Shown one piece after another: positions 1 through 64,000 of a DNA stretch of 64,000 bases. Below the pieces are notes generated by a model. That model saw only the letters and a list, made by a program, of their open reading frames with translations. It searched no databases and was not told the DNA's origin. Numbering within the stretch: position 1 is the stretch's first letter; each line of letters begins with the position of its first letter. The position numbers were made by a program, and so were the translations under genes. This DNA is from Maribacter sp. MJ134 (GTDB taxonomy: Bacteria; Bacteroidota; Bacteroidia; Flavobacteriales; Flavobacteriaceae), in contig NZ_CP034570.1 in the NCBI RefSeq assembly GCF_003970695.1, positions 1,302,001 to 1,366,000 of the forward strand, in the 5' to 3' direction.

Positions 1-922
1 GATTCTTATTCTTGGCAATTATGGAGTTTGCCGCGTTAACGATGTTTTTGGTAGAGCGATAATTCTGCTCCAAACGGTACATGCCTACGTTTTCATAATC
101 GCGCTGAAAATTTAAAATATTACTAATGTTCGCCCCTCTGAACGAATAGATACTTTGCGCATCGTCCCCTACCACACAGATATTTTGAAAACGATCGGCC
201 AAAGCCTTTACGATTAGATACTGGGAGTGATTCGTATCCTGGTACTCATCTACCAGAATATACCGGAACCGGTCTTGATACTTCATGAGAACATCGGGGA
301 AGCGGGTCAATAATTCATTAGTCCTGAGTAGTAAATCATCAAAATCCATGGCACCGGCCTTAAAGCACCGGTCTACATAATTCTGGTAAATATCCCCTAC
401 CCTTGGTCTTTTGGACATCGCATCTGCCTCCATGAGTTCAGGATTGTTAAAATAAGCCTTCACCGTGATAAGGCTGTTCTTAAAGGACGATATCCTGTTT
501 TGAATCTGCTTGTATTTATAAATGTCCTTATCAAGACCCATTTCTTTAATAATAGAAGCAATGAGTCTTTGCGAATCTTGTGTATCGTAAATCGTAAAAT
601 TACTTGGGTAGCCCAGTTTGTTACCATCAAAGCGTAGTAACTTGGCAAAAACCGAGTGAAAGGTACCCATCCAAAGGTTCTTAGCTTCAGACGTACCCAC
701 AATGTCCGCGATACGTTTTTTCATTTCGCGCGCGGCCTTGTTCGTAAAGGTCAAGGCCAAAATATTAAAGGAATCTACCCCCTGCGCCATCAAATGGGCT
801 ATTCTATAGGTAAGCACCCTTGTTTTGCCAGAACCTGCCCCGGCAATAACCATTAAGGGACCATCTTTATGTAAAACGGGTGCCTTCTGGGCTTCATTTA
901 ATTCATCTATAAACGTACTCAA
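1..922 (-). CDS. uvrD: UvrD/PcrA-type ATP-dependent DNA helicase (5' part only)
   Basis: Superfamily 1 3'-5' DNA helicase used in excision and mismatch repair. About 307 N-terminal residues are visible; the C-terminus lies beyond base 1. Translation of the minus strand shows the Q motif (NEAQKAP, residues 9-15), Walker A (AGAGSGKT, about 27-34), TFTNKAA, the Walker B box VDEYQDT and the QNYRST region, all in canonical order. The reading frame has a stop shortly upstream and no ATG before Walker A, so the start is taken as the TTG at 920-922 (MSTFIDELNEAQ). It is divergent from the DsrE-like gene. The family call is secure; whether it is best named UvrD or PcrA cannot be judged from the fragment. 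Confidence 0.93.
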   Translation of the reverse strand, partial: MSTFIDELNEAQKAPVLHKDGPLMVIAGAGSGKTRVLTYRIAHLMAQGVDSFNILALTFTNKAAREMKKRIADIVGTSEAKNLWMGTFHSVFAKLLRFDGNKLGYPSNFTIYDTQDSQRLIASIIKEMGLDKDIYKYKQIQNRISSFKNSLITVKAYFNNPELMEADAMSKRPRVGDIYQNYVDRCFKAGAMDFDDLLLRTNELLTRFPDVLMKYQDRFRYILVDEYQDTNHSQYLIVKALADRFQNICVVGDDAQSIYSFRGANISNILNFQRDYENVGMYRLEQNYRSTKNIVNAANSIIAKNKN

Positions 923-1053
923 TTCACTCTTAGTTTAGGAACGTGAATTTAGCCATTATAACGGGATGGCGGAAGCGCTATTTTTCAGAATTATGAACAA
1001 TAACTGGTATTTCCTTTCAATTTGAATATATTTAGCATCTTATTATCTAGAAA

Positions 1054-1605
1054 ATGCGTCGAAGACTATTAATGCCCTCTTTTTTTTACCTTTTCACCAT
1101 CGGAATTGTTACGAATTGCTTGGCTCAAGCAAAACAAAGTGGTCCGGTAATAGAAGAATTTGGAAAAGTATGGCGTATAGAAAACACGGATTTTAAAGTA
1201 GATACCACAAAGACCTACAAAGCCGTGTTTGACATCATGAACTCGCCTGAGGATGTTTCACAAAGAAATGCAAGCTTGGAAACAGCAGCTCGTTTTTTAA
1301 ATATGCACGCACAGAGCGGTATTCCTCTAAATCAGCTTAAAGTAGCGTTGGTTGTCCATAATAAGGCATCGAAAGATGTCATTACTTCTGAAGCCTACAA
1401 ACGTAAATACAATGTTGAAAACCCAAATGAGAAGATGCTACAAGAATTAATGGGCGCTGGCGCAGAAGTTATTTTTTGTGGACAATCTTCCGTTTCTAGG
1501 GATTTTCCAAAGGAAGAATTAATTGCCGGTGTACAGCTCTCCTTATCTGCCATGACGGCATTAATACAATTACAGAACGAGAATTATAGATTGATTAAAT
1601 TTTAA
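1054..1605 (+). CDS. Secreted DsrE-family protein
   Basis: A 183-residue protein with an N-terminal signal peptide (basic MRRRL, then a hydrophobic stretch ending near NCLAQA, about residue 26). The remainder matches the DsrE/DsrF-like fold: a KAVFDIM strand, a helix with ETAARFLNMHAQSGI, the strand LKVALVVHN, and a C-terminal part with GAEVIFCGQSS. The cysteine in IFCGQS sits where sulfur-relay DsrE proteins often carry a reactive cysteine. Bacteroidota have many exported DsrE-like proteins of unknown role. It is followed after 9 bases by an M20 hydrolase, so the two are probably co-transcribed. The fold is fairly clear, the function unknown. Confidence 0.8.
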   Translation: MRRRLLMPSFFYLFTIGIVTNCLAQAKQSGPVIEEFGKVWRIENTDFKVDTTKTYKAVFDIMNSPEDVSQRNASLETAARFLNMHAQSGIPLNQLKVALVVHNKASKDVITSEAYKRKYNVENPNEKMLQELMGAGAEVIFCGQSSVSRDFPKEELIAGVQLSLSAMTALIQLQNENYRLIKF

Positions 1606-1614
1606 ACATACACT

Positions 1615-2925
1615 ATGAGAAAATTAGGAGTATTGGCTTTATTGCTATTTGCCTTTTCCTTGCAAGCACAAGGACCCAATTTAAGTAAGGATTATGAGGC
1701 TATAGAAAGTAAGGTTATTGATTGGAGAAGAGATATCCACCAAAATCCAGAGTTAGGAAATCGCGAATTTAAAACTGCGGAGAAAATTGCCAAGCATCTG
1801 AAATCATTGGGTATTGAAGTACAAACAGGTGTTGCCCATACCGGTGTTGTAGGGCTACTAAAAGGTGACATGCCCGGTAAAGTTGTAGCCTTACGTGCCG
1901 ATATTGATGCGCTGCCCGTGACCGAGCGTAACGATTTGCCTTACAAATCTACCGTTACCTCTACCTTTATGGGCGAGGATGTTGGTGTAATGCATGCTTG
2001 TGGTCATGATACGCATACCGCTATTCTTATGGGTGTTGCAGAAGTCATGTCCAAAAACAAGGATAAAATCAAAGGCACCGTTAAGTTTATATTTCAACCC
2101 GCAGAGGAAGGTCCGCCACCTGGTGAAGAAGGTGGTGCTTTACTCATGGTAAAAGAAGGTGTTATGCAGAATCCAAAAGTAGATGCTATTTTTGGTTTAC
2201 ACATTAACTCCCAGACTCCGGTAGGTACTATTAGATACAAATCTGGCGGTACCATGGCCGCCGCTCAAAGCTTTACGATTAAAGTAAAAGGAAAACAAAG
2301 TCACGGTTCACAACCATGGAGCGGTGTTGACCCTATTTTGATAAGTGCCAAGATTATTGATGGACTGCAGACCATTATCAGTAGAGAAACAAACCTTACC
2401 AATGAAGCTGCCGTAATTACGGTAGGTAAGATTAAGAGTGGGGTACGTTTTAATATTATACCGGAAAGTGCGGAAATGATCGGGACCATTCGCACACTGG
2501 ATTATGATATGAAAGACAAACTGAACAAACGTATGGTAGAAATGGTGAGTACCATAGCCAAAGCCTATGGTGGTGAGGCTACCTGCGAAATCAAAGATGC
2601 TACGGATATTACCTATAATAACCCGGAATTGGTAGAACAGATGTTACCGACGATGAGACGCGTTGCAGGTGAGGCCAACATCCAAACCCAAAAAGCGATT
2701 ACGGGAGCGGAAGACTTTTCTTATTTCCAAAGAGAGGCTCCAGGTTTCTTCTTCTTTTTAGGGGGAATGACTCCCGGAAATACAGAATCATTTCCACATC
2801 ACACACCGGATTTTAAGATTGATGACAGTGATTTATTGTTAGGCGTAAGAACCTTGACAGAAATGAGCCTAGACTATTTGAACAGTGATAAAACACCACG
2901 GTTGGATACCAAACCGAAAGGATAA
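1615..2925 (+). CDS. Secreted M20-family amidohydrolase (peptidase)
   Basis: Zinc-type M20 peptidase of the aminoacylase/IAA-amino acid hydrolase branch (436 residues, normal length plus a signal peptide). N-terminal signal MRKLGVLALLLFAFSLQAQ implies export. Family signatures visible: RRDIHQNPELG near the N-terminus, ALRADIDALPV, HACGHDTHTAILMG with metal ligands Cys and His, PAEEGP with the catalytic Glu, GLHIN, and TGAEDFSYF near the C-terminus. These enzymes hydrolyse N-acyl amino acids or amino-acid conjugates; the substrate cannot be read from sequence. It lies 9 bases after the DsrE-like gene and 5 bases before the FMN glutamate-synthase-like gene, so an operon of three or four genes is likely. 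Confidence 0.92.
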   Translation: MRKLGVLALLLFAFSLQAQGPNLSKDYEAIESKVIDWRRDIHQNPELGNREFKTAEKIAKHLKSLGIEVQTGVAHTGVVGLLKGDMPGKVVALRADIDALPVTERNDLPYKSTVTSTFMGEDVGVMHACGHDTHTAILMGVAEVMSKNKDKIKGTVKFIFQPAEEGPPPGEEGGALLMVKEGVMQNPKVDAIFGLHINSQTPVGTIRYKSGGTMAAAQSFTIKVKGKQSHGSQPWSGVDPILISAKIIDGLQTIISRETNLTNEAAVITVGKIKSGVRFNIIPESAEMIGTIRTLDYDMKDKLNKRMVEMVSTIAKAYGGEATCEIKDATDITYNNPELVEQMLPTMRRVAGEANIQTQKAITGAEDFSYFQREAPGFFFFLGGMTPGNTESFPHHTPDFKIDDSDLLLGVRTLTEMSLDYLNSDKTPRLDTKPKG

Positions 2926-2930
2926 TATAG

Positions 2931-4484
2931 ATGTCAGAAATTGCAGCTCTATTAACTAGTCTCCCTTGGTGGACGTGGCTTGTTTTGTTTATCTTATTGG
3001 TGGCTATTTGGGATGTTTTTATCCAAAAACGGCACACCATAAAACACAACTTTCCCGTGGTGGGTCATTTGCGCTACTGGTTAGAAAGTATTGGCCCGGA
3101 AATGCGACAATATTTTGTTGCGAACAATAGGGAGGAACTACCCTTTAATCGAATAGAAAGAGGATGGATCTATGCCTCTGCCAAACAAGAGAACAATTAC
3201 GAAGGATTTGGCTCCGATAGGGATTTATACGCGCATCAACATGTTTTTGTAAAAAATAGAATGATGGCCTATCAAGCACCTGCGGGTCATCCTAATCTAG
3301 AGGACAAATCATTTATGCCCTGTGCCAAGGTCATGGGCGCTTATAATAAAAGAAAACGCCCGTACAGACCTGCGAGTATTATCAACGTTTCTGCCATGAG
3401 TTTTGGCTCCTTATCCGCAGCAGCGGTAGAAGCAATGAATAAGGGAGTATTTAAAGCTGGTGCATATCATAATACGGGAGAAGGCGGATTGTCTCCCTAT
3501 CATAAACAGGGGGGTGATGTAGTTTTTCATTTTGGCACAGGTTACTTCGGTGTACGTACCGAAGGTGGTAATTTCTCCATGGAAAAAATGAAAAAACTGG
3601 TGGCGGACAATCCTTGTATCAAAGCAATAGAGATAAAACTGTCGCAAGGGGCCAAACCTGGAAAGGGAGGCGTACTCCCAGGTGCAAAAATAACAGAGGA
3701 ACTTGCCGAAATACGTGGGGTTGAAGTGGGTAAAGACGTACTTTCTCCTGCCACACACAAAGCATTTTCCAACGTTCCTGAACTTATGGCCTTCATCGAG
3801 GATATTGCCCAAGAAACGGGACTTCCGGTCGGCATTAAAGGAGCCATAGGTAAGCTGGACCAATGGGAAGAATTGGCGGATTTGATGTTAAAAACAGGTA
3901 AAGGCCCTGATTTCATTACCGTAGATGGTGGTGAAGGGGGTACCGGTGCGGCCCCACCTTCCTTTGCAGATCACGTTTCCTTACCTTGGGTCTATGGTTT
4001 TTCTAGTTTGTATCGTGTCTTTCTAGATAGACAACTAACGGACCGTATCGTCTTCGTAGGGAGCGGTAAGTTGGGCTTTCCTGCGAAAGCGGCCATGGCC
4101 TTTGCCATGGGAGTAGACTGTATTAATGTTGCACGAGAGGCCATGATGAGTATTGGTTGCATTCAAGCACAGGTTTGCCATACCAATAGATGCCCTGCCG
4201 GCATTGCCACACAGAACAAGTGGTTGCAAAAAGGAGTTAACGTGCCTCTAAAGTCGGACAGACTAGCGCAATATTTTAAATCGTTCCGAAAAGAGTTTCT
4301 AGAAATTACCCACGCAGCGGGCTATGAACACCCGTGTCAGTTTACCATGGACGATATTCAGGTAAATGTTGATGACAACGACCTTAACCGTAGCCTAGCC
4401 TCTACTTACGGGTACAATAAAGTTAAAGTTGACTTCAAAGGTGTGGAAGAATTAAAAGACTGTTCGTATCTTGGCGGCAAATAA
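2931..4484 (+). CDS. Membrane-anchored FMN-binding glutamate synthase family protein
   Basis: 517 residues, corresponding to the central FMN/synthase domain of glutamate synthase (GltB type) as a stand-alone protein. An N-terminal hydrophobic segment (WWTWLVLFILLVAIWDVFI, about residues 12-30) suggests a membrane anchor. The catalytic barrel shows NTGEGGLSPYH, the long PGKGGVLPG loop, TVDGGEGGTGAAP, and the iron-sulfur cysteine cluster CIQAQVCHTNRCPAG typical of GltB. There is no glutaminase (GATase) domain, so it is not a complete GOGAT. Stand-alone members of this group are common and mostly uncharacterised. It sits 5 bases after the M20 amidohydrolase. Confidence 0.9.
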   Translation: MSEIAALLTSLPWWTWLVLFILLVAIWDVFIQKRHTIKHNFPVVGHLRYWLESIGPEMRQYFVANNREELPFNRIERGWIYASAKQENNYEGFGSDRDLYAHQHVFVKNRMMAYQAPAGHPNLEDKSFMPCAKVMGAYNKRKRPYRPASIINVSAMSFGSLSAAAVEAMNKGVFKAGAYHNTGEGGLSPYHKQGGDVVFHFGTGYFGVRTEGGNFSMEKMKKLVADNPCIKAIEIKLSQGAKPGKGGVLPGAKITEELAEIRGVEVGKDVLSPATHKAFSNVPELMAFIEDIAQETGLPVGIKGAIGKLDQWEELADLMLKTGKGPDFITVDGGEGGTGAAPPSFADHVSLPWVYGFSSLYRVFLDRQLTDRIVFVGSGKLGFPAKAAMAFAMGVDCINVAREAMMSIGCIQAQVCHTNRCPAGIATQNKWLQKGVNVPLKSDRLAQYFKSFRKEFLEITHAAGYEHPCQFTMDDIQVNVDDNDLNRSLASTYGYNKVKVDFKGVEELKDCSYLGGK

Positions 4485-4518
4485 AATCTAGTCCTATTCT
4501 TAATCAAATCGTATCATT

Positions 4519-5289
4519 ATGAAGAGAATTTTACTCCTTTCCATAGGTATCTTTTTATTTGTTTCAAATATACAGGCTCAGAAAAAGAGTGAATTGATAG
4601 CGCAAAATCAAGATTTAAAATATCGCTTGGATTCAGTGAACAGGATTGTTTCCAAAGCAATACAAGGAGAAAAAATAAGTGTATTAAAGGCTGATGAACT
4701 CCAAAATCAAGTAACGGAACTACAAGCGGCCAATGCCACCCTTTTAAAGAACCTGAACAGTTTTGCTGCGCTCTCTAGTCAGAATTCTGAAAACATAAAT
4801 AAGACCCTAGCGACATTAGAACGTAAGGAAGCCCAATTAAAGGGGCTTGTTAATGGTTTCGCTAGTGCCGACTCTACCGCTTTGGTGGTGCTGACCAATG
4901 CTAAAAAAACATTAGGTGAAAATGCCAAAGTACAAGTGAATGATGGTGTGGTCATTATTTCAGAAAAACTGGACTTTTTCTTCGCGGATGGTTTGGGCAC
5001 CAATCTTTTGGATACTTCCAAAGAGTGGTTAACGAACGTTGCAAAGCTTATCAATGCAAGTCCAAAAGCAGCCGTAACCATTACGGGCATGACAATAACC
5101 GGGGAGTTTGACATTGCTATGAATCAGGCCAATACCATTGCAGGGGTTTTGATAAAAGAAAAATCGGTAAGCGGTACCCGCTTAAATGTAAAAAGTGGAG
5201 ATGGTGGATTTAAAGAATCCATACAGATTAAGATACATCCAGACTACAAAGCTTTTTACGAAGGAGCTAAAGCCGATATGAAGAATTAA
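4519..5289 (+). CDS. Exported coiled-coil protein with OmpA-like C-terminal domain
   Basis: 256 residues. Signal peptide MKRILLLSIGIFLFVSNIQAQ. Residues about 22-110 are rich in heptad-like Leu/Ile with many Glu, Lys and Gln and predict a coiled coil. The C-terminal part (about 130-245) has the layout of an OmpA/MotB domain: VIISEKLDFFFADG, then LLDTSKEWLTNVAKLINASPKAAVTITG, then a segment with AMNQANTIAGVLI. The classical NxxLSxxRA motif is poorly kept, so peptidoglycan binding is an inference. It probably acts in the periplasm at the outer membrane. It follows the glutamate-synthase-like gene by 34 bases. Confidence 0.7.
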   Translation: MKRILLLSIGIFLFVSNIQAQKKSELIAQNQDLKYRLDSVNRIVSKAIQGEKISVLKADELQNQVTELQAANATLLKNLNSFAALSSQNSENINKTLATLERKEAQLKGLVNGFASADSTALVVLTNAKKTLGENAKVQVNDGVVIISEKLDFFFADGLGTNLLDTSKEWLTNVAKLINASPKAAVTITGMTITGEFDIAMNQANTIAGVLIKEKSVSGTRLNVKSGDGGFKESIQIKIHPDYKAFYEGAKADMKN

Positions 5290-5472
5290 TTAGCACCAGA
5301 ATTGCGCTGGTTATTCTGAAATAATTACTCATACTTTATTTGATTTTTTCAATAAGATATAATGTCCTATCGTTACCGTGCGATATCAGTATCAGTACTT
5401 TTCAATTTAAGTACTAATTTAAGAAATCCAAACTAAGGATTCTGTATAACGATACCATTCACCGGCTTCATC

Positions 5473-6048
5473 CTATTTACAAAAAATCAATTCCAAACCG
5501 TTTGGACTTCCCAAAAAGTAAGCGGAAATTGTGTGGTCTTGATTAAAAACAGGAACGGAGATACGAATGGCTTTGGTGTCATTAGTTAAAGAAATGTTAG
5601 AAGTCAAACTTTGAGGGTTCCATTTCAGTTTTTTGTCCGCCATGGTAGACATATAAACCCTGTCCCTTTCAAATAGAAAGTCAGATACTGAGAGTTTTAA
5701 ATTTAGATTAATACTGTCCAAGAGAACCCTTTTTCTTTCAACAGGTATTTCCTCACTAGATTCAATAGCTTTCGAGCTCTTAGCATTAGTTTGGTATATT
5801 TCAGTGCTATAGGCGTATGACACAAAAAGATGATATACTTCGTCCCTTATAAAATTAGCATTATATTGCTTGCTTATGTATGATCTTTCATAAATTTTCA
5901 TGGGGTTACTAGGATTAAGAACTAAGGTGGAATTAATAACCTTATACATTTCATTTTCCTGAGGTTTCACTAATTTGCTCGAAAGACAAGAATTCAAATT
6001 CAAGCTCAATATTGGGAGGACTATAGTTTTTCTTAAATTCAATCGCAT
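5473..6048 (-). CDS. Hypothetical lipoprotein
   Basis: 191 residues from the ATG at 6046-6048, chosen over an upstream in-frame start because it puts a short signal directly before a lipobox (SLNLNSC), so the protein is probably lipidated. No known domain is recognised. The C-terminal segment (SVPVFNQDHTISAYFLG...LELIF) resembles the end of the neighbouring lipoprotein (SFPVIMNTGNGTYGVFID...YIYIYRK) in the order of strands, so the two genes may be distant paralogues. It lies 56 bases downstream of that gene on the same strand. AT-rich. Function unknown. Confidence 0.6.
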   Translation of the reverse strand: MRLNLRKTIVLPILSLNLNSCLSSKLVKPQENEMYKVINSTLVLNPSNPMKIYERSYISKQYNANFIRDEVYHLFVSYAYSTEIYQTNAKSSKAIESSEEIPVERKRVLLDSINLNLKLSVSDFLFERDRVYMSTMADKKLKWNPQSLTSNISLTNDTKAIRISVPVFNQDHTISAYFLGSPNGLELIFCK

Positions 6049-6104
6049 CGTACACTTTTTGATAATAACAAACTGTTGTAAAAACGCTTTTAAATGACCC
6101 AATA

Positions 6105-6722
6105 CTAAACAAGATATAGCGTTGAACTACATAACTTCTTCCACTTTGCTCCAATTTTACGATAAATATAAATGTAGCCTCCTAAGGGAGTTTGGTCTAT
6201 AAAAACGCCATAAGTTCCATTACCTGTATTCATAATAACTGGAAAACTAATAAAGTGCACCGCTTTCTTCACCATACCTACATTCTGATAATCGGCATGT
6301 GTACCAATCTCATAGTTTAAAGCTTTAGGATTATCAAATTTAGAGGCATCTAATTGTACCACTTTTAAATTCATCATTTTTTTGTCTAAGTGCTTTTTAT
6401 CCATTGCGGTAAACAAACTACCTACGGGACATTTAACTATCTCTTCTTCATTTTGATAGTTGATATATTGGTCTAAACCATCCTTCAGGACATCACTATA
6501 ATAGTCACTGGAGACGTCGTAAGGATTATTTGTTTTGTAATAGAGGCTTCCTTGTACGCCCTCCATATTTTGGCCATAAACCATGTTTAATAGGTCATAG
6601 GCTATTTCGGAATTTGAGTTATTATCAGAAGATGGTTTCGACTGAGATTTACATGACACCATCGATATTAACAAGCACAACATTTGCACACAAAATTTAG
6701 CATTTATTACTCTTTGCTTCAT
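6105..6722 (-). CDS. Hypothetical lipoprotein
   Basis: 205 residues. Signal peptide with a lipobox (CLLISMVSCK, Cys about residue 24), then a Ser/Asn-rich linker. The C-terminal half contains HFISFPVIMNTGNGTYGVFI and ends in IYIYRKIGAKWKKL, a beta-rich pattern common in small flavobacterial lipoproteins of unknown function. Followed on the same strand by a second lipoprotein with a similar C-terminal pattern. About 270 bases without a gene lie upstream; no motif stands out there. Confidence 0.65.
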   Translation of the reverse strand: MKQRVINAKFCVQMLCLLISMVSCKSQSKPSSDNNSNSEIAYDLLNMVYGQNMEGVQGSLYYKTNNPYDVSSDYYSDVLKDGLDQYINYQNEEEIVKCPVGSLFTAMDKKHLDKKMMNLKVVQLDASKFDNPKALNYEIGTHADYQNVGMVKKAVHFISFPVIMNTGNGTYGVFIDQTPLGGYIYIYRKIGAKWKKLCSSTLYLV

Positions 6723-6995
6723 TATTTACATTTTGCTAATATTCTTGACTTACTTCGATACTTATGGATTGTATAATTGGATTTTGTCGGCTTTTAATTC
6801 ATTCTTAACTTTAATTTATGTCCAAAAAACAATTCTGTGACTGAAAGATAAAGATTACATGGAACTAAGAAAACAAAATCCTGTATGATTTTAATGTAGA
6901 AAAAATATGCATTTCATCGATTAGGTATTATAATAATTGATGAAATTGGTCGTTCTAAAGTCATAAATCAACTACTAATCCAGTAAATTTTAATA

Positions 6996-7514
6996 ATGAC
7001 ATCTGACCAAATTTTTCAACTATTCGCTTATTTATTGCCATCCGTGGTTACTGGGGCCATTGCCTTTTATTTCTTTAGAATGCATACCACAAACGAAGAA
7101 GGGAGAAGGCGTTTTCTATTGCATAAAGATTCTCAAAAAGACACTTTGCCTATTAGACTACAAGCGTATGAGCGCATGGCCTTGTTCTTAGAACGTATGG
7201 CATTACCAAGTTTAGTAGTTCGTGTGGCTCCGATAACAAAGGACAAAGCTGCATATGAGAATTTATTGATAAAAAGTATTGAAACGGAGTTTGACCATAA
7301 CCTGTCCCAACAAATTTACATGACGGACGAGTGTTGGAATATCATTAAGGCCGCAAAAAATGCTACCGTACAAATGATACGTAAGGCCGCGATGAGCGAA
7401 ACGGAAACAGCGGACAAACTCAGAGAAGATATTTTAACGGAAACTATGGAAAAAGCTTCTCCGTCCGCCACGGCATTGGCTTTTGTTAAAAAGGAACTGG
7501 GAGAGCTTTGGTAA
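6996..7514 (+). CDS. Small membrane-anchored protein of unknown function
   Basis: 172 residues. A single N-terminal membrane segment (LFAYLLPSVVTGAIAFYFFRM, about residues 8-28) is followed by a cytoplasmic, mostly helical region beginning with EEGRRRFLLHKDSQKDTLPIRLQAYERMALFLERM. Proteins with this plan occur widely in Flavobacteriia next to core genes and have no assigned role. It stands alone between lipoprotein genes and the patatin gene. The coding call is supported by normal codon use and a clean ATG; no function is offered. Confidence 0.75.
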   Translation: MTSDQIFQLFAYLLPSVVTGAIAFYFFRMHTTNEEGRRRFLLHKDSQKDTLPIRLQAYERMALFLERMALPSLVVRVAPITKDKAAYENLLIKSIETEFDHNLSQQIYMTDECWNIIKAAKNATVQMIRKAAMSETETADKLREDILTETMEKASPSATALAFVKKELGELW

Positions 7515-7630
7515 GAAAAGCCAAGTGTAAGTGCAAGAGTAAATTTCAGATACTAAAATTATATCCTCAGACCACAAAACTCACAAACCATCTAATGCCT
7601 ACTGTTTACTTCCTACTTCAAACTACTTAC

Positions 7631-7651
7631 TGATTACTGATTACTGATTAC
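7631..7651. repeat. Three tandem copies of TGATTAC
   Basis: Three perfect head-to-tail copies of the 7-mer TGATTAC, set in a longer low-complexity stretch (about 7598-7700) built of variations on TACT/GATTACT/TAACTA. It fills the convergent gap between the small membrane protein and the patatin gene. Confidence 0.9.
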
Positions 7652-7705
7652 TAACTATTAAATACTGACAAAAGACTACTAGCTAATAACTACCGACTAC
7701 AAAAG

Positions 7706-8620
7706 TTATTCATTCTCATTCGGCTCAATTGGGTTGGTTTCCTCATTTTTATTCTTAGCGTACAGATACCCCCTTTTCCACCACAATGTCATTTTATCTT
7801 TATCGAATATGAGAGAATTTGTGGTTAATATGGTCGGCGTATAATACAGGTTAATAATAGCATTATGTTGGTTGGCCACTAATTTTCCTATACGTATGTT
7901 CTGATTTTCAATACGGTCCAGAATAAAGCTTAACATAGTGGTTAAAAGTTCAAACGGATTCCTTGAAGGCATGCGGTTCATATAATTCACTTCGGTATGT
8001 AATACCACAACATCTACCTCTGTGGCGCCTCTTTTTATGGCCTCTTCTATAGGCACGATACTGCCCAGACCACCATCGGCATATTCGCATCCATTTTTAC
8101 GTACCAAACTCATAAATGGGGTATAGTTAGATGAAATCCAAATCCAGTCGCAGAATTCATCATAAGTACACTCGTCTATAGACTTATATTCTACTTGGTT
8201 CAAAGACAAATTGGAGACCGTAACCACAACATCCTTATTACTTTCTTGAAGTTCCTTAAACTCGGCCACCGTAAGACTGTTCCTAATGAGGTCTCTAAGA
8301 TTCTCACTTTCTCCAAAGGTTTTCTTTCCTCGGATAAGATTCTTAAGCACGTTCCAATGATTTATGGATATTTCATTGATGCCGTATTTTTTACGAACTA
8401 CGAACGGACAGTTATTGAATATGGTCTTTTGGTTTACGTTGGAGTAGATTTCCTTGATTTTATCAACCTTACCCAAAGCCAAATGCGAAATAAGCAAGCT
8501 ACCTGTAGAGGTTCCTACGAAAAGGTCGTACTTTTTGCCCGATTCTTGTATTAGAAACTGGGCCACTCCGCCGGCAAAGGCTCCTTTGCTTCCGCCTCCT
8601 GAAATGACTAATGCTCTCAT
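7706..8620 (-). CDS. Patatin-like phospholipase
   Basis: 304 residues. Has the complete patatin signature: the oxyanion loop GGGSKG (residues 8-13), the nucleophile elbow GTSTG (36-40, Ser38) and the catalytic Asp in DGG (182-184). Such proteins are acyl hydrolases acting on phospholipids or other lipid esters. No signal peptide is visible, so it is probably cytoplasmic or peripherally membrane-bound. The start codon overlaps the stop of the upstream aminopeptidase gene (ATGA), so translation is probably coupled. The substrate is unknown. Confidence 0.93.
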   Translation of the reverse strand: MRALVISGGGSKGAFAGGVAQFLIQESGKKYDLFVGTSTGSLLISHLALGKVDKIKEIYSNVNQKTIFNNCPFVVRKKYGINEISINHWNVLKNLIRGKKTFGESENLRDLIRNSLTVAEFKELQESNKDVVVTVSNLSLNQVEYKSIDECTYDEFCDWIWISSNYTPFMSLVRKNGCEYADGGLGSIVPIEEAIKRGATEVDVVVLHTEVNYMNRMPSRNPFELLTTMLSFILDRIENQNIRIGKLVANQHNAIINLYYTPTILTTNSLIFDKDKMTLWWKRGYLYAKNKNEETNPIEPNENE

Positions 8621-10725
8621 GGTAAATTTAACTTGGTCTTTAGATAACGTAAATCATCACGCTTTAGTTCTCTAGCTGCATTTAGAATTTCCATTTTACT
8701 AGTGTCATCTTCCAGTTTTTCATCCAAAAGACGTCTTGCAAAGTTCCGAAATTGCCACGAATGGTGATTGGTCGCTTTTATGAGTTGTCGGTAAACACTA
8801 GCATTCATTGCATTGATATTCGTTAAATACTGAAAAGCCAACTGTCTTACCTCCGGATTGTAAGTAGAAAAAGTATACTTCACCAACTCATTTAACCATC
8901 TAGTTTTCTCCACACCGCCATACTCGGGAGTAACCAAGGCAAGCGTTAACCATAGTAAGCGTACATTTTTATTGGGCAGGCCAACAATGTCTTTTGTACG
9001 ATTTAGATAAACACTTCTATATTCCGGAAAATTAGACCATAAGTTAATTAGTGCCGTTTCAATAGTAAGATAGCTATCATCTTCTAGAAGCGTTTCATAG
9101 CGGGACTTTAAACCTTCTGAAGATGCACGAGCACCAGAAATGCGATATAAAACCTCTGCTAAAGTTTGTCTAACGGGTATAGTATCTGTTTCAAAAGCAC
9201 TAAAAATTAATTCTTCAGGTAAAATTCGATGGTACTCTTTTATGAGGTATTTCTTAAAGTGAACCGATTCACTTTTGTTCCAATACCGCTCATAATCCAA
9301 ATCATCACTTTGAATACTTTGAAATTCATCTTCCATCGCAAAGACGAGATTAACGGAAGATGAAGTATTTCTTAGGAAGGATTTCATTTTATCAAAAGGA
9401 AGCTCCGTACGCTCTAGCCAATCTGACTTAAAAGTTGACAAGTCAAAGCCGCTTGCTTGTTCTACTTCGTTCAAAAAATCGGTTATGGTAACACTTTTAT
9501 ATTGGTGTTTGACTAGATATTGTTTAACTCCGTTTCTAAAATTCTCCTCTCCCACTAGGTCCTTAAGCATCACCAATGCCCAGGCCCCCTTTTCATAAAA
9601 TGTAAGACTACTGGCCTTAGGGTTGGTCAAGGCCTCCCCTTCTCCCTTATCCGATAAGCTTTTTAGTCGCACAGCGGTATCGTATAATTTCCAATAATAA
9701 TAGTCATTACCAAAGAGTTCTTTCTCCGCCAAATACGCGTAGTAGGTTGCAAAACCTTCATGCAGCCAATGATGATTACCATCTTTTTCGGTCACCAAGT
9801 TCCCAAACCATTGATGCGCCAGTTCATGTGCGTTAACGTTTACGTAGTTCTTGTCTACAAAAGCAGTAGAATCAATGACATAGGTATCCGAAAAAATAGT
9901 GGTCGTGGTATTTTCCATTCCGGCGTATAAAAAATCACGAACGGGAACCTGTTTGTAATTTTGCCATGGATAGGGAAAACCGATTTCTTTATCCAAAAAA
10001 TCGAAGATTTCTTTTGTGTAACGATAGGTAGGTTCCGCCTTAAGACTATCCTTTGGGTAGTAGTAATTTTCAATAGGCACCCCTGAAGCGGAAAGCAGCT
10101 CTTGTTTTTTATAGTCACCAATCACAAAAGCTAAAAGATAACTACTCATGGGTTCTTTCATATCGAAAGACGTGATGGTGCTTCCTTTATGATCACTTTT
10201 AACCTCCTTGATTCTGCCGTTAGCAATTATAATAGGCTTATTAAGATTTGATTTAAAACTCAAGTCGAACTCCACCTTCTCCTCCATATCGTCAAAACTG
10301 GGCAACCAATGACTGGTATATTTGCCTTGTCCTTGGGTCCATAGCTGCTCATTGCCTTCAACGTTATCATCCCAACCAAGGAAATAAACGGTCTGTTTTG
10401 GTGTGCAATCATATTGTAAAAGCAATTCGTACTGTTCTCCTTCTTTAAATTGATGGTACACTTTGATGATACGTTGTGTATTTTCCGACCTAATTGGATT
10501 CCCATTAAGAAGTGTTTTAGAGAAATGCATGTTCTTAGCATCCAGGAATATAGAATCTACGTCCGCAAGTATTTTTAATTGGTAGCTTACAAGGCCTTTT
10601 AGTCTTTTTTCCTGCGGAATCAATTCAATACTAACATCTGCACGAATAAAATCGACCTTATCCTGATGCTGGGCCGTTATCGCACAAAAGAAAAAAACAA
10701 AAATTAGAGGTAAGCACTGTCTCAT
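8617..10725 (-). CDS. M1-family metallo-aminopeptidase
   Basis: 702 residues with an N-terminal signal peptide (MRQCLPLIFVFFFCAITA), so exported. Zinc site HELAH at residues 300-304 with the third ligand Glu323 in HEGFATYY, exactly the HExxH-18-E spacing of family M1. The exopeptidase motif appears as AGMEN (268-272). The C-terminal third is helical, as in M1 enzymes with a HEAT-like tail. It removes N-terminal amino acids from peptides in the periplasm. Its 3' end overlaps the patatin gene by 4 bases. Confidence 0.95.
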   Translation of the reverse strand: MRQCLPLIFVFFFCAITAQHQDKVDFIRADVSIELIPQEKRLKGLVSYQLKILADVDSIFLDAKNMHFSKTLLNGNPIRSENTQRIIKVYHQFKEGEQYELLLQYDCTPKQTVYFLGWDDNVEGNEQLWTQGQGKYTSHWLPSFDDMEEKVEFDLSFKSNLNKPIIIANGRIKEVKSDHKGSTITSFDMKEPMSSYLLAFVIGDYKKQELLSASGVPIENYYYPKDSLKAEPTYRYTKEIFDFLDKEIGFPYPWQNYKQVPVRDFLYAGMENTTTTIFSDTYVIDSTAFVDKNYVNVNAHELAHQWFGNLVTEKDGNHHWLHEGFATYYAYLAEKELFGNDYYYWKLYDTAVRLKSLSDKGEGEALTNPKASSLTFYEKGAWALVMLKDLVGEENFRNGVKQYLVKHQYKSVTITDFLNEVEQASGFDLSTFKSDWLERTELPFDKMKSFLRNTSSSVNLVFAMEDEFQSIQSDDLDYERYWNKSESVHFKKYLIKEYHRILPEELIFSAFETDTIPVRQTLAEVLYRISGARASSEGLKSRYETLLEDDSYLTIETALINLWSNFPEYRSVYLNRTKDIVGLPNKNVRLLWLTLALVTPEYGGVEKTRWLNELVKYTFSTYNPEVRQLAFQYLTNINAMNASVYRQLIKATNHHSWQFRNFARRLLDEKLEDDTSKMEILNAARELKRDDLRYLKTKLNLP

Positions 10726-10750
10726 TTTGTAGTACCGGTAAAATACACAC

Positions 10751-10758
10751 CAAATTTA
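10751..10758 (-). promoter_or_regulatory. Candidate -7 element of the M1 aminopeptidase promoter
   Basis: On the minus strand TAAATTTG matches the Bacteroidota -7 consensus TAnnTTTG perfectly, about 25 bases before the ATG at 10725. No good TTG is found 19 bases further upstream, so the call is moderate. Confidence 0.4.
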
Positions 10759-10872
10759 ACACTTTAGACCAATAGTCGCTTTGATATGCCCTTAATTAAA
10801 GATTACGTTGGTACAACATCGCTTTTGACCATACCCTTTGGGGGTTAATGGTCTTATCCCTAAATTCGTGCA

Positions 10873-13413
10873 ATGAATGCCGGTTTTCTTCAAACACCAG
10901 TTGCTTATCTAAAAGGCGTTGGCCCTAACCGGGCGGAAAGCCTTCAATCTGAGTTGGGTATTCATGTGTATCAAGACTTACTGAATCTTTTTCCCAACAG
11001 ATACATAGACAAGACGCAATACTATAAAATAAACCAGCTACAGAAAAGTAATGCAGATGTTCAGATTATTGGCAAAATAGTTCATCTGAAGACGGTTGAG
11101 CAAAAGAAAGGAACGCGTCTTGTAGCCAAATTTCAAGATGACACTGGTGAAATGGAATTGGTTTGGTTTCGGGGTCAAAAATGGATTCGAGAGAATTTAA
11201 AACTCAATACACCCTACGTAATTTTCGGAAAATGTAACTGGTTCAACGGGGTCTTCTCTATGCCTCACCCGGAGCTAGAACTACTGAAGGAACACCAACA
11301 GGGATTAAAAGTGCATATGCAGCCCGTGTATCCATCGACCGAAAAGCTTAGCAACAAAGGTGTCACCAATAGAGTCATCAGTAAATTAATGCAGCAACTT
11401 TTCTTGGAGACCAAGGGCAAGTTTTCCGAAACACTCTCCGATGCGCTCTTACAAGAACTAAAATTGATATCCAAGAGTGAAGCACTATTCAATATTCATT
11501 TTCCTAAGAGTCAGGAACTACTGGCAAAAGCCCAGTTCCGTTTGAAATTTGAAGAATTATTCTATCTGCAGATGCAGCTTATTGCTAAGAACATGCTGCA
11601 CAAACAGCGAATAAAAGGATATAATTTTGACCAAGTAGGAGAACTGTTCAATGATTTTTATGCAAATCAGTTACCTTTTGAATTAACCAATGCGCAAAAA
11701 AGGGTCGTCAAGGAAATCAGGGCAGATTTGGGGAGCAATGCCCAGATGAACCGATTATTACAAGGAGACGTGGGTTCCGGAAAAACTATCGTTGCCGTAT
11801 TGACCATGTTGTTGGCTATAGATAATGGATTCCAAGCTTGTTTAATGGCTCCAACAGAAATTTTAGCCAATCAACATTATACCGGTATTTCGGCATTGCT
11901 AAAAGATACGGGGATAACCTGCGAACTGTTGACTGGCTCGGTAAAAAAGTCCGCTCGGAAACCCATACATGAACAACTGGAAAATGGGGAACTTCAGATA
12001 CTGATTGGTACGCACGCGTTATTGGAAGATAAGGTGAAATTTAAAAATTTAGGTTTGGCCATAATTGATGAGCAACATCGTTTTGGTGTGGCACAGCGAT
12101 CTAAACTTTGGCATAAAGGTAGCCCACCCCTAACCCCTCCCAAAGGGAGAGTAAAAGAAATTCATTACAAATACCAAACAGCAAGACCATCTACCTATGG
12201 GCTACTAAAAGAATTACAACAAGAAAACAAAAAACGAACCTCGGAGGCAGCGCAGTTACTTTGGCAGAGGTTGAAGACAGAACAAACATATGGTCAATTT
12301 CAGAGGCAGCATCATATAGATAAATTTATCGTTGATTTTGTATGTATTTCTAAAAAGTTGATTGTTGAAGTTGATGGAGGATATCACGACAACCCCTCTC
12401 TAAAAGAAGCCGATACTATGAGAACTCAAATTCTCAATGATTTTGGTTATAAAGTAATACGGTTTAAAAATGAAGAGGTAATCGATGCCATTGATGATGT
12501 ATTGCATACAATCGAAAGAACATTAAAAGGTCTACCCTCCGGGGCGGTTGGAGGGGCAATTCCACCTCATATCCTAGTAATGACGGCAACACCTATTCCT
12601 AGAACGCTAGCGATGAGTTTATATGGTGATTTGGATATTTCAGTTATTGATGAACTCCCACCTGGCAGAAAACCGATAAAGACCGTACATAGGTATGATT
12701 CCAATCGCTTAAAAGTATTTCGGTTTATCCGAGACGAAATTAAGAAAGGAAGACAGGTTTACATTGTATATCCACTCATACAAGAATCAGAAGCCTTGGA
12801 TTATAAGGATTTGATGGATGGATACGAAAGTATTGTGAGGGATTTTCCGATGCCGGAATTTCAGATATCCATTGTACATGGACAAATGAAACCCGTAGAT
12901 AAGGACTATGAAATGCAGCGTTTTGTCAATGGTGAAACCCAAATCATGGTTGCGACCACAGTGATAGAAGTGGGTGTTAACGTACCCAATGCCTCTGTTA
13001 TGATTATTGAAAGCGCGGAACGCTTTGGATTGTCTCAATTACACCAACTTCGGGGACGGGTTGGACGTGGAGCGGACCAAAGTTTTTGTATTTTAATGAC
13101 GAGCCATAAACTTTCATCAGAAGCAAAAACGAGGTTGGAGACTATGGTACGGACAAATGACGGATTTGAGATTGCCGAAGTAGACCTAAAACTGCGTGGT
13201 CCAGGTGATATTATGGGTACGCAACAAAGCGGTATTCTTAACTTAAAAATTGCGGATATTGTAAAGGATAACGAGATACTTAAATCCACTCGCTATTATG
13301 CTCTAAAGCTTCTAAAGGCCGACCCATCCCTAGAGAAACCAGAAAATTTGATTATTAGGCACAGCTATGCCCAATTAGTGAAATACAAGAATGTTTGGAA
13401 CTATATAAGTTGA
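10873..13413 (+). CDS. recG: ATP-dependent DNA helicase RecG with a nested DUF559 nuclease domain
   Basis: RecG reverses stalled replication forks and processes branched DNA. Normal parts are all present: N-terminal wedge/OB domain (about residues 60-160), Walker A GDVGSGKT (about 298-305), DEQH (399-402), TATPIPRT (571-578), and the C-terminal motifs with LHQLRGRVGRG. The protein is 846 residues. An insertion of about 146 residues (about 417-562) separates DEQHRFGVAQRSKLWHK from PPHILVMTATP, which are nearly contiguous in ordinary RecG. Removing it leaves 700 residues, the usual size. The insert is a DUF559 PD-(D/E)XK nuclease-like domain and the frame is open throughout. Either RecG tolerates the domain in a surface loop or it is impaired. 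The gene stands alone, just before the leucine operon. Confidence 0.95.
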   Translation: MNAGFLQTPVAYLKGVGPNRAESLQSELGIHVYQDLLNLFPNRYIDKTQYYKINQLQKSNADVQIIGKIVHLKTVEQKKGTRLVAKFQDDTGEMELVWFRGQKWIRENLKLNTPYVIFGKCNWFNGVFSMPHPELELLKEHQQGLKVHMQPVYPSTEKLSNKGVTNRVISKLMQQLFLETKGKFSETLSDALLQELKLISKSEALFNIHFPKSQELLAKAQFRLKFEELFYLQMQLIAKNMLHKQRIKGYNFDQVGELFNDFYANQLPFELTNAQKRVVKEIRADLGSNAQMNRLLQGDVGSGKTIVAVLTMLLAIDNGFQACLMAPTEILANQHYTGISALLKDTGITCELLTGSVKKSARKPIHEQLENGELQILIGTHALLEDKVKFKNLGLAIIDEQHRFGVAQRSKLWHKGSPPLTPPKGRVKEIHYKYQTARPSTYGLLKELQQENKKRTSEAAQLLWQRLKTEQTYGQFQRQHHIDKFIVDFVCISKKLIVEVDGGYHDNPSLKEADTMRTQILNDFGYKVIRFKNEEVIDAIDDVLHTIERTLKGLPSGAVGGAIPPHILVMTATPIPRTLAMSLYGDLDISVIDELPPGRKPIKTVHRYDSNRLKVFRFIRDEIKKGRQVYIVYPLIQESEALDYKDLMDGYESIVRDFPMPEFQISIVHGQMKPVDKDYEMQRFVNGETQIMVATTVIEVGVNVPNASVMIIESAERFGLSQLHQLRGRVGRGADQSFCILMTSHKLSSEAKTRLETMVRTNDGFEIAEVDLKLRGPGDIMGTQQSGILNLKIADIVKDNEILKSTRYYALKLLKADPSLEKPENLIIRHSYAQLVKYKNVWNYIS
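12121..12558 (+). mobile_element. In-frame DUF559 nuclease cassette inserted in recG
   Basis: The segment encodes about 146 residues foreign to RecG. The core (about 12238-12525) reads as DUF559: TSEAAQLLWQRLK, FQRQHHIDKFIVDFVC, KKLIVEVDGGYHD, and DFGYKVIRFKNEEV, with candidate catalytic Asp (IVDF), Glu (VEVDG) and basic residues. Its ends are GC-rich in otherwise AT-rich DNA. The left end carries a small hairpin CTCCC-AAA-GGGAG, the right end CCCTCC-n9-GGAGGG, and the two ends are imperfect inverted repeats (CCCCTAACCCCTCCC against the complement of the right end, CCCCTCCAACCGCCCC). The length stays a multiple of three with no stop, so the host protein is still read through. How such elements move is not known to me. 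Confidence 0.85.
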
Positions 13414-13487
13414 TTTAAAAGTCGTCATTAGCTTTTGAACATCGTAATTTCAATTTCAGTTAATTTCCAAAAAACCCCTTGTTTTAA

Positions 13488-13495
13488 TAGATTTG
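13488..13495 (+). promoter_or_regulatory. Candidate -7 element of the leuCDAB promoter
   Basis: TAGATTTG is a perfect TAnnTTTG element, 20 bases before the leuC ATG. A TTTC lies near the expected -33 position, one base off from TTTG. If used, transcription begins just before leuC and no leader peptide precedes the operon. Confidence 0.45.
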
Positions 13496-13515
13496 TCTCT
13501 TATATTAAGAATACT

Positions 13516-14931
13516 ATGAGCGTATCAAAGACCTTATTTGACAAAGTGTGGGACTCTCACGTTGTACATAAAATTACGGATGGCCCGGATGTACTATTTA
13601 TAGACAGGCACATGGTGCACGAAGTAACGAGTCCGGTTGCCTTTTTAGGATTAAAAAACAGGAATATCAGGGTAATGCATCCCGAAAAAACATTTGCAAC
13701 CGCAGATCATAATACCCCAACCATTAACCAACATCTCCCGGTAGCCGACCCTTTGTCTGCAAACCAGTTAAAAATGTTGGAAGAAAACGCCAATGAATAT
13801 GGTATTTCCTACTGGGGTCTTGGCCATCAAAAGAATGGTATTGTTCACGTTGTGGGTCCCGAATATGGAATAACGCAACCAGGTGCCACCATTGTTTGTG
13901 GGGATTCACACACCTCTACACACGGTGCTTTTGGCGCTATCGCTTTTGGTATCGGAACTTCCGAGGTTGAGATGGTTCTAGCAACGCAGTGCATTATGCA
14001 GCCAAAGCCTAAGCGCATGCGCATCAATATTACTGGAGAACTACAATATGGTGTAACGCCCAAGGATGTTGCACTGTTTATCATTTCACAATTGACCACT
14101 TCTGGCGCAACGGGCTACTTCGTAGAATATGCTGGTGATGTATTTACGGATATGACCATGGAGGGCCGTATGACCGTTTGTAACCTAAGTATAGAAATGG
14201 GTGCCCGTGGTGGCATGATTGCTCCGGACGAAAAGACCTTCCATTACGTAAAGGGACGGGAATTTACACCAAAAGGAGAAGCGTGGGATAAGGCCATGGA
14301 CTACTGGCAAACCCTTTACACCGATCCAGATGCAATTTTTGATAAAGAACTTACTTTTGATGGTTCCTTGATCGAGCCTATGATTACCTATGGAACCAAT
14401 CCGGGTATGGGCATGGGAATTTCTAACGACATACCCAATGCCGATGCGGTGCAAGGAGGTGCCACTACCTATAAAAAGTCTTTAGAATATATGAAATTCG
14501 ATGAAGGCGACACCATGATCGGAAAACCGATAGATTTCGTATTTCTTGGAAGTTGTACCAATGGTAGAATTGAAGATTTCAGGGCATTTGCCTCTATCGT
14601 AAAAGGGCGCAGAAAGGCCGACAACGTTACCGCATGGCTTGTACCCGGTTCGCACAAGGTGGAAAGTGCCATCAAGGAAGAGGGTATTTTGGACATCCTT
14701 ACCGAAGCAGGTTTTGAACTACGCGAACCAGGCTGTTCTGCATGTTTGGCCATGAACGATGATAAAGTACCACCGGGTAAATTGGCCGTAAGTACATCTA
14801 ACCGAAACTTTGAAGGTAGACAAGGCCCAGGATCAAGAACGCTATTAGCAAGTCCTTTAGTGGCCGCTGCGGCAGCTGTTACGGGCAAGGTTACCGATCC
14901 AAGAGAATTAATGGAAAAAGAGATGGCATAA
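13516..14931 (+). CDS. leuC: 3-isopropylmalate dehydratase large subunit
   Basis: Isomerises 2-isopropylmalate to 3-isopropylmalate together with LeuD, in leucine synthesis. With the ATG at 13516 ([12 protein letters not shown]) it is 471 residues, the normal length; a TTG further upstream would add an unsupported extension. The aconitase-type [4Fe-4S] ligands are seen in FLGSCTNGR and in [11 protein letters not shown], and the active-site stretch [14 protein letters not shown] is intact. First gene of the leuC-leuD-leuA-leuB operon. Confidence 0.97.
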
Positions 14932-15026
14932 CCAATTTACTCTTAGCTATTGGCCACTGGCCTTTATCCAAATAAATATTAAATTAAAGCTATAGGCAAA
15001 CAGTCGATAGCAAAAAGCTAGAAAAA

Positions 15027-15623
15027 ATGGCATACGATAAATTCGACATATTAAGAACAACCGCTGTACCACTTCCGATAGAGAACGTAGATACCGATCA
15101 GATAATTCCTGCACGTTTCTTAAAAGCTACGGAACGGGTTGGGTTCGGTGATAATCTGTTTAGGGATTGGCGTTACAACCAAGATAATTCAATCAAGGAA
15201 GATTTTGTACTGAACGATGAAAAGTACAGTGGTAAAATATTGGTCGGCGGTAAAAATTTCGGTTCGGGGTCGTCAAGAGAACATGCAGCATGGGCCGTTT
15301 ATGATTATGGTTTTAGATGTGTTATCTCCTCCTTCTTTGCGGACATTTTCCGAGGTAACTGTCTAAATATAGGAGTACTACCTGTACAGGTTAGTGCAAC
15401 TTTTCTGCAAAAGATTTTCGCTGCTATCGAAGCGGACCCTAAAACGGAAATAGAAGTGAATCTACCGGAACAGAAGGTTACCTTATTGGCAACGGGAGAA
15501 AGTGAGTCTTTCGATATCAATGACTACAAGAAAAATAACATGACGAATGGGTTTGATGACATCGATTACCTTTTGAACATCAAAGAAAAAATAACATCTT
15601 TCGCTAAGACTACGCCACTTTAA
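15027..15623 (+). CDS. leuD: 3-isopropylmalate dehydratase small subunit
   Basis: 198 residues, the swivel subunit that pairs with LeuC. Signatures NVDTDQIIPARFLK and GKNFGSGSSREHAAWA are intact. It is separated from leuC by 95 bases that contain a short AT-rich, low-complexity stretch with the palindrome GGCCACTGGCC, and from the next gene by 30 bases. Confidence 0.97.
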   Translation: MAYDKFDILRTTAVPLPIENVDTDQIIPARFLKATERVGFGDNLFRDWRYNQDNSIKEDFVLNDEKYSGKILVGGKNFGSGSSREHAAWAVYDYGFRCVISSFFADIFRGNCLNIGVLPVQVSATFLQKIFAAIEADPKTEIEVNLPEQKVTLLATGESESFDINDYKKNNMTNGFDDIDYLLNIKEKITSFAKTTPL

Positions 15624-15640
15624 AATCAGATTTCCAACCA

Positions 15641-15646
15641 AAGGAG
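15641..15646 (+). promoter_or_regulatory. Shine-Dalgarno-like AAGGAG before leuA
   Basis: AAGGAG lies 7 bases before the ATG of the isopropylmalate-synthase-like gene. Most starts in this window have no such sequence, as is usual in Bacteroidota, so it stands out and supports the chosen start. Confidence 0.5.
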
Positions 15647-15653
15647 TACACTA

Positions 15654-17168
15654 ATGAAAAGAAAGGTGGAAATCATGGATACCACCCTCAGGGATGGGGA
15701 GCAGACTTCCGGAGTCTCATTCTCCGCATCGGAGAAATTGACGCTGGCCAAACTATTGTTGGACGAACTTCATGTAGACCGCATTGAAGTTGCTTCTGCA
15801 AGAGTCTCTAAAGGCGAATTGCAAGCAGTACAGCAGATTACGGCATGGGCCGCTAGTAAGGATTATCTAGACCGGGTGGAAGTATTGACTTTTGTAGACG
15901 GAGGAGTTTCGTTAAAATGGATGGAGGAAGCTGGGGCTAAATCCCAGAACCTATTAACAAAAGGTTCTTTGAATCACTTAAAACATCAGCTTAAAAAGAC
16001 CCCAGAGGAACACTTTGCGGAAATAGCAGCAGTTTTTGAACAAGCGAAACAAAAAGGAATCATCAATAACGTTTATTTGGAGGATTGGAGCAACGGAATG
16101 CGAAACTCAAAAGCCTATGTTTTTGATTTCTTGGATTTCCTTTCCACACAACCTATAAAACGTATTTTATTGCCTGATACTTTGGGCATACTAACTCATA
16201 GAGAGACCTATGACTTTCTGAAGGAAATCGTACAACGCTATCCTAAAATTCATTTTGACTTTCATGGTCATAACGATTATGACTTAGGTGTTGCAAATGT
16301 TATGGAAGCGGTAAAGGCGGGTTGTCATGGTTTACACCTTACCGTAAACGGTATGGGTGAACGTGCTGGTAATGCTCCTATGGCCAGTGCCATTGCGGTC
16401 ATCAACGATTTTCTGCCAGAAATAGAAATAGGTGTTAACGAATCTTCGCTCTTTAAAGTGAGCAAACTGGTATCTGCATTTGCCGGACTGTCCATTCCGG
16501 CCAATAAACCTATTGTTGGCGATAGTGTGTTTACGCAAACAGCTGGCATTCATGCAGACGGGGATTCCAAGAACAACTTATATTTTAGTGATTTAATGCC
16601 AGAGCGTTTTGGTAGAAAGCGCAAATATGCTTTGGGTAAAATGTCGGGAAAGGCTAATATTCAGAAAAATTTGCAGGAACTTGGCTTAAAACTGAATGAT
16701 GATGAGTTAAAAAAAGTGACCCAGCGTATCATTGAACTTGGAGATAAAAAGGAACGGGTCACCAAAGAGGATTTACCTTTTATTATATCCGACGTGTTGG
16801 ATACAGAGACGCATCAACAGAAAGTATTCGTAAAGTCTTACGTATTAACACACGCCAAAGGTTTGATGCCCTCCACTACCCTTTCCGTAGAAATAAATGG
16901 CGAAGTATTTGAGGCGAACGCACAAGGAGACGGGCAATATGATGCTTTTATGAATGCTTTGCACAAAGTATATGCATCCAAAAAAATTACCCTTCCGGAG
17001 CTCATAGATTACGCGGTTAGAATACCACCCGGAAGTAATTCCGACGCCCTTTGCGAAACCGTCATTACCTGGTCTTTGAACAAAAAGGAATTTACCTCGA
17101 GGGGCTTAGATTCCGACCAGACGGTTTCAGCGATTAAGGCCACAGAAAAGATGTTGAATATAATATAG
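15654..17168 (+). CDS. leuA: 2-isopropylmalate synthase or (R)-citramalate synthase
   Basis: 504 residues of the DRE-TIM metallolyase family with a C-terminal LeuA-type allosteric domain. Visible: DTTLRDGEQTSGVSF at the N-terminus, the metal ligands in FHGHNDYDLG, NGMGERAGN, and the regulatory domain from about residue 395. It condenses acetyl-CoA with a 2-oxo acid: 2-oxoisovalerate for leucine, or pyruvate for isoleucine in the citramalate route. Its place between leuD and leuB favours leucine synthesis. The sequence type is close to the group that also contains citramalate synthases, and residue reading alone does not settle the substrate. The C-terminal domain implies feedback inhibition by the end product. 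Confidence 0.85.
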   Translation: MKRKVEIMDTTLRDGEQTSGVSFSASEKLTLAKLLLDELHVDRIEVASARVSKGELQAVQQITAWAASKDYLDRVEVLTFVDGGVSLKWMEEAGAKSQNLLTKGSLNHLKHQLKKTPEEHFAEIAAVFEQAKQKGIINNVYLEDWSNGMRNSKAYVFDFLDFLSTQPIKRILLPDTLGILTHRETYDFLKEIVQRYPKIHFDFHGHNDYDLGVANVMEAVKAGCHGLHLTVNGMGERAGNAPMASAIAVINDFLPEIEIGVNESSLFKVSKLVSAFAGLSIPANKPIVGDSVFTQTAGIHADGDSKNNLYFSDLMPERFGRKRKYALGKMSGKANIQKNLQELGLKLNDDELKKVTQRIIELGDKKERVTKEDLPFIISDVLDTETHQQKVFVKSYVLTHAKGLMPSTTLSVEINGEVFEANAQGDGQYDAFMNALHKVYASKKITLPELIDYAVRIPPGSNSDALCETVITWSLNKKEFTSRGLDSDQTVSAIKATEKMLNII

Positions 17169-17224
17169 AAAAATAGCTTTAAACAGACAACTACAAGCAT
17201 CAAACAACGATAAAAGAATACGAA

Positions 17225-18280
17225 ATGAAATTAGACATAGCTTTATTGGCCGGTGACGGAATTGGCCCAGAAGTAATAGATCAGGCCGTTAAAGTCTGTA
17301 ATGTAATCGCAAAAAAATATAATCACGAGATTAACTGGAAGCCCGCATTGACGGGAGCAGCGGCAATTGACGCCGTAGGGGACCCTTATCCAGAAGAAAC
17401 ACACGAAATCTGTGCAAATTCCGATGCTGTTCTTTTCGGTGCTATTGGTCACCCTAGATTTGATAACGATCCTTCTGCGAAAGTAAGGCCCGAACAGGGT
17501 TTATTGAAAATGCGTCAAAAATTAGGCCTCTTTGCCAATGTACGGCCCACCTTTACCTTTCCTTCCTTAATAGATAAATCTCCTTTGAAAAGGGAACGCA
17601 TCGAAGGAACTGATCTTATCATTTTAAGAGAATTAACAGGGGGGGTTTATTTTGGAGAACGTGGGAGAAAAGATGATGGTAATACTGCCTATGACACCAT
17701 GACCTACGAACGTTTTGAAATAGAGCGCTTAGCGCATAAAGGTTTTAAAATGGCCATGAAACGTTCAAAAAAACTATGCTGTGTGGATAAGGCGAACGTT
17801 CTGGAATCCTCAAGATTATGGAGAGAGACCGTACAGGCAATGGAAAAAGAATATCCGGAAGTAGAAGTCTCTTACGAGTTTGTTGATGCCGTTGCCATGC
17901 GACTCGTGCAATGGCCAAGTGCTTATGATGTAATGATTACTGCCAATCTTTTTGGAGATATCTTGACGGATGAGGCATCGGTAATCTCCGGTTCTATGGG
18001 ACTAATGCCTTCTTCTTCCGTAGGAAGCAAAGTGTCTTTGTACGAACCTATACACGGCTCCTACCCGCAGGCAGCAGGTAAGGATATCGCCAATCCGTTG
18101 GCTACCGTACTGTCCGCGGCGATGCTATTTGAAGATATGGACTTACCGGAAGAGGCGCAAGCAATAAGAGATGTAGTAAATAAATCACTCGCAGAAGGCA
18201 TCGTTACCGAAGACTTAGCGGAGGGAGCAAAAGCCTACAAAACTAGCGAAGTTGGAGATTGGTTGGCAGCAAATATATAA
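17225..18280 (+). CDS. leuB: 3-isopropylmalate dehydrogenase
   Basis: 351 residues, normal size. Oxidatively decarboxylates 3-isopropylmalate to 2-oxoisocaproate with NAD. Signatures: LLAGDGIGPEVI at the N-terminus, the substrate loop LRELTGGVYFGERG, DKANVLE, and the NAD-binding NLFGDILTDEASVISGSMGLMPS. Last gene of the leucine operon; a rho-independent terminator follows it by about 20 bases. Confidence 0.97.
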   Translation: MKLDIALLAGDGIGPEVIDQAVKVCNVIAKKYNHEINWKPALTGAAAIDAVGDPYPEETHEICANSDAVLFGAIGHPRFDNDPSAKVRPEQGLLKMRQKLGLFANVRPTFTFPSLIDKSPLKRERIEGTDLIILRELTGGVYFGERGRKDDGNTAYDTMTYERFEIERLAHKGFKMAMKRSKKLCCVDKANVLESSRLWRETVQAMEKEYPEVEVSYEFVDAVAMRLVQWPSAYDVMITANLFGDILTDEASVISGSMGLMPSSSVGSKVSLYEPIHGSYPQAAGKDIANPLATVLSAAMLFEDMDLPEEAQAIRDVVNKSLAEGIVTEDLAEGAKAYKTSEVGDWLAANI

Positions 18281-18301
18281 GTTAATCGCTTAATAAAATA
18301 A

Positions 18302-18347
18302 GAAGCATCGCTTAGAACATGACTATGTTCTGAGTGGTGCTTTTTTC
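18302..18347 (+). terminator. Rho-independent terminator of the leucine operon
   Basis: An imperfect hairpin with a perfect inner stem AGAACAT-gact-ATGTTCT, extended with mismatches by GCATC/GGTGC, followed by six T. It ends the leuCDAB transcript. Confidence 0.8.
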
Positions 18348-18402
18348 TGTTTGTTAGGAAGTGACAAAGAGAATTAAAAAGATTTCAAAGCTAAACGTGG
18401 AC

Positions 18403-19680
18403 CTAATGATAGATGTTGCTATAAGCTTCAGAAACAATGGCGTATACATCGGGGATTACGGTTTGTGCCAATCTAGAATTTCCGTTAAGTAATACGCAAA
18501 TACCCAAATCATCCTCGGGATAAAGGGCAATTTCGTTTCTATAGTTGTTTACGCTACCGCCATGATGCCACACGGTTTTTTCTTGTTGTGATATCTCATT
18601 TTTGAAAGAATGAATTCGCCAACCATAGCCATAGTGCGATTGTATATGATCGGGCCAACGTTGATAGTATTTGTTGTTATAATTAACTTCAACAAAGGGC
18701 TCAAAAACTTGTTCAATGGTTTTAGGTTTTAATACCTCTGGATGATGTCCTAATAAGAAACGCATCCATTTCGCCATATCCAAGGAACTTGCATTGATAC
18801 CGCCTGCAACGACCGCATTGTAATACTTATCGGTCAGCGGTAAACTGCGCCAATGGTTATTCCTTTTGGAATGTGGGAGCGCAACATTTTTTTGATTCAT
18901 CAAAACATCATGTTCCATAGAAACAGAGGTCATCCCAAGCGGCTTAAAAAACCTGTTGTCTAGAAGCGCGTTTACTTCTTGTCCCGTAACCTTTTTAGCC
19001 ACCTCTTGACTAAGGGAGAACATGGCATTTTGATAACTATACATGGTCCCGGGGCCACTAATAGGTTCCACCTCCTTGAACCGTTCGGTAATTTTTTCAA
19101 CAGAAATACCGGCTTCGACCAAATTGGTGTAACTATGATATGGTGTCCCAGCGGTATGGGAGAGAATATGTGAAAGTTTTATTTTTTTGGTATTGGCACT
19201 GTCACCAAATTGAAAACTCGGAAGGTAGTCTACCACTTTATCGTTCCAATCCAGTTTCCCGTCTTCCTGCAAACTAGCCATGAGCACTCCGGCAAATCCT
19301 TTTGACAATGAACCTAATCGAAATACCGTTTCACCATCTATAAAATCATTTTCTTCTACAGCACGTTTACCAAATCCGCCGGAAACCAATATGGAATCTC
19401 CGTAGACGATACTTACTCCTGCGCCTACTATATCACCAGAATCTATGGCTATTTTAAAATAATCCCGTAAAGCTCTATTTAAATTTGCTTGGAATAGGGT
19501 ATGACGCTTCAACGATTCTGCATCAACTTCAGTAGTAGTTGATAGTGCCTCTTTTTTGGAAATAGTAATGGAATCCACAGGGATGTATGAAGATACCATC
19601 AGAAATGTCATGAACAGTAGTAAGACACTCCAGAGCGTTTTATGCTGCTTTTCAAAAATTGATTTAATAGGTTTGAACAC
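18403..19680 (-). CDS. Membrane-anchored serine hydrolase of the beta-lactamase/penicillin-binding family
   Basis: 425 residues, family S12-like. Catalytic motifs in order: SLSK (Ser124, Lys127), YQN (216-218) and HGG (373-375). An N-terminal hydrophobic segment (TLWSVLLLFMTFLMVSSYI, about 15-33) makes it a signal-anchored or exported protein. A stop lies two codons upstream and no ATG precedes the hydrophobic segment, so the GTG at 19678-19680 is taken as start. Members include D-peptidases, esterases and beta-lactamases; the substrate cannot be told. It is not part of the ilv operon, which ends 311 bases away on the same strand. Confidence 0.88.
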   Translation of the reverse strand: MFKPIKSIFEKQHKTLWSVLLLFMTFLMVSSYIPVDSITISKKEALSTTTEVDAESLKRHTLFQANLNRALRDYFKIAIDSGDIVGAGVSIVYGDSILVSGGFGKRAVEENDFIDGETVFRLGSLSKGFAGVLMASLQEDGKLDWNDKVVDYLPSFQFGDSANTKKIKLSHILSHTAGTPYHSYTNLVEAGISVEKITERFKEVEPISGPGTMYSYQNAMFSLSQEVAKKVTGQEVNALLDNRFFKPLGMTSVSMEHDVLMNQKNVALPHSKRNNHWRSLPLTDKYYNAVVAGGINASSLDMAKWMRFLLGHHPEVLKPKTIEQVFEPFVEVNYNNKYYQRWPDHIQSHYGYGWRIHSFKNEISQQEKTVWHHGGSVNNYRNEIALYPEDDLGICVLLNGNSRLAQTVIPDVYAIVSEAYSNIYH

Positions 19681-19991
19681 GGAATTTTAAGTTGGATTGC
19701 TCTTTATAAACTAAAAACCGAGACAAATTATTGTATTAGGTTTTATTCGTCCAACGAAACAAGACATGCGTCAAAGTATAATTAATCGCGATTATCTACT
19801 ACTTACCGTTTTTAAAACTTAAGACCCTAAGACATTATTCTTTTCATCCGTAGCGCATGGATATTCATACCGATGTGGAATATGAGTAACTTCATCATCA
19901 AACCGTTTTGTTTGAATTAATTAGACTCAGAAGAAAAATACTCCCAAAAGCTGGGCAAAATCATATTACTAAGCTCACATAAGTGGACTTG
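19681..19991. other. Intergenic region without recognised features
   Basis: 311 bases between gapN and the serine hydrolase gene, both on the minus strand. No open frame, strong hairpin with T-run or TAnnTTTG element close to the hydrolase start was found here. Confidence 0.6.
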
Positions 19992-21569
19992 CTAGAGGAT
20001 ATAATCCGTACTTACAAAGTTGGATAATTTGGCTTCTAACAACTGCTGAATAGTCTCATTATTCAAATCATTGTCTTTAAAGGCGACAAATGTTCGAATC
20101 GAGAACGACCTCAAAGCATCATGAACACTTAATGTTGCCTGCGCCGAATCTTTTCGCCCCGTGAAAGGATATACATCGGGTCCGCGTTGACATGAGCTGT
20201 TCAAATTAACCCTACACACTAAATTGACCAGCGTATCGATTAAAGGTGCCAGCGCATACACGTCCTTACCAAAAAGGCTTACTTGTTGGCCGTAGTTGCT
20301 TTCCGCCATATCATCTAAAGGCTCTTCAATATCAGAAAACGGAACTACAGGTATGACTGGTCCAAATTGTTCTTCTTGATAGACACGCATATCTTTTGTC
20401 ACGGGAAACAAAACGGCGGGCCAAATATAATTTTCTGTTCGCTGCCCCCCCTTGTCGTTCATGATTTTTGCGCCTTTTTCAAGAGCATCATCAATCAATT
20501 CTTGAATATAATCGGGTTTCTGTGGTTCTGGTAGCGGTGTCAGTTTCACGCCTTCGTCCCAAGGATTTCCAAATTTCAAATCATCTATGGCCTTACTGAA
20601 CTTCTTTAAAAATACGTCCTGTGCCTCATTATGCACATAGACTACTTTTAGTGCGGTACAACGTTGCCCGTTAAAGGAAGTGGTTCCTGCTACGACTTCA
20701 TTAATGGTCAAATCCATATCCGCATCAGGTAAAATAACAGCGGGATTTTTCGCTTCAAGACCCAAAACCAAACGTAGTCTATTACTTTTTGGATGTTGCT
20801 CTTGTAAGGCGTTTGCAGATTTACTATTTCCTATCAAAGCCAAAACATCTACCTTACCCGTTTTCATTATTGGTGCCGCTACCGCTCTACCGCGACCAAA
20901 AATGATATTGACTACACCTTTAGGGAAACTGCTTTGAAAGGCCTCCAACAAAGGTGTTATTAAAAGTACACCATGCTTTGCCGGTTTAAAAATGGTAGTA
21001 TTTCCCATGATGATTGCAGGGATCAATAAAGCGAATGTTTCATTAAGCGGATAATTATAAGGTCCTAGACAAAGAACGACACCCAGAGGACCGCGTTTAA
21101 TATGAGCATAAACACCATCTTGTTTTTGAAATTTGGCCGCATCCCTATCCAATTGTTTGTAATCCTCTATGGTATCTTCAATATATTCAATGGTACGGTC
21201 AAATTCCTTTCTAGAATCGGGCAGGGACTTTCCAATTTCCCACATGAGCAATTTTACAACTTCCTCGCGCTTGGTTTTCATCTTGGAAACAAATACTTCC
21301 ATACATTCAATACGATCTTTAACGTGCATGGTGGGCCACACACCCTGTCCCTTACCATAAGCTGCTAAAGCGGCATCCAGTGCCTCCAAAGCCTCTTTTT
21401 CCTCCATGTCCGGGATACTACCCAAAAGCGTAGGTTTATAGGCTTCAGTAGCTGAAATTGTGGAGAAAACCTCAGTGGTATCCCCGCTCCAGGGCTTTAG
21501 CTCTCCGTTCACCAAGTAAGTTCTTTGGTCTATGGTATTTTGTATTTGAAATTCTTCTGGAATAGCCAT
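19992..21569 (-). CDS. gapN: NADP-dependent non-phosphorylating glyceraldehyde-3-phosphate dehydrogenase
   Basis: 525 residues of the aldehyde dehydrogenase superfamily. Catalytic Cys304 (NGQRCTALK), general base Glu272 (GLEAKNP) and Asn172 (GPYNYPLNE) are present. The long N-terminus and overall pattern agree with flavobacterial GapN, which oxidises glyceraldehyde 3-phosphate to 3-phosphoglycerate while making NADPH. It lies 19 bases after ilvA on the same strand, so it is the probable last gene of the ilv operon, where NADPH could support ketol-acid reductoisomerase. The aldehyde substrate is inferred from family resemblance, not proven. Confidence 0.82.
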
Positions 21570-21588
21570 ATATGTGTTCTATTATGAA

Positions 21589-22839
21589 TTAAACTAAATA
21601 TTGATATAGGTCTGGTTTATCGTTTAAATAATCGCCATAAAAGTTATTTTCCTTCATTCTATTTACTAGCGGCTGCAGGTCGGAAGCAGCCTTGAGTTCT
21701 ATACCCACTACAGCCGGAGCATTCTCCCTGCTCGATTTCTTAGCATATTCAAAATGCGTAATATCATCGGTGGGACCCAGAATATCTACAACAAATTCTT
21801 TCAGCGCTCCCGGGCGTTGTGGAAAACGTACTATAAAATAGTGTTTTAGATTACCATAGAGCAAGGCCCGCTCCTTTATTTCCGCCGTTCTTGTAATATC
21901 ATTATTACTTCCGCCAATAATGCAGACAACGTTCTTGTCCTTAATCTCTTCGGAATATTGTTCAAGTACCGAAATGCTTAGAGCTCCCGCTGGTTCAACA
22001 ACTATAGCGTCCCTGTTATAAAGATCCAAAATCGTTTGACAAACTTTTCCCTCAGGGACGGTCGTCATGTTGTACAATCTATCTTTACAGATAGAAAAAG
22101 TAAGGTCCCCCACTCGCTTTACCGCTGCACCATCAATAAACTTATCAATAGTAGCCAGCGTTGTGTTCGCATTATTCTCGATAGATGTTTTCATGGAAGG
22201 TGCTCCTTCTGGCTCAACACCAATAATCCTGGTACTGGGGGATAGCTTATTAAATACGCCTAGTAATCCAGAAGCCAAGCCCCCGCCACCGACGGCAACA
22301 AAGATATAATCTATAGCTTCTTTCGTTTGCTCAATAAGTTCCAAACCTACAGTTCCCTGTCCTTCTATAACCTTGGGGTCGTCAAAAGGATGAATAAACG
22401 TCATTTCCTCTTTTTTACCATATTTAAGCGCTGCAAGGTAGGCATCGTCAAAAGTGTCTCCTTCTAAAACTACCGTAACCCAAGAATCTCCGAACATCTT
22501 AGTTTGTTCTACCTTCTGTTTTGGCGTAACCGCAGGCATGAAAATAGTGGCATTTATACCAAGGTGATTGCATGCAAACGCTACTCCTTGTGCGTGATTA
22601 CCAGCACTTGCACAGACTACCCCTTTTTTATGCTGTACTTTGGGCAGCGTGCTTATCTTATTGTACGCCCCTCTTATTTTATAGGAACGAACTCTGTGTA
22701 AATCCTCTCTCTTTAAGAAGATATTGGCACTGAAAAGTTTGGACAAACGAATACTACGCATAAGCGGCGTTACCTCCGTTACCTGCCGGATGGTCAACGC
22801 CGCCTTTTCTATATCCTCGATTTTAGGAAAATATTCCAT
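21589..22839 (-). CDS. ilvA: Threonine ammonia-lyase (threonine dehydratase)
   Basis: 416 residues. Converts threonine to 2-oxobutyrate, the first step to isoleucine. PLP lysine Lys54 in RSYKIRGAYN, the phosphate-binding glycine-rich loop VGGGGLASG, and CASAGNHAQGVAFAC are intact. The C-terminal part (about 325-416) forms one ACT-like regulatory domain (HYFIVRFPQRPGALKEF), shorter than the double domain of E. coli IlvA. 36 bases downstream of ilvC, in the ilv operon. Confidence 0.95.
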   Translation of the reverse strand: MEYFPKIEDIEKAALTIRQVTEVTPLMRSIRLSKLFSANIFLKREDLHRVRSYKIRGAYNKISTLPKVQHKKGVVCASAGNHAQGVAFACNHLGINATIFMPAVTPKQKVEQTKMFGDSWVTVVLEGDTFDDAYLAALKYGKKEEMTFIHPFDDPKVIEGQGTVGLELIEQTKEAIDYIFVAVGGGGLASGLLGVFNKLSPSTRIIGVEPEGAPSMKTSIENNANTTLATIDKFIDGAAVKRVGDLTFSICKDRLYNMTTVPEGKVCQTILDLYNRDAIVVEPAGALSISVLEQYSEEIKDKNVVCIIGGSNNDITRTAEIKERALLYGNLKHYFIVRFPQRPGALKEFVVDILGPTDDITHFEYAKKSSRENAPAVVGIELKAASDLQPLVNRMKENNFYGDYLNDKPDLYQYLV

Positions 22840-22875
22840 GTAATGTGTCCTTTCCTAATCAGATTGGTCTATATA

Positions 22876-24351
22876 TTAAACGATGGGTTTCATCGCGGTC
22901 ATTGATTCTCGTAATCTCGTACCAACAATTTCTACAGGATGTTCACGTAAGATTTTGTTTATTTCAATCAATTTGGCATTATCCACGCCATTATCCTTTC
23001 CTTCACCAAAATGTTTACCGATGACATCAACATCTATTTTCTTCATGAAATCCGTCAATAAGGGTTTACATGCATGATCAAAAAGATAACAACCGTACTC
23101 CGCCGTATCAGAAATCACACGGTTCATCTCAAAAAGTTTTTTACGTGCAATTGTATTGGCGATCAGTGGTGTTTCATGTAAAGACTCATAATACGCAGAT
23201 TCTGCTATAATTCCGGATTCGGTCATGGATTCGAAGGCCAACTCTACTCCTGCCCTAACCATAGCGATCATTAGAACACCGTTATCATAAAACTCTTGCT
23301 CGGTGATCTCATCGCTTCCGGCAGCGGTTTTTTCAAAAGCGGTTTCTCCCGTTGCGGCACGCCATGACAATAGATTTTTATCATCGTTGGCCCAATCTTC
23401 CATCATTGTTTTAGAGAAATGGCCCGTCATGATATCGTCCATATGTTTTTGAAATAATGGACGCATAATGTCCTTAAGCTCCTCTGACAACTCAAAAGCC
23501 TTTACTTTAGCCGGATTGGATAAACGGTCCATCATATGGGTTATTCCACCATATTTCATTCCTTCGGTTATTGTTTCCCAACCATACTGGATTAATTTGG
23601 AGGCGTATCCCGCATCAATTCCCTTTTCGACCATTTTATCGAAGCACAAAATTGACCCTGTTTGCAGCAAGCCACAAAGAATGGTCTGTTCACCCATTAA
23701 ATCCGATTTTACTTCAGCAACGAAAGAAGATTCTAAAACCCCGGCCTTATGGCCACCCGTTCCCGCAGCATAAGCTTTAGCCTGTGCCAATCCTTTTCCT
23801 TCAGGGTCGTTCTCCGGGTGTACTGCAATCAACGTTGGCACACCGAACCCCCTTTTATATTCTTCCCTTACTTCGGAACCTGGACTCTTTGGTGCTACCA
23901 TGATAACCGTTAAATCTTTACGTACTTGGGTACCTTCTTCAACAATATTAAAACCATGTGAGTAAGACAAGGTTGCTCCTTTTTTCATCAAGGGCATTAC
24001 CGCACCGACTACCGCTGTATGTTGTTTATCCGGAGTAAGGTTTATGACCACATCTGCGCTAGGAATTAATTCTTCATACGTACCAACGGTAAAACCGTTT
24101 TCCGTGGCGTTGATAAAAGATTGTCTTTTCTCCTTAATCGCCGCATCTCTTAGCGTATAGGAAATATCCAGGCCAGAATCTCTCATATTCAAGCCTTGGT
24201 TAAGGCCTTGTGCCCCGCATCCAACGATGACAATTTTTTTGCCTTTTAAGGCCGTAACACCATCAGCAAATTCTGAGGAATCCATGAACCTACATTTTCC
24301 TAATTGGGTTAACTGATCTCGTAATGATAGTGTATTAAAATAATTTGCCAT
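22876..24351 (-). CDS. ilvC: Ketol-acid reductoisomerase (class II, long form)
   Basis: 491 residues, the long form with a duplicated C-terminal knotted domain, as in E. coli. Makes 2,3-dihydroxy acids from acetolactate or acetohydroxybutyrate with NADPH and magnesium. Seen: NADPH loop [40 protein letters not shown], and [12 protein letters not shown]. The protein is very close to the enterobacterial type along its whole length. Third-last gene of the ilv operon, 78 bases after ilvN. Confidence 0.97.
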
Positions 24352-24429
24352 TTTGTGTTCTGTTTAATTTAGCGCCGTCCCCGATTGGCATCGGTAATTT
24401 CCAGCAGTTATTTATTATTATAGTTGTTA

Positions 24430-24963
24430 TTAATTGTGTTGAAATTCATTAATTAAAGCTGATATCTGCATCTCGTCCTTTGAGACCGAAATACGACCAG
24501 ACCTCACAAATTGCATAATGCCAAAAGGTTTTAATTGTTCATGCATTTCATCTATTTCAAACCTTCTACCACTTTTGGCCAAAACAAAAAAGTCTCGTGC
24601 AACTGTGACAATCTGTGCATTACTATCTTTTATAATATTCTGAATTTGTCTTTCATCGAATAAAAGGTCGGACGCAATTTTGAACAAGGCAGATTCTTGA
24701 TATATGGTCTCATCATCCTTGTGATAAAATGCTTTAATGACTTCTATCTGTTTTTCTATCTGCCCTACGATATTCGTAACCCATTTGTTTGTCGTATAGA
24801 CTACTATGGTAAATTTAGAAACCTCATCAATTTCTGACTTTGAGACGTTTAAGCTTTCAATATTAATATGCCGCTTTAAAAATATACCTGATATTCTATT
24901 CAGTAATCCTACATTATTTTCGGAATATACCGATATGGTAAACCATTGCTTTTCCATACTCAT
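24430..24963 (-). CDS. ilvN: Acetolactate synthase small (regulatory) subunit
   Basis: 177 residues. An N-terminal ACT domain (WFTISVYSENNVGLLNRISGIFLKRHINIESL in outline, about 7-40) that binds valine or another end product, followed by the C-terminal activation domain. The start ATG directly abuts the stop codon of the methyltransferase gene before it (TAAATG), so translation is probably coupled. It is separated from ilvB by two methyltransferase genes, whereas ilvB and ilvN are usually adjacent. Confidence 0.95.
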   Translation of the reverse strand: MSMEKQWFTISVYSENNVGLLNRISGIFLKRHINIESLNVSKSEIDEVSKFTIVVYTTNKWVTNIVGQIEKQIEVIKAFYHKDDETIYQESALFKIASDLLFDERQIQNIIKDSNAQIVTVARDFFVLAKSGRRFEIDEMHEQLKPFGIMQFVRSGRISVSKDEMQISALINEFQHN

Positions 24964-25731
24964 TTATCTATGTGCTACTATTCTTATTCTTTTATAATCT
25001 GCGAACCATTTACCATCAACGTGTAAATCTGATCGGAGAAATTCCTGTACTTCTGTTAAAATATCGCTGACATCCGAATTATCTACCTCCACCAAAAAAG
25101 GTTTGCAAAACATTTGAAGCCAATCTTTAATTCCTGTTTTATCATCCGCGAGTTCTGTTGGTCTGGCATACCATTGCGCCGAACTAACCAAGAAACCAGC
25201 AGACTCTAATGCAATTGTATATTCACCTATTGAAGGAAAGTACCAAAGCTTAAGCTCAGCTTGATTTTTGTATCCTCTCTTCAGAAGGGACTTCCGTAAC
25301 TGCGTGGTAATCTTTTTTACATTATCCTTACCTCCAAATTCGAGTACTATTCTTCCTCCCTTCTTCAAATTACGATACATGCAAGTAATGGCCTCATTAT
25401 AATTAGTAACCCAATGTAGAGCTGCATTAGAAAATATGGCATCAAAAGGGACGTCGAAATTAAAACGACTGGCATCTCCCACTTCAAATTTGCATAAAGG
25501 AAACTGAATTTTTGCCTTACTTATCATCTCCACGGATTTGTCCATTCCAACAACATCCTCACTTCGTTCATTTATTAAAGCCGTTAATTCTCCGGAACCA
25601 CAACCTAAATCCAGTATACGTTCGTTTATTTTGGGATTTAGAATATCAATCAAAGAAGCCCCATACGCATATACAAACGAGTGTTTATCGTTATATAAAT
25701 TAGTATTCCATTTTTGCTCCAATTGTTCCAT
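24964..25731 (-). CDS. Class I SAM-dependent methyltransferase, trans-aconitate methyltransferase-like
   Basis: 255 residues from the ATG at 25729-25731, chosen because it comes one base after the stop of the preceding gene. SAM motif I ILDLGCGSGELT, motif II with VVGMDKS, and IFSNAALHWV, a pattern seen in the trans-aconitate/isopropylmalate methyltransferase group. The C-terminal part has WYARPTELAD and KDWLQMFCKPFL. It lies between ilvB and ilvN in one tightly spaced transcript. A small-molecule carboxylate as substrate is an inference from the motif and the operon; the actual substrate is unknown. Confidence 0.82.
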   Translation of the reverse strand: MEQLEQKWNTNLYNDKHSFVYAYGASLIDILNPKINERILDLGCGSGELTALINERSEDVVGMDKSVEMISKAKIQFPLCKFEVGDASRFNFDVPFDAIFSNAALHWVTNYNEAITCMYRNLKKGGRIVLEFGGKDNVKKITTQLRKSLLKRGYKNQAELKLWYFPSIGEYTIALESAGFLVSSAQWYARPTELADDKTGIKDWLQMFCKPFLVEVDNSDVSDILTEVQEFLRSDLHVDGKWFADYKRIRIVAHR

Positions 25732-25732
25732 A

Positions 25733-26323
25733 TTACTTCTTAACCGCAATTATGATGCCCGTGGACCAATTCATTTTCGTTAGACTAAAATCTGTTCTAT
25801 CCTCTAAGTAACGGACCAGTTTATCCACATTCTTATCATGACCTTCTGGCCAGTTAGGTTGCGCAGTCATATCATCTATCACATAGAAGCCGCCAGGATT
25901 GATCATTTCTAAAACAGTTTCAATCTCACTATATTTTCCTGGCCACGCATCCGCAAAAACAAGGTCAAACTTCACATCCCTATTTACCTTAAGCCATGCT
26001 GCGCCATCATCACAGACAATAGTAAGCCTTTCATCATGCCCAAAATAATGTTTTGCTATGGCTATCAATTCAGGGTCGTTATCCACGGTGGTTAGATGCG
26101 CATTCGTATCCATACCCTCTATCATCCAAGACAAAGAGAGACCAATACCCGTACCTAACTCAAGAACTTGAGCTCCGGGCTTGGAACTAATCAAAGTTTT
26201 AAGTAAAGAACCAATAAGCAAATCGGAAGGCATGGAAAAACCTATTTCTTCGGATTTACGCTGAATCTCTGGATAAATTTTAGGAATATCAGTAATATTC
26301 TCTTGTCGCATCTTTAATGTCAT
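25733..26323 (-). CDS. Class I SAM-dependent O-methyltransferase-like protein
   Basis: 196 residues. SAM-binding fold with VLELGTGIGLSLSWM (motif I), LTTVDNDPELIAIAK, and the FDLVFADAWPGKY strand typical of catechol-O-methyltransferase-like enzymes. It ends 1 base before the next methyltransferase and starts 19 bases after ilvB, so it is embedded in the ilv operon. No sign of which acceptor it methylates. It is not a fragment: the fold appears complete. Confidence 0.82.
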   Translation of the reverse strand: MTLKMRQENITDIPKIYPEIQRKSEEIGFSMPSDLLIGSLLKTLISSKPGAQVLELGTGIGLSLSWMIEGMDTNAHLTTVDNDPELIAIAKHYFGHDERLTIVCDDGAAWLKVNRDVKFDLVFADAWPGKYSEIETVLEMINPGGFYVIDDMTAQPNWPEGHDKNVDKLVRYLEDRTDFSLTKMNWSTGIIIAVKK

Positions 26324-26342
26324 TCTAGGATACTATGAAACC

Positions 26343-28076
26343 TTATTTTAAACGAACCTCAGAAACCGCAGCGCCTGATGGAATCATTGGGAACACGTTA
26401 TCCTCTTTCTCCACTTTCACTTCCAAGAAATAGGGTTTGTCCGAAGCAATCATTTCTCTGACCGCTGCCTTTAAATCCTTTCGCTCGCTCACACGTTTTG
26501 CCTCGATATGATATCCTTCAGCGATTTTAACAAAATCTGGATTAACCATTACCGTGGAAGCATAGCGTTTATCAAAAAATAGTTCTTGCCATTGCCGGAC
26601 CATTCCTAAATGATCATTGTTCAAAACGACAATCTTTACAGGTACGTTATGCTGGTATATGACACCTAGCTCTTGAATGGTCATTTGATAGCCTCCATCG
26701 CCTATAATGGCAACGACCTCTCTGTCCATTGCGCCCATTTTAGCACCAATGGCCGCAGGTAGGGCAAAGCCCATGGTTCCGAGACCACCGGAGGTTATAT
26801 TGCTCTTTGTTTCTTTGAATTTAGCATACCTACAAGCAATCATCTGGTGTTGTCCAACATCGGTTACTATGGCAGCCTTATGTTCTGTGGCGATATTTAT
26901 TTCCTCGATAACTTCACCCATGGTCAAACCTTCTTTTGTAGGATGGATATCATTTTTGATAACCGTATCGAACTCAATTTTATACTTCTCCTTAAAGATA
27001 TTATGCCAAGATTCATGAGATTTAGCATCGATCAATGGAAGTAAACTTTTCAAGGTTTCCTTGGAATCTCCTAATATAGCTACATCAGCATGGACATTTT
27101 TATTAATTTCCGCAGGATCTATTTCAAAGTGAATCACTTTTGCCTGCTTGGCATAATCTTCTAATCTACCGGTGACACGATCGTCAAAACGCATTCCTAT
27201 GGCCAACAATACATCGCACTTGTTGGTAAGAAGGTTTGGCCCATAATTACCATGCATCCCTACCATACCCACATTTAGGGGATGATCCGTATCTAAGGCA
27301 GAAGCCCCCATAATGGTCCAAGCGGCAGGTATCCCAGCTTTTTCTACCAAAGCTTTTAGTTCTTCTTCCGCTTTGCCCAAAATAACGCCCTGACCCCATA
27401 CGATAAAGGGTTTTTTTGCCCCGTTGATGAGCTTAGCAGCGGCTTCAATTGCTTCAGTTTTGGGTTTTGGTGTTGGGTTATAACTCCGAACTCCTTTGCA
27501 TTTCTTGTATGAAAAATCGAACTCCTCAAACTGGGCATTCTTTGTAATATCCACCAAAACGGGACCCGGTCTTCCAGATTTGGCGATGTAAAATGCTTTG
27601 GCCATGATCTCCGGAATTTCCGAAGCCCTGGTGATTTGATAATTCCATTTTGTCACTGGAGTGGAAATACCGATAATATCGGTTTCCTGAAAGGCATCTG
27701 AACCTAGCAAATGTCTTGGCACCTGACCTGTGATACAGACCATTGGTGTGGAATCTATCTGCGCATCTGCCAATCCGGTCACCAAATTGGTTGCTCCAGG
27801 ACCTGATGTGGCCATAGCCACGCCAACTTTACCCGATATTCTTGCGTAGCCTTGTGCAGCATGCGTGGCTCCCTGTTCATGCCGGGTTAAGATATGTGTT
27901 AATTTATCCTGAAATTTATATAGCTCATCATATACGGGCATTATTGCGCCACCCGGATATCCGTAAAGCAAATCGACACCTTCTGCCAATAAACAATGAA
28001 TGATTGCTTCAGCTCCAGAAATCTTAATAGTAGATGCTGTCTTTGATGTCTTTTGTTTTTCTTTTATTGTTTCCAT
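26343..28076 (-). CDS. ilvB: Acetolactate synthase large (catalytic) subunit
   Basis: 577 residues from the ATG at 28074-28076; an in-frame TTG six codons upstream is less likely. Thiamine-diphosphate enzyme that makes acetolactate and acetohydroxybutyrate, the common step to Val, Leu and Ile. Catalytic Glu in THILTRHEQGATHAAQGYA region, the FAD-related central domain, and the TPP motif GDGGYQMTIQEL ... NNDHLGMVRQWQELFF are intact. 71 bases separate it from ilvD. Confidence 0.97.
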   Translation of the reverse strand: METIKEKQKTSKTASTIKISGAEAIIHCLLAEGVDLLYGYPGGAIMPVYDELYKFQDKLTHILTRHEQGATHAAQGYARISGKVGVAMATSGPGATNLVTGLADAQIDSTPMVCITGQVPRHLLGSDAFQETDIIGISTPVTKWNYQITRASEIPEIMAKAFYIAKSGRPGPVLVDITKNAQFEEFDFSYKKCKGVRSYNPTPKPKTEAIEAAAKLINGAKKPFIVWGQGVILGKAEEELKALVEKAGIPAAWTIMGASALDTDHPLNVGMVGMHGNYGPNLLTNKCDVLLAIGMRFDDRVTGRLEDYAKQAKVIHFEIDPAEINKNVHADVAILGDSKETLKSLLPLIDAKSHESWHNIFKEKYKIEFDTVIKNDIHPTKEGLTMGEVIEEINIATEHKAAIVTDVGQHQMIACRYAKFKETKSNITSGGLGTMGFALPAAIGAKMGAMDREVVAIIGDGGYQMTIQELGVIYQHNVPVKIVVLNNDHLGMVRQWQELFFDKRYASTVMVNPDFVKIAEGYHIEAKRVSERKDLKAAVREMIASDKPYFLEVKVEKEDNVFPMIPSGAAVSEVRLK

Positions 28077-28147
28077 AGTACAACTCAAATTCAAGCCTTA
28101 CGCTCACATTCAAAAATTATATTTTTTACCAATAGCTATCTCTATTG

Positions 28148-29824
28148 TTAGAACTCGTCCGTTACACAACCTTGAGCAGCCGATGATACCGAACGTGCGT
28201 ATTTGTATAACACGCCCTTTTTAAACTTTAGTTCCGGTGCTACCCACGTAGTTTTACGCTTCGCCAACTCCTCATCGGAGACATCTACACTAATGGAATT
28301 TGTCTCCGCATCAATGGTGATGACGTCCCCATCCTTAACCAAGGCAATGGTACCTCCCTCCTGGGCTTCCGGAGATATGTGGCCTACTACAAAACCATGG
28401 GTGCCTCCAGAAAAGCGGCCATCGGTTATCAAGGCTACGTCTTTGCCCAGACCTGCACCCATTATGGCGGCAGTTGGTTTAAGCATTTCCGGCATTCCGG
28501 GTCCGCCTTTAGGCCCTTCGTATCGGATAACGACAACATCTCCTTTTTTTACCAATCCCGTACGAATCCCGTCATTGGCATCATACTCACTATTGAACAC
28601 TTTTGCCGTTCCTTTAAAAAGCAGACCTTCCTTACCGGTAATTTTCGCAACTGAACCGTTTGTGGCCAGGTTTCCGTAAAGCATTCTTAAGTGGCCCGTT
28701 GCCTTAATGGGCTTATCCAAGGGCATGATTACATCTTGACCTTCTTCTAAATCCGGCACATTCTCTAAATTCTCCGCCAAGGTCTTTCCGGTAACCGTAA
28801 GACAATCGCCATGTAAGAGACCATTCTTTAATAAATATTTCAATACTGCAGGGATACCACCGACCCTGTGTACGTCTTCCATTAGGTATTTTCCACTTGG
28901 TTTTAGGTCCGCTATAAACGGAGTGGTATCACTGATATGTTGAAAATCCTGGAGTGTAAATTCTACATCTGCAGCCCTTGCGATAGCTAAAAAGTGAAGT
29001 ACCGCGTTGGTAGAACCACCCATAATGGTGACTAACCGGATAGCATTCTCTAAAGATTTACGGGTAACGATATCCAAAGGCTTAATATCTTTCTCTAAAA
29101 GAATACGCATTTGTTTTCCTGCGGCAATGCACTCCGCTTCTTTATTATTACTTATGGCGGGATTCGAAGAATTGTAAGGCAGGGACATGCCCAATGCTTC
29201 AATTGCGGACGCCATGGTATTTGCCGTATACATACCACCACAAGCTCCCGCACCTGGAACGGATTTCTTTATAATAGACTTATATTCCGATTCTCCCATA
29301 GTTCCAGCTACTTTCTCTCCCCAAGCCTCGAATGCAGAAACGATATCTAATTTTTTATCATTGTGACAACCAGATTCTATTGTACCACCATATACTAAAA
29401 TCGAAGGACGATTAAGACGCAGCATAGCCATTAAGGCTCCTGGCATATTCTTATCACAACCCACAACCGTAACCAAGGCATCGTAAGACATTCCCTGTAC
29501 TACGGTTTCCATAGAATCTGCAATGATATCCCTAGAAGGTAATGAAAAACGCATTCCAGGGGTTCCCATAGAAATACCGTCACTCACACCAATGGTGTTA
29601 AAAATCAATCCAACAGTTTCCTCAGTGTTAACGCCTTCCTTAACCAATTTGGCCAAATCATTAAGATGCATATTACAAGGATTACCCTCATAACCCGTAC
29701 TCGCTATACCCACCAGTGGCTTGCTAAAATCTTCATCCTTGAAACCAATGGCATAAAGCATGGCCTGTGCTGCAGGCTGGGTAGAATCCTGTGTAACGTT
29801 TTTACTGTATTTGTTCAATTCCAT
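28148..29824 (-). CDS. ilvD: Dihydroxy-acid dehydratase
   Basis: 558 residues. Dehydrates 2,3-dihydroxy acids to 2-oxo acids in Val/Ile/Leu synthesis. The three cluster-ligand cysteines are seen in [19 protein letters not shown] and [12 protein letters not shown]. The length and sequence type fit the IlvD/Edd family. It is the first structural gene of the ilv operon, about 200 bases downstream of the attenuator terminator. Confidence 0.97.
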
Positions 29825-30024
29825 AATCTAGTTCTCGTAAGCGCTTAATCGATTTAATTCTCGTCTACTATCAAAGATAAAAGTTTAAATAGCGCAATAA
29901 TTTTAACAAAGACAACTGGTTCAAATTCAATTTCATTAAAATTAGTTTAAGTTTCTGATTATAAGCAAAATAACGCTTCTTTTTATATCATATTCAATAA
30001 ACATCGCTTTTGATTTAATAACAT

Positions 30025-30063
30025 AAAAAAACCTGTATCGGAAGCATCTGATACAGGTTTTTT
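30025..30063 (-). terminator. Attenuator terminator in the ilv leader
   Basis: A perfect 11-bp stem (AAACCTGTATC / GATACAGGTTT) with a 10-base loop, followed on the minus strand by seven T at 30031-30025. It lies between the leader peptide and ilvD, so termination here would switch off the ilv operon. The hairpin is symmetric and also has a T-run on the plus strand. Confidence 0.85.
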
Positions 30064-30078
30064 AAATCAATGAAAAAG

Positions 30079-30085
30079 CTATATC
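30079..30085 (-). promoter_or_regulatory. Candidate antiterminator segment
   Basis: GATATAG on the minus strand can pair over 7 bases (one G-U) with CTGTATC, the 5' arm of the terminator. It overlaps the stop codon of the leader peptide, so a ribosome that finishes the peptide would mask it and one stalled at the Val/Ile/Leu codons would leave it free. Confidence 0.6.
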
Positions 30086-30140
30086 ATTCCTTAGCGGGAA
30101 TAATTAGAATTACATTGACCGTTACTTTGTTAGTTTTCAT
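30084..30140 (-). CDS. Branched-chain amino acid leader peptide of the ilv operon
   Basis: A frame of 18 codons plus stop: ATG at 30140-30138, TGA at 30086-30084, product MKTNKVTVNVILIIPAKE. Seven of the nine residues VTVNVILII are Val, Ile or Leu. Such a run just ahead of a terminator hairpin is the hallmark of a ribosome-mediated attenuator; all three end products of the pathway are sensed in principle. The peptide is too short to be called by gene finders. No Shine-Dalgarno is seen, as is usual here. A clear promoter could not be assigned; TACTATTG just upstream is one mismatch from the consensus but would leave almost no 5' leader. Confidence 0.75.
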   Translation of the reverse strand: MKTNKVTVNVILIIPAKE

Positions 30141-30237
30141 TAAGCAATAGTACATAAAAATTTTCATTTGAAAATTGGCAAACAAGAATTAATTACTTTC
30201 GTGGCTTTATAAACCCTAAATTTCTTTAAAAAATTTT

Positions 30238-30966
30238 ATGGAGAAAACCGCAACCGAAGCCATACAATACAGGCGTTCCGTACGGGTCTTTAAAAAAGAC
30301 CTAGCACTAGATGATGAGAAAGTAAAACAATGCCTTAGGAATGCCGTGCTAGCCCCTACCAGCAGTAATCTTCAACTTTGGGAATTTTATCATATTACAG
30401 ATGCTGCCATTCTTAAACAAATGACCGAAGCATGTCTTGGCCAAAATGCAGCAAAAACAGCACAACAATTGGTTGTAGTGGTTGCTAGAAAAGATTTATG
30501 GAGGCAACGGGCCAAAGCGAATATTAACTTTTTAAAAAAGAGCTTCGGTGACAAAGACCCAAAAGACTACAGCAAGCGAGAGAAATTTGCCCTGAACTAT
30601 TACCAAAAATTGATACCCTCTATTTATACGGATTTTCTGGGCATATTGGGTTGGTTCAAATATATCGTATTCCAAATCATTGGCCTCTTTAGACCTATCT
30701 ATAAACAGGTGAGAAATTCCGACATGCGCGTTGTTGCACATAAAAGTGCCGGACTAGCAGCACAGAATTTTATGATCAGCATGGCGGCAATAGGTTATGA
30801 TACCTGCCCCATGGAGGGCAGCGATACGGGAAGAGTTAAAAGGATACTTAACATTCCAAGATTCGCTGAAATAAATATGGTCATCGGCTGCGGCATACGT
30901 GATGAAAACGGTATCTATGGGCCCCGTTTTAGAGTTCCCTTTGAAGAGGTCTACAAAAAAGTATAG
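30238..30966 (+). CDS. Nitroreductase family protein
   Basis: 242 residues. FMN-dependent nitroreductase fold: QYRRSVRVFKKD at the N-terminus (FMN phosphate binding), APTSSNLQLWEFY, and near the C-terminus AAQNFMISMAAIGYDTCPMEG followed by GCGIRDENGIYGPRFRVPFEE. These reduce quinones, nitro compounds or flavins; the substrate is unknown. A middle stretch (about 128-150, YTDFLGILGWFKYIVFQIIGLF) is unusually hydrophobic and might contact the membrane. Convergent with pxpC, 1 base apart. Confidence 0.9.
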   Translation: MEKTATEAIQYRRSVRVFKKDLALDDEKVKQCLRNAVLAPTSSNLQLWEFYHITDAAILKQMTEACLGQNAAKTAQQLVVVVARKDLWRQRAKANINFLKKSFGDKDPKDYSKREKFALNYYQKLIPSIYTDFLGILGWFKYIVFQIIGLFRPIYKQVRNSDMRVVAHKSAGLAAQNFMISMAAIGYDTCPMEGSDTGRVKRILNIPRFAEINMVIGCGIRDENGIYGPRFRVPFEEVYKKV

Positions 30967-30967
30967 A

Positions 30968-31807
30968 CTACAGCAGCTTAAAAGCGATTTTAGAACCTGC
31001 TCTTTTTTGTGCCAAGATGGCGATTGCCTTATCCGATAATTGTAATATTCTTGGGTAGCCACCGGTTGTTTGTCCGTCTTTCATTAAGACAATTAATTTA
31101 CCGGACGGAGTCAGTTGCACGGTACCCGGAAGGGTTGCGGATGTCAGCATGTTGATTGTATGACCATTAATACATTCTTCTAACTGGTAGGCCATTCTAT
31201 TGTTCTCTTTTGCCACCGTAAAATCGCCATCAAATAACTGCGCTAACTGCTCCTCTTGTAACAAATCGTACTCCGGCGCCCTATACACTTCCAAAACGGT
31301 TTCCTCTAGGAACGAGTCTACCTTTATTTCAAGAATCTTTGGCTTAAAAAGCTTATTGTATTCAAAAGGTACTACATCCCCATCCTTGAGTCGGTTTTCT
31401 CTGGTTATAGGTCTATATAAGGAAAAGCTACTTAAAATACTTTGCAATCGAAAGCCTCCCTTTACGGCCAAATACGCACGGAAACCCTTATCCAATCTTC
31501 CGTAAGAAAGAATATCCCCAATATTAATCCGATATACCTTGTAATTCTGAATGGGCATATTATTCAAGGTAGCGGACATTTCAGCACCTGCCAACGTTAT
31601 ATAGGTCTCTTCTTCAAATATCAATGTTGGTCCCGTCATGGTTATTTCCAATACAGCATCCGTAGTGTCATTTTCCAATAACGTATTGGCCTTAAAAACC
31701 GATAATTGATCCATGACGCCAGAAACGGGAACACCCTTGTTCCTAAAGTTAAATCTACCTAAATCTTGAACCGTGGTGTAAAAACCGGACTTTAATACTT
31801 TAAGCAT
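30968..31807 (-). CDS. pxpC: 5-oxoprolinase subunit C
   Basis: 279 residues of the PxpC/KipA family (AHS2 fold, related to the carboxyltransferase part of urea amidolyase). Seen: DLGRFNFRNKGVPVSGVMD near the N-terminus, GPTLIFEEETYITLAGAEM, and QLTPSGKLIVLMKDGQTTGGYPRI. With PxpA and PxpB it forms an ATP-dependent enzyme that opens 5-oxoproline to glutamate. Last gene of the operon; its start overlaps the end of pxpB by 8 bases. Confidence 0.93.
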   Translation of the reverse strand: MLKVLKSGFYTTVQDLGRFNFRNKGVPVSGVMDQLSVFKANTLLENDTTDAVLEITMTGPTLIFEEETYITLAGAEMSATLNNMPIQNYKVYRINIGDILSYGRLDKGFRAYLAVKGGFRLQSILSSFSLYRPITRENRLKDGDVVPFEYNKLFKPKILEIKVDSFLEETVLEVYRAPEYDLLQEEQLAQLFDGDFTVAKENNRMAYQLEECINGHTINMLTSATLPGTVQLTPSGKLIVLMKDGQTTGGYPRILQLSDKAIAILAQKRAGSKIAFKLL

Positions 31808-32537
31808 CTATCCTAATTTTTTCTGGTTGATAAATACCTACTTCTGCCTCTATTTTGTGTAAATCATATTCCGCTCTAGAAATTTGATAGAATTGAATTT
31901 TATCGCCTACACTCACAAAGCATGGGCTCTCATTCTTAAGATTGAAAATAGGAACGGTACAACTACCGATAATATTCCAACCCCCTGGGGACTCTTGTGG
32001 ATAAATACCCGTTTGCCTACCCGCCAATCCCACAGCACCTTTTGCTACTTTAAGCCTTGGTGTTGCCCTTCTTGGTAATTCTAAGGCTTCCGGCAAACCA
32101 CCTAAATACATGAACCCCGGCAGAAAGCCTATGCCGTAAACGGTATATACATTTTTTGTATGCAGTGCTATTACTTCATCCGTACTAATACCCAAGGTCT
32201 CCGCTACGTCTTCCAAATCTATTCCAAATTCCAAATCATAACTCACAGGCAAGCGCCACAAATAACGTTGCCCCCTCGTAATTTTTTTTTTCTCCTGATA
32301 CCAGTCTTGAATTTTATCCCTGAACGCGGCATAATCCAATGGGATATTTCTGTTTAAAACCAAAAGTGAATTATAGGCCGGAACGGTTTCCCAATCCTCC
32401 CCCTCTAAACAGTATTCGTGCAGATAGTTTTCAAACTGTAATATGCTATTTAGGATGGTTTCGTTAACCTCATTGGGCCATTCTATTAGAATAGCATGAA
32501 CACCATAAGGTTTTATGTGAATGGAGGGAAGTTTCAC
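31800..32537 (-). CDS. pxpB: 5-oxoprolinase subunit B
   Basis: 245 residues of the PxpB/KipI family (AHS1). The hallmark GIGFLPGFMYLGGLPEAL and the downstream RATPRLKVAKGAVGLAGRQTGIYPQESPGGW block are intact. The start is a GTG whose first bases overlap the pxpA stop (GTGA), pointing to coupled translation. Works with PxpA and PxpC in 5-oxoproline cleavage. Confidence 0.93.
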   Translation of the reverse strand: MKLPSIHIKPYGVHAILIEWPNEVNETILNSILQFENYLHEYCLEGEDWETVPAYNSLLVLNRNIPLDYAAFRDKIQDWYQEKKKITRGQRYLWRLPVSYDLEFGIDLEDVAETLGISTDEVIALHTKNVYTVYGIGFLPGFMYLGGLPEALELPRRATPRLKVAKGAVGLAGRQTGIYPQESPGGWNIIGSCTVPIFNLKNESPCFVSVGDKIQFYQISRAEYDLHKIEAEVGIYQPEKIRIDA

Positions 32538-33277
32538 TTGGCTAAAAATATATTATGATTTGGTAATTCCTTAGAAAGATACGCTAATATTTGAAAAGCT
32601 GAAGAAGTATCGCCGTGTACACAAAAAGTTTCAGCAACAATCGGCGTTTTTCTTCCAGTGCTTGTTAGCACACATTTTTCTTTAATAAGCATTACTACAT
32701 GCCCTAAAACCTCAATGGGGTCCGTTATTAATGCATTGGTTTCTTTTCTAGGCACAAGACTTAAATCGTCCCTGTAATTTCTATCAGCAAAGGCCTCTAG
32801 TACAATTTGAAAACCCATTTCCACGGCTCGGTGTGCCACTACAGAACCAGGAGGCACATAAAGTTTGAACCTCGTTTTATATATTTCAATAGCCGCTAAA
32901 AAGACATTTGCCAATTTTTCATCCTTGGCAATATCATTATATAAGGCGCCATGAGGTTTTATATGCTGAAGCGCTATTGCTTCATCCATACAAATCAAAG
33001 CTAAGTCAGCTATCTGTTTCTGGATACTTTCCTGTAGCAGGGACGGACTTATCACCATAGAAACCCTTCCAAAATTTGCCTTGTCAGGATAAGACGGATG
33101 CGCACCAATTTTTACATGATGTTTTTTTGCTAACGCAACAACGGCTTTCATACTCTCATAATCCCCGGCATGACCACCGCAGGCAATACTGCAGGAAGAG
33201 ATAAAAGGAAATAGATCAGCTTCATTACCAACACCCTCGCCCACATCACAATTTATGTCAATAGAATAATGTTTCAT
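32534..33277 (-). CDS. pxpA: 5-oxoprolinase subunit A (LamB/YcsF family)
   Basis: 247 residues. Signature DINCDVGEGVGNE at the N-terminus, SIACGGHAGD, VKIGAHPSYPD and ALYNDIAKD with conserved His and Asp. This subunit carries the amide-opening activity of bacterial 5-oxoprolinase, converting 5-oxoproline, a damaged form of glutamine/glutamate, to glutamate. Abuts the transporter gene upstream with no gap, in a five-gene operon. Confidence 0.94.
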   Translation of the reverse strand: MKHYSIDINCDVGEGVGNEADLFPFISSCSIACGGHAGDYESMKAVVALAKKHHVKIGAHPSYPDKANFGRVSMVISPSLLQESIQKQIADLALICMDEAIALQHIKPHGALYNDIAKDEKLANVFLAAIEIYKTRFKLYVPPGSVVAHRAVEMGFQIVLEAFADRNYRDDLSLVPRKETNALITDPIEVLGHVVMLIKEKCVLTSTGRKTPIVAETFCVHGDTSSAFQILAYLSKELPNHNIFLAK

Positions 33278-34471
33278 TTACAACAACCCAAATACCTTTA
33301 ATATACTCTTTGCACCAAGTAAAATAGAGAGCGCCAAAATCACTATCCCGATGATATTCTGAAATTTGGTATTCTTATACGTTCCCATTACCGAAACCCT
33401 ATTAACCACCCATAAAAGGAATACTGCTATTACCGGAAGAAGAATACCATTGGCAATCTGTGCGAATTTTATAATCTCAATAGGTTTTATACCAAATGAA
33501 AGAAAAAATACGCCCAGACCTAAGATAAGCATCCATACCAATCTAAATTTAATATTTTTCAAATCGGCCTTCCATCCAAAACAACTATTGGCAACATATG
33601 CAGCCGCTAATGGCGCGGTTATGGCAGAGGTTATACCTGCGGCGAACAGACCAATACCCATAAAGTATTTGGCAGCAGAACCATACAATGGTTCAAGTCC
33701 CTTCGCCATATCCATAACGTCGTTCACCGTTGTACTCTGAATGGCCGAAGCGGATATAATAATACAAATAGACACCAATCCGCCCAGAACCAATGCCACA
33801 AAAGTATCCCTTCTTGCCGCTTTAAGGTCGGCCGTGCTTTTCCACTTTTCGCTGACCAAGGACGCATGTAAAAATAGGTTGTAAGGCACCACGGTAGTTC
33901 CTACCAAGGCGATAATGGTTAAGATACTATCAGTAGGTACGGTAGGTACTAGTAAGCCTTTCAATACTTCTAGCATATTAGGTTGGGTTATCGCCGCGGT
34001 TAGCACAAAGGACAAACTCATTATAATCACAAGAAAGACAAATACCTTTTCCAAAATCTTATAACTACCAAGATATAACAGTACAAAGGCCAGCAATCCA
34101 ATGACCAGGGGATAGTATGAAATATGAGCTTCCCCAAAAATAGCTTCCAAGCCTAATGTTCCACCTCCGATATTACCAGCTTCATAGGCGGCATTACCAA
34201 TAACAATAGCCCCAAGGATAATGGCCAGTACGGTATTCCGCAACCATGGTGTCCTTAATTCCTGCTTAATGACATCGGCCAGTCCCTTTTGGGTGACAAT
34301 GCCCAAACGCGCGGACATTTCCTGCAGCACCACCGTTGCTATGATGGATAACAGCATTGCCCACAATAAGGTATAGCCATAGCCTACCCCTGCAAGAATA
34401 CAAGCGGTAACCGTACCCGGGCCAATAAAAGCCGCAGCTACCAGGACTCCCGGACCAACTTTCTTGAACAT
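33278..34471 (-). CDS. Nramp-fold transporter with substituted metal-binding motifs
   Basis: 397 residues, about 11 membrane helices. Clearly Nramp family: GPGVLVAAAF, LLWAMLLS, LQEMSARLGIVT, and a TM6 with NLFLHASLV. But the metal-binding TM1 motif DPGN of canonical transporters reads GPGT (residues 17-20), and the TM6 motif MPHN reads VPYN (195-198), so both the Asp/Asn and the Met that coordinate manganese or iron are missing. It sits directly ahead of pxpA in an operon with the 5-oxoprolinase subunits. A role in uptake of 5-oxoproline or a similar compound is an inference; databases would call it a divalent-metal transporter. Confidence 0.85.
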   Translation of the reverse strand: MFKKVGPGVLVAAAFIGPGTVTACILAGVGYGYTLLWAMLLSIIATVVLQEMSARLGIVTQKGLADVIKQELRTPWLRNTVLAIILGAIVIGNAAYEAGNIGGGTLGLEAIFGEAHISYYPLVIGLLAFVLLYLGSYKILEKVFVFLVIIMSLSFVLTAAITQPNMLEVLKGLLVPTVPTDSILTIIALVGTTVVPYNLFLHASLVSEKWKSTADLKAARRDTFVALVLGGLVSICIIISASAIQSTTVNDVMDMAKGLEPLYGSAAKYFMGIGLFAAGITSAITAPLAAAYVANSCFGWKADLKNIKFRLVWMLILGLGVFFLSFGIKPIEIIKFAQIANGILLPVIAVFLLWVVNRVSVMGTYKNTKFQNIIGIVILALSILLGAKSILKVFGLL

Positions 34472-34472
34472 A

Positions 34473-35582
34473 CTATTTGGTGTTATTTAGGGCATAGATG
34501 GCGAAGGAACCTAACCAATGGGTACCTCCATAATTATCATCTACGATATTCGGTAATGAATATGTTATATGTTGCTTTGCGATTTCTTTGAGGTGTGCGT
34601 ATTCCGGTAATGCTTCCGCAATTCCATACAAACACCAAGCTCTGCTAAAATTGAGTCCGTCTAAATGCACCAATTTACCATCGGTTCTATCTAATATTTT
34701 TCCTGGGGCCAACTCGAATTTTGGGTTGGTCAATTGTGGAAGGAAAGCATCGAACCAAATTTTAAAATTCTCCAGCTCATAAACCCTACTGACCAAATAC
34801 GCTTCCTCTAAACAAGGGGACAAGAAATCAAAACCGCTTGGTTCCCATTCTAAAGGACAACCGCCCATAGTATTATCGTTGACGTAAAACCGTTTTACCG
34901 TTCGCTCAATGGCTTCCTTTAAGCTAGTGTTGTTCAAAGTTTCCGCATAATCTAGAGCAAAAGAAAGCCCGAAGGCTGAATTGGAATGTTCTCCCACACG
35001 AATAGGATAATTCAGTTTGGGCAGAAAATCCAAATAAGATTGTACCATTAAATCTGTAAGCGGTTGTAAATTTTGCGCTAAGTCTCTTGCCAATGGGTCA
35101 TCCCAAGTATGCAGTTCTTCTGCTAACTTCAGTATCCATGCCCATCCATACGTTCGTTCAAAGGAAGCGTTGCCGGGAATTTTGAAGTACGCTACTTCCA
35201 ATGCGATATTAGCTTCTGAAAGTGAGGCCGCTAATTTCTCACGGATTTTATCGGCTTCATTCAAATTAGGGAATTGTTTTAGAAGCGAAATCAAGGACCA
35301 ATGCCCATGAACGGCAGAATGCCAATCATAGCAACCATAAAACGCCGGATGCAACTCACTAGGCTCCTCAATAAAAGATTTATCGTTTAAAGATTGATTC
35401 AATTTATTCGGATACTCAATTGAGATACATTCCAAAGGAAGTGTAGCCAAGCGATTTGCCTCTTCAAGGGTTAGCGTGGGGGGATTATGTGTTGTGCTTT
35501 GAGCAAGTTCGGTTTTTACCTCATTTTTACAACCTATCAATAAAGTCGTCGTGAATAGTAATAAAAGTATGAATTGGCGCAT
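34473..35582 (-). CDS. DUF2891 family lipoprotein
   Basis: 369 residues. Signal peptide with lipobox LLIGC, so probably anchored in a membrane. The mature part reads as DUF2891: LHPAFYGCYDWHSAVHGHW, RTYGWAWILKL, GEHSNSAFGLSFALDYA, DGLNFSRAWCLYGIA and GGTHWLGSFAIYAL. The many conserved His, Trp and Tyr and the helical repeats suggest an (alpha/alpha) barrel enzyme, but no activity is established to my knowledge. First gene of the pxp operon, 1 base before the transporter; a link to release or handling of 5-oxoproline-containing material is speculative. Confidence 0.85.
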   Translation of the reverse strand: MRQFILLLLFTTTLLIGCKNEVKTELAQSTTHNPPTLTLEEANRLATLPLECISIEYPNKLNQSLNDKSFIEEPSELHPAFYGCYDWHSAVHGHWSLISLLKQFPNLNEADKIREKLAASLSEANIALEVAYFKIPGNASFERTYGWAWILKLAEELHTWDDPLARDLAQNLQPLTDLMVQSYLDFLPKLNYPIRVGEHSNSAFGLSFALDYAETLNNTSLKEAIERTVKRFYVNDNTMGGCPLEWEPSGFDFLSPCLEEAYLVSRVYELENFKIWFDAFLPQLTNPKFELAPGKILDRTDGKLVHLDGLNFSRAWCLYGIAEALPEYAHLKEIAKQHITYSLPNIVDDNYGGTHWLGSFAIYALNNTK

Positions 35583-35608
35583 AGCAAAAAAGGCTTCTTA
35601 AAATTAGT

Positions 35609-35710
35609 TCGTAAACTACCCCCGGGCAAACCCGCGAGGCATTAAAAGGAAAATCGCGTTAACTTTCGACACAAGCGTCGGAGCATTTTAATCTCGATTA
35701 TCGAGTAAAT
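35609..35710. repeat. Degenerate dispersed repeat, copy 1
   Basis: The stretch from CGTAAACTACC to ATCGAGTAAATAT resembles the segment before ftsK (63531-63603). Shared blocks include AAAGGAA, GTTAAC, TTCGAC, CATTTTA and TTATCGAGTAAAT. It contains the self-complementary TCTCGATTATCGAG. Confidence 0.5.
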
Positions 35711-35896
35711 ATAAGTTCAAATTAGGTAAATGCCCACAAGTTGCCAGCCTGTTTTCACCACAGTTTTAACATTTTTTGATGCCGTTTATCTAAAAAAATG
35801 CAGTTCGTCTAAAAGTTGGGTGTCATACATCGATAGTTCATAATAATTCAAAAAAGCCACGGTTATACTAATCCCAAACCAAATTTAACCTACTTA
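35711..35896. other. Intergenic region without recognised features
   Basis: With the repeat before it this gap spans 314 bases between divergent genes. No good promoter element or small open frame was found. Confidence 0.5.
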
Positions 35897-36340
35897 ATGA
35901 CTTGTTTAGAATGTAAGAAAGAACTCGGTTATTTAGACCATAAAAATGCAATGGATAGCCTAGGTGTAGAACTCTGCGCCCATCATCATACCATGATGAA
36001 AGAACTGATTAAAAAGAACAACACACCCCTTGAAGCCATACAGTTGTATTATGGCCTTAAAGAAGCTGGCGTCCATGCCATGCTAGAATGGTGGGACGGT
36101 AAAAAGTCGATAGACATTGCCCTTTCCAGGGTAAAACTGAATATTGAGATAGACTCCGACTATGAAAAATTAACGGAAGACCAGGCCATTAATAATCTAG
36201 AGGAAGCAATGCATTCTTTTAAAAATGGATTTACCACCATTAGGATTCCCCATATCGTAGTACGCAATTACCTCAACGAAACGGTGAGGAATATCATTGG
36301 GATTACAGAGGGGCTAAAAGCAAATACCAAAGTGATTTAA
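35897..36340 (+). CDS. Zinc-finger protein with a DUF559/Vsr-like nuclease domain
   Basis: 147 residues. The N-terminus has CLEC (Cys3, Cys6), Cys27 and a His triplet (30-32), a probable metal site. The C-terminal half has the layout of a PD-(D/E)XK endonuclease of the DUF559/Vsr kind: SIDIALSRVKLNIEID with Asp73 and Glu84, then NLEEAMHSFKNGFTTIRIPH. The resemblance is in pattern only. If correct, it would be a small DNA-cutting enzyme. It is followed 10 bases later by a membrane protein gene on the same strand. A distant relation to the nuclease domain inside RecG is possible. Confidence 0.6.
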   Translation: MTCLECKKELGYLDHKNAMDSLGVELCAHHHTMMKELIKKNNTPLEAIQLYYGLKEAGVHAMLEWWDGKKSIDIALSRVKLNIEIDSDYEKLTEDQAINNLEEAMHSFKNGFTTIRIPHIVVRNYLNETVRNIIGITEGLKANTKVI

Positions 36341-36350
36341 AACAAAAACC

Positions 36351-36914
36351 ATGAGAAATTCCCATAAAGTCTTAAAAACTCCCATACGGTTTGCCTTAGC
36401 GGCATTACTAGGTGGTATGTTGATGCGTATATTACAGATACCGTTCGCATCCGTGGTCACTTTCATGTCATTTTTGGCGATAGCGGTATTATACTTTGTT
36501 AGGTTCAGTAAAAAAGTGGACAAGAAACCCGTTGCTTATATTAAAATGGTACTGGTACTTTTTTGGACCACCAACGGTCTTTTAAGAATATTGGACTTCC
36601 CCTACACTATTATTTTTCAGATAGGTACGGCAATTACCTTTATTACTTGGTTTGCCATGGAAGGCACCTCCTATTTTATGGACGATGACCGGAAAGCCAA
36701 GAACAGTATTATAGAAATCATATGGAACTTTGCTATGGTCGTGGGCGTCTTAACCATCATTTCCGGTGGTTTGATGCATCTGCTCAACTGGGAATATGCC
36801 ATACCTACATTGACCGTTGGCCTCAGTATCGTAACCGTATATATATTGAAAGATATTTTCAGTCCCGCAAAGGAAATGAACAAAGACCCCAATAACGAAG
36901 AATTTCAATTGTAA
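36351..36914 (+). CDS. Multi-pass membrane protein of unknown function
   Basis: 187 residues with five or six hydrophobic segments (for example about 10-25, 27-50, 63-80, 85-102, 124-142 and 148-165). The pattern of repeated segments with RILQIP, RILDFPY and HLLNWEYA suggests an internal duplication. It remotely recalls the membrane part of GldL-like proteins but this is not convincing. Follows the zinc-finger gene by 10 bases, probably co-transcribed. Confidence 0.7.
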   Translation: MRNSHKVLKTPIRFALAALLGGMLMRILQIPFASVVTFMSFLAIAVLYFVRFSKKVDKKPVAYIKMVLVLFWTTNGLLRILDFPYTIIFQIGTAITFITWFAMEGTSYFMDDDRKAKNSIIEIIWNFAMVVGVLTIISGGLMHLLNWEYAIPTLTVGLSIVTVYILKDIFSPAKEMNKDPNNEEFQL

Positions 36915-36982
36915 AGCATAGCCCTAAATCTTTAATTACCTACTTTTCTAGATTTTCGTATCTTAAACCAAACGTTTAGGTT

Positions 36983-38098
36983 ATGAAAAATATAGATCGA
37001 AGACAATGGCTAAAAACTGCCGGTTTATCCGGCAGTTTTACTTTTTTAGGAGGTTTGCCTGCGCTGGCAAGGGACTCACCACAACACATTACTACAGAAG
37101 GAGGAAGAATTGCAAAACTGAATTCTAACGAAAATCCGTATGGACCATCCAAAGCCGTCCGTAAGGCTATTGTCAATTCCTTTGATAAAGCCTGTAGATA
37201 CCCCTCGCTGGTGTACAAACCGCTCATTGCACAAATCGCTGAAAAAGAAGGCGTACCAACCGAATACATCGTTTTAACGGGAGGCTCTACGGAAGGCTTA
37301 AAAGCTGCGGGGCTGGCGTACGGTAGCCAAGGAAAGGAAATCATAGCGGCAGACCCTACCTTCCAGTCCATGCTTACCTATGCTGAGAATTTTAAAGGCT
37401 ACGTGCACCGTGTTCCTGTAGATGAAAGCATGGGCCACGATTTAAAAGAAATGGAGCGCCGTATGAACTCCAAAACCGGTTTGGTCTTTATTTGTAACCC
37501 CAACAACCCCACAGGGACTTTATTGGATAAGAATGTCCTTCGCGATTTCTGTATCGCCACCAGTAAAAAAGCTATGGTCTTTAGCGATGAGGCCTACTAC
37601 GATTTTATAACCGAGCCCGATTATCCTTCCATGATAACGTTGGTCAAAGAAGGTATGGACGTTATTGTTTCCAAGACCTTTTCCAAAGTATTTGGCATGG
37701 CCGGTCTGCGCATTGGTTATCTCGTGGCACGGCCGGAAATTGCGGATACCTTAAAAAAACATGTCATGGCCATGACCAACCTTTTGGCCATCGAAGCGGC
37801 CAAAGAAGCCTTAACGGATGATGAATTCTATAAATTTAGTATCGCCAAAAATGCAGAAGCCAAAGCCGCTATTTACAAAACCCTAAATGACTTGGGCTTA
37901 GACTATGTGGAGTCCCATACCAATTTTGTATTCTTTAAAACGGGAAGACCTATTGATGAAATGATTACTGCCATGGAACAAGAAAATGTACTTATCGGTA
38001 GGCCCTTCCCTCCTTTCTACAAGTGGGCGCGTATAAGTACCGGAACTATGGAAGATATGGTATTGTTTGATAAAGCACTGCGAAAGGTGATGGGGTAA
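36983..38098 (+). CDS. Tat-exported PLP-dependent aminotransferase, HisC-like
   Basis: 371 residues, fold type I aminotransferase related to histidinol-phosphate aminotransferase. PLP lysine is Lys235 in TFSKVFGMAGLRIGY; NPNNPTGT and the phosphate-binding region are present. The N-terminus DRRQWLKTAG, a hydrophobic stretch and PALA form a twin-arginine signal (RR at 6-7), so the folded, cofactor-loaded enzyme is probably sent to the periplasm. This argues against a role in histidine synthesis. Substrate unknown. The repeat region begins at its stop codon. Confidence 0.85.
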   Translation: MKNIDRRQWLKTAGLSGSFTFLGGLPALARDSPQHITTEGGRIAKLNSNENPYGPSKAVRKAIVNSFDKACRYPSLVYKPLIAQIAEKEGVPTEYIVLTGGSTEGLKAAGLAYGSQGKEIIAADPTFQSMLTYAENFKGYVHRVPVDESMGHDLKEMERRMNSKTGLVFICNPNNPTGTLLDKNVLRDFCIATSKKAMVFSDEAYYDFITEPDYPSMITLVKEGMDVIVSKTFSKVFGMAGLRIGYLVARPEIADTLKKHVMAMTNLLAIEAAKEALTDDEFYKFSIAKNAEAKAAIYKTLNDLGLDYVESHTNFVFFKTGRPIDEMITAMEQENVLIGRPFPPFYKWARISTGTMEDMVLFDKALRKVMG

Positions 38099-38195
38099 TT
38101 TTATTCTTTGTAGACCAGACCTGACGGTTTCCTTTGGGCTGATAATTTAAAAATTACTCTTGACGGCACGAGCAGGATGCTCGCGCTAGCGGGGG
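38095..38195 (+). repeat. REP-like repeat, copy A
   Basis: About 100 bases ending in TTGACGGCACGAGC-AGGAT-GCTCGCGCTAGCGGGG, a palindromic tail. Highly similar to copies at 39813-39911 and 42281-42357, same orientation. The start codon of the following gene frame lies inside it. Confidence 0.85.
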
Positions 38196-38677
38196 AATAT
38201 CAACAAATTTTCATAATTTTAGATGCAGCAGAGAAAACAATTACATCAATTGAACAATCATTTTCAACGTTAAAAACGTCAAAAAATATAGATGGACTAT
38301 CTTCAAAAGGTGATTGCTTTTGGGATTGTATGGCTTCTCAAGGAAAAGGCATTGCGCGTAGTATGGTAGGTGGTGCAGTTGCTGGTGCAGGTGTAGGCGC
38401 AATTATAGGGGCTGGCGGTGGCACAATAGTATTTCCAATTTTAGGAACAGCAACAGGAGCTGTTGCAGGAGCTGTTTTTGGAGGAGCAGAAGGTGCTATT
38501 TATGGAGCTACGACTGCGGCGATGTTTGCAGCAGCCGATTGTGGTATTCTTTGTGGACAAACTGATGTTTCGGGTTCGGGTGGTTCTTGGAAATTAACTA
38601 GCGCAGGCGGTTGTACAAGAGTTGAAGAACCAATAGGAAATACTGGCAATAGTATGGTTTTCCAAGTATGTCAATAA
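38177..38677 (+). CDS. Glycine-zipper protein, possibly N-terminally truncated
   Basis: 166 residues in the open frame. A central stretch (about 60-110) is dominated by Gly, Ala and Val with GxxxG spacing (GGAVAGAGVGAIIGAGGG, then further GA repeats), a membrane-active glycine-zipper pattern; cysteines flank it (CFWDC, CGILC). The only early start codon lies inside the upstream repeat, and there is no other ATG before residue about 52. So either the repeat supplies the start or the gene lost its 5' end when the repeat arrived. It overlaps the small membrane protein gene by 10 bases. A bacteriocin-like role is possible but unproven. Confidence 0.5.
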   Translation: MLALAGEYQQIFIILDAAEKTITSIEQSFSTLKTSKNIDGLSSKGDCFWDCMASQGKGIARSMVGGAVAGAGVGAIIGAGGGTIVFPILGTATGAVAGAVFGGAEGAIYGATTAAMFAAADCGILCGQTDVSGSGGSWKLTSAGGCTRVEEPIGNTGNSMVFQVCQ

Positions 38678-38937
38678 ATTATAAACTTATGAAATATTTC
38701 AAACCTTTTATAAAAAAGAATTTTTATACTATTAGAATTTTTTTAATCGCAACTAATACTTTACTATTTCTTTATCTTTTATATTTCTATGATAAGAAAA
38801 TATCTTTTGATAATGTTATGCAATATTTGACTGACTACAGGATGTATTTAGCTTCTATCTTTTCTGTTCTGGGTGCATTCTTGGTAAGCAACACTTTATT
38901 TAACAAAAAAAATATCGAAAACATTACTTCATCATAA
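38668..38937 (+). CDS. Small two-helix membrane protein
   Basis: 89 residues, or 82 from a second ATG at 38689. Two hydrophobic segments (about 24-42 and 60-77) separated by a basic loop. AT-rich. It overlaps the end of the glycine-zipper gene and is followed by a strong terminator, so the two form one transcription unit. The arrangement recalls bacteriocin and immunity pairs, an inference only. Confidence 0.55.
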   Translation: MSINYKLMKYFKPFIKKNFYTIRIFLIATNTLLFLYLLYFYDKKISFDNVMQYLTDYRMYLASIFSVLGAFLVSNTLFNKKNIENITSS

Positions 38938-38960
38938 CATTCAAACATATTATTCAAACT

Positions 38961-38991
38961 AAAGGGTTGTTTAAGTATTAAACAACCCTTT
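38961..38991 (+). terminator. Rho-independent terminator
   Basis: Perfect long hairpin AAAGGGTTGTTTAA-gta-TTAAACAACCCTTT, 23 bases after the small membrane protein gene. No long T-run beyond the stem's own T residues. Confidence 0.75.
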
Positions 38992-39179
38992 ACTGGTTTA
39001 CACTTGACAGCTATAAATACTTTACAACCTGTAGTCCCACACTTATAGTAGCATCACTTTTAACCTATCCAAAACCGTTTCCATTATCCAAACTATGTTC
39101 TAGTATCACGTAAAACAAAGAACCAATTATTTCTGTATCTTGAAAAGCGATAAATAGTCAAGTAAATTAAAATTCACCT

Positions 39180-39719
39180 ATGAGAACAACTAAAATCTAT
39201 ATCGTCCTACTGCTGACCATAAGCGTTACACTTGCGCATGCACATACAAAAAAAAGCAAGAGCAACAGTAGTGTAGCAATCTTAAATGATTCATTACGCA
39301 TAGCGGAACTGAATCACTTTTGGGCAGAAGTTTCAAGAACGGTAGCGGAGGGAGATTTTGAAGACTATGCCGCCGCCTACCATGAAGATGCGGTCGTTGT
39401 CTTTACCACTGGTGCAAACAAAACCTCTGTTTCCATTGCTAAAGCACTAGCGAACTGGAAACCAGGTTTTATAGACACCAAAGCTGGTAAAACAGCAAAT
39501 AGTGTGTCATTCCGTTTTTCACAGCGTGTAGGCAGCGAAACAACGGCCCACGAAACTGGAATTTTTGCCTTTCAATCCAAAGATGGCACTGGTAAGACAA
39601 GTCCAAAGCAATATGTGCATTTTGATGCCTTGCTTATTAAACGTGATACCACGTGGTTAATGGTCATGGAATATCAAAAAACCAGAGCAACCGAAGCGGA
39701 GTGGAATCTTTTGGAATAG
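39180..39719 (+). CDS. Secreted SnoaL/DUF4440-like (NTF2 fold) protein
   Basis: 179 residues. Signal peptide MRTTKIYIVLLLTISVTLAHA. The mature part has the NTF2-like pattern: ELNHFWAEVSRTVAEGDFEDYAAAYHEDAVVVFTTGANKT, and a C-terminal DALLIKRDTTWLMVMEYQ. Related proteins serve as small enzymes or binding proteins; no catalytic residues can be assigned. It lies between two repeat copies but has base composition like the core genes. Confidence 0.8.
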   Translation: MRTTKIYIVLLLTISVTLAHAHTKKSKSNSSVAILNDSLRIAELNHFWAEVSRTVAEGDFEDYAAAYHEDAVVVFTTGANKTSVSIAKALANWKPGFIDTKAGKTANSVSFRFSQRVGSETTAHETGIFAFQSKDGTGKTSPKQYVHFDALLIKRDTTWLMVMEYQKTRATEAEWNLLE

Positions 39720-39812
39720 TATTTTGAAGCTAGGCGGTACAAATAGCAACTAAATGATACGACGCTGTCTTTCGAGTTATTTTGAGCTGGTCACTGAGCG
39801 GAGAAGGTATTG

Positions 39813-39911
39813 TGGTAATTTTTATTCTTTGCTGACCAGACGGTTTCCTCTGGGTTAATCATTTAAAACGTACTCTTGACGGCACGAGCATGATGCTCGC
39901 GCTAGCGGGGA
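39813..39911 (+). repeat. REP-like repeat, copy B
   Basis: Same unit as copy A, with TTGACGGCACGAGC-ATGAT-GCTCGCGCTAGCGGGG at its end. Just upstream, about 39770-39810, is another short sequence (GAGCTGGTCACTGAGCGGAG) of a kind I recall as dispersed in flavobacterial genomes. Confidence 0.85.
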
Positions 39912-39964
39912 AGCATCTTCTTCTAATAGATAGTTGTCTGTTTTACTCAGATCCATTCAAAGTA

Positions 39965-41101
39965 TTATGTTTTTAATAAATTGTAATTCAATACTTTATG
40001 GTCATCAACTTTTTTAAATATAGCCTTTTCTATTTTTGTTTTTTTTGCTGTTGCTCTATATTTTTTGTCAATGGTTAGTTTGCTTATAAAAAACTGAAAC
40101 TCTGAATTTTCAGATTCATCTAATTTGAAATCCGGAAAAGCGTATTCTAATTCACAATTACCTTCACCCTCTGAATGTCGGAAATCATATTGAACTGTAA
40201 TAGATAATAACCATAATGATTTACGGTATTCAGATTTAGAAATTATAACATGTCTTTTTAAAGATTTACCTTTTATATTTAGGTTATCAATATCTTTCAA
40301 AAACTCTCTAGCCTCTTCTGGGGTCTCTTTTTCCGGGTCTGGAGATATATTAACATTAACAATTTTTTTGAACTTTAAAAAATCAATATCGTCAATAAAT
40401 TTTATGAAAAATAAGAAGCGGTTAGGGTTACTAAAATGCTTAAATATTATTCTTTCATAGCTATCTTCTTTTTTAACAGAACCAGTTAACTTAAAGTGCT
40501 GTTCAAGTTTGCTTTCAATAGAATTTACAATGTCTTGAGTTCCTTTTGATGTAAAAGTTTTTGTACTATGTAAATGAAGGTGACCGTCTTCCTTTAGTTC
40601 AATTATAATACTCCCTTCGAATTCTTTATTTCGATTATGTATAGAAGCAATATCCGAATGTTCTTCAATTTTAAATTGTAATTCAACCTTATCTTGTCTA
40701 TCATCCACAGGCATAAAACTGGATACACCTAATAAATCAAAGCCAGGATGATATTCATATTTTTCATTTATAAGTTGATGTAAGTCTAGGTCAGGTAAAT
40801 TTGCTAATATATTCTTATCTCCTTGCCAAGGTATTTGAGTCGTTCTATATTTAAATTTTTCTACTTTAAACTTTTGCAAATCCCTTATTTCATCATATTC
40901 CTTTGGGCTTAAAAGACTTCGCATTAGTGGAGGAATTGTATCTTCTTTAGAGTATTTAGGTAAGTAAACTCCTTTTGATTTCAAAACAGCTTTTAAATTA
41001 CTTTCTGTAAGCTCAGTCCTTACTAATATTGTTCTAAGAATTTCACCATTTGGTAGATGAAAGTCAAAGTCTTTTTGGTCAGCGTTTAATTCTTTATCCA
41101 T
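39965..41101 (-). CDS. GapS4b-like protein of a putative two-gene defence system
   Basis: 378 residues, no signal or membrane segment. The N-terminal part (about 16-75) has LPNGEILRTILVRTELTESNLKAVLKSKG in outline, then KEDTIPPLMRSLLSPKEYDEI, a pattern I associate with the GapS4b partner of the GAPS4 anti-phage system. The rest is rich in charged residues with alternating strands. It starts 2 bases after the stop of the nuclease-like partner. AT-rich compared with flanking core genes and bounded by repeats, which supports horizontal gain. The family assignment is from memory of the pattern and should be tested by profile search. Confidence 0.55.
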   Translation of the reverse strand: MDKELNADQKDFDFHLPNGEILRTILVRTELTESNLKAVLKSKGVYLPKYSKEDTIPPLMRSLLSPKEYDEIRDLQKFKVEKFKYRTTQIPWQGDKNILANLPDLDLHQLINEKYEYHPGFDLLGVSSFMPVDDRQDKVELQFKIEEHSDIASIHNRNKEFEGSIIIELKEDGHLHLHSTKTFTSKGTQDIVNSIESKLEQHFKLTGSVKKEDSYERIIFKHFSNPNRFLFFIKFIDDIDFLKFKKIVNVNISPDPEKETPEEAREFLKDIDNLNIKGKSLKRHVIISKSEYRKSLWLLSITVQYDFRHSEGEGNCELEYAFPDFKLDESENSEFQFFISKLTIDKKYRATAKKTKIEKAIFKKVDDHKVLNYNLLKT

Positions 41102-41103
41102 AT

Positions 41104-42042
41104 CTATAAATTTCTAAAATCTGAATCTACTCCTTCAATACTGATTTGCTCTGTAAAATCTTGATCTTCAAAGTATAATTTAACTTTTGCAATTATATTA
41201 TCATGACTATAAGAATTGTAGTTCAGAAAAGCAATTATAATTTTTTGTGTTGCTTGAAGCTTATCAAAGTTTTTTGCAAGACTTATCATCTGTACTAAAG
41301 TTTCTTCCGAAAAGGTTTCTCTACTGGCTAAATAAAGAATTGTAGAATCATCACTTTTATACCTCAGCGGCAGTACACCGTATGCAAAAAATTCTAAAGG
41401 CATAGCTTTCCCGAAATTCTCGTTATGTTTTGCATAATAGTTCAATCCTGTTGCAGGGTATACAAATTGAAAATTATTATTACTTAATAGTTTTACTCTT
41501 TCTAGGGTTCTGACTATAAATTGTAACCTTGCATTGTCCACAATTATAATTTGATCAAAACGGATTTGTAAAGATTCCAATTGAGATTTGGATAATGTTT
41601 CTAATAAATCTTCTTTTTTGGATTCCTCATTGTTAGATAGCCAGAATAGTATTCCTAGTATCCTTGTTTTTTTTACTCTTCTAGAATTTGATTGAATGTC
41701 AGTTAATAATGAAGAGTATTTAAAACACTCCATAGCTGTAGCTATGTCTATAAAGTGTTCTTTAAATTTACCGCGAGGATATTTTGGATAAGCATTATCG
41801 GTAGTTCTAACTGAAATAAATCCTATTTCTAAAACTTCTTCATCTAGGGGAGTTTTGTAATGTATTAAACCATCAACACCATGTGTATTAGATTTGTTAT
41901 TCCTTAGTTTGGCGTGTTCCTTTTGGTTATGGCAATTAATACTTAACCCTCCTCTGTAATTTTGAAAACCTAAAAAATCCTTAAATAAGGATTCAATTAT
42001 TTCTTCGCCTTTGTGGCCTATTTGATTTGATAACTCTCCCAT
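41104..42042 (-). CDS. GapS4a-like nuclease-fold protein of a putative two-gene defence system
   Basis: 312 residues. The N-terminus looks like a PD-(D/E)XK restriction-endonuclease domain: GHKGEEIIESLFKDFLGF (helix with Glu), NTHGVDGLIHYKTP (Asp57). Where the E-x-K catalytic pair would follow, the sequence is ISVRTT (Ser77, Arg79), so the active site may be degenerate. The C-terminal part is helical and strand-rich without known motifs. Arranged as first gene of a pair with the next protein, as in GAPS4. AT-rich; between repeats. Function in defence is inferred. Confidence 0.55.
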   Translation of the reverse strand: MGELSNQIGHKGEEIIESLFKDFLGFQNYRGGLSINCHNQKEHAKLRNNKSNTHGVDGLIHYKTPLDEEVLEIGFISVRTTDNAYPKYPRGKFKEHFIDIATAMECFKYSSLLTDIQSNSRRVKKTRILGILFWLSNNEESKKEDLLETLSKSQLESLQIRFDQIIIVDNARLQFIVRTLERVKLLSNNNFQFVYPATGLNYYAKHNENFGKAMPLEFFAYGVLPLRYKSDDSTILYLASRETFSEETLVQMISLAKNFDKLQATQKIIIAFLNYNSYSHDNIIAKVKLYFEDQDFTEQISIEGVDSDFRNL

Positions 42043-42116
42043 ATATCGTAAATATCTAAATTCTATCTTGTTTTTAAAAAAATAGATTGATAAATGTGGG
42101 AAATTAATTATTAAAA

Positions 42117-42281
42117 CCCCCAGCTGGCGCGAGCGTCACGCTCGTGCCTATGATTCTAATGACCTTTCATAAAAGCTAACCGCTTCTACTCACGCCATTT
42201 TCCTGAACACCCTTTTACCATAAGGTGCCAATAAAACGTCTTCATTATCAATTATTGGCACCCCCACAACCACGCTAATCC
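42117..42281 (+). repeat. Long repeat, copy D1
   Basis: About 165 bases beginning CCCCAGCTGGCGCGAGC-GTCAC-GCTCGTGCC and running to CCACGCTAATCC. About 90 % identical by eye to 44593-44755. Its palindrome is the same family as the tail of copies A to C. It runs directly into copy C. Confidence 0.9.
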
Positions 42282-42357
42282 CAGACGGTTTACTCTAGGT
42301 TGATAATTTAAAACGTACTCTTGACGGCACGAGCATGATGCTCGCGCTAGCGGGGAA
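42281..42357 (+). repeat. REP-like repeat, copy C
   Basis: Shorter copy of the A/B unit, starting at CCAGACGGTTTACTC and ending in the palindrome and GCTAGCGGGG. Together with D1 it fills the gap between the GAPS4-like pair and the next module. Confidence 0.85.
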
Positions 42358-42367
42358 ACTATATCTA

Positions 42368-43747
42368 TTAAGGGTTTGTGATTTTCTCAACGGCCTTATT
42401 CCCTATATCCTCAACCGCTTCCTCTACCATATCTTGCGCTTTGTCTTTTACGGTTTCCACAATATCTTTCTCCCTATCTTTCTTTTTATCTCTATCAAGT
42501 AGGTTCAACATTGGGTTATCGGATTTTTGATAATTGGATATAAGTTTACCAGGATTTTCACTTGTTACTTGCAAGAAGTTACTTAATAATCTTGTTCTCA
42601 ATTCTCCTGCAACCTCATCATCATCTATTTCCTCAATTTGATTCGACAGCCCTTCAATAGTCATACTCAATACCTGCTTATGGGAGTATTCTTCAATTAA
42701 TCTTTTAGAGAGGTTCACTTTTTTATTTGCAGAGATTGTAGTCCATACCAATGGGATGTAAAGAGGTAGGAATGCCAATATTATATTTGGAGCCCTTTGA
42801 ATAACTATGGATAGCTCAACACCCGAAGCTAAAGAGTACACACTTATTGCTATTGGTAATAGTGATACCCATGCTAGGGTTTGGATTCCTCTACTAAACT
42901 TTTTCTTATGCTCCTTATACAACTCTTCTTCCTCACCTTTTTTGGCTATGAATGCTGAACTTAGGCCAGCGGTCATTGCATCGGGTAACAATGAGCTTAT
43001 TTTGGCATTGATGGCTTCATACTCGGCATTAGAATTATCCGCCACTTTCTTTAGATCCTTCTTATTCTCTTCAATGAATGCATCTACCTTGGCATTGCTT
43101 TCAGTTGCAATCTCTTTAACCTTGATTTCAAGTACCACTGAATCCTCTTGAAGTTTATCATAGGCTTTTTCTAGTTGATCTTTTAAGCCTGCAATTTGAA
43201 TGGGTTCACCATCTTCATCTTCATCCTCATACCCTAAAATCTCTCCATGAAGAGAGTCTATTTGTGTTTTCTTGGTTAATATACCTTTGTAAGTTAAGTT
43301 AGCCTTATTGGAGCTATCTTCTATGGATGCCATTTGATCACTCAACTCATTTATGTCTGTTTTTAAATTGGGATATTGGTCAAAGATTTCATCTAACCTA
43401 TTACACTTGTCCGTTAATAATGCACCCTTATCACTTATATCTCTACTCGATGAAGTAGAGTCCTCTAGTAAAGTTTTTATTTCTTTATTTGCCGCTGTAA
43501 TAGCTTGAGATTCCTTTAGCACTTCTCCCTTGAGTGCTTCTAAGTTTGCATAAAGATCATTAGCTTCATTTAGTCGCTTTTCTGTTTTATTACGATATTC
43601 AGCGGCTTTCTTCGATGCTTGTATTGCTTCCTTCTCATAGTCAGAAGGTTTTGTATCGACCTTCTGTTCAATCTCCACAATTCGTGCCCACAGCTTCTCT
43701 CTTTCCTTCTCTAAATACTCAATCCTTCTTTTAGATTCTTTATTCAT
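42368..43747 (-). CDS. Long coiled-coil membrane protein of unknown function
   Basis: 459 residues from the ATG at 43745-43747 (another ATG lies three codons upstream). Residues 1 to about 285 are almost entirely charged heptad-like sequence (MNKESKRRIEYLEKEREKLW...), a long coiled coil. Two membrane segments follow (about 290-340, TLAWVSLLPIAISVYSLA and a second). The C-terminal tail is amphipathic and charged (ETVKDKAQDMVEEAVEDIG). No known family is recognised. It shares a repeat-bounded module with the next gene; membrane-tethered coiled coils are common in abortive defence systems, but nothing here proves that. Confidence 0.6.
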   Translation of the reverse strand: MNKESKRRIEYLEKEREKLWARIVEIEQKVDTKPSDYEKEAIQASKKAAEYRNKTEKRLNEANDLYANLEALKGEVLKESQAITAANKEIKTLLEDSTSSSRDISDKGALLTDKCNRLDEIFDQYPNLKTDINELSDQMASIEDSSNKANLTYKGILTKKTQIDSLHGEILGYEDEDEDGEPIQIAGLKDQLEKAYDKLQEDSVVLEIKVKEIATESNAKVDAFIEENKKDLKKVADNSNAEYEAINAKISSLLPDAMTAGLSSAFIAKKGEEEELYKEHKKKFSRGIQTLAWVSLLPIAISVYSLASGVELSIVIQRAPNIILAFLPLYIPLVWTTISANKKVNLSKRLIEEYSHKQVLSMTIEGLSNQIEEIDDDEVAGELRTRLLSNFLQVTSENPGKLISNYQKSDNPMLNLLDRDKKKDREKDIVETVKDKAQDMVEEAVEDIGNKAVEKITNP

Positions 43748-43930
43748 ATCGAACATTGCTAACCAAATAAAATTAATTAACACAAATCTCAGAATTATCC
43801 TACTAATATCAAATAGGAGTTGTTAACAGTTATTAACCATTAATCATTTACAAATCAGTTCTGTAGCTTATCGAAAACTCTAAGATTCATAGATATCAAT
43901 AAGCATTTGAGCTTCCTACAATTCTTTTTG

Positions 43931-44491
43931 TCAACTATCTAAATCCTTTTTTAAATCGTTTTCTATCTGCTCCATTTTCATTTCTATAATTTGCAACCTA
44001 TTATCATCCACAGGCTTTGAAGGATTGTTAGAAGGTCTAAAAAAAGATGCTACGGCAATACCAAGGCCAACCAAGGAAATTATTATTGGAATCCAATGGG
44101 TTTTTAGCCTTTGTCTGTTTAATTCAGTTGTAAGTCTTAGGTTTTCTTCCGTTTGGTTTTTGATTCTTTCATCTTGCATTAACAACCTTGCTGCTTGCTC
44201 ATCTGCTTCCTTCTTGCTTTCGTACTGATTAACAAAACCCCCTGCATCCAAAAACTCTTTGGTAAAGTCATTAGCTTTAAAATAAGGATGAGGTACAGCA
44301 TCCCAATTATAATCAAAATATCTTGACCCAGTTTCGGACATTTCTTTTATCAATTCCCGAAAGTGTCCCTTTGAGGGTGCTTTTTTTCCGTAATTATCTT
44401 CTAACCTATCTAGACCCCAAAGGCTAGATTTATTCAAGTAAAGAAATTCAAGTATTCTATTTTTTAAAATTGCTTTGTCCTTTTCGTTCAT
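43931..44491 (-). CDS. Winged-helix-like membrane protein of unknown function
   Basis: 186 residues. N-terminal region (about 5-65) has the size and helix pattern of a winged helix-turn-helix (KNRILEFLYLNKSSLWGLDRLEDN ... KGHFRELIKEMSETG). Then a coiled coil (about 85-125), one membrane segment (about 132-152, WIPIIISLVGLGIAVASFF) and a charged C-terminal helix. Upstream of the long coiled-coil gene on the same strand, 183 bases away. Bounded by repeats D1/C and D2. Function unknown. Confidence 0.6.
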   Translation of the reverse strand: MNEKDKAILKNRILEFLYLNKSSLWGLDRLEDNYGKKAPSKGHFRELIKEMSETGSRYFDYNWDAVPHPYFKANDFTKEFLDAGGFVNQYESKKEADEQAARLLMQDERIKNQTEENLRLTTELNRQRLKTHWIPIIISLVGLGIAVASFFRPSNNPSKPVDDNRLQIIEMKMEQIENDLKKDLDS

Positions 44492-44592
44492 ACAGGCAAT
44501 TTAAGAAAATTCCTATATTGTGCTGTATGGAAAAATTAATCAAAAAACTTGAATTTGGAAACGTAAAGCCTTTACGGAAAAACTCAATGGTT

Positions 44593-44755
44593 TCCCAGCT
44601 GGCGCGAGCGTCACGCTCGTGCCCCTGGTTCTAGTGACCTTTCATAAAAACTAACCGCTTCTACTCACGCCATTTTCTTAAACACCATTTTACCATAATG
44701 TGCCAATAAAATGTCTTCATTATCAATTATTGGCGCCCCTACAACCACGCTAATC
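44593..44755 (+). repeat. Long repeat, copy D2
   Basis: Second copy of the 165-base unit (see D1 at 42117-42281), same orientation. The two copies bracket the coiled-coil/winged-helix module like direct repeats. Confidence 0.9.
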
Positions 44756-45024
44756 CATTGCGGTGGGCAACAAACTTAAAAAAAGCAATACTATTATAGT
44801 ATTATTTTGATTGAACGTGACACGCTTTGCTAATCACGCACCAGTAAAGGTTTTTTTAAAATTACGAGCAAGGATATTTTAAGGGCACGAGCAAAAGATG
44901 CTCGCGCTATCAACTGGTATTAATTAAAAACAACTAGTGTTTTTTTCAAAGTACCAACAAGGATGTTTACGCTAGCTACGGAGCATAAGTGCGAAACTTA
45001 TCAACGCTAAACCTTTAAACTTCC
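44756..45024. other. Repeat debris before comM
   Basis: Holds a small perfect inverted repeat AATACTAT-t-ATAGTATT (44787-44803), and a degenerate palindromic copy GGCACGAGC-aaaagat-GCTCGCGCTAT at 44884-44910, plus a weaker echo about 44950-44980. No gene seen. Confidence 0.6.
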
Positions 45025-46560
45025 TCACCCCAACCAACCTTCCCTATCCAAACTACGGTATTGTATGGCCTCACTGATGTGATTTCCGTTTAATGCTTCG
45101 TCACTGGCCAAATCGGCAATGGTACGGGCTACTTTTAAGATACGGTCATAGGCACGTGCAGAAAGGTTTAAACGCTCCATAGCATTTTTAAGCAATGCTT
45201 TCGAAGCTACGTCCAGCGAACAGAATTCCCGAATCTGTTTGGTGCTCATCTGCGCGTTGTAATGCACGTTTTCTAGGGTTTTAAAACGTGTGGTTTGAAT
45301 TTCCCTAGCGGCCGTAACACGTTTACGGATGTCCACACTACTTTCTCCTTTTCTATCCTCCGATAGTTTCTCAAAAGGTACGGGTGTTACTTCAATATGA
45401 ATATCGATACGGTCCAATAAAGGTCCGGATATCTTGCTCAGATAACGTTGCATCTCTGCCGGAGAAGAAGTTACAGGCGCGTCTGGGTCGTTAAAATAAC
45501 CTCCGGGACTGGGGTTCATACTGGCGACCAGCATAAAACTACTAGGATAGGTTACCGTAAAACGTGCCCTGGAAATGGTTACTTCCCTATCTTCCAAGGG
45601 CTGACGCATTACTTCTAAAACACCTCGCTTAAATTCGGGCAATTCATCCAAAAACAACACCCCGTTATGTGATAAGGATATTTCTCCCGGCTGCGGATAC
45701 GCTCCTCCTCCTACCAGAGCCACATCCGAAATAGTATGGTGCGGACTCCGGAACGGGCGCTGGTTCATCAGGCCCATATTTTTTATTTTACCGACAACGC
45801 TATGTATTTTGGTGGTTTCCAAAGCCTCTTGTAAGGTCATAGGTGGTAAAATGGAAGGCAGGCGTTTTGCCAGCATGGTCTTGCCAGCACCTGGCGGACC
45901 GATTAAAATAATATTATGTCCGCCTGCGGCGGCAATCTCCATACAGCGCTTTATGCTCTCTTGTCCCTTAACGTCCGAAAAATCGAACTCAGGAAAATCC
46001 AAACTTTTATAAAATTCAGCCCTAGTATCGATAATGGTCTGTTCCAAAGGCGTGCCTTGGTCAAAAAACTCAAGCACCTGTTTAATATTATCTACACCAT
46101 ATACTTTTAAATCGCCCACAATGGCGGCCTCCTTGGCATTCTGACTAGGCAGAATAAATCCCTTAAAACCTTCTTCTTGTGCCTTTATAGCAATGGGCAA
46201 GGCTCCTTTTATGGGCTGCAGACTACCATCTAAGGATAGTTCTCCCATAATGATATACTGCTCAATTTCTTCAGATTGAATTTGACTAGAGGCGGATAAA
46301 ATACCCAGGGCTAAGGTTAAATCATAAGCAGAACCTTCTTTTCGGAGGTCTGCCGGAGCCATATTAATGGTTATTTTCTTTCCGGGAATCTTGTATCCGT
46401 TATTCTGTAGTGCGGCCGCTATTCTGTAGTTACTTTCCTTGATAGCATTGTCCGGCAGACCAACTAAATGGTATCCAACGCCCTTATCCACATTGACCTC
46501 GACGGTTATCGTTGTGGCCTCCACACCAAAAACAGCGCTACCATAAACCTTTGTAAGCAT
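45025..46560 (-). CDS. comM: YifB/ComM-type magnesium-chelatase-like AAA+ ATPase
   Basis: 511 residues. N-terminal Lon-like domain (about 1-170), then AAA+ domain with Walker A GPPGAGKTMLAKRLP (about 219-233), Walker B LFLDELPEF, and sensor motifs, and the C-terminal Mg-chelatase region with LSARAYDRILKVARTIADL. In competent bacteria ComM is a helicase that extends branch migration during natural transformation. Marks the return to core genes after the repeat region. 1 base before the penicillin acylase gene stop, same strand. Confidence 0.95.
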   Translation of the reverse strand: MLTKVYGSAVFGVEATTITVEVNVDKGVGYHLVGLPDNAIKESNYRIAAALQNNGYKIPGKKITINMAPADLRKEGSAYDLTLALGILSASSQIQSEEIEQYIIMGELSLDGSLQPIKGALPIAIKAQEEGFKGFILPSQNAKEAAIVGDLKVYGVDNIKQVLEFFDQGTPLEQTIIDTRAEFYKSLDFPEFDFSDVKGQESIKRCMEIAAAGGHNIILIGPPGAGKTMLAKRLPSILPPMTLQEALETTKIHSVVGKIKNMGLMNQRPFRSPHHTISDVALVGGGAYPQPGEISLSHNGVLFLDELPEFKRGVLEVMRQPLEDREVTISRARFTVTYPSSFMLVASMNPSPGGYFNDPDAPVTSSPAEMQRYLSKISGPLLDRIDIHIEVTPVPFEKLSEDRKGESSVDIRKRVTAAREIQTTRFKTLENVHYNAQMSTKQIREFCSLDVASKALLKNAMERLNLSARAYDRILKVARTIADLASDEALNGNHISEAIQYRSLDREGWLG

Positions 46561-46561
46561 A

Positions 46562-48955
46562 TTACTCCTTTGGCCTAAAAATAAGAATTTCTTTAGAGTT
46601 CTTAATTTCGGCCTCGTTCATGAGCATTTTTCGGAACATTCCCTGATTATATAATTCTGCTTGGTCCCGGTAATACGCACTAAATGGATTTCCAGATTGT
46701 CCCGTAGGTAAAATACTTAAGCTATTTTCGATATCTGAAAAGTCTATGATACGTCTTGTAGATGGTCCGCTTGTCGTTTCATAGAATCCTTCCCCATCAT
46801 AACCGAAATACATATTGTTGATGACCTCACGCGTTCCGCTTATGGGAAATGGGCCTACATTGAAAAATGACCGTAAAGCGGCAACCTGACCGATAGGGTG
46901 TGGATGTTCCAAGGTGTGCACCTTATTCCAGGTCCATTTGGAGCTATCAGAACCAAAATCCGAATTCAAGGATACAATCGCTTTTTTGAAAGCATCCACC
47001 ACAATATCTTTTTGAGTTTCTACTTTGTCAGTCGTTGTAACATTGTCCCACCAAACAGAATTTGGTTTGGCCGCCATTGGGGCAATTACCCTTTTATGAA
47101 GGTGCGTCGCCAAGAATTGTTGAAACAGCTCATCCCCTAATTCGTCGTGGAAAATATTTTTTAAGAAGTAATACACCCATCGGGTATAAATGGTACCGGC
47201 AACACTTTCCAAAGGATAATCCCCTTGCCATTGTCCTAATAAATCCAGTGCTTTCAATTCAATATCGTTCAGGCTAGAAACATCCATTAATTTGGTAAAA
47301 TCCTTCACCACTAGAGGGTCTACCGATGATGTTACATCCAAAATCATTTCACTTGCCGAAGCAATATCCCAATCATCCTTAGGTTCCAACAGGTCTACGA
47401 TTCTTTTACCTCTATTCTCCGGTAAATAATACCCTGGATATAACATACCCGCAATAGAATCTGGCTGATTGTTAGCCGAATAAACATAGTTCCATGGGGG
47501 ATTTACAGCTTGTGGATTTTCTGAAAAATCCAATAGTGTTTTTTGTACGGCTAGCCCTGTATCATTATCAAATACCATTTTTGTCTGCACACTATCAGCA
47601 ATGGTATATAGTTGTGCCGTAGCGAACCAGCCAATATTATTCTCGGCATCGCCGTACATAATGTTCAAACCGGGAGCATGCAATTTTGGAAGCGCTTTTT
47701 TGAATTCAGTTACGTTGGAAGCCGTACCCATTTCATAAAAAGCATCCAATCCCTTATTTTCCATTTGGGTGTATATCCATGACATGGCTATAGGTCGCTC
47801 ATATTTTACAAGGGCCGGAACACCGTTCAAAAGTGGTCCATGAATGGATTTCTTATAGGTATACGTGAGCTCGACCGTATCCTTAACTTTTATAGTTTTG
47901 GTAATAAGCTCATAATCTTCCCAGCCATTTTCGGTGGCATATTGATTCTCATTTTCGGGATTATTTTCTTCATAATAAAAATCGATATCATCGTTTTCGA
48001 ACATGGTGATGCCAAAGGCAAGATCTCTATTGTGACCTAATAATGCAAAGGGAATTCCCGCCATATGATATCCATATTTGGAGTATGTTGGTGTTTCCAG
48101 ATGAGCCTCGTACCAAACAGAAGGTTGCGAAAAACCTATATGAGGGTCATTCGCCAAAATCACCTTAGCATTTTTCGTTTTCTCAGGGCCTATGACCCAG
48201 CTATTACTTCCTTCGAACATGGGCAAGTCTAACTTTTCTAGCGCCTTTGTTACCGATGCTGTAATCGTGTTTTGAACGGAATCTTTAGAAGAAGGTTCGT
48301 AGTTCTTAATCCATTCTAAATCCGCGCTACTCATTATCTCTAAATCGGTTAGATAAGCTGGCCCTAATTTATTGTTAATATTGGTTAGCAGCGGGTCCGT
48401 TTTATGGGCCATCGCAAAACTAAAGGCCATGTAACCCATGGTATTATAGACATCCTCTAATGAAAATTCGGTTTTATCAATGCCCGTTAAATAAAATTCA
48501 ATGGGTGTGGGTCCTTCTGCAATAAACTGGTTTATTCCATCAAGATATGCTTCCGCCAGTTGTATGGATTTTTTGTTTCTATCGACAGCGGCCACGGTTT
48601 TTTTTGATGCTTCATCTATACCAAGATTGAGAAAAAACTTATCCGTTTCAATAAGGTCCTTTCCAAAAACTTCCGACAACCTACCACTTCCCACTCTTCT
48701 GAGTAGTTCCATCTGCCAGAGCCTATCTTGAGCATGTACAAAACCTAGGGCACGAAAAGCATCCAAATCTGTTTTACCGTAAATGTGTGGTATCCCATAG
48801 TCATCATAATATACTTCTACCTCGTCTTCAAGACTTGATAGCAGCTTTTTTCCAGAATAATCCGGTTTAAGGATTTGAATGCCTACCACTCCGATTATGA
48901 GGACAACCAAAAGCAGTCCTAACAAAAAGAGTGTTATTTTCTTTAAAATTTTCAT
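46562..48955 (-). CDS. Penicillin acylase family protein (Ntn hydrolase)
   Basis: 797 residues, exported by an N-terminal hydrophobic signal (about 6-28). Made as a precursor that cuts itself to free the N-terminal Ser nucleophile, here predicted as Ser250 in FEG-SNSWVIGPEKT. Other marks: DDYGIPHIYG at the N-terminus, HAQDRLWQMELLRR, LANDPHIGFSQPSVWYEAHL, and the oxyanion Asn region. Family members cleave amide bonds of penicillins, N-acyl homoserine lactones or other N-acyl compounds, so quorum quenching is possible but not shown. Confidence 0.94.
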   Translation of the reverse strand: MKILKKITLFLLGLLLVVLIIGVVGIQILKPDYSGKKLLSSLEDEVEVYYDDYGIPHIYGKTDLDAFRALGFVHAQDRLWQMELLRRVGSGRLSEVFGKDLIETDKFFLNLGIDEASKKTVAAVDRNKKSIQLAEAYLDGINQFIAEGPTPIEFYLTGIDKTEFSLEDVYNTMGYMAFSFAMAHKTDPLLTNINNKLGPAYLTDLEIMSSADLEWIKNYEPSSKDSVQNTITASVTKALEKLDLPMFEGSNSWVIGPEKTKNAKVILANDPHIGFSQPSVWYEAHLETPTYSKYGYHMAGIPFALLGHNRDLAFGITMFENDDIDFYYEENNPENENQYATENGWEDYELITKTIKVKDTVELTYTYKKSIHGPLLNGVPALVKYERPIAMSWIYTQMENKGLDAFYEMGTASNVTEFKKALPKLHAPGLNIMYGDAENNIGWFATAQLYTIADSVQTKMVFDNDTGLAVQKTLLDFSENPQAVNPPWNYVYSANNQPDSIAGMLYPGYYLPENRGKRIVDLLEPKDDWDIASASEMILDVTSSVDPLVVKDFTKLMDVSSLNDIELKALDLLGQWQGDYPLESVAGTIYTRWVYYFLKNIFHDELGDELFQQFLATHLHKRVIAPMAAKPNSVWWDNVTTTDKVETQKDIVVDAFKKAIVSLNSDFGSDSSKWTWNKVHTLEHPHPIGQVAALRSFFNVGPFPISGTREVINNMYFGYDGEGFYETTSGPSTRRIIDFSDIENSLSILPTGQSGNPFSAYYRDQAELYNQGMFRKMLMNEAEIKNSKEILIFRPKE

Positions 48956-49157
48956 CTGTTGGTCTTAGGGGGAATTTGACCTCAAGGTAGTATTATTTTT
49001 TGAAATAAAAACGCTCGTACTCCTGCTTTTTATTGACACCTCCAAAGGTTATAAGGCCCAGGGACTTACCTCGAAATAAAATACTCGATTCAAGGAATGC
49101 CACGTAGACTTGCCCTGAGATTATTTGCTGAGACACTACAAAAAACAACTTGTACTA

Positions 49158-51122
49158 TTATTCCTTAAAATTTCGTAATCCTTCTAGTAGCCAGATACGG
49201 TACGTTTCCGCATCGGTATTTTGGATGGACGTATTCAATACCTTTAAATCGGGTGAAAGAAGTACATAGAACGGTTGTGATACCGCATTAAAATTCACGT
49301 CCTGAAAAGTCCCCCATTTTTGTGCGATATTCGTAATCTCCTTAACACGACCAGAATCATATTGAAATTTGAACTGCTCTTCCACGGGTAATTCTTTTCT
49401 ATCATCCACATATAAGGAAATAAGCACATAATCATTTTTAAGGATTGGATAGATATCCGGCTCGCTCCAAACGTTTTCTTCCATCTTACGACAGTTTACA
49501 CAAGCCCATCCCGTAAAATCTAGTAATATGGGCTTATTTTTTTCTTTTGCAAAGGCGAGACCACTTTCAAAATCCTTGAAGCAATCGATTCCGAAAGGAC
49601 AATCACTTTCCTGTTCAAAAACGCTGTAGAATTCAGGCGGAGGAAATCCGCTCAGCAATTTTAAATTGGTCATATTCGTAAGACCCAACATCAGATATAT
49701 CGTGAAAACGGCACTTAGAATTCCGGTAATTTTCCTTCCTAAGGATAGCTTCTGTTTTGGTCCATCGTGCGGAAAACGAAAAATACCGAACAAATAGAGC
49801 GTCAAAAGCAAACCTAATGCAATCCAAATGGCCAGAAAGATTTCTCTTTTTAGAATGCCCCAATGCCCCACCAAATCGGCATTGGACAAGAATTTAAGGG
49901 CAAGCCCTATCTCTAAAAATCCGAGTACTACTTTCACTGTTGTCATCCAGCCACCGGATTTTGGCAAGGAATTTAACCAAGCCGGAAAGAGCGCAAATAA
50001 CATAAAAGGCAGCGCGAGTGCCGCACCAAACCCGGTCATGCCGGCGGTAAGGTTTATCGCTACATCACCCTCTGCTAAAGTGGTACCTCCTAGAAGTCCA
50101 CCAAGGATGGGGCCCGTGCAGGAGAAGGAAACTATGGCCAAGGTTACGGCCATGAAAAATATACCCAGAGCACCCCCTACTTTACTGGACGCGGCATCCA
50201 TTTTATTAGCCCAAGAACTAGGCAAAGTGAGTTCGTAGTAACCAAAAAACGAAAAGGCAAAAAAGATAAAAATTGCAAAGAACGCCAGGTTAAGCCATAC
50301 ATTGGTCGCAATCGTATTCAGTATTTGTGAGTCTACAGAATCGAATAAATGAAAGGGTAGGCTTAGTAAGAAATAAATAAGGACAATGAAAAATCCGTAC
50401 AAAAGCGCATTGGCTATTCCTTTCGATTTTTTTTGAGAATGTTTTGTAAAGAAGGAAACCGTTAAAGGTATCATAGGAAAGACGCACGGGGTTAACAATG
50501 CGATTAAACCACCTAAAAACCCTAGAGCGAACAATACCCACAGACTAGAACTTGTGCTTATGCTCTCCTGACCTTGAGTCAGTAATACCTTATTCTTTAA
50601 ATCTAATCGTAGTTTGGCCCCTAATTCTTTGCTCTTTTCATCCAGAGCAACAGTCTCTTTTGAAATGGCGGAACCATCCAGGGAAAAGATAAAATCTTCA
50701 TCTGCTGGAATACAGACCTCCTTACAGATTTGATAAAAAAGATTTACCTGAACCTGTTTTGTATTGGCATTAAGCACCTGTATTCTTTGGGTGAAAATGG
50801 CCTCATTTTTAAAAAAAGTTTCCGCTACCTCAAAAATTTCACTGTACTCCTCTACCGTTTCACTTTCCTTAGTTTTGCCTATAAGTCGGTAAGCTTCACC
50901 GGCTCCCTTAAAGGTAAAGGTGCTTGGCAATGAACCACCCTCAGCGGTAAACTGAGAAAAAATATGCCAGCCCTCATGAATAGCTCCTTTGAGAATCAAA
51001 TCGTACTCGGTGTCCGATATTTGCTTTACCTCCTTGCTCCAAATTACAGGGTTTTCATCATCCTGACCGACAACGAAGAACGATGTCAACAAAAAGAAAA
51101 CACTAAAAATTAAATACCTCAT
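49158..51122 (-). CDS. Thiol:disulfide interchange protein, DsbD-like
   Basis: 654 residues with a signal peptide. N-terminal DsbD alpha-like domain (about 20-150) with conserved Cys in CKEVCIPA, a membrane domain of about eight helices starting near LLTPCVFPMIPLTVSFF, and a C-terminal thioredoxin domain with WACVNC (about residue 540). It moves electrons from cytoplasmic thioredoxin across the membrane to periplasmic partners such as cytochrome maturation factors. Its start overlaps the end of tilS by 4 bases. Confidence 0.93.
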   Translation of the reverse strand: MRYLIFSVFFLLTSFFVVGQDDENPVIWSKEVKQISDTEYDLILKGAIHEGWHIFSQFTAEGGSLPSTFTFKGAGEAYRLIGKTKESETVEEYSEIFEVAETFFKNEAIFTQRIQVLNANTKQVQVNLFYQICKEVCIPADEDFIFSLDGSAISKETVALDEKSKELGAKLRLDLKNKVLLTQGQESISTSSSLWVLFALGFLGGLIALLTPCVFPMIPLTVSFFTKHSQKKSKGIANALLYGFFIVLIYFLLSLPFHLFDSVDSQILNTIATNVWLNLAFFAIFIFFAFSFFGYYELTLPSSWANKMDAASSKVGGALGIFFMAVTLAIVSFSCTGPILGGLLGGTTLAEGDVAINLTAGMTGFGAALALPFMLFALFPAWLNSLPKSGGWMTTVKVVLGFLEIGLALKFLSNADLVGHWGILKREIFLAIWIALGLLLTLYLFGIFRFPHDGPKQKLSLGRKITGILSAVFTIYLMLGLTNMTNLKLLSGFPPPEFYSVFEQESDCPFGIDCFKDFESGLAFAKEKNKPILLDFTGWACVNCRKMEENVWSEPDIYPILKNDYVLISLYVDDRKELPVEEQFKFQYDSGRVKEITNIAQKWGTFQDVNFNAVSQPFYVLLSPDLKVLNTSIQNTDAETYRIWLLEGLRNFKE

Positions 51123-52432
51123 ACTGCTATCGCTATTTTCATTATTTCGGTCGTTGTATCCACAACTTTAAACCTATTATCTGCCCTTCTTCCTATGACC
51201 CAAACAATTTTATCTTCGGAGCAAAGCAACCATTGTGCTTCTTTAGCTATAAGAGAAACCTTTTCATCCTTGAAAAATTTAGCCAGTTTCTTCTTTCCAA
51301 GAAGACCGATGGGATAAAAATAGTCGCCTTTATTCCATTTCCTTAACACCAGCGGATATTTTAACGCATTTTTATCCACATAAATTATAGTATCGCTATT
51401 TTCTTCTCTTTGTGTAACTGTTGAAAAACGCAAGGATATAGGTTGTTCTAATACTTCCTGCTCTTTATCTATCCTGTAAGTAGACGGTATTTCTGTGGCG
51501 TCATTTAGCGCCGACAATAGCAAATACTCTCTGTCTTTTAACAAACGGTGAGTTTTGGATACAACAGACTTACCGCTCATGCCTACTAATAAATCTTTAA
51601 CGTTACCCCATTCCCTAAAATCATAGTCACTAAAAAGACCGTACATATAGGCCTCTAGCGGATGACAATTATTTAGGGCAGAAATAGCGATTTTAAAGTG
51701 ATCGCCCTCGCAAAGAAAGTGTTGCTTTTTCCACGTATGTATTTCTTGCTTTGCCAGTTCATTGGTTTGGTTCAAGTAAGCGATACTGTCCTTAAAATTG
51801 GACAAGAACGAAGGGTGAAGGTCTTTGAGGGCGGGGACAATCTGATGCCTTATGTTGTTCCTTAGGTATTTCGTATCCGCATTGCTAGCATCTTCTCGCC
51901 ATGATAAGCCATTCTTTTCAGCATAGTCCTGTATATCTTTTCGAGCATATTTTAACAAAGGCCGGTAAATCTTATCTGTTTTTTCAGGAATACCGGTGAG
52001 TCCTTCTATTCCCGAGCCTCTTGATAAATTAATAAGAAAGGTTTCCAAGTTGTCATCGGCGTGATGCGCGGTTAGTATATACTTTAAACCATACTCAGAA
52101 AGCAGTTTCTTAAACCACTGGTATCTTAATTCCCGCGCGCCCATTTGAACGGAAACCTTCTTTTCGTCTACGTAAGCTTTTGTATTGAAATGCGTGACGT
52201 AAAATTTTTTGTTCCATACTACGGACAGGTTTTTAACGAAAGCTTCGTCCAAATCACTTGCTGCTCCTCGTAATCCAAAATTACAATGTGCGAGGACAAA
52301 ATCCATTTGGCATCGATAACAAAGATGAGCAAGTACTACACTATCCAAACCACCACTACAGGCTATTAAAAATCGATTTTCCAATAGTTCTGAAAAATTC
52401 TTTTCTATGTGGTCTGTAAAATCCTGAAGCAT
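51119..52432 (-). CDS. tilS: tRNA(Ile)-lysidine synthetase
   Basis: 437 residues. PP-loop SGGLDSVVLAH (residues 26-36) for ATP, HHADDNLETFLINLSRGSG, GLTGIPEK and the C-terminal substrate domain with LRKWNKGDYFYPIGL. Modifies C34 of the AUA-reading tRNA to lysidine, an essential step. Followed by dsbD-like with 4 bases overlap; 34 bases after pabB. Confidence 0.95.
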   Translation of the reverse strand: MLQDFTDHIEKNFSELLENRFLIACSGGLDSVVLAHLCYRCQMDFVLAHCNFGLRGAASDLDEAFVKNLSVVWNKKFYVTHFNTKAYVDEKKVSVQMGARELRYQWFKKLLSEYGLKYILTAHHADDNLETFLINLSRGSGIEGLTGIPEKTDKIYRPLLKYARKDIQDYAEKNGLSWREDASNADTKYLRNNIRHQIVPALKDLHPSFLSNFKDSIAYLNQTNELAKQEIHTWKKQHFLCEGDHFKIAISALNNCHPLEAYMYGLFSDYDFREWGNVKDLLVGMSGKSVVSKTHRLLKDREYLLLSALNDATEIPSTYRIDKEQEVLEQPISLRFSTVTQREENSDTIIYVDKNALKYPLVLRKWNKGDYFYPIGLLGKKKLAKFFKDEKVSLIAKEAQWLLCSEDKIVWVIGRRADNRFKVVDTTTEIMKIAIAV

Positions 52433-52466
52433 GCCGCAAAGGTAGTTAATTCGGGGATTAAGGCCG

Positions 52467-53765
52467 CTACTCCTCCAAAACTTGACGCATAGCCTTTGCT
52501 TTTAGCAAACATTCCTCATATTCGTTCGTCGGGATAGATTTTTCGGTAATGGCACTACCTACGCCATAAGACAAGTACTTGTTGGTCTGGTTGTAAAGAA
52601 TACTTCTGATGACCACATTAAAATCGAAATCCGAATCTGGTGTAAAATAACCTACGGCACCGCTATAAAGGCCCCGCTTAAAGGATTCTAGTTCTTCAAT
52701 TATTTTCATTGCGGAAATCTTGGGAGCGCCTGTCATACTGCCCATAGGAAATGTATCCTTCAACAAGTCCACGGCTTCCATATCTTGGGCTACTTCTGAA
52801 GATATCGTGGAAATCATTTGATGTACTTGGTCAAAGGAATACACCTTGCACAAATCCTCTACCCTTACACTACCCTTTAGCGCACTTTTTGATAAATCGT
52901 TCCGTACCAAATCAACGATCATAATATTTTCGGACCTTTCTTTCTCATTAGTTTCCAGCTCTTTTTTTAATAAGATATCTTTTTCTTTGTCTGTAGACCT
53001 ACTGGCCGTACCTTTTATGGGTTGTGAGATTATTTTAGTTCCTATTTTCTTCAAGTACCGTTCTGGTGAAGCGCAGAGCAAGAATTTATCGAACAATTTT
53101 ACATAGCTTGCAAAGGGAGCTTTAGAAATTTCGTTTAATTTTTTATAGATGTCAATGGGGTCGATGAAACAATCCTCCATGTAGAATTCTTGGCAGAAAT
53201 TAGCTTCATAGATGTCCCCTTTACGAATATGACTCAACATTTTTTCCACCTGCCTAAAATACTCGTCCTTAAAGATTCGCATTTTAATATGTGCTTTGCT
53301 TTTGGTCGTGGCGGCTTTGGTGCTACTTGATTGAAAATTCGAGATTTCAGAAAAATCGGTTTCAATCTCATCGGCAACCATATTCAGATAAACAAAACGT
53401 ATCTCGTCATCTATGATTTGAATTATTTTCTTGGGTTGAAAAAAATAGAGGTCGGGAAACTTAAGACCATCAAAATTATTGGAAGATAGTGGTTCAACGT
53501 CGTTTTTAAGGTCGTAGGACAGATAACCAAAAATCCAATCTTTGGTTTGTAATTGATACTCTTTTAAATTTTCAAAAGCATTGGTACAATCTGTAGTGAG
53601 AGCTGTTAATCCGTCTACGGCAAGCAGTGTATCAAAAGAACTATAGGAGTTTGTATGCTGATTGCTATCTAGCCATACCACTTCATCAAACTGTTGAGAC
53701 CAAGACAGCAGTGCTTCTTTAAAAATCTTGGGACTAGCGGTCGTATAGGTTTTTGTCTGCCTCAA
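52467..53765 (-). CDS. pabB: Aminodeoxychorismate synthase component I
   Basis: 432 residues of the anthranilate synthase component I family. Hallmarks IRKGDIYEANFCQEF, QPIKGTASR, IMIVDLVRNDLSK, TFPMGSMTGAPKISAM and SGAVGYF. The order and length suit PabB, which makes 4-amino-4-deoxychorismate for folate; anthranilate synthase is less likely because no trp genes are near. The start is a TTG (53763-53765), 3 bases after the previous stop. Confidence 0.9.
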   Translation of the reverse strand: MRQTKTYTTASPKIFKEALLSWSQQFDEVVWLDSNQHTNSYSSFDTLLAVDGLTALTTDCTNAFENLKEYQLQTKDWIFGYLSYDLKNDVEPLSSNNFDGLKFPDLYFFQPKKIIQIIDDEIRFVYLNMVADEIETDFSEISNFQSSSTKAATTKSKAHIKMRIFKDEYFRQVEKMLSHIRKGDIYEANFCQEFYMEDCFIDPIDIYKKLNEISKAPFASYVKLFDKFLLCASPERYLKKIGTKIISQPIKGTASRSTDKEKDILLKKELETNEKERSENIMIVDLVRNDLSKSALKGSVRVEDLCKVYSFDQVHQMISTISSEVAQDMEAVDLLKDTFPMGSMTGAPKISAMKIIEELESFKRGLYSGAVGYFTPDSDFDFNVVIRSILYNQTNKYLSYGVGSAITEKSIPTNEYEECLLKAKAMRQVLEE

Positions 53766-53768
53766 AAA

Positions 53769-54305
53769 TTAGCCAATTGCTTCCATGAAGTTTTCAAGTG
53801 CTTCCTTGTGGGACTTTGATAGGTCTTTATCCAGAATACCTTTTTCCATATCAAAATTATCATGAAAACCGGGAAGCGAAAAAGATGCTACAAGCTCCGC
53901 TCCAAAACGGGCAAGTAATTTCTCCGTTACCTCAAATGCCCCTTTAGCCCCTCTCTTACCACCAGAAGTAGACATCAAGAACAGTTTTTTACCGTCGATA
54001 AAATTCTTGTCCACTCTAGACAACCAATCAATCAGGTTTTTGAAATATGCAGAAGGATTGCTGTTATGCTCGTTTACGGAAAGAATAATTCCCTTTGCAT
54101 TCTGTATAGTATTCTTGACCTCTATAAGCGAGTTAGAATAACCGTTCTCCTTCTCGTAGTCCTCACCATACATAGGAAATGGGCAATTAGCCATATCCAA
54201 CAATTTCAATTCGTTACCACTTATCAAGGAAGCCGTATACCTTACCAATTTATAATTTATTGAGGTTGATGAATTACTACCGGCAAAGCCAAAAATATAG
54301 GACAT
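53769..54305 (-). CDS. NAD(P)H-dependent FMN reductase
   Basis: 178 residues from the ATG at 54303-54305; the open frame extends upstream but the flavodoxin-like fold begins here (YIFGFAGSNSSTSINYKLV). FMN-binding loop GSNSSTS and NEHNSNPSAYFKNLIDWLSR are typical of the NADPH-dependent FMN reductase/azoreductase group. Upstream of pabB on the same strand with a 3-base gap; divergent from the acyltransferase-like gene. Confidence 0.88.
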   Translation of the reverse strand: MSYIFGFAGSNSSTSINYKLVRYTASLISGNELKLLDMANCPFPMYGEDYEKENGYSNSLIEVKNTIQNAKGIILSVNEHNSNPSAYFKNLIDWLSRVDKNFIDGKKLFLMSTSGGKRGAKGAFEVTEKLLARFGAELVASFSLPGFHDNFDMEKGILDKDLSKSHKEALENFMEAIG

Positions 54306-54370
54306 AATTATCGTGGATTGTTTGCTATACGAAAATAGCCCAAATCCTATAGAGTTGCCACTATTTTGTA

Positions 54371-54378
54371 TAGTTTTG
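54371..54378 (+). promoter_or_regulatory. Candidate -7 element before the acyltransferase-like gene
   Basis: TAGTTTTG matches TAnnTTTG perfectly, about 56 bases before the ATG. No TTG at the expected distance, so weak. Confidence 0.3.
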
Positions 54379-54434
54379 CATCGCAAAACATCCAAACATA
54401 CTGTGATTTAAGTATATAGGGTAAGAGAAATGTG

Positions 54435-55619
54435 ATGCAGACAAAAGATACGAGGCTTTATTTTATAGATGCTATCCGGGCTTGGGCAATTTTGATGATG
54501 CTCCAGGGTCACTTTATTGATGGCCTTCTGGACAATGCCTTTAGAGATAACTCCAATATTATTTTTAATGTTTGGAAATATTTTAGAGGCATCACTGCCC
54601 CTGTATTCTTTACCGTTTCCGGATTCATATTCACCTATTTATTGATAAAAGTCCCGGAATTAGGATGGGACAATCCAAGGGTAAAGAAAGGTATACGCAG
54701 AGGCTTTCAATTAGTATTCATCGGTTATCTTTTAAGAATTAATCTGTTAGGACTATTTCAGGGAGAGATTTATTCGACGTTCTATCTCGTGGATGTCCTC
54801 CACTGTATTGGGCTTTCCATTCTAGGAATTATAGGAGTTTATGTCCTAACGGCAAATAGAAAAAAATGGTTGTTCCCTTCAGTACTATTAATAATAACTA
54901 CCTCACTATTTTTATTTGAACCCTATTACAAAGAGGTAAACTTTTATTTACTACCGCAGTGGATCGCAAATTATTTCACTAAGGCCAATGGCTCTGTATT
55001 TACCATTTTACCTTGGTTTGGTTACGCCACCTTTGGCAGCTTCATGTCCATCATCTTTAATAAATTTAAAAATCATGAAAAACTATATTCCCGTGCCATA
55101 GGTATTTCTATAGTTTTGGGAGCGCTTTTAATTTTTGGCTCATCAGAGTTCTTTTTGGCAATTTCACAAGCAACCGGAATTCAGCTGTTTGCAGATATCT
55201 TCTTTAATAACTATTTATTTATTCGATTAGGGGATGTCTTGGTCGTGTTTGCCGTATTTATGCTTTTGCGTAAATTCCTCACGAACAAAGTAGGTCTAAA
55301 ATTGGGACAAAGTACCCTATCTATATACGTTATACATTTTATAATTCTTTATGGGAGTTTTACGGGATTGGGACTTTATGGATTCTTTCATCATAGCTTA
55401 TCCCCTTGGTTAGTGGTTACCGGTGCCGTGTTATTTATGATTGTTTGCTCTTACCTGGCACTGCTGTATGAAGACCATAAGACAGCTATAAAAGCCGTTA
55501 GCAACAAAGGTATTGGCACGGTAAAATTACATGTGGAACGTACCATACTGTTAAGTTTTGGCGTTTTAAGATTTCTTTCTATAAAGCTATTAAGATTATT
55601 TGGACTGACTAAAAATTAG
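54435..55619 (+). CDS. Multi-pass membrane protein of the DUF1624/heparan acetyltransferase-like group
   Basis: 394 residues with about ten membrane helices. N-terminal TRLYFIDAIRAWAILMMLQGHFID is the mark of this acyltransferase-like family, with a conserved His near residue 26. It likely transfers an acyl group to an extracytoplasmic glycan or lipid; the substrate is unknown. The ATG at 54435 is chosen over the GTG one codon earlier. Confidence 0.85.
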   Translation: MQTKDTRLYFIDAIRAWAILMMLQGHFIDGLLDNAFRDNSNIIFNVWKYFRGITAPVFFTVSGFIFTYLLIKVPELGWDNPRVKKGIRRGFQLVFIGYLLRINLLGLFQGEIYSTFYLVDVLHCIGLSILGIIGVYVLTANRKKWLFPSVLLIITTSLFLFEPYYKEVNFYLLPQWIANYFTKANGSVFTILPWFGYATFGSFMSIIFNKFKNHEKLYSRAIGISIVLGALLIFGSSEFFLAISQATGIQLFADIFFNNYLFIRLGDVLVVFAVFMLLRKFLTNKVGLKLGQSTLSIYVIHFIILYGSFTGLGLYGFFHHSLSPWLVVTGAVLFMIVCSYLALLYEDHKTAIKAVSNKGIGTVKLHVERTILLSFGVLRFLSIKLLRLFGLTKN

Positions 55620-55674
55620 TCTTACCCCTATTTCTGCTTTCTCTTTTTATCTAAATTGACCAAAAATTATTTTC

Positions 55675-55908
55675 ATGGAAGAGAAAAATTATGCCCCCAT
55701 CGCAGTTGATTTAGAAAAAGATAAACGTTACGCTTGGTGCACCTGTAGTCACAGCGCCAACCAGCCCTTTTGCGATGGTGCCCACAGAGCACATAATAAA
55801 CCGCCTTCCTTGGGGTTCACTGTTGAAGAAGATAAACAGGCCTATCTGTGTACGTGCAAAAAGACCGGAAACCCTCCATATTGCGATGGGTCCCATAACA
55901 ATAGCTGA
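55675..55908 (+). CDS. CDGSH iron-sulfur domain protein
   Basis: 77 residues with two CDGSH-type [2Fe-2S] motifs: CTCSHSANQPFCDGAH and CTCKKTGNPPYCDGSH. Each has three Cys and one His ligand. Small double-CDGSH proteins are common in bacteria and thought to handle iron-sulfur clusters or redox signals. Stands alone. Confidence 0.93.
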   Translation: MEEKNYAPIAVDLEKDKRYAWCTCSHSANQPFCDGAHRAHNKPPSLGFTVEEDKQAYLCTCKKTGNPPYCDGSHNNS

Positions 55909-56004
55909 GTCAACATAAGCCCAACTTCATCGCTTTAAGCTATTAAAGTACTGTTAAACTTCTAAGACCTGTAGTTCTTAAACGACATAGTTCATAAAAT
56001 ACTT

Positions 56005-57426
56005 ATGATTATGTTCAATTACAGAAGCGGTCTCATGCTTTTGCCTTTCTTAATAGGCCTGCTTAGCTACGTTGTTATATTACCGGAATTAACGCCAGAA
56101 ACGAATACAGGCGCAAAAACCCTCTATAGCATTGAAGCTGATGTACCCATTTCTGATTTTCTAAAGTTAGCGACCACTAGCGACGAAAATACCATTACTA
56201 CCCTTGTCGATAAAATCGATAAAAACTGGAAAGAGCGTTACGAAATTATGGCTCTAGAAACCCTTTATTTTTCGAATGATTCCAGAGTAAGACTTGCATT
56301 ACGGAAACTATTGGAGAAAAAGACTCAAAAGGAAATCGTACGTAATTATGATAAAACGTTTCAATATATCTGGAACAAAGAACCGACATACACAGAAAAT
56401 TATTTTGAATTTAAAGCGAAGCTACACCAAGCAATAGACCCTAAATTTTATACATACTTCTCAGGGAGAGCGGACCAAAGTAACATTCGTTTAGATGAAG
56501 TACGTTGGGGTGGTGTCCTGCAAGACGGTATTCCTCCCTTACGCCAACCACAAATGTTAACGGCCGCCGAGGCGACATATTTGGATGAAGATGACGTGGT
56601 TTTCGGTATTGAAATCAATAGAGACGTTAGGGCATATCCAAAACGTATACTGGCGTGGCACGAGATGTTCGTAGATACCGTAGGGGATATACCGGTTGCA
56701 GGGGTGTACTGCACACTTTGCGGTACCGTAATCCTATATAAGACAGAACATAAAGGCATCAACTATGAATTGGGTACGAGCGGTTTTCTATACCGTTCCA
56801 ATAAATTAATGTATGATAAGAAAACACAATCGCTCTGGAGCACCTTGGAGGGAGAACCCGTAATAGGCCCATTGACCAACAAAGGCATCCAATTAGACTT
56901 TTTAAGTGTTGTTACCACTACTTGGGGAGCATGGAAAGATTTGCACCCAAGCACCAAGGTATTATCGCTAAATACGGGCCACCGAAGAGATTATGGTGAG
57001 GGCGTGGCTTATAAAAGTTATTTTGGCACGGACGACCTGATGTTTACCATCCCAAAAATAGATACCTCCTTAAAAAACAAAGATGAAATTTTGTCCGTTC
57101 GTTTAGCGGATGATACTACGGAAAACTATGCTATTGCCAGTAAGTTCCTAAAAAAGAATCCTATTTATCAAGCTAAAATTGCCGGCAAATCCTATGTCAT
57201 CTTTACTGATAAGAGTGGCGCGCACCGTGCTTATTTTTCAGAAGGAATTAAGTTTAAAAATTATGACCGAAAGATTTCGGCTACCGACGATTCCGGGACC
57301 GATTGGAAGTTAGAAGAGGACCAACTCGTGGGCGGTAACGGAAAAATCCTTGAAAGATTACCGACACACAATGCCTTTTGGTTTGGTTATAAGGCCGCAT
57401 TTCCTGATACCATTTTAGTGAAATAA
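56005..57426 (+). CDS. DUF3179 domain-containing protein
   Basis: 473 residues (a second ATG lies two codons in). N-terminal membrane segment (LMLLPFLIGLLSYVVIL). The DUF3179 core shows DDVVFGIEINRDVRAYPKRILAWHEMFVDTVG, the VYCTLCGTVILY signature, GFLYRSNKLMYD and SLWSTLEGEPVIGP. Function is not known. Convergent with lpd across a strong bidirectional terminator. Confidence 0.9.
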   Translation: MIMFNYRSGLMLLPFLIGLLSYVVILPELTPETNTGAKTLYSIEADVPISDFLKLATTSDENTITTLVDKIDKNWKERYEIMALETLYFSNDSRVRLALRKLLEKKTQKEIVRNYDKTFQYIWNKEPTYTENYFEFKAKLHQAIDPKFYTYFSGRADQSNIRLDEVRWGGVLQDGIPPLRQPQMLTAAEATYLDEDDVVFGIEINRDVRAYPKRILAWHEMFVDTVGDIPVAGVYCTLCGTVILYKTEHKGINYELGTSGFLYRSNKLMYDKKTQSLWSTLEGEPVIGPLTNKGIQLDFLSVVTTTWGAWKDLHPSTKVLSLNTGHRRDYGEGVAYKSYFGTDDLMFTIPKIDTSLKNKDEILSVRLADDTTENYAIASKFLKKNPIYQAKIAGKSYVIFTDKSGAHRAYFSEGIKFKNYDRKISATDDSGTDWKLEEDQLVGGNGKILERLPTHNAFWFGYKAAFPDTILVK

Positions 57427-57524
57427 TAAAGTACATTATTTGCTGACAATAGAGTTTTTGCTCCGCTGTGCATTAAAATAGTTAGTAAACTTCCTCGGGG
57501 TGTTATACCCTTTGGCGGTGCCCA

Positions 57525-57561
57525 TAAAAAAAGGATGCGGCTAAGAGCCGCATCCTTTTTT
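57525..57561. terminator. Bidirectional rho-independent terminator
   Basis: GGATGCGGCT-aag-AGCCGCATCC, a perfect 10-bp GC-rich stem, flanked by A-run and T-run. It serves both the DUF3179 gene and lpd, which are convergent. Confidence 0.9.
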
Positions 57562-57579
57562 AATCTATTACTTACTTAC

Positions 57580-58986
57580 CTAAATATGTAAGGCCCTATC
57601 CTCGGTAGCCGCTAGCGCCGCTTCCTTCACCGCTTCCGCATAGGTAGGATGTGCGTGGCTCATACGAGCAATATCCTCTGCAGATGCGCGGAATTCCATC
57701 GCTGTGACGGCTTCTGTAATTAAATCCGCACAACGTGCTCCAATCATATGCACCCCAAGAACCTCGTCGGTCGTTTTATCAGCGAGTATTTTCACGAATC
57801 CGTCGATATCCATGCTTGCCCTAGACCTCCCTAATGCTCTCATAGGAAACTGACCCACTTTATAGGCAACGCCCGCTTCTTTCAATTCTTCTTCGGTCTT
57901 ACCGACCGCAGCAACCTCAGGCCAAGTATAGACAACACCCGGTATCAAATTATAATCAATATGCGGTTTTTGTCCCGCCAATTGCTCTGCTACCAAAGTC
58001 CCCTCTTCTTCTGCCTTGTGCGCTAACATAGCCCCTTTGACCACATCACCTATGGCATAAATATTTGAAATGTTCGTTTTGAGATGCCCGTCAACTGCTA
58101 CCCTACCTCTATCATCTAATTTCACTCCTGCGGCTTCCACATTAAGACCGTCCGTGTAAGGTTTTCTTCCAACGGAAACCAAGCAATAGTCACCTTCGAA
58201 AACTACTTCTTGTCCCTTTTTATCGTCGGCTTTTATAATGACCTTATCTCCCTTACGTTCAACGGACTTCACTTTATGGGATAGGGCAAACTTCACTTTT
58301 TGTTTTTTCATCACTTTCATAAGTTCTTTAGAAAGTGCGGCATCCATACCGGGAATAATACGGTCCATATACTCTACCACAGTAACCTCGGCACCTAGTC
58401 TTTTATACACTTGACCCAGCTCTAATCCAATAACTCCGCCACCAATAACAATCATATGCTTTGGGATTTCTTTCAGCTTTAAAGCTTCGGTAGAAGTTAT
58501 GACTCGTTCCTTATCCAGCTTAATAAAAGGTAAGGTAGAGGGTTTTGAACCTGTGGCTATGATGATATTTTTAGCCTCGATAGTCTCCGTTTTGCCATCG
58601 CTCTTTTTAATATTGATATGTGTAGCATCTTTAAAACTACCCAAACCCTCATGGACATCGATCTTATTCTTATCCATCAAAAACTGAATCCCTTTGGTAG
58701 TCATGTCCACAACGCCTTGCTTTCTTGCAATCATCTGTTCTAGATTCAACTTCACCTCTCCAGGAATTTCGATACCGTGCTCAGAAAAATGCTTCACAGC
58801 GTCCTCGTAGTGGTGGGAAGAATCTAACAAAGCCTTGGAAGGTATACAACCTACGTTAAGACAAGTACCGCCTAGCGTAGCGTATTTTTCAATTATTGCA
58901 GTTTTCATTCCCAATTGCGCACAACGAATGGCGGCTACATATCCTCCAGGTCCTGAGCCGATAACGGCTACGTCATATTGATTCAT
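57580..58986 (-). CDS. lpd: Dihydrolipoyl dehydrogenase
   Basis: 468 residues. FAD-binding GSGPGGYVAAI, redox-active disulfide GGTCLNVGCIPSK (Cys42, Cys47), NAD-binding GGGVIGLELG, and the C-terminal HAHPTYAEAVKEA with the catalytic His-Glu pair. E3 component of pyruvate, 2-oxoglutarate and branched-chain 2-oxoacid dehydrogenase complexes. Has its own promoter of the Bacteroidota type. Confidence 0.97.
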   Translation of the reverse strand: MNQYDVAVIGSGPGGYVAAIRCAQLGMKTAIIEKYATLGGTCLNVGCIPSKALLDSSHHYEDAVKHFSEHGIEIPGEVKLNLEQMIARKQGVVDMTTKGIQFLMDKNKIDVHEGLGSFKDATHINIKKSDGKTETIEAKNIIIATGSKPSTLPFIKLDKERVITSTEALKLKEIPKHMIVIGGGVIGLELGQVYKRLGAEVTVVEYMDRIIPGMDAALSKELMKVMKKQKVKFALSHKVKSVERKGDKVIIKADDKKGQEVVFEGDYCLVSVGRKPYTDGLNVEAAGVKLDDRGRVAVDGHLKTNISNIYAIGDVVKGAMLAHKAEEEGTLVAEQLAGQKPHIDYNLIPGVVYTWPEVAAVGKTEEELKEAGVAYKVGQFPMRALGRSRASMDIDGFVKILADKTTDEVLGVHMIGARCADLITEAVTAMEFRASAEDIARMSHAHPTYAEAVKEAALAATEDRALHI

Positions 58987-59020
58987 AAAAATGGATTATG
59001 GTATATTAAATTTTATCCCC

Positions 59021-59050
59021 CAAAAATACGAATGTTTTAGAGGACTACAA
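59021..59050 (-). promoter_or_regulatory. lpd promoter of Bacteroidota type
   Basis: On the minus strand TTG (59050-59048), exactly 19 bases, then TATTTTTG (59028-59021), matching the TTG-N19-TAnnTTTG consensus in full. Predicted start of transcription is about 28 bases before the lpd ATG. Confidence 0.75.
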
Positions 59051-59072
59051 GACGTAATTTAATTGAACCCAT

Positions 59073-59534
59073 TTAAAGTATGGGAACCGCTGTGGTGTGT
59101 TTCACCTCGCTGATGGAAAATGAACTTTGTGTGCTTCCGATATGATGTAAAGCGGTTAGTTTGGAAATCATAAACTCCCTATAGGCAGGCATGTCCTTTA
59201 CGTGTATCTTTATAAGATAATCATAGTCCCCGCTTAAATGATAGCATTCCACCACTTCGGTCAATTTTAGCACATCCTTTTCGAATTGCTGAATATTGTC
59301 CTTTGTATGCTGCACGAGTTTAATGTGACAGAATACCGTAAAACTACGATTCACCAGTTCCTTGTTCAACAATGCCACATACCCGTTTATGGTATTGGAC
59401 TTCTCTAGCCTTTTGATTCGCTCGTATACTGCGGTGTTGGAGAGACCTAAGCTTAGGGCATATTCTTTCGTTGTTTTCTTGCAATCCTGTTGCAACAACC
59501 TCATTAGTTTAAGGTCGGTTTCGTCGAATTTCAT
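59073..59534 (-). CDS. Lrp/AsnC-family transcriptional regulator
   Basis: 153 residues. N-terminal helix-turn-helix (DLKLMRLLQQDCKKTTKEYALSLGLSNTAVYERIKRLE in outline) and C-terminal RAM ligand domain with YDYLIKIHVKDMPAYREF. Divergent from the methionine gamma-lyase-like gene, which is its likely target; such regulators sense amino acids. Confidence 0.94.
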   Translation of the reverse strand: MKFDETDLKLMRLLQQDCKKTTKEYALSLGLSNTAVYERIKRLEKSNTINGYVALLNKELVNRSFTVFCHIKLVQHTKDNIQQFEKDVLKLTEVVECYHLSGDYDYLIKIHVKDMPAYREFMISKLTALHHIGSTQSSFSISEVKHTTAVPIL

Positions 59535-59591
59535 AAGGACAAATTTTCATGATTATCATTCATAATGAGCTCTAAAAAGAAATAAAATCTA

Positions 59592-59634
59592 AATTAATAT
59601 TAATTAATAGAAATATAATCTAAAAATAGCTATT
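59592..59634. promoter_or_regulatory. Candidate Lrp operators
   Basis: Two perfect AT-rich palindromes, AATTAATATTAATT (59592-59605) and AATAGCTATT (59625-59634), in the divergent gap between the regulator and the lyase-like gene, 33 bases apart. Confidence 0.35.
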
Positions 59635-59686
59635 CGTATTGACTAAACATCATTATAAATGTATTTTTAATGAAAATTTAGATGAG

Positions 59687-60907
59687 ATGAGTAAGAAAGC
59701 AGCCAACGATTTACAGGATTTACAATATTTTGGAGAGTACGGCGGTGTTAATCCCTCCGTTTCCGATTCTTCAACCTATACCTTCTTATCTGCTAAAACG
59801 ATGTTCGATACGTTCGAAGGTAATACGGAGGGCTGTTATTTGTACAGCAGACACTCCTCCCCTTCCAACCTTTACCTGGGCGAAGCCTTGGCAGCTTTGG
59901 AAGGTACCGAGACGGCAAATGTCACCGCCAGTGGAATGGGTGCAATTACGGCTGTTATCATGGAGCTGTGTAATGCTGGGGACCACATTGTCAGTAGCCG
60001 AACCATCTACGGGGGAACCTATGCTTTCATGAAAAATTTTCTGAAGAAATTCAACATCAGCACCTCCTTTCTGGACATCACGGACTTAGATGCGGTAGCC
60101 AAAAGCATAACCCCGAAAACAAAAATGATTTACTGTGAAAGCGTAAGCAATCCGCTATTGGAAGTTGCCGATATTGCGGCACTATCCAAAATAGCCAAAG
60201 CGCATAATATACCTTTAGTGGTGGACAATACCTTTTCTCCTTTAACGATTAGTCCTGCTAAACTCGGTGCCGATGTTGTTATTCATAGCCTAACGAAATT
60301 TATTAACGGTACTAGTGATTGTGTTGCCGGAGTAGTCTGTGGTACAAAAGAATTTTGTCTACGGTTAAAAGATGTAAACAGCGGAGCTGGTATGCTTTTG
60401 GGAAGCACGCTGGATAGTTTGCGGGGAGCATCCATACTTAAAAATATGCGCACATTGCATATACGTATGAAAAAACATAGCGAAAATGCACAGTTTTTGG
60501 CCGAAAGGTTTGAGCAGGACGGATTGCGCGTCGTATATCCAGGCTTAAAATCCCATCAGGGACATTTGACACTGAAAGGTCAAATGAATCCGCAATATGG
60601 CTATGGTGGTCTTATGACCATTGATGTAGGTACCCTTGAAAAAGCGAATGCCCTCATGGAAATGATGCAAGACAGAAAGTTAGGGTACCTCGCGGTAAGC
60701 TTAGGTTTTTACAAAACTCTGTTCAGCGCTCCCGGAACCTCTACTTCGTCCGAAATACCAATGGAGGAGCAACTAGCTATGGGCTTGGGAGATGGTCTTA
60801 TTCGCTTTTCCGTTGGTCTGGATGACGATATCCAAAGAACCTATGACTTAATGAAAGCCTGTATGGAACATCTTGAGATCTTGAAATCGGATACCATGAA
60901 AGTGTAA
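59687..60907 (+). CDS. Methionine gamma-lyase-like PLP enzyme
   Basis: 406 residues from the ATG at 59687 (MSKKAANDLQ); a TTG further up is less likely. Cys/Met metabolism PLP family: YSRHSSPSNLYLGEALAALEG, VVDNTFSPL, PLP Lys204 in HSLTKFINGTSD, and GLEDD-like end (VGLDDDIQRTYDLM). It probably cleaves methionine or a related thioether to 2-oxobutyrate, a thiol and ammonia. 2-oxobutyrate would feed isoleucine synthesis. Neighbour Lrp gene supports control by amino acid level. The exact reaction among lyase and synthase members is not certain. Confidence 0.85.
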   Translation: MSKKAANDLQDLQYFGEYGGVNPSVSDSSTYTFLSAKTMFDTFEGNTEGCYLYSRHSSPSNLYLGEALAALEGTETANVTASGMGAITAVIMELCNAGDHIVSSRTIYGGTYAFMKNFLKKFNISTSFLDITDLDAVAKSITPKTKMIYCESVSNPLLEVADIAALSKIAKAHNIPLVVDNTFSPLTISPAKLGADVVIHSLTKFINGTSDCVAGVVCGTKEFCLRLKDVNSGAGMLLGSTLDSLRGASILKNMRTLHIRMKKHSENAQFLAERFEQDGLRVVYPGLKSHQGHLTLKGQMNPQYGYGGLMTIDVGTLEKANALMEMMQDRKLGYLAVSLGFYKTLFSAPGTSTSSEIPMEEQLAMGLGDGLIRFSVGLDDDIQRTYDLMKACMEHLEILKSDTMKV

Positions 60908-60979
60908 AGCCTTAGCTAGACAGGTTTGCACATCCGTAGCATAAATCGTAATATTACCAGATAACCAAACTACCGCTAC

Positions 60980-62470
60980 ATGGCAAACCAAAAATCCAAC
61001 AAACATAGACAGGACGAGCATATTGTTGAAAATAGAGAATTAAACATCTATGAGGCTTTAATTCCTGTAATTGCTTTGGTGGGAATGCTCGCTTATAATG
61101 TGTATGTATTTGGAGATGATGCCTTAAGTGGCTCAAATCAATTTATTCTTTTATTAGGAGGAGCAGTAGCGGCGATAGTGGGTTTCATGAACAAAGTCTC
61201 CTACAAACAAATGCTTGCGGAAGTTGCCGAAAACGTAAAATCTACCACAGGTGCCTTACTTATACTATTAATGGTCGGTGCCTTAGCGGGTACATGGCTT
61301 ATTAGCGGTATTATTCCCGCGATGATCTATTACGGGCTACAGATATTAAATCCCACTATTTTCTTGCCAGCTTGTGTAATCATTTGTGCAATTATTTCCA
61401 TTGCTACCGGGAGCAGCTGGACAACCGCCGCAACCGTTGGTATAGCCTTAATAGGAATTGGGGATGCTTTGGGCATATCCTTAGGGATGACAGCTGGTGC
61501 CGTACTTTCCGGAGCCTATTTTGGAGATAAATTGTCACCCTTAAGCGATACGACGAACCTAGCACCTGCTATGGCCGGGGGAGAATTGTTCAGTCACATT
61601 AAATATATGACGATTACCACCGTTCCCACAATAGTGGTGACATTAGTGGTCTTTATCATTATCGGTTTAAATATTGATACCTCAGGAACAGCGGATATAG
61701 ATGGTATTCTCACATCCATTGACGCCACCTTTAACATAAGCGGATGGCTATTTTTAGTACCCGTGGCGGTCATTTTCCTTATAGTAAAGAAAACACCACC
61801 CTTGGCCGCTTTACTTATAGGCACATTACTCGGAGCCGTATTTGCACTCTTCTTTCAACCCGATATTGTAGCTGGCATCACCAATGTCAAAGAACTAACC
61901 TTTGAATCCGGCTACAAGGGTATTTTAAAATCGATTACCGTACAAACAGCGATACCTACCGATAATGAAGCCTTGAACGACTTATTTTCGGCAAAGGGCA
62001 TGGCAGGAATGCTAGGTACTATTTGGCTTATAGTTTGCGCCATGGTGTTTGGGGGCATCATGGATGGTATCGGTGCCTTAGCCAGAATTAGTAGTGCCTT
62101 ATTAAGTTTAGCAAAAACCACCTTTGGTCTTTTCGCCAGTACAGTGGCCAGTTGTTTGGCTTTGAACGTTACTGCCTCAGACCAATATCTTGCCATTGTA
62201 GTTCCAGGAAAAATGTTCTCCAAGGCCTATGCAGATAGAGGACTGGCGCCAGAAAATCTCAGTAGGACCTTAGAGGACTCCGGTACCGTAACCTCCGTGC
62301 TAGTTCCTTGGAACACTTGCGGAGCTTACCATAGTGGCGTATTGGGCGTAAGTGTAATGGAATATTTTGTTTATGCTATATTCAATTGGTTAAGCCCTAT
62401 CATGACTTTGATTTTTGCAGGACTGGGAATTAAGATAAAACAATTAGTCGATAAAAAAGAAGGCGAATAG
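60980..62470 (+). CDS. nhaC: NhaC-type Na+/H+ antiporter
   Basis: 496 residues, about 11-12 membrane helices. Family signs include GSSWTTAATVGIALIGIG, SGAYFGDKLSPLSDTTNLAP, and ALNVTASDQYLAIVVPGKMF. It exchanges sodium for protons, or an organic sodium-linked solute in some members. 72 bases after the lyase-like gene, perhaps co-transcribed. Confidence 0.93.
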   Translation: MANQKSNKHRQDEHIVENRELNIYEALIPVIALVGMLAYNVYVFGDDALSGSNQFILLLGGAVAAIVGFMNKVSYKQMLAEVAENVKSTTGALLILLMVGALAGTWLISGIIPAMIYYGLQILNPTIFLPACVIICAIISIATGSSWTTAATVGIALIGIGDALGISLGMTAGAVLSGAYFGDKLSPLSDTTNLAPAMAGGELFSHIKYMTITTVPTIVVTLVVFIIIGLNIDTSGTADIDGILTSIDATFNISGWLFLVPVAVIFLIVKKTPPLAALLIGTLLGAVFALFFQPDIVAGITNVKELTFESGYKGILKSITVQTAIPTDNEALNDLFSAKGMAGMLGTIWLIVCAMVFGGIMDGIGALARISSALLSLAKTTFGLFASTVASCLALNVTASDQYLAIVVPGKMFSKAYADRGLAPENLSRTLEDSGTVTSVLVPWNTCGAYHSGVLGVSVMEYFVYAIFNWLSPIMTLIFAGLGIKIKQLVDKKEGE

Positions 62471-62585
62471 TGTAATCGGAGCCATGAAGACTCCTGAGAA
62501 AATTGTTACATAATTTTATTGTAATTCCCTTATATATCCCTTCTATATTTTATAATTTCACGTATTAATTATAAAACTATAGCAT

Positions 62586-63089
62586 ATGGCTTCTGTAACC
62601 CTAAAGGGAAATACAATAAATACCTTAGGAACTTTACCTTCAACTGGAAGTAAAGCACCCGAGTTTCAACTTACAAAAAACGATTTATCCACCGTTAAAC
62701 TATCCGATTATCAAGGTAGTAGAGTGGTACTTAATATCTTCCCGAGCGTAGATACTGGCACTTGTGCACAGTCCGTTAGACAGTTTAACCAAGAGGCTGC
62801 GGAATTAGACAATACCATTGTCCTTTGCGTATCCAAAGACTTACCCTTTGCCCAAGCCCGTTTTTGTGGTGCGGAAGGGATTGATAACGTAGAAATGTTA
62901 TCGGACTTTAGAGATGGTAATTTTGGTAAAGCGTATAATTTAGAATTCACGGATGGTCCATTGGCACCCTTACATTCTAGAGCTGTTGTGGTGGTTGATG
63001 AAAACGGCAAAGTGATTCATACCGAACAAGTTCCCGAGATAGTGGACGAACCAAACTACAAGGCTGCTCTAGAAGCACTTATGAATTAA
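62586..63089 (+). CDS. tpx: Thiol peroxidase
   Basis: 167 residues, peroxiredoxin of the Tpx type. Peroxidatic Cys60 in SVDTGTC and resolving Cys94 in ARFCGAEG at the spacing usual for Tpx. Reduces lipid and hydrogen peroxides with thioredoxin. Followed by dgkA after 19 bases. Confidence 0.96.
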   Translation: MASVTLKGNTINTLGTLPSTGSKAPEFQLTKNDLSTVKLSDYQGSRVVLNIFPSVDTGTCAQSVRQFNQEAAELDNTIVLCVSKDLPFAQARFCGAEGIDNVEMLSDFRDGNFGKAYNLEFTDGPLAPLHSRAVVVVDENGKVIHTEQVPEIVDEPNYKAALEALMN

Positions 63090-63108
63090 AGAAGCATGCG
63101 CTGAAATT

Positions 63109-63474
63109 ATGCCCAAAGAATCTTTTTTGGTCAACCGACTAAAGAGTGTAGGCTTTGCCCTTAGGGGTGCCCTATTACTCATTAGAACGGAAGCCAGTAT
63201 TAAAATACAGATATTCATCACCCTTGTGATGACCGCTCTCGGCTTCTATTATGAAATATCCAATATAGAATGGATACTTCAAATATTCGCCATTGCAATG
63301 GTCTTGGGAGTAGAAGGGATGAATACCGCCGTTGAAAAAGTGGCAGATTACATACAACCAGAGTTTGACCCTAAGATTGGTTTTATCAAGGATATTTCCG
63401 CTGGGGCCGTTATGATGGTTTCCATCGCAGCGGCTATCATCGGTTGTATCATCTATATACCGAAGATTTTTTAA
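63109..63474 (+). CDS. dgkA: Diacylglycerol/undecaprenol kinase family protein
   Basis: 121 residues with three membrane helices. Conserved EGMNTAVEKVADYI and KDISAGAVMMVS are the active-site motifs of this small integral kinase. In Bacteroidota it probably recycles undecaprenol. Lies between tpx and ftsK on the same strand. Confidence 0.94.
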   Translation: MPKESFLVNRLKSVGFALRGALLLIRTEASIKIQIFITLVMTALGFYYEISNIEWILQIFAIAMVLGVEGMNTAVEKVADYIQPEFDPKIGFIKDISAGAVMMVSIAAAIIGCIIYIPKIF

Positions 63475-63530
63475 TAGGGCTCTATAAGACGCATGTAGTG
63501 CAAATAATCACGGGTAAAGCACACGTGGCT

Positions 63531-63603
63531 TAGAAAGGAAGTTAACATTGATTTCGACGGAAGCACAAGGACATTTTAGGTCCCGCTTATCGAGTAAATT
63601 TGT
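63531..63603 (+). repeat. Degenerate dispersed repeat, copy 2, carrying the ftsK -7 element
   Basis: Similar to 35609-35710 (shared GTTAAC, TTCGACG, CATTTTA, TTATCGAGTAAAT). Its last bases read TAAATTTG (63595-63602), a perfect TAnnTTTG element about 29 bases before the ftsK ATG. Confidence 0.45.
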
Positions 63604-63630
63604 ATTTTTACCCCTAGAACAAACGAATTC

Positions 63631-64000
63631 ATGGCAAAAAAGGCTACTAAAACTAAGCCAAAATCAAAACCGGTAAAAAAGAAAGTTTCCATTGGATTAT
63701 CAAAGCAGAATAAGATAATTCTCGGGAGCCTTTTGGTGCTTTTCAGTATTGCGCTATTTTTCTCTTTTGTTTCCTTTTATTTTACGTGGCAGGATGATCA
63801 AAGCCTACTTACGGAGTTTAAAGATCGTAATGAGGAGGCCAAAAATCTTTTGAATAAATTCGGTGCTAGCGTCAGTCACTTTTTCGTGTACAAAGGTTTT
63901 GGGATTGCTTCCCTAATAATCCCATTTTTATTGTGTTTGTCCGGTATTTATTTGTTTTTGGGCCTTGACCGAAAAGGAATGCTGAAGAAATGGATATGGG
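63631..64000 (+). CDS. ftsK: DNA translocase FtsK (N-terminal part only)
   Basis: The first 123 residues are visible. A very basic N-terminus (MAKKATKTKPKSKPVKKK) precedes a membrane segment (IILGSLLVLFSIALFFSFVSFYF) and a second one (GIASLIIPFLLCLSGIYLFLGL), as in the FtsK membrane domain. FtsK pumps DNA at the division septum during chromosome segregation. The motor domain lies beyond the window. Identified from the N-terminus and its usual neighbours tpx and dgkA. Confidence 0.85.
   Translation, partial: MAKKATKTKPKSKPVKKKVSIGLSKQNKIILGSLLVLFSIALFFSFVSFYFTWQDDQSLLTEFKDRNEEAKNLLNKFGASVSHFFVYKGFGIASLIIPFLLCLSGIYLFLGLDRKGMLKKWIW

Follow-up and report, generated by a model that had tools for sequence, protein, structure and literature searches.

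The window, as we call the whole stretch of 64,000 nucleotides of Maribacter sp. MJ134 that was analysed, contains recG as a single open reading frame of 846 aa (10873-13413) that includes an in-frame insert. This insert is placed between motif II (DEQH) and motif III (TAT), and its 146 codons at 12121-12558 are open in the recG frame. On the one protein, Pfam recognises DUF559 with 98.5 bits (cut-off 20.6) together with DEAD, Helicase_C and RecG_wedge; on the insert alone, DUF559 (PF04480) reaches 103.8 bits against the cut-off of 20.6. The genome (4.0 Mb) holds one frame above the recG cut-off, the runner-up being a frame of 1117 aa below it. Two congeners have an empty site, which reads HKN-E-F-PPH, against HKG-[...]-A-IPPH at the filled one. 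The net gain over the empty site is about 145 codons, and the coordinates of the insert are correct within one codon. A first-pass annotation made from the letters of the DNA had described a recG of 846 codons with about 146 foreign residues between DEQH and TAT; open reading frame, Pfam and empty sites agree with it. The RecG of T. maritima has a short loop only at the point of insertion, which suggests a permissive place. A full-length model of the filled RecG from 38 close sequences was too poor (pTM 0.31) to tell whether the domain protrudes from the helicase. The features are compiled in the table.

Table. Features of the interrupted recG gene (positions in the window)
Feature	Position	Strand	Basis or remark
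recG N-terminal part: wedge/OB domain and helicase domain 1 through and beyond motif II (DEQH)	10873..12117	+	
In-frame cassette, G416-A562, replacing the dipeptide N-E of empty sites	12118..12558	+	comparison with empty sites
Left cassette end, G+C-rich, palindrome-like (CCACCCCTAACCCCTCCCAAAGGGAG)	12121..12151	+	alone not significant
DUF559 / Vsr-like PD-(D/E)XK nuclease domain	12217..12525	+	Pfam, alignment, profile, fold
D72, E83, D85	12334-12336, 12367-12369, 12373-12375	+	invariant, 91 sequences
Right cassette end (CCCTCCGGGGCGGTTGGAGGGGC), inverted versus left end in many relatives	12532..12558	+	alone not significant
recG C-terminal part, starting just 5' of motif III (TATPIPRT), with Helicase_C and RecG domain 3	12559..13413	+	

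The nuclease is the sole recognised protein domain of the cassette, and its core is kept in all host contexts aligned. D72, E83, D85, G86 and D98 are invariant in an alignment of 91 DUF559 sequences, which includes the window copy and was drawn from 112 DUF559 copies, near-copies and the most divergent ones being left out; the window copy has all five. Judged by the fold, D72, E83, D85 and D98 are likely the catalytic acidic residues of a PD-(D/E)XK-type enzyme. Their loss, which had been named beforehand as an argument against nuclease activity, has not occurred: the catalytic Asp/Glu residues are intact in this alignment. With a dN/dS of 0.08-0.28 in the ten closest pairs, the insert presents itself as an in-frame nuclease with intact predicted catalytic residues under purifying selection.

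A model of the domain built on the same 91 sequences (pLDDT 79, pTM 0.69) resembles the Neisseria DUF559 protein NGO0050 (3hrl, Z 14.0), the catalytic domain of I-Bth0305I (3r3p, Z 11.1) and Vsr (1cw0, Z 9.6). Profile matches to the first two have E values of 6.1e-32 and 6.5e-8, respectively. The Vsr/PD-(D/E)XK-like fold attributed to DUF559 in the first-pass annotation is borne out by these three structures, and beyond DUF559 no solved structure comes closer than a homing-endonuclease domain (3r3p). The rank of Vsr alone proves little, since proteins of ciliate and Toxoplasma mitochondrial ribosomes score level with it (Z 8.5-9.8). Holliday-junction resolvases are middling structural matches (Z 4-6). 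PADLOC produced weak matches to the insert only, among them a "homing endonuclease" at 6e-4.

Filled, empty and remnant alleles of one and the same recG site exist in related species. Among 102 distinct recG sequences, 59 are empty, 29 are full and 14 have a short insert; these are chosen relatives and not a random sample, the empty and short-insert loci having been picked by similarity, odd match length or as genus mates. Before counting, L014 was removed as partial and L170 as coming from the genome of L088. At E <= 1e-40 the RecG query finds a match in 387 of the 397 genomes of the family, at least three of these matches (G058, G208, G318) being Mfd-like frames of 1075-1117 aa; in G105 recG lies on two contigs. 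Full and empty species occur together in nine genera (g1, g7, g20, g33, g110, g132, g157, g176, g197). The genus of the window is one that mixes both states: the window genome (G000) is full, and the sites of both congeners (G075, G286), sought as the sister-species comparison that had been recommended, are empty. The empty sites of sister species are clean and uniform in length. On the RecG tree the site changes between occupied and empty 22 times, and at least 16 of these changes are forced by strong branches. The short inserts are in frame and comprise 9-23 residues. Eleven of the 14 match a cassette end better than shuffled sequences do, three the right and eight the left one (p 0.005; one 0.015); L149, L154 and L204 show no such match.

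The ends of the cassette are convincing only by comparison, since the window copy alone does not go beyond shuffled sequences, whereas many of its relatives do. Of the G+C-rich ends with inverted repeats and hairpins that had been ascribed to the window copy, the composition stands (0.53 and 0.58 G+C in the outer 40 bases, against 0.35 in the A+T-rich core); the terminal inverted repeat (p = 0.13) and the end hairpins (p = 0.52 and 0.86) do not. A repeat search around the window's recG insert listed no inverted repeat at the ends and no direct repeat that could be a target-site duplication. Within the 29 recG cassettes, p falls below 0.05 for the terminal inverted repeat in 17, for the left hairpin in nine and for the right one in a single case. 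The terminal repeats of the recG copies are, by all appearances, worn. In 65 of the 112 distinct DUF559 copies, inverted repeats flanking the core exceed the 99th percentile of shuffles, and in the metH cassettes each end is itself palindromic (AGCCCCCCAACCCCCAAAGGGGGAGC ... GCTCCCCCTTTGGGGGCGGGGGGGGCT). No target motif shared across host sites could be established.

In the window genome the left-end pattern is found at three places with up to 3 mismatches, the strict palindrome at two, versus one control match per strand; with 2-3 places only, the palindromes are ruled out as an abundant repeat of this genome. Direct repeats around stand-alone DUF559 copies surpass the 99th percentile in 49 of 112 copies. 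At the 12 loci viewed, most of them include further palindromes, and they were not counted as target-site duplications. Some individual loci deserve mention. At L003 (1437-1930; on C1 of the window's genome near 741303-741578, beyond the window itself), a DUF559 gene that stands alone is flanked by inverted repeats of about 30 bp and also by a direct duplication of 49 bp (47/49 alike) over the apparent start of a neighbour gene; this may be a long, gene-restoring target duplication or a pair of paralogous gene starts. At L005 (1320-1530; on C1 of the window's genome near 360600-360790, again beyond the window), inspection revealed two palindromic repeats like cassette ends with no DUF559 match between them, one of which may be translated as N-terminal extension of an apparent trpG. 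At L062 and L063, direct repeats of about 110-130 bp, which include the palindromes, enclose a stand-alone DUF559 gene.

The recG gene is not the only host. Copies elsewhere, stand-alone and within genes, had been proposed as a check on mobility, and both kinds were found. The scan of GTDB genomes with the insert as query, of which the best 80 of 98 loci were kept, reaches close relatives only. Hosts named by NCBIfam are isoleucyl-tRNA synthetase (IleRS; L022, L031, L045), leucyl-tRNA synthetase at two sites (LeuRS; e.g. L023, L025), IcmF (L042), methionine synthase (MetH; L060), a RecD2-like protein (L027) and an epimerase-like protein (L037). L044 and L050 match DUF559 alone, and the flanks of L047 resemble L042. 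Among the genomes of the family, MetH (L108, L109, L114), IleRS (L101) and LeuRS (L102, L104, L112) are likewise interrupted; the hosts of further loci there were assigned by inspection. In MetH the cassettes occupy two sites, and all hosts are in frame. Twelve genomes were searched for ileS: seven have an uninterrupted copy, and in five the interrupted one is the sole copy over the cut-off, which implies that the interrupted proteins must work unspliced or else be spliced. Frames of at least 800 aa contain 52 of the 150 DUF559 matches listed; 90 are in frames of less than 300 aa, so stand-alone copies are common. Several of the stand-alone copies have in-frame stops (e.g. G292, G384, G378), and the listed copies in long host frames have none, partly by construction, since a stop would shorten the frame. 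The single metH frame of G215 (L114) holds two DUF559 cassettes at different in-frame sites. They share 83% DNA identity with each other and 65-76% with the four other metH cassettes compared; being closest to each other, they point to copying within one genome. A search for a vehicle yielded no close relative in viral contigs (13 loci, 36-44% identical), phages (two records, 27-30%) or plasmids (34 records, all <60%).

How much of this distribution is due to movement can be judged from the trees and from the divergence of neighbouring sequence. Cassettes group by host site. In the best cassette tree, 30 recG cassettes stay together, L170 (a tip labelled "long") being one of them, within a group of 32 (SH-aLRT 86) that also includes two Flavobacteriaceae ileS cassettes; the internal order is weakly supported. 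Broad host clades agree with cassette clades, so much of the descent is vertical. Taken as fixed trees, the cassette tree and the flank tree are each rejected by the other's data. When flank splits of >=95% are imposed on the cassette data, the AU test rejects them (p = 0.0002); with splits of >=99% only, p is 0.050, and for L083 alone, the clearest single case, 0.08. Mobility would have been doubtful, as the first-pass annotation had pointed out, if all relatives were filled in line with vertical descent and no copies existed elsewhere. What was found are nine mixed genera, other host genes and a disagreement of cassette and host trees that falls short of decisive, and its proposal of a mobile, intein-like, non-splicing cassette gains support from all three.

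In four of the ten pairs closest by flank (L018/L020, L010/L016, L007/L008 and L007/L009, the last two sharing L007), the synonymous divergence of the insert is below that of every flank window of equal length, e.g. 0.07 versus 0.36 for the whole flank; in the other six it is not. Counting all 406 pairs, 324 have an insert less diverged than the flank, which leaves room for a general effect of constraint or saturation. The borders are sharp. In L010/L016, 14 of 444 insert bases differ against 18/150 and 17/150 of the adjoining ones, and the first 54 and last 66 bases of the insert are identical. In L007/L008 no difference is seen in the last 69 insert bases, against 23 in the 150 bases to the right; on the left, however, identity also extends over the adjoining 36 bases. 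No co-conversion tract was seen in the pairs examined, divergence rising at or near the cassette ends, which counts against classical, recombination-driven homing with its long co-conversion. These comparisons support, short of proof, an exchange of the recG cassette from one species to another that starts and stops at the cassette ends. The sharp borders may reflect either very short repair tracts between diverged alleles or a transposition-like insertion at the palindromic ends.

We consider it probable that the insert is a copy of a mobile, non-splicing, homing-like endonuclease cassette, and the related cassettes in several key enzymes suggest a selfish element whose spread requires no splicing machine. 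Such an element would consist of a DUF559 nuclease reading frame, joined to the host frame at both ends and bounded by short G/C-rich palindromic ends. It would land in frame at permissive places of conserved housekeeping enzymes and there be translated as a permanent extra domain; since the host protein puts up with the addition, a splicing device would not be needed. Either as part of the fusion or after release from it, the nuclease domain could nick or cut alleles that lack the cassette, or the palindromic ends of the cassette itself, after which repair would copy the cassette in. That its own nuclease drives the movement we infer from conservation, purifying selection and kinship with a homing enzyme. 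The chances are about even that this amounts to a distinct class of mobile elements, i.e., a terminal-palindrome endonuclease cassette that does not splice, persists as a translated domain of essential enzymes, passes as a discrete unit from one species to the same codons of another and is copied to new in-frame sites within a genome, as in metH.

Part of the evidence can also be read as an old insertion. One or two early entries into the recG of Flavobacteriaceae-like ancestors would have been followed by vertical descent with many losses, leaving remnants or giving way to empty alleles by ordinary recombination, and the nuclease would be passive or dying. The recG cassettes that stay together in the best tree, adjoining two ileS cassettes, the broad host clades mirrored by them, the remnants, which point to loss, the p of 0.050 with the best-supported flank splits and the six of ten closest pairs of equal age are all in line with such a history. 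A dying nuclease is, however, hard to reconcile with invariant catalytic residues and a dN/dS of 0.08-0.28, nor would one expect clean empty sites of uniform length in sister species, cassettes younger than their flanks in four of the ten closest pairs or the conflict with flank splits of >=95% (p = 0.0002). Vertical inheritance with many losses is weakened by these findings, and we regard it as unlikely. It is likewise rather unlikely that the cassette was moved by another agent, be it a transposase acting in trans, recombination of the palindromic ends or natural transformation, with DUF559 serving in defence or mismatch-type repair. The palindromic ends, which at L005 occur without a DUF559 match, and the discrete borders without co-conversion would suit this idea. 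So would a DUF559-containing Vsr-like protein of Caulobacter, which is reported to be needed for the DNA-damage response when a cytosine methyltransferase is absent; a role as mismatch-repair endonuclease akin to Vsr has been proposed for it (PMC12907096). Yet the only domain recognised in the cassette is the nuclease, with a core kept in all hosts aligned, and its best solved relative outside DUF559 belongs to a homing enzyme.

A functional helicase-nuclease fusion, in which RecG gained a nuclease for cutting branched DNA, had been the alternative offered at the outset. An intact in-frame domain in the sole recG of the genome and the middling similarity to Holliday-junction resolvases (Z 4-6) are compatible with it. 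This idea fares badly, since the same cassette family resides in tRNA synthetases and methionine synthase, and in IcmF too, and its presence varies inside nine genera; we rate it as very improbable. An intein or intron that is spliced out would account for an in-frame insertion in conserved proteins and for the patchy distribution. Pfam found no Hint or intein domain at E <= 0.01, nor was there any among the 25 of 43 NCBIfam matches listed; Rfam returned no group I or group II intron family at E <= 1, the single match being Xist_exon4 (E 0.33, far below cut-off). Inteins are followed by Cys, Ser or Thr as the first residue after the insert, a rule given in PMC11855218; in the window copy Ile follows A562, and the 29 carriers vary at the aligned right end, some having Ser or Thr. 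Splicing is next to negligible as an explanation.

The favoured mobile, non-splicing cassette has partial precedents. The ShiLan domain, a homing insertion in a phage methylase, is likewise open in the host frame, patchy in distribution, associated with a homing-type endonuclease and devoid of a detected splicing domain; its HNH nuclease, however, is encoded in a different frame, and the model of the in-frame product is of poor confidence (PMC11855218). In the DUF559 cassette, by contrast, the nuclease itself is the in-frame domain, several chromosomal genes are hosts and the ends are palindromic. The same paper describes a lone LAGLIDADG endonuclease of these phage methylases, also within the host gene and with no intein or intron detected, which differs in that it is apparently inherited vertically and, in that account, known from one gene family (PMC11855218). 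Rickettsia palindromic elements (cited in PMC3733652) share the palindromes and the in-frame position in protein genes, but are short repeats, and the citing passage, by whose description alone they are likened here, mentions no nuclease. The WHO elements of yeast home into a conserved gene without protein splicing, too; they replace the 3' end of FBA1 (PMC7282813), whereas the DUF559 cassettes sit within the gene. The fold of the cassette nuclease is common to NGO0050 (3hrl) and the catalytic domain of I-Bth0305I (3r3p). The latter is intron-associated (its PDB name is "mobile intron protein"), in contrast to the cassette, which is also without a recognised separate DNA-binding domain. As far as these sources were read, none of the systems compared has key bacterial enzymes as hosts of an in-frame nuclease that looks active and is bounded by palindromic ends. 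No account of in-frame DUF559 cassettes was found in the open-licence literature, a scope outside of which most subscription papers lie.

The usual view is that a homing endonuclease has to reside in an element that splices itself out, since an insert left unspliced would disable a gene that the host needs. The insert described here looks like a folded nuclease that remains part of RecG, methionine synthase and the tRNA synthetases for isoleucine and leucine. The cassette may belong with the homing endonucleases in kind, possibly as a class of its own. If so, inteins and introns would not be the only solutions. A selfish role would then fall to at least some DUF559 proteins, to which Pfam assigns no known function, and the sites of insertion would disclose where key enzymes naturally tolerate an additional domain. 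For annotation this implies a warning: such proteins would be chimeras in which a mobile element is joined to a host enzyme, and should not be taken for new enzyme architectures.

A Myxococcales MAG (L044, in a methylase-like host by inspection) and a Nitrospiraceae MAG (L050) also have DUF559 cassettes that are in frame and have palindrome-like ends; given these taxa, the phenomenon may extend beyond Bacteroidota. G396 has seven DUF559 matches, including one in its interrupted ileS and others in frames of 1160 and 1075 aa, and is a candidate genome for current cassette activity.
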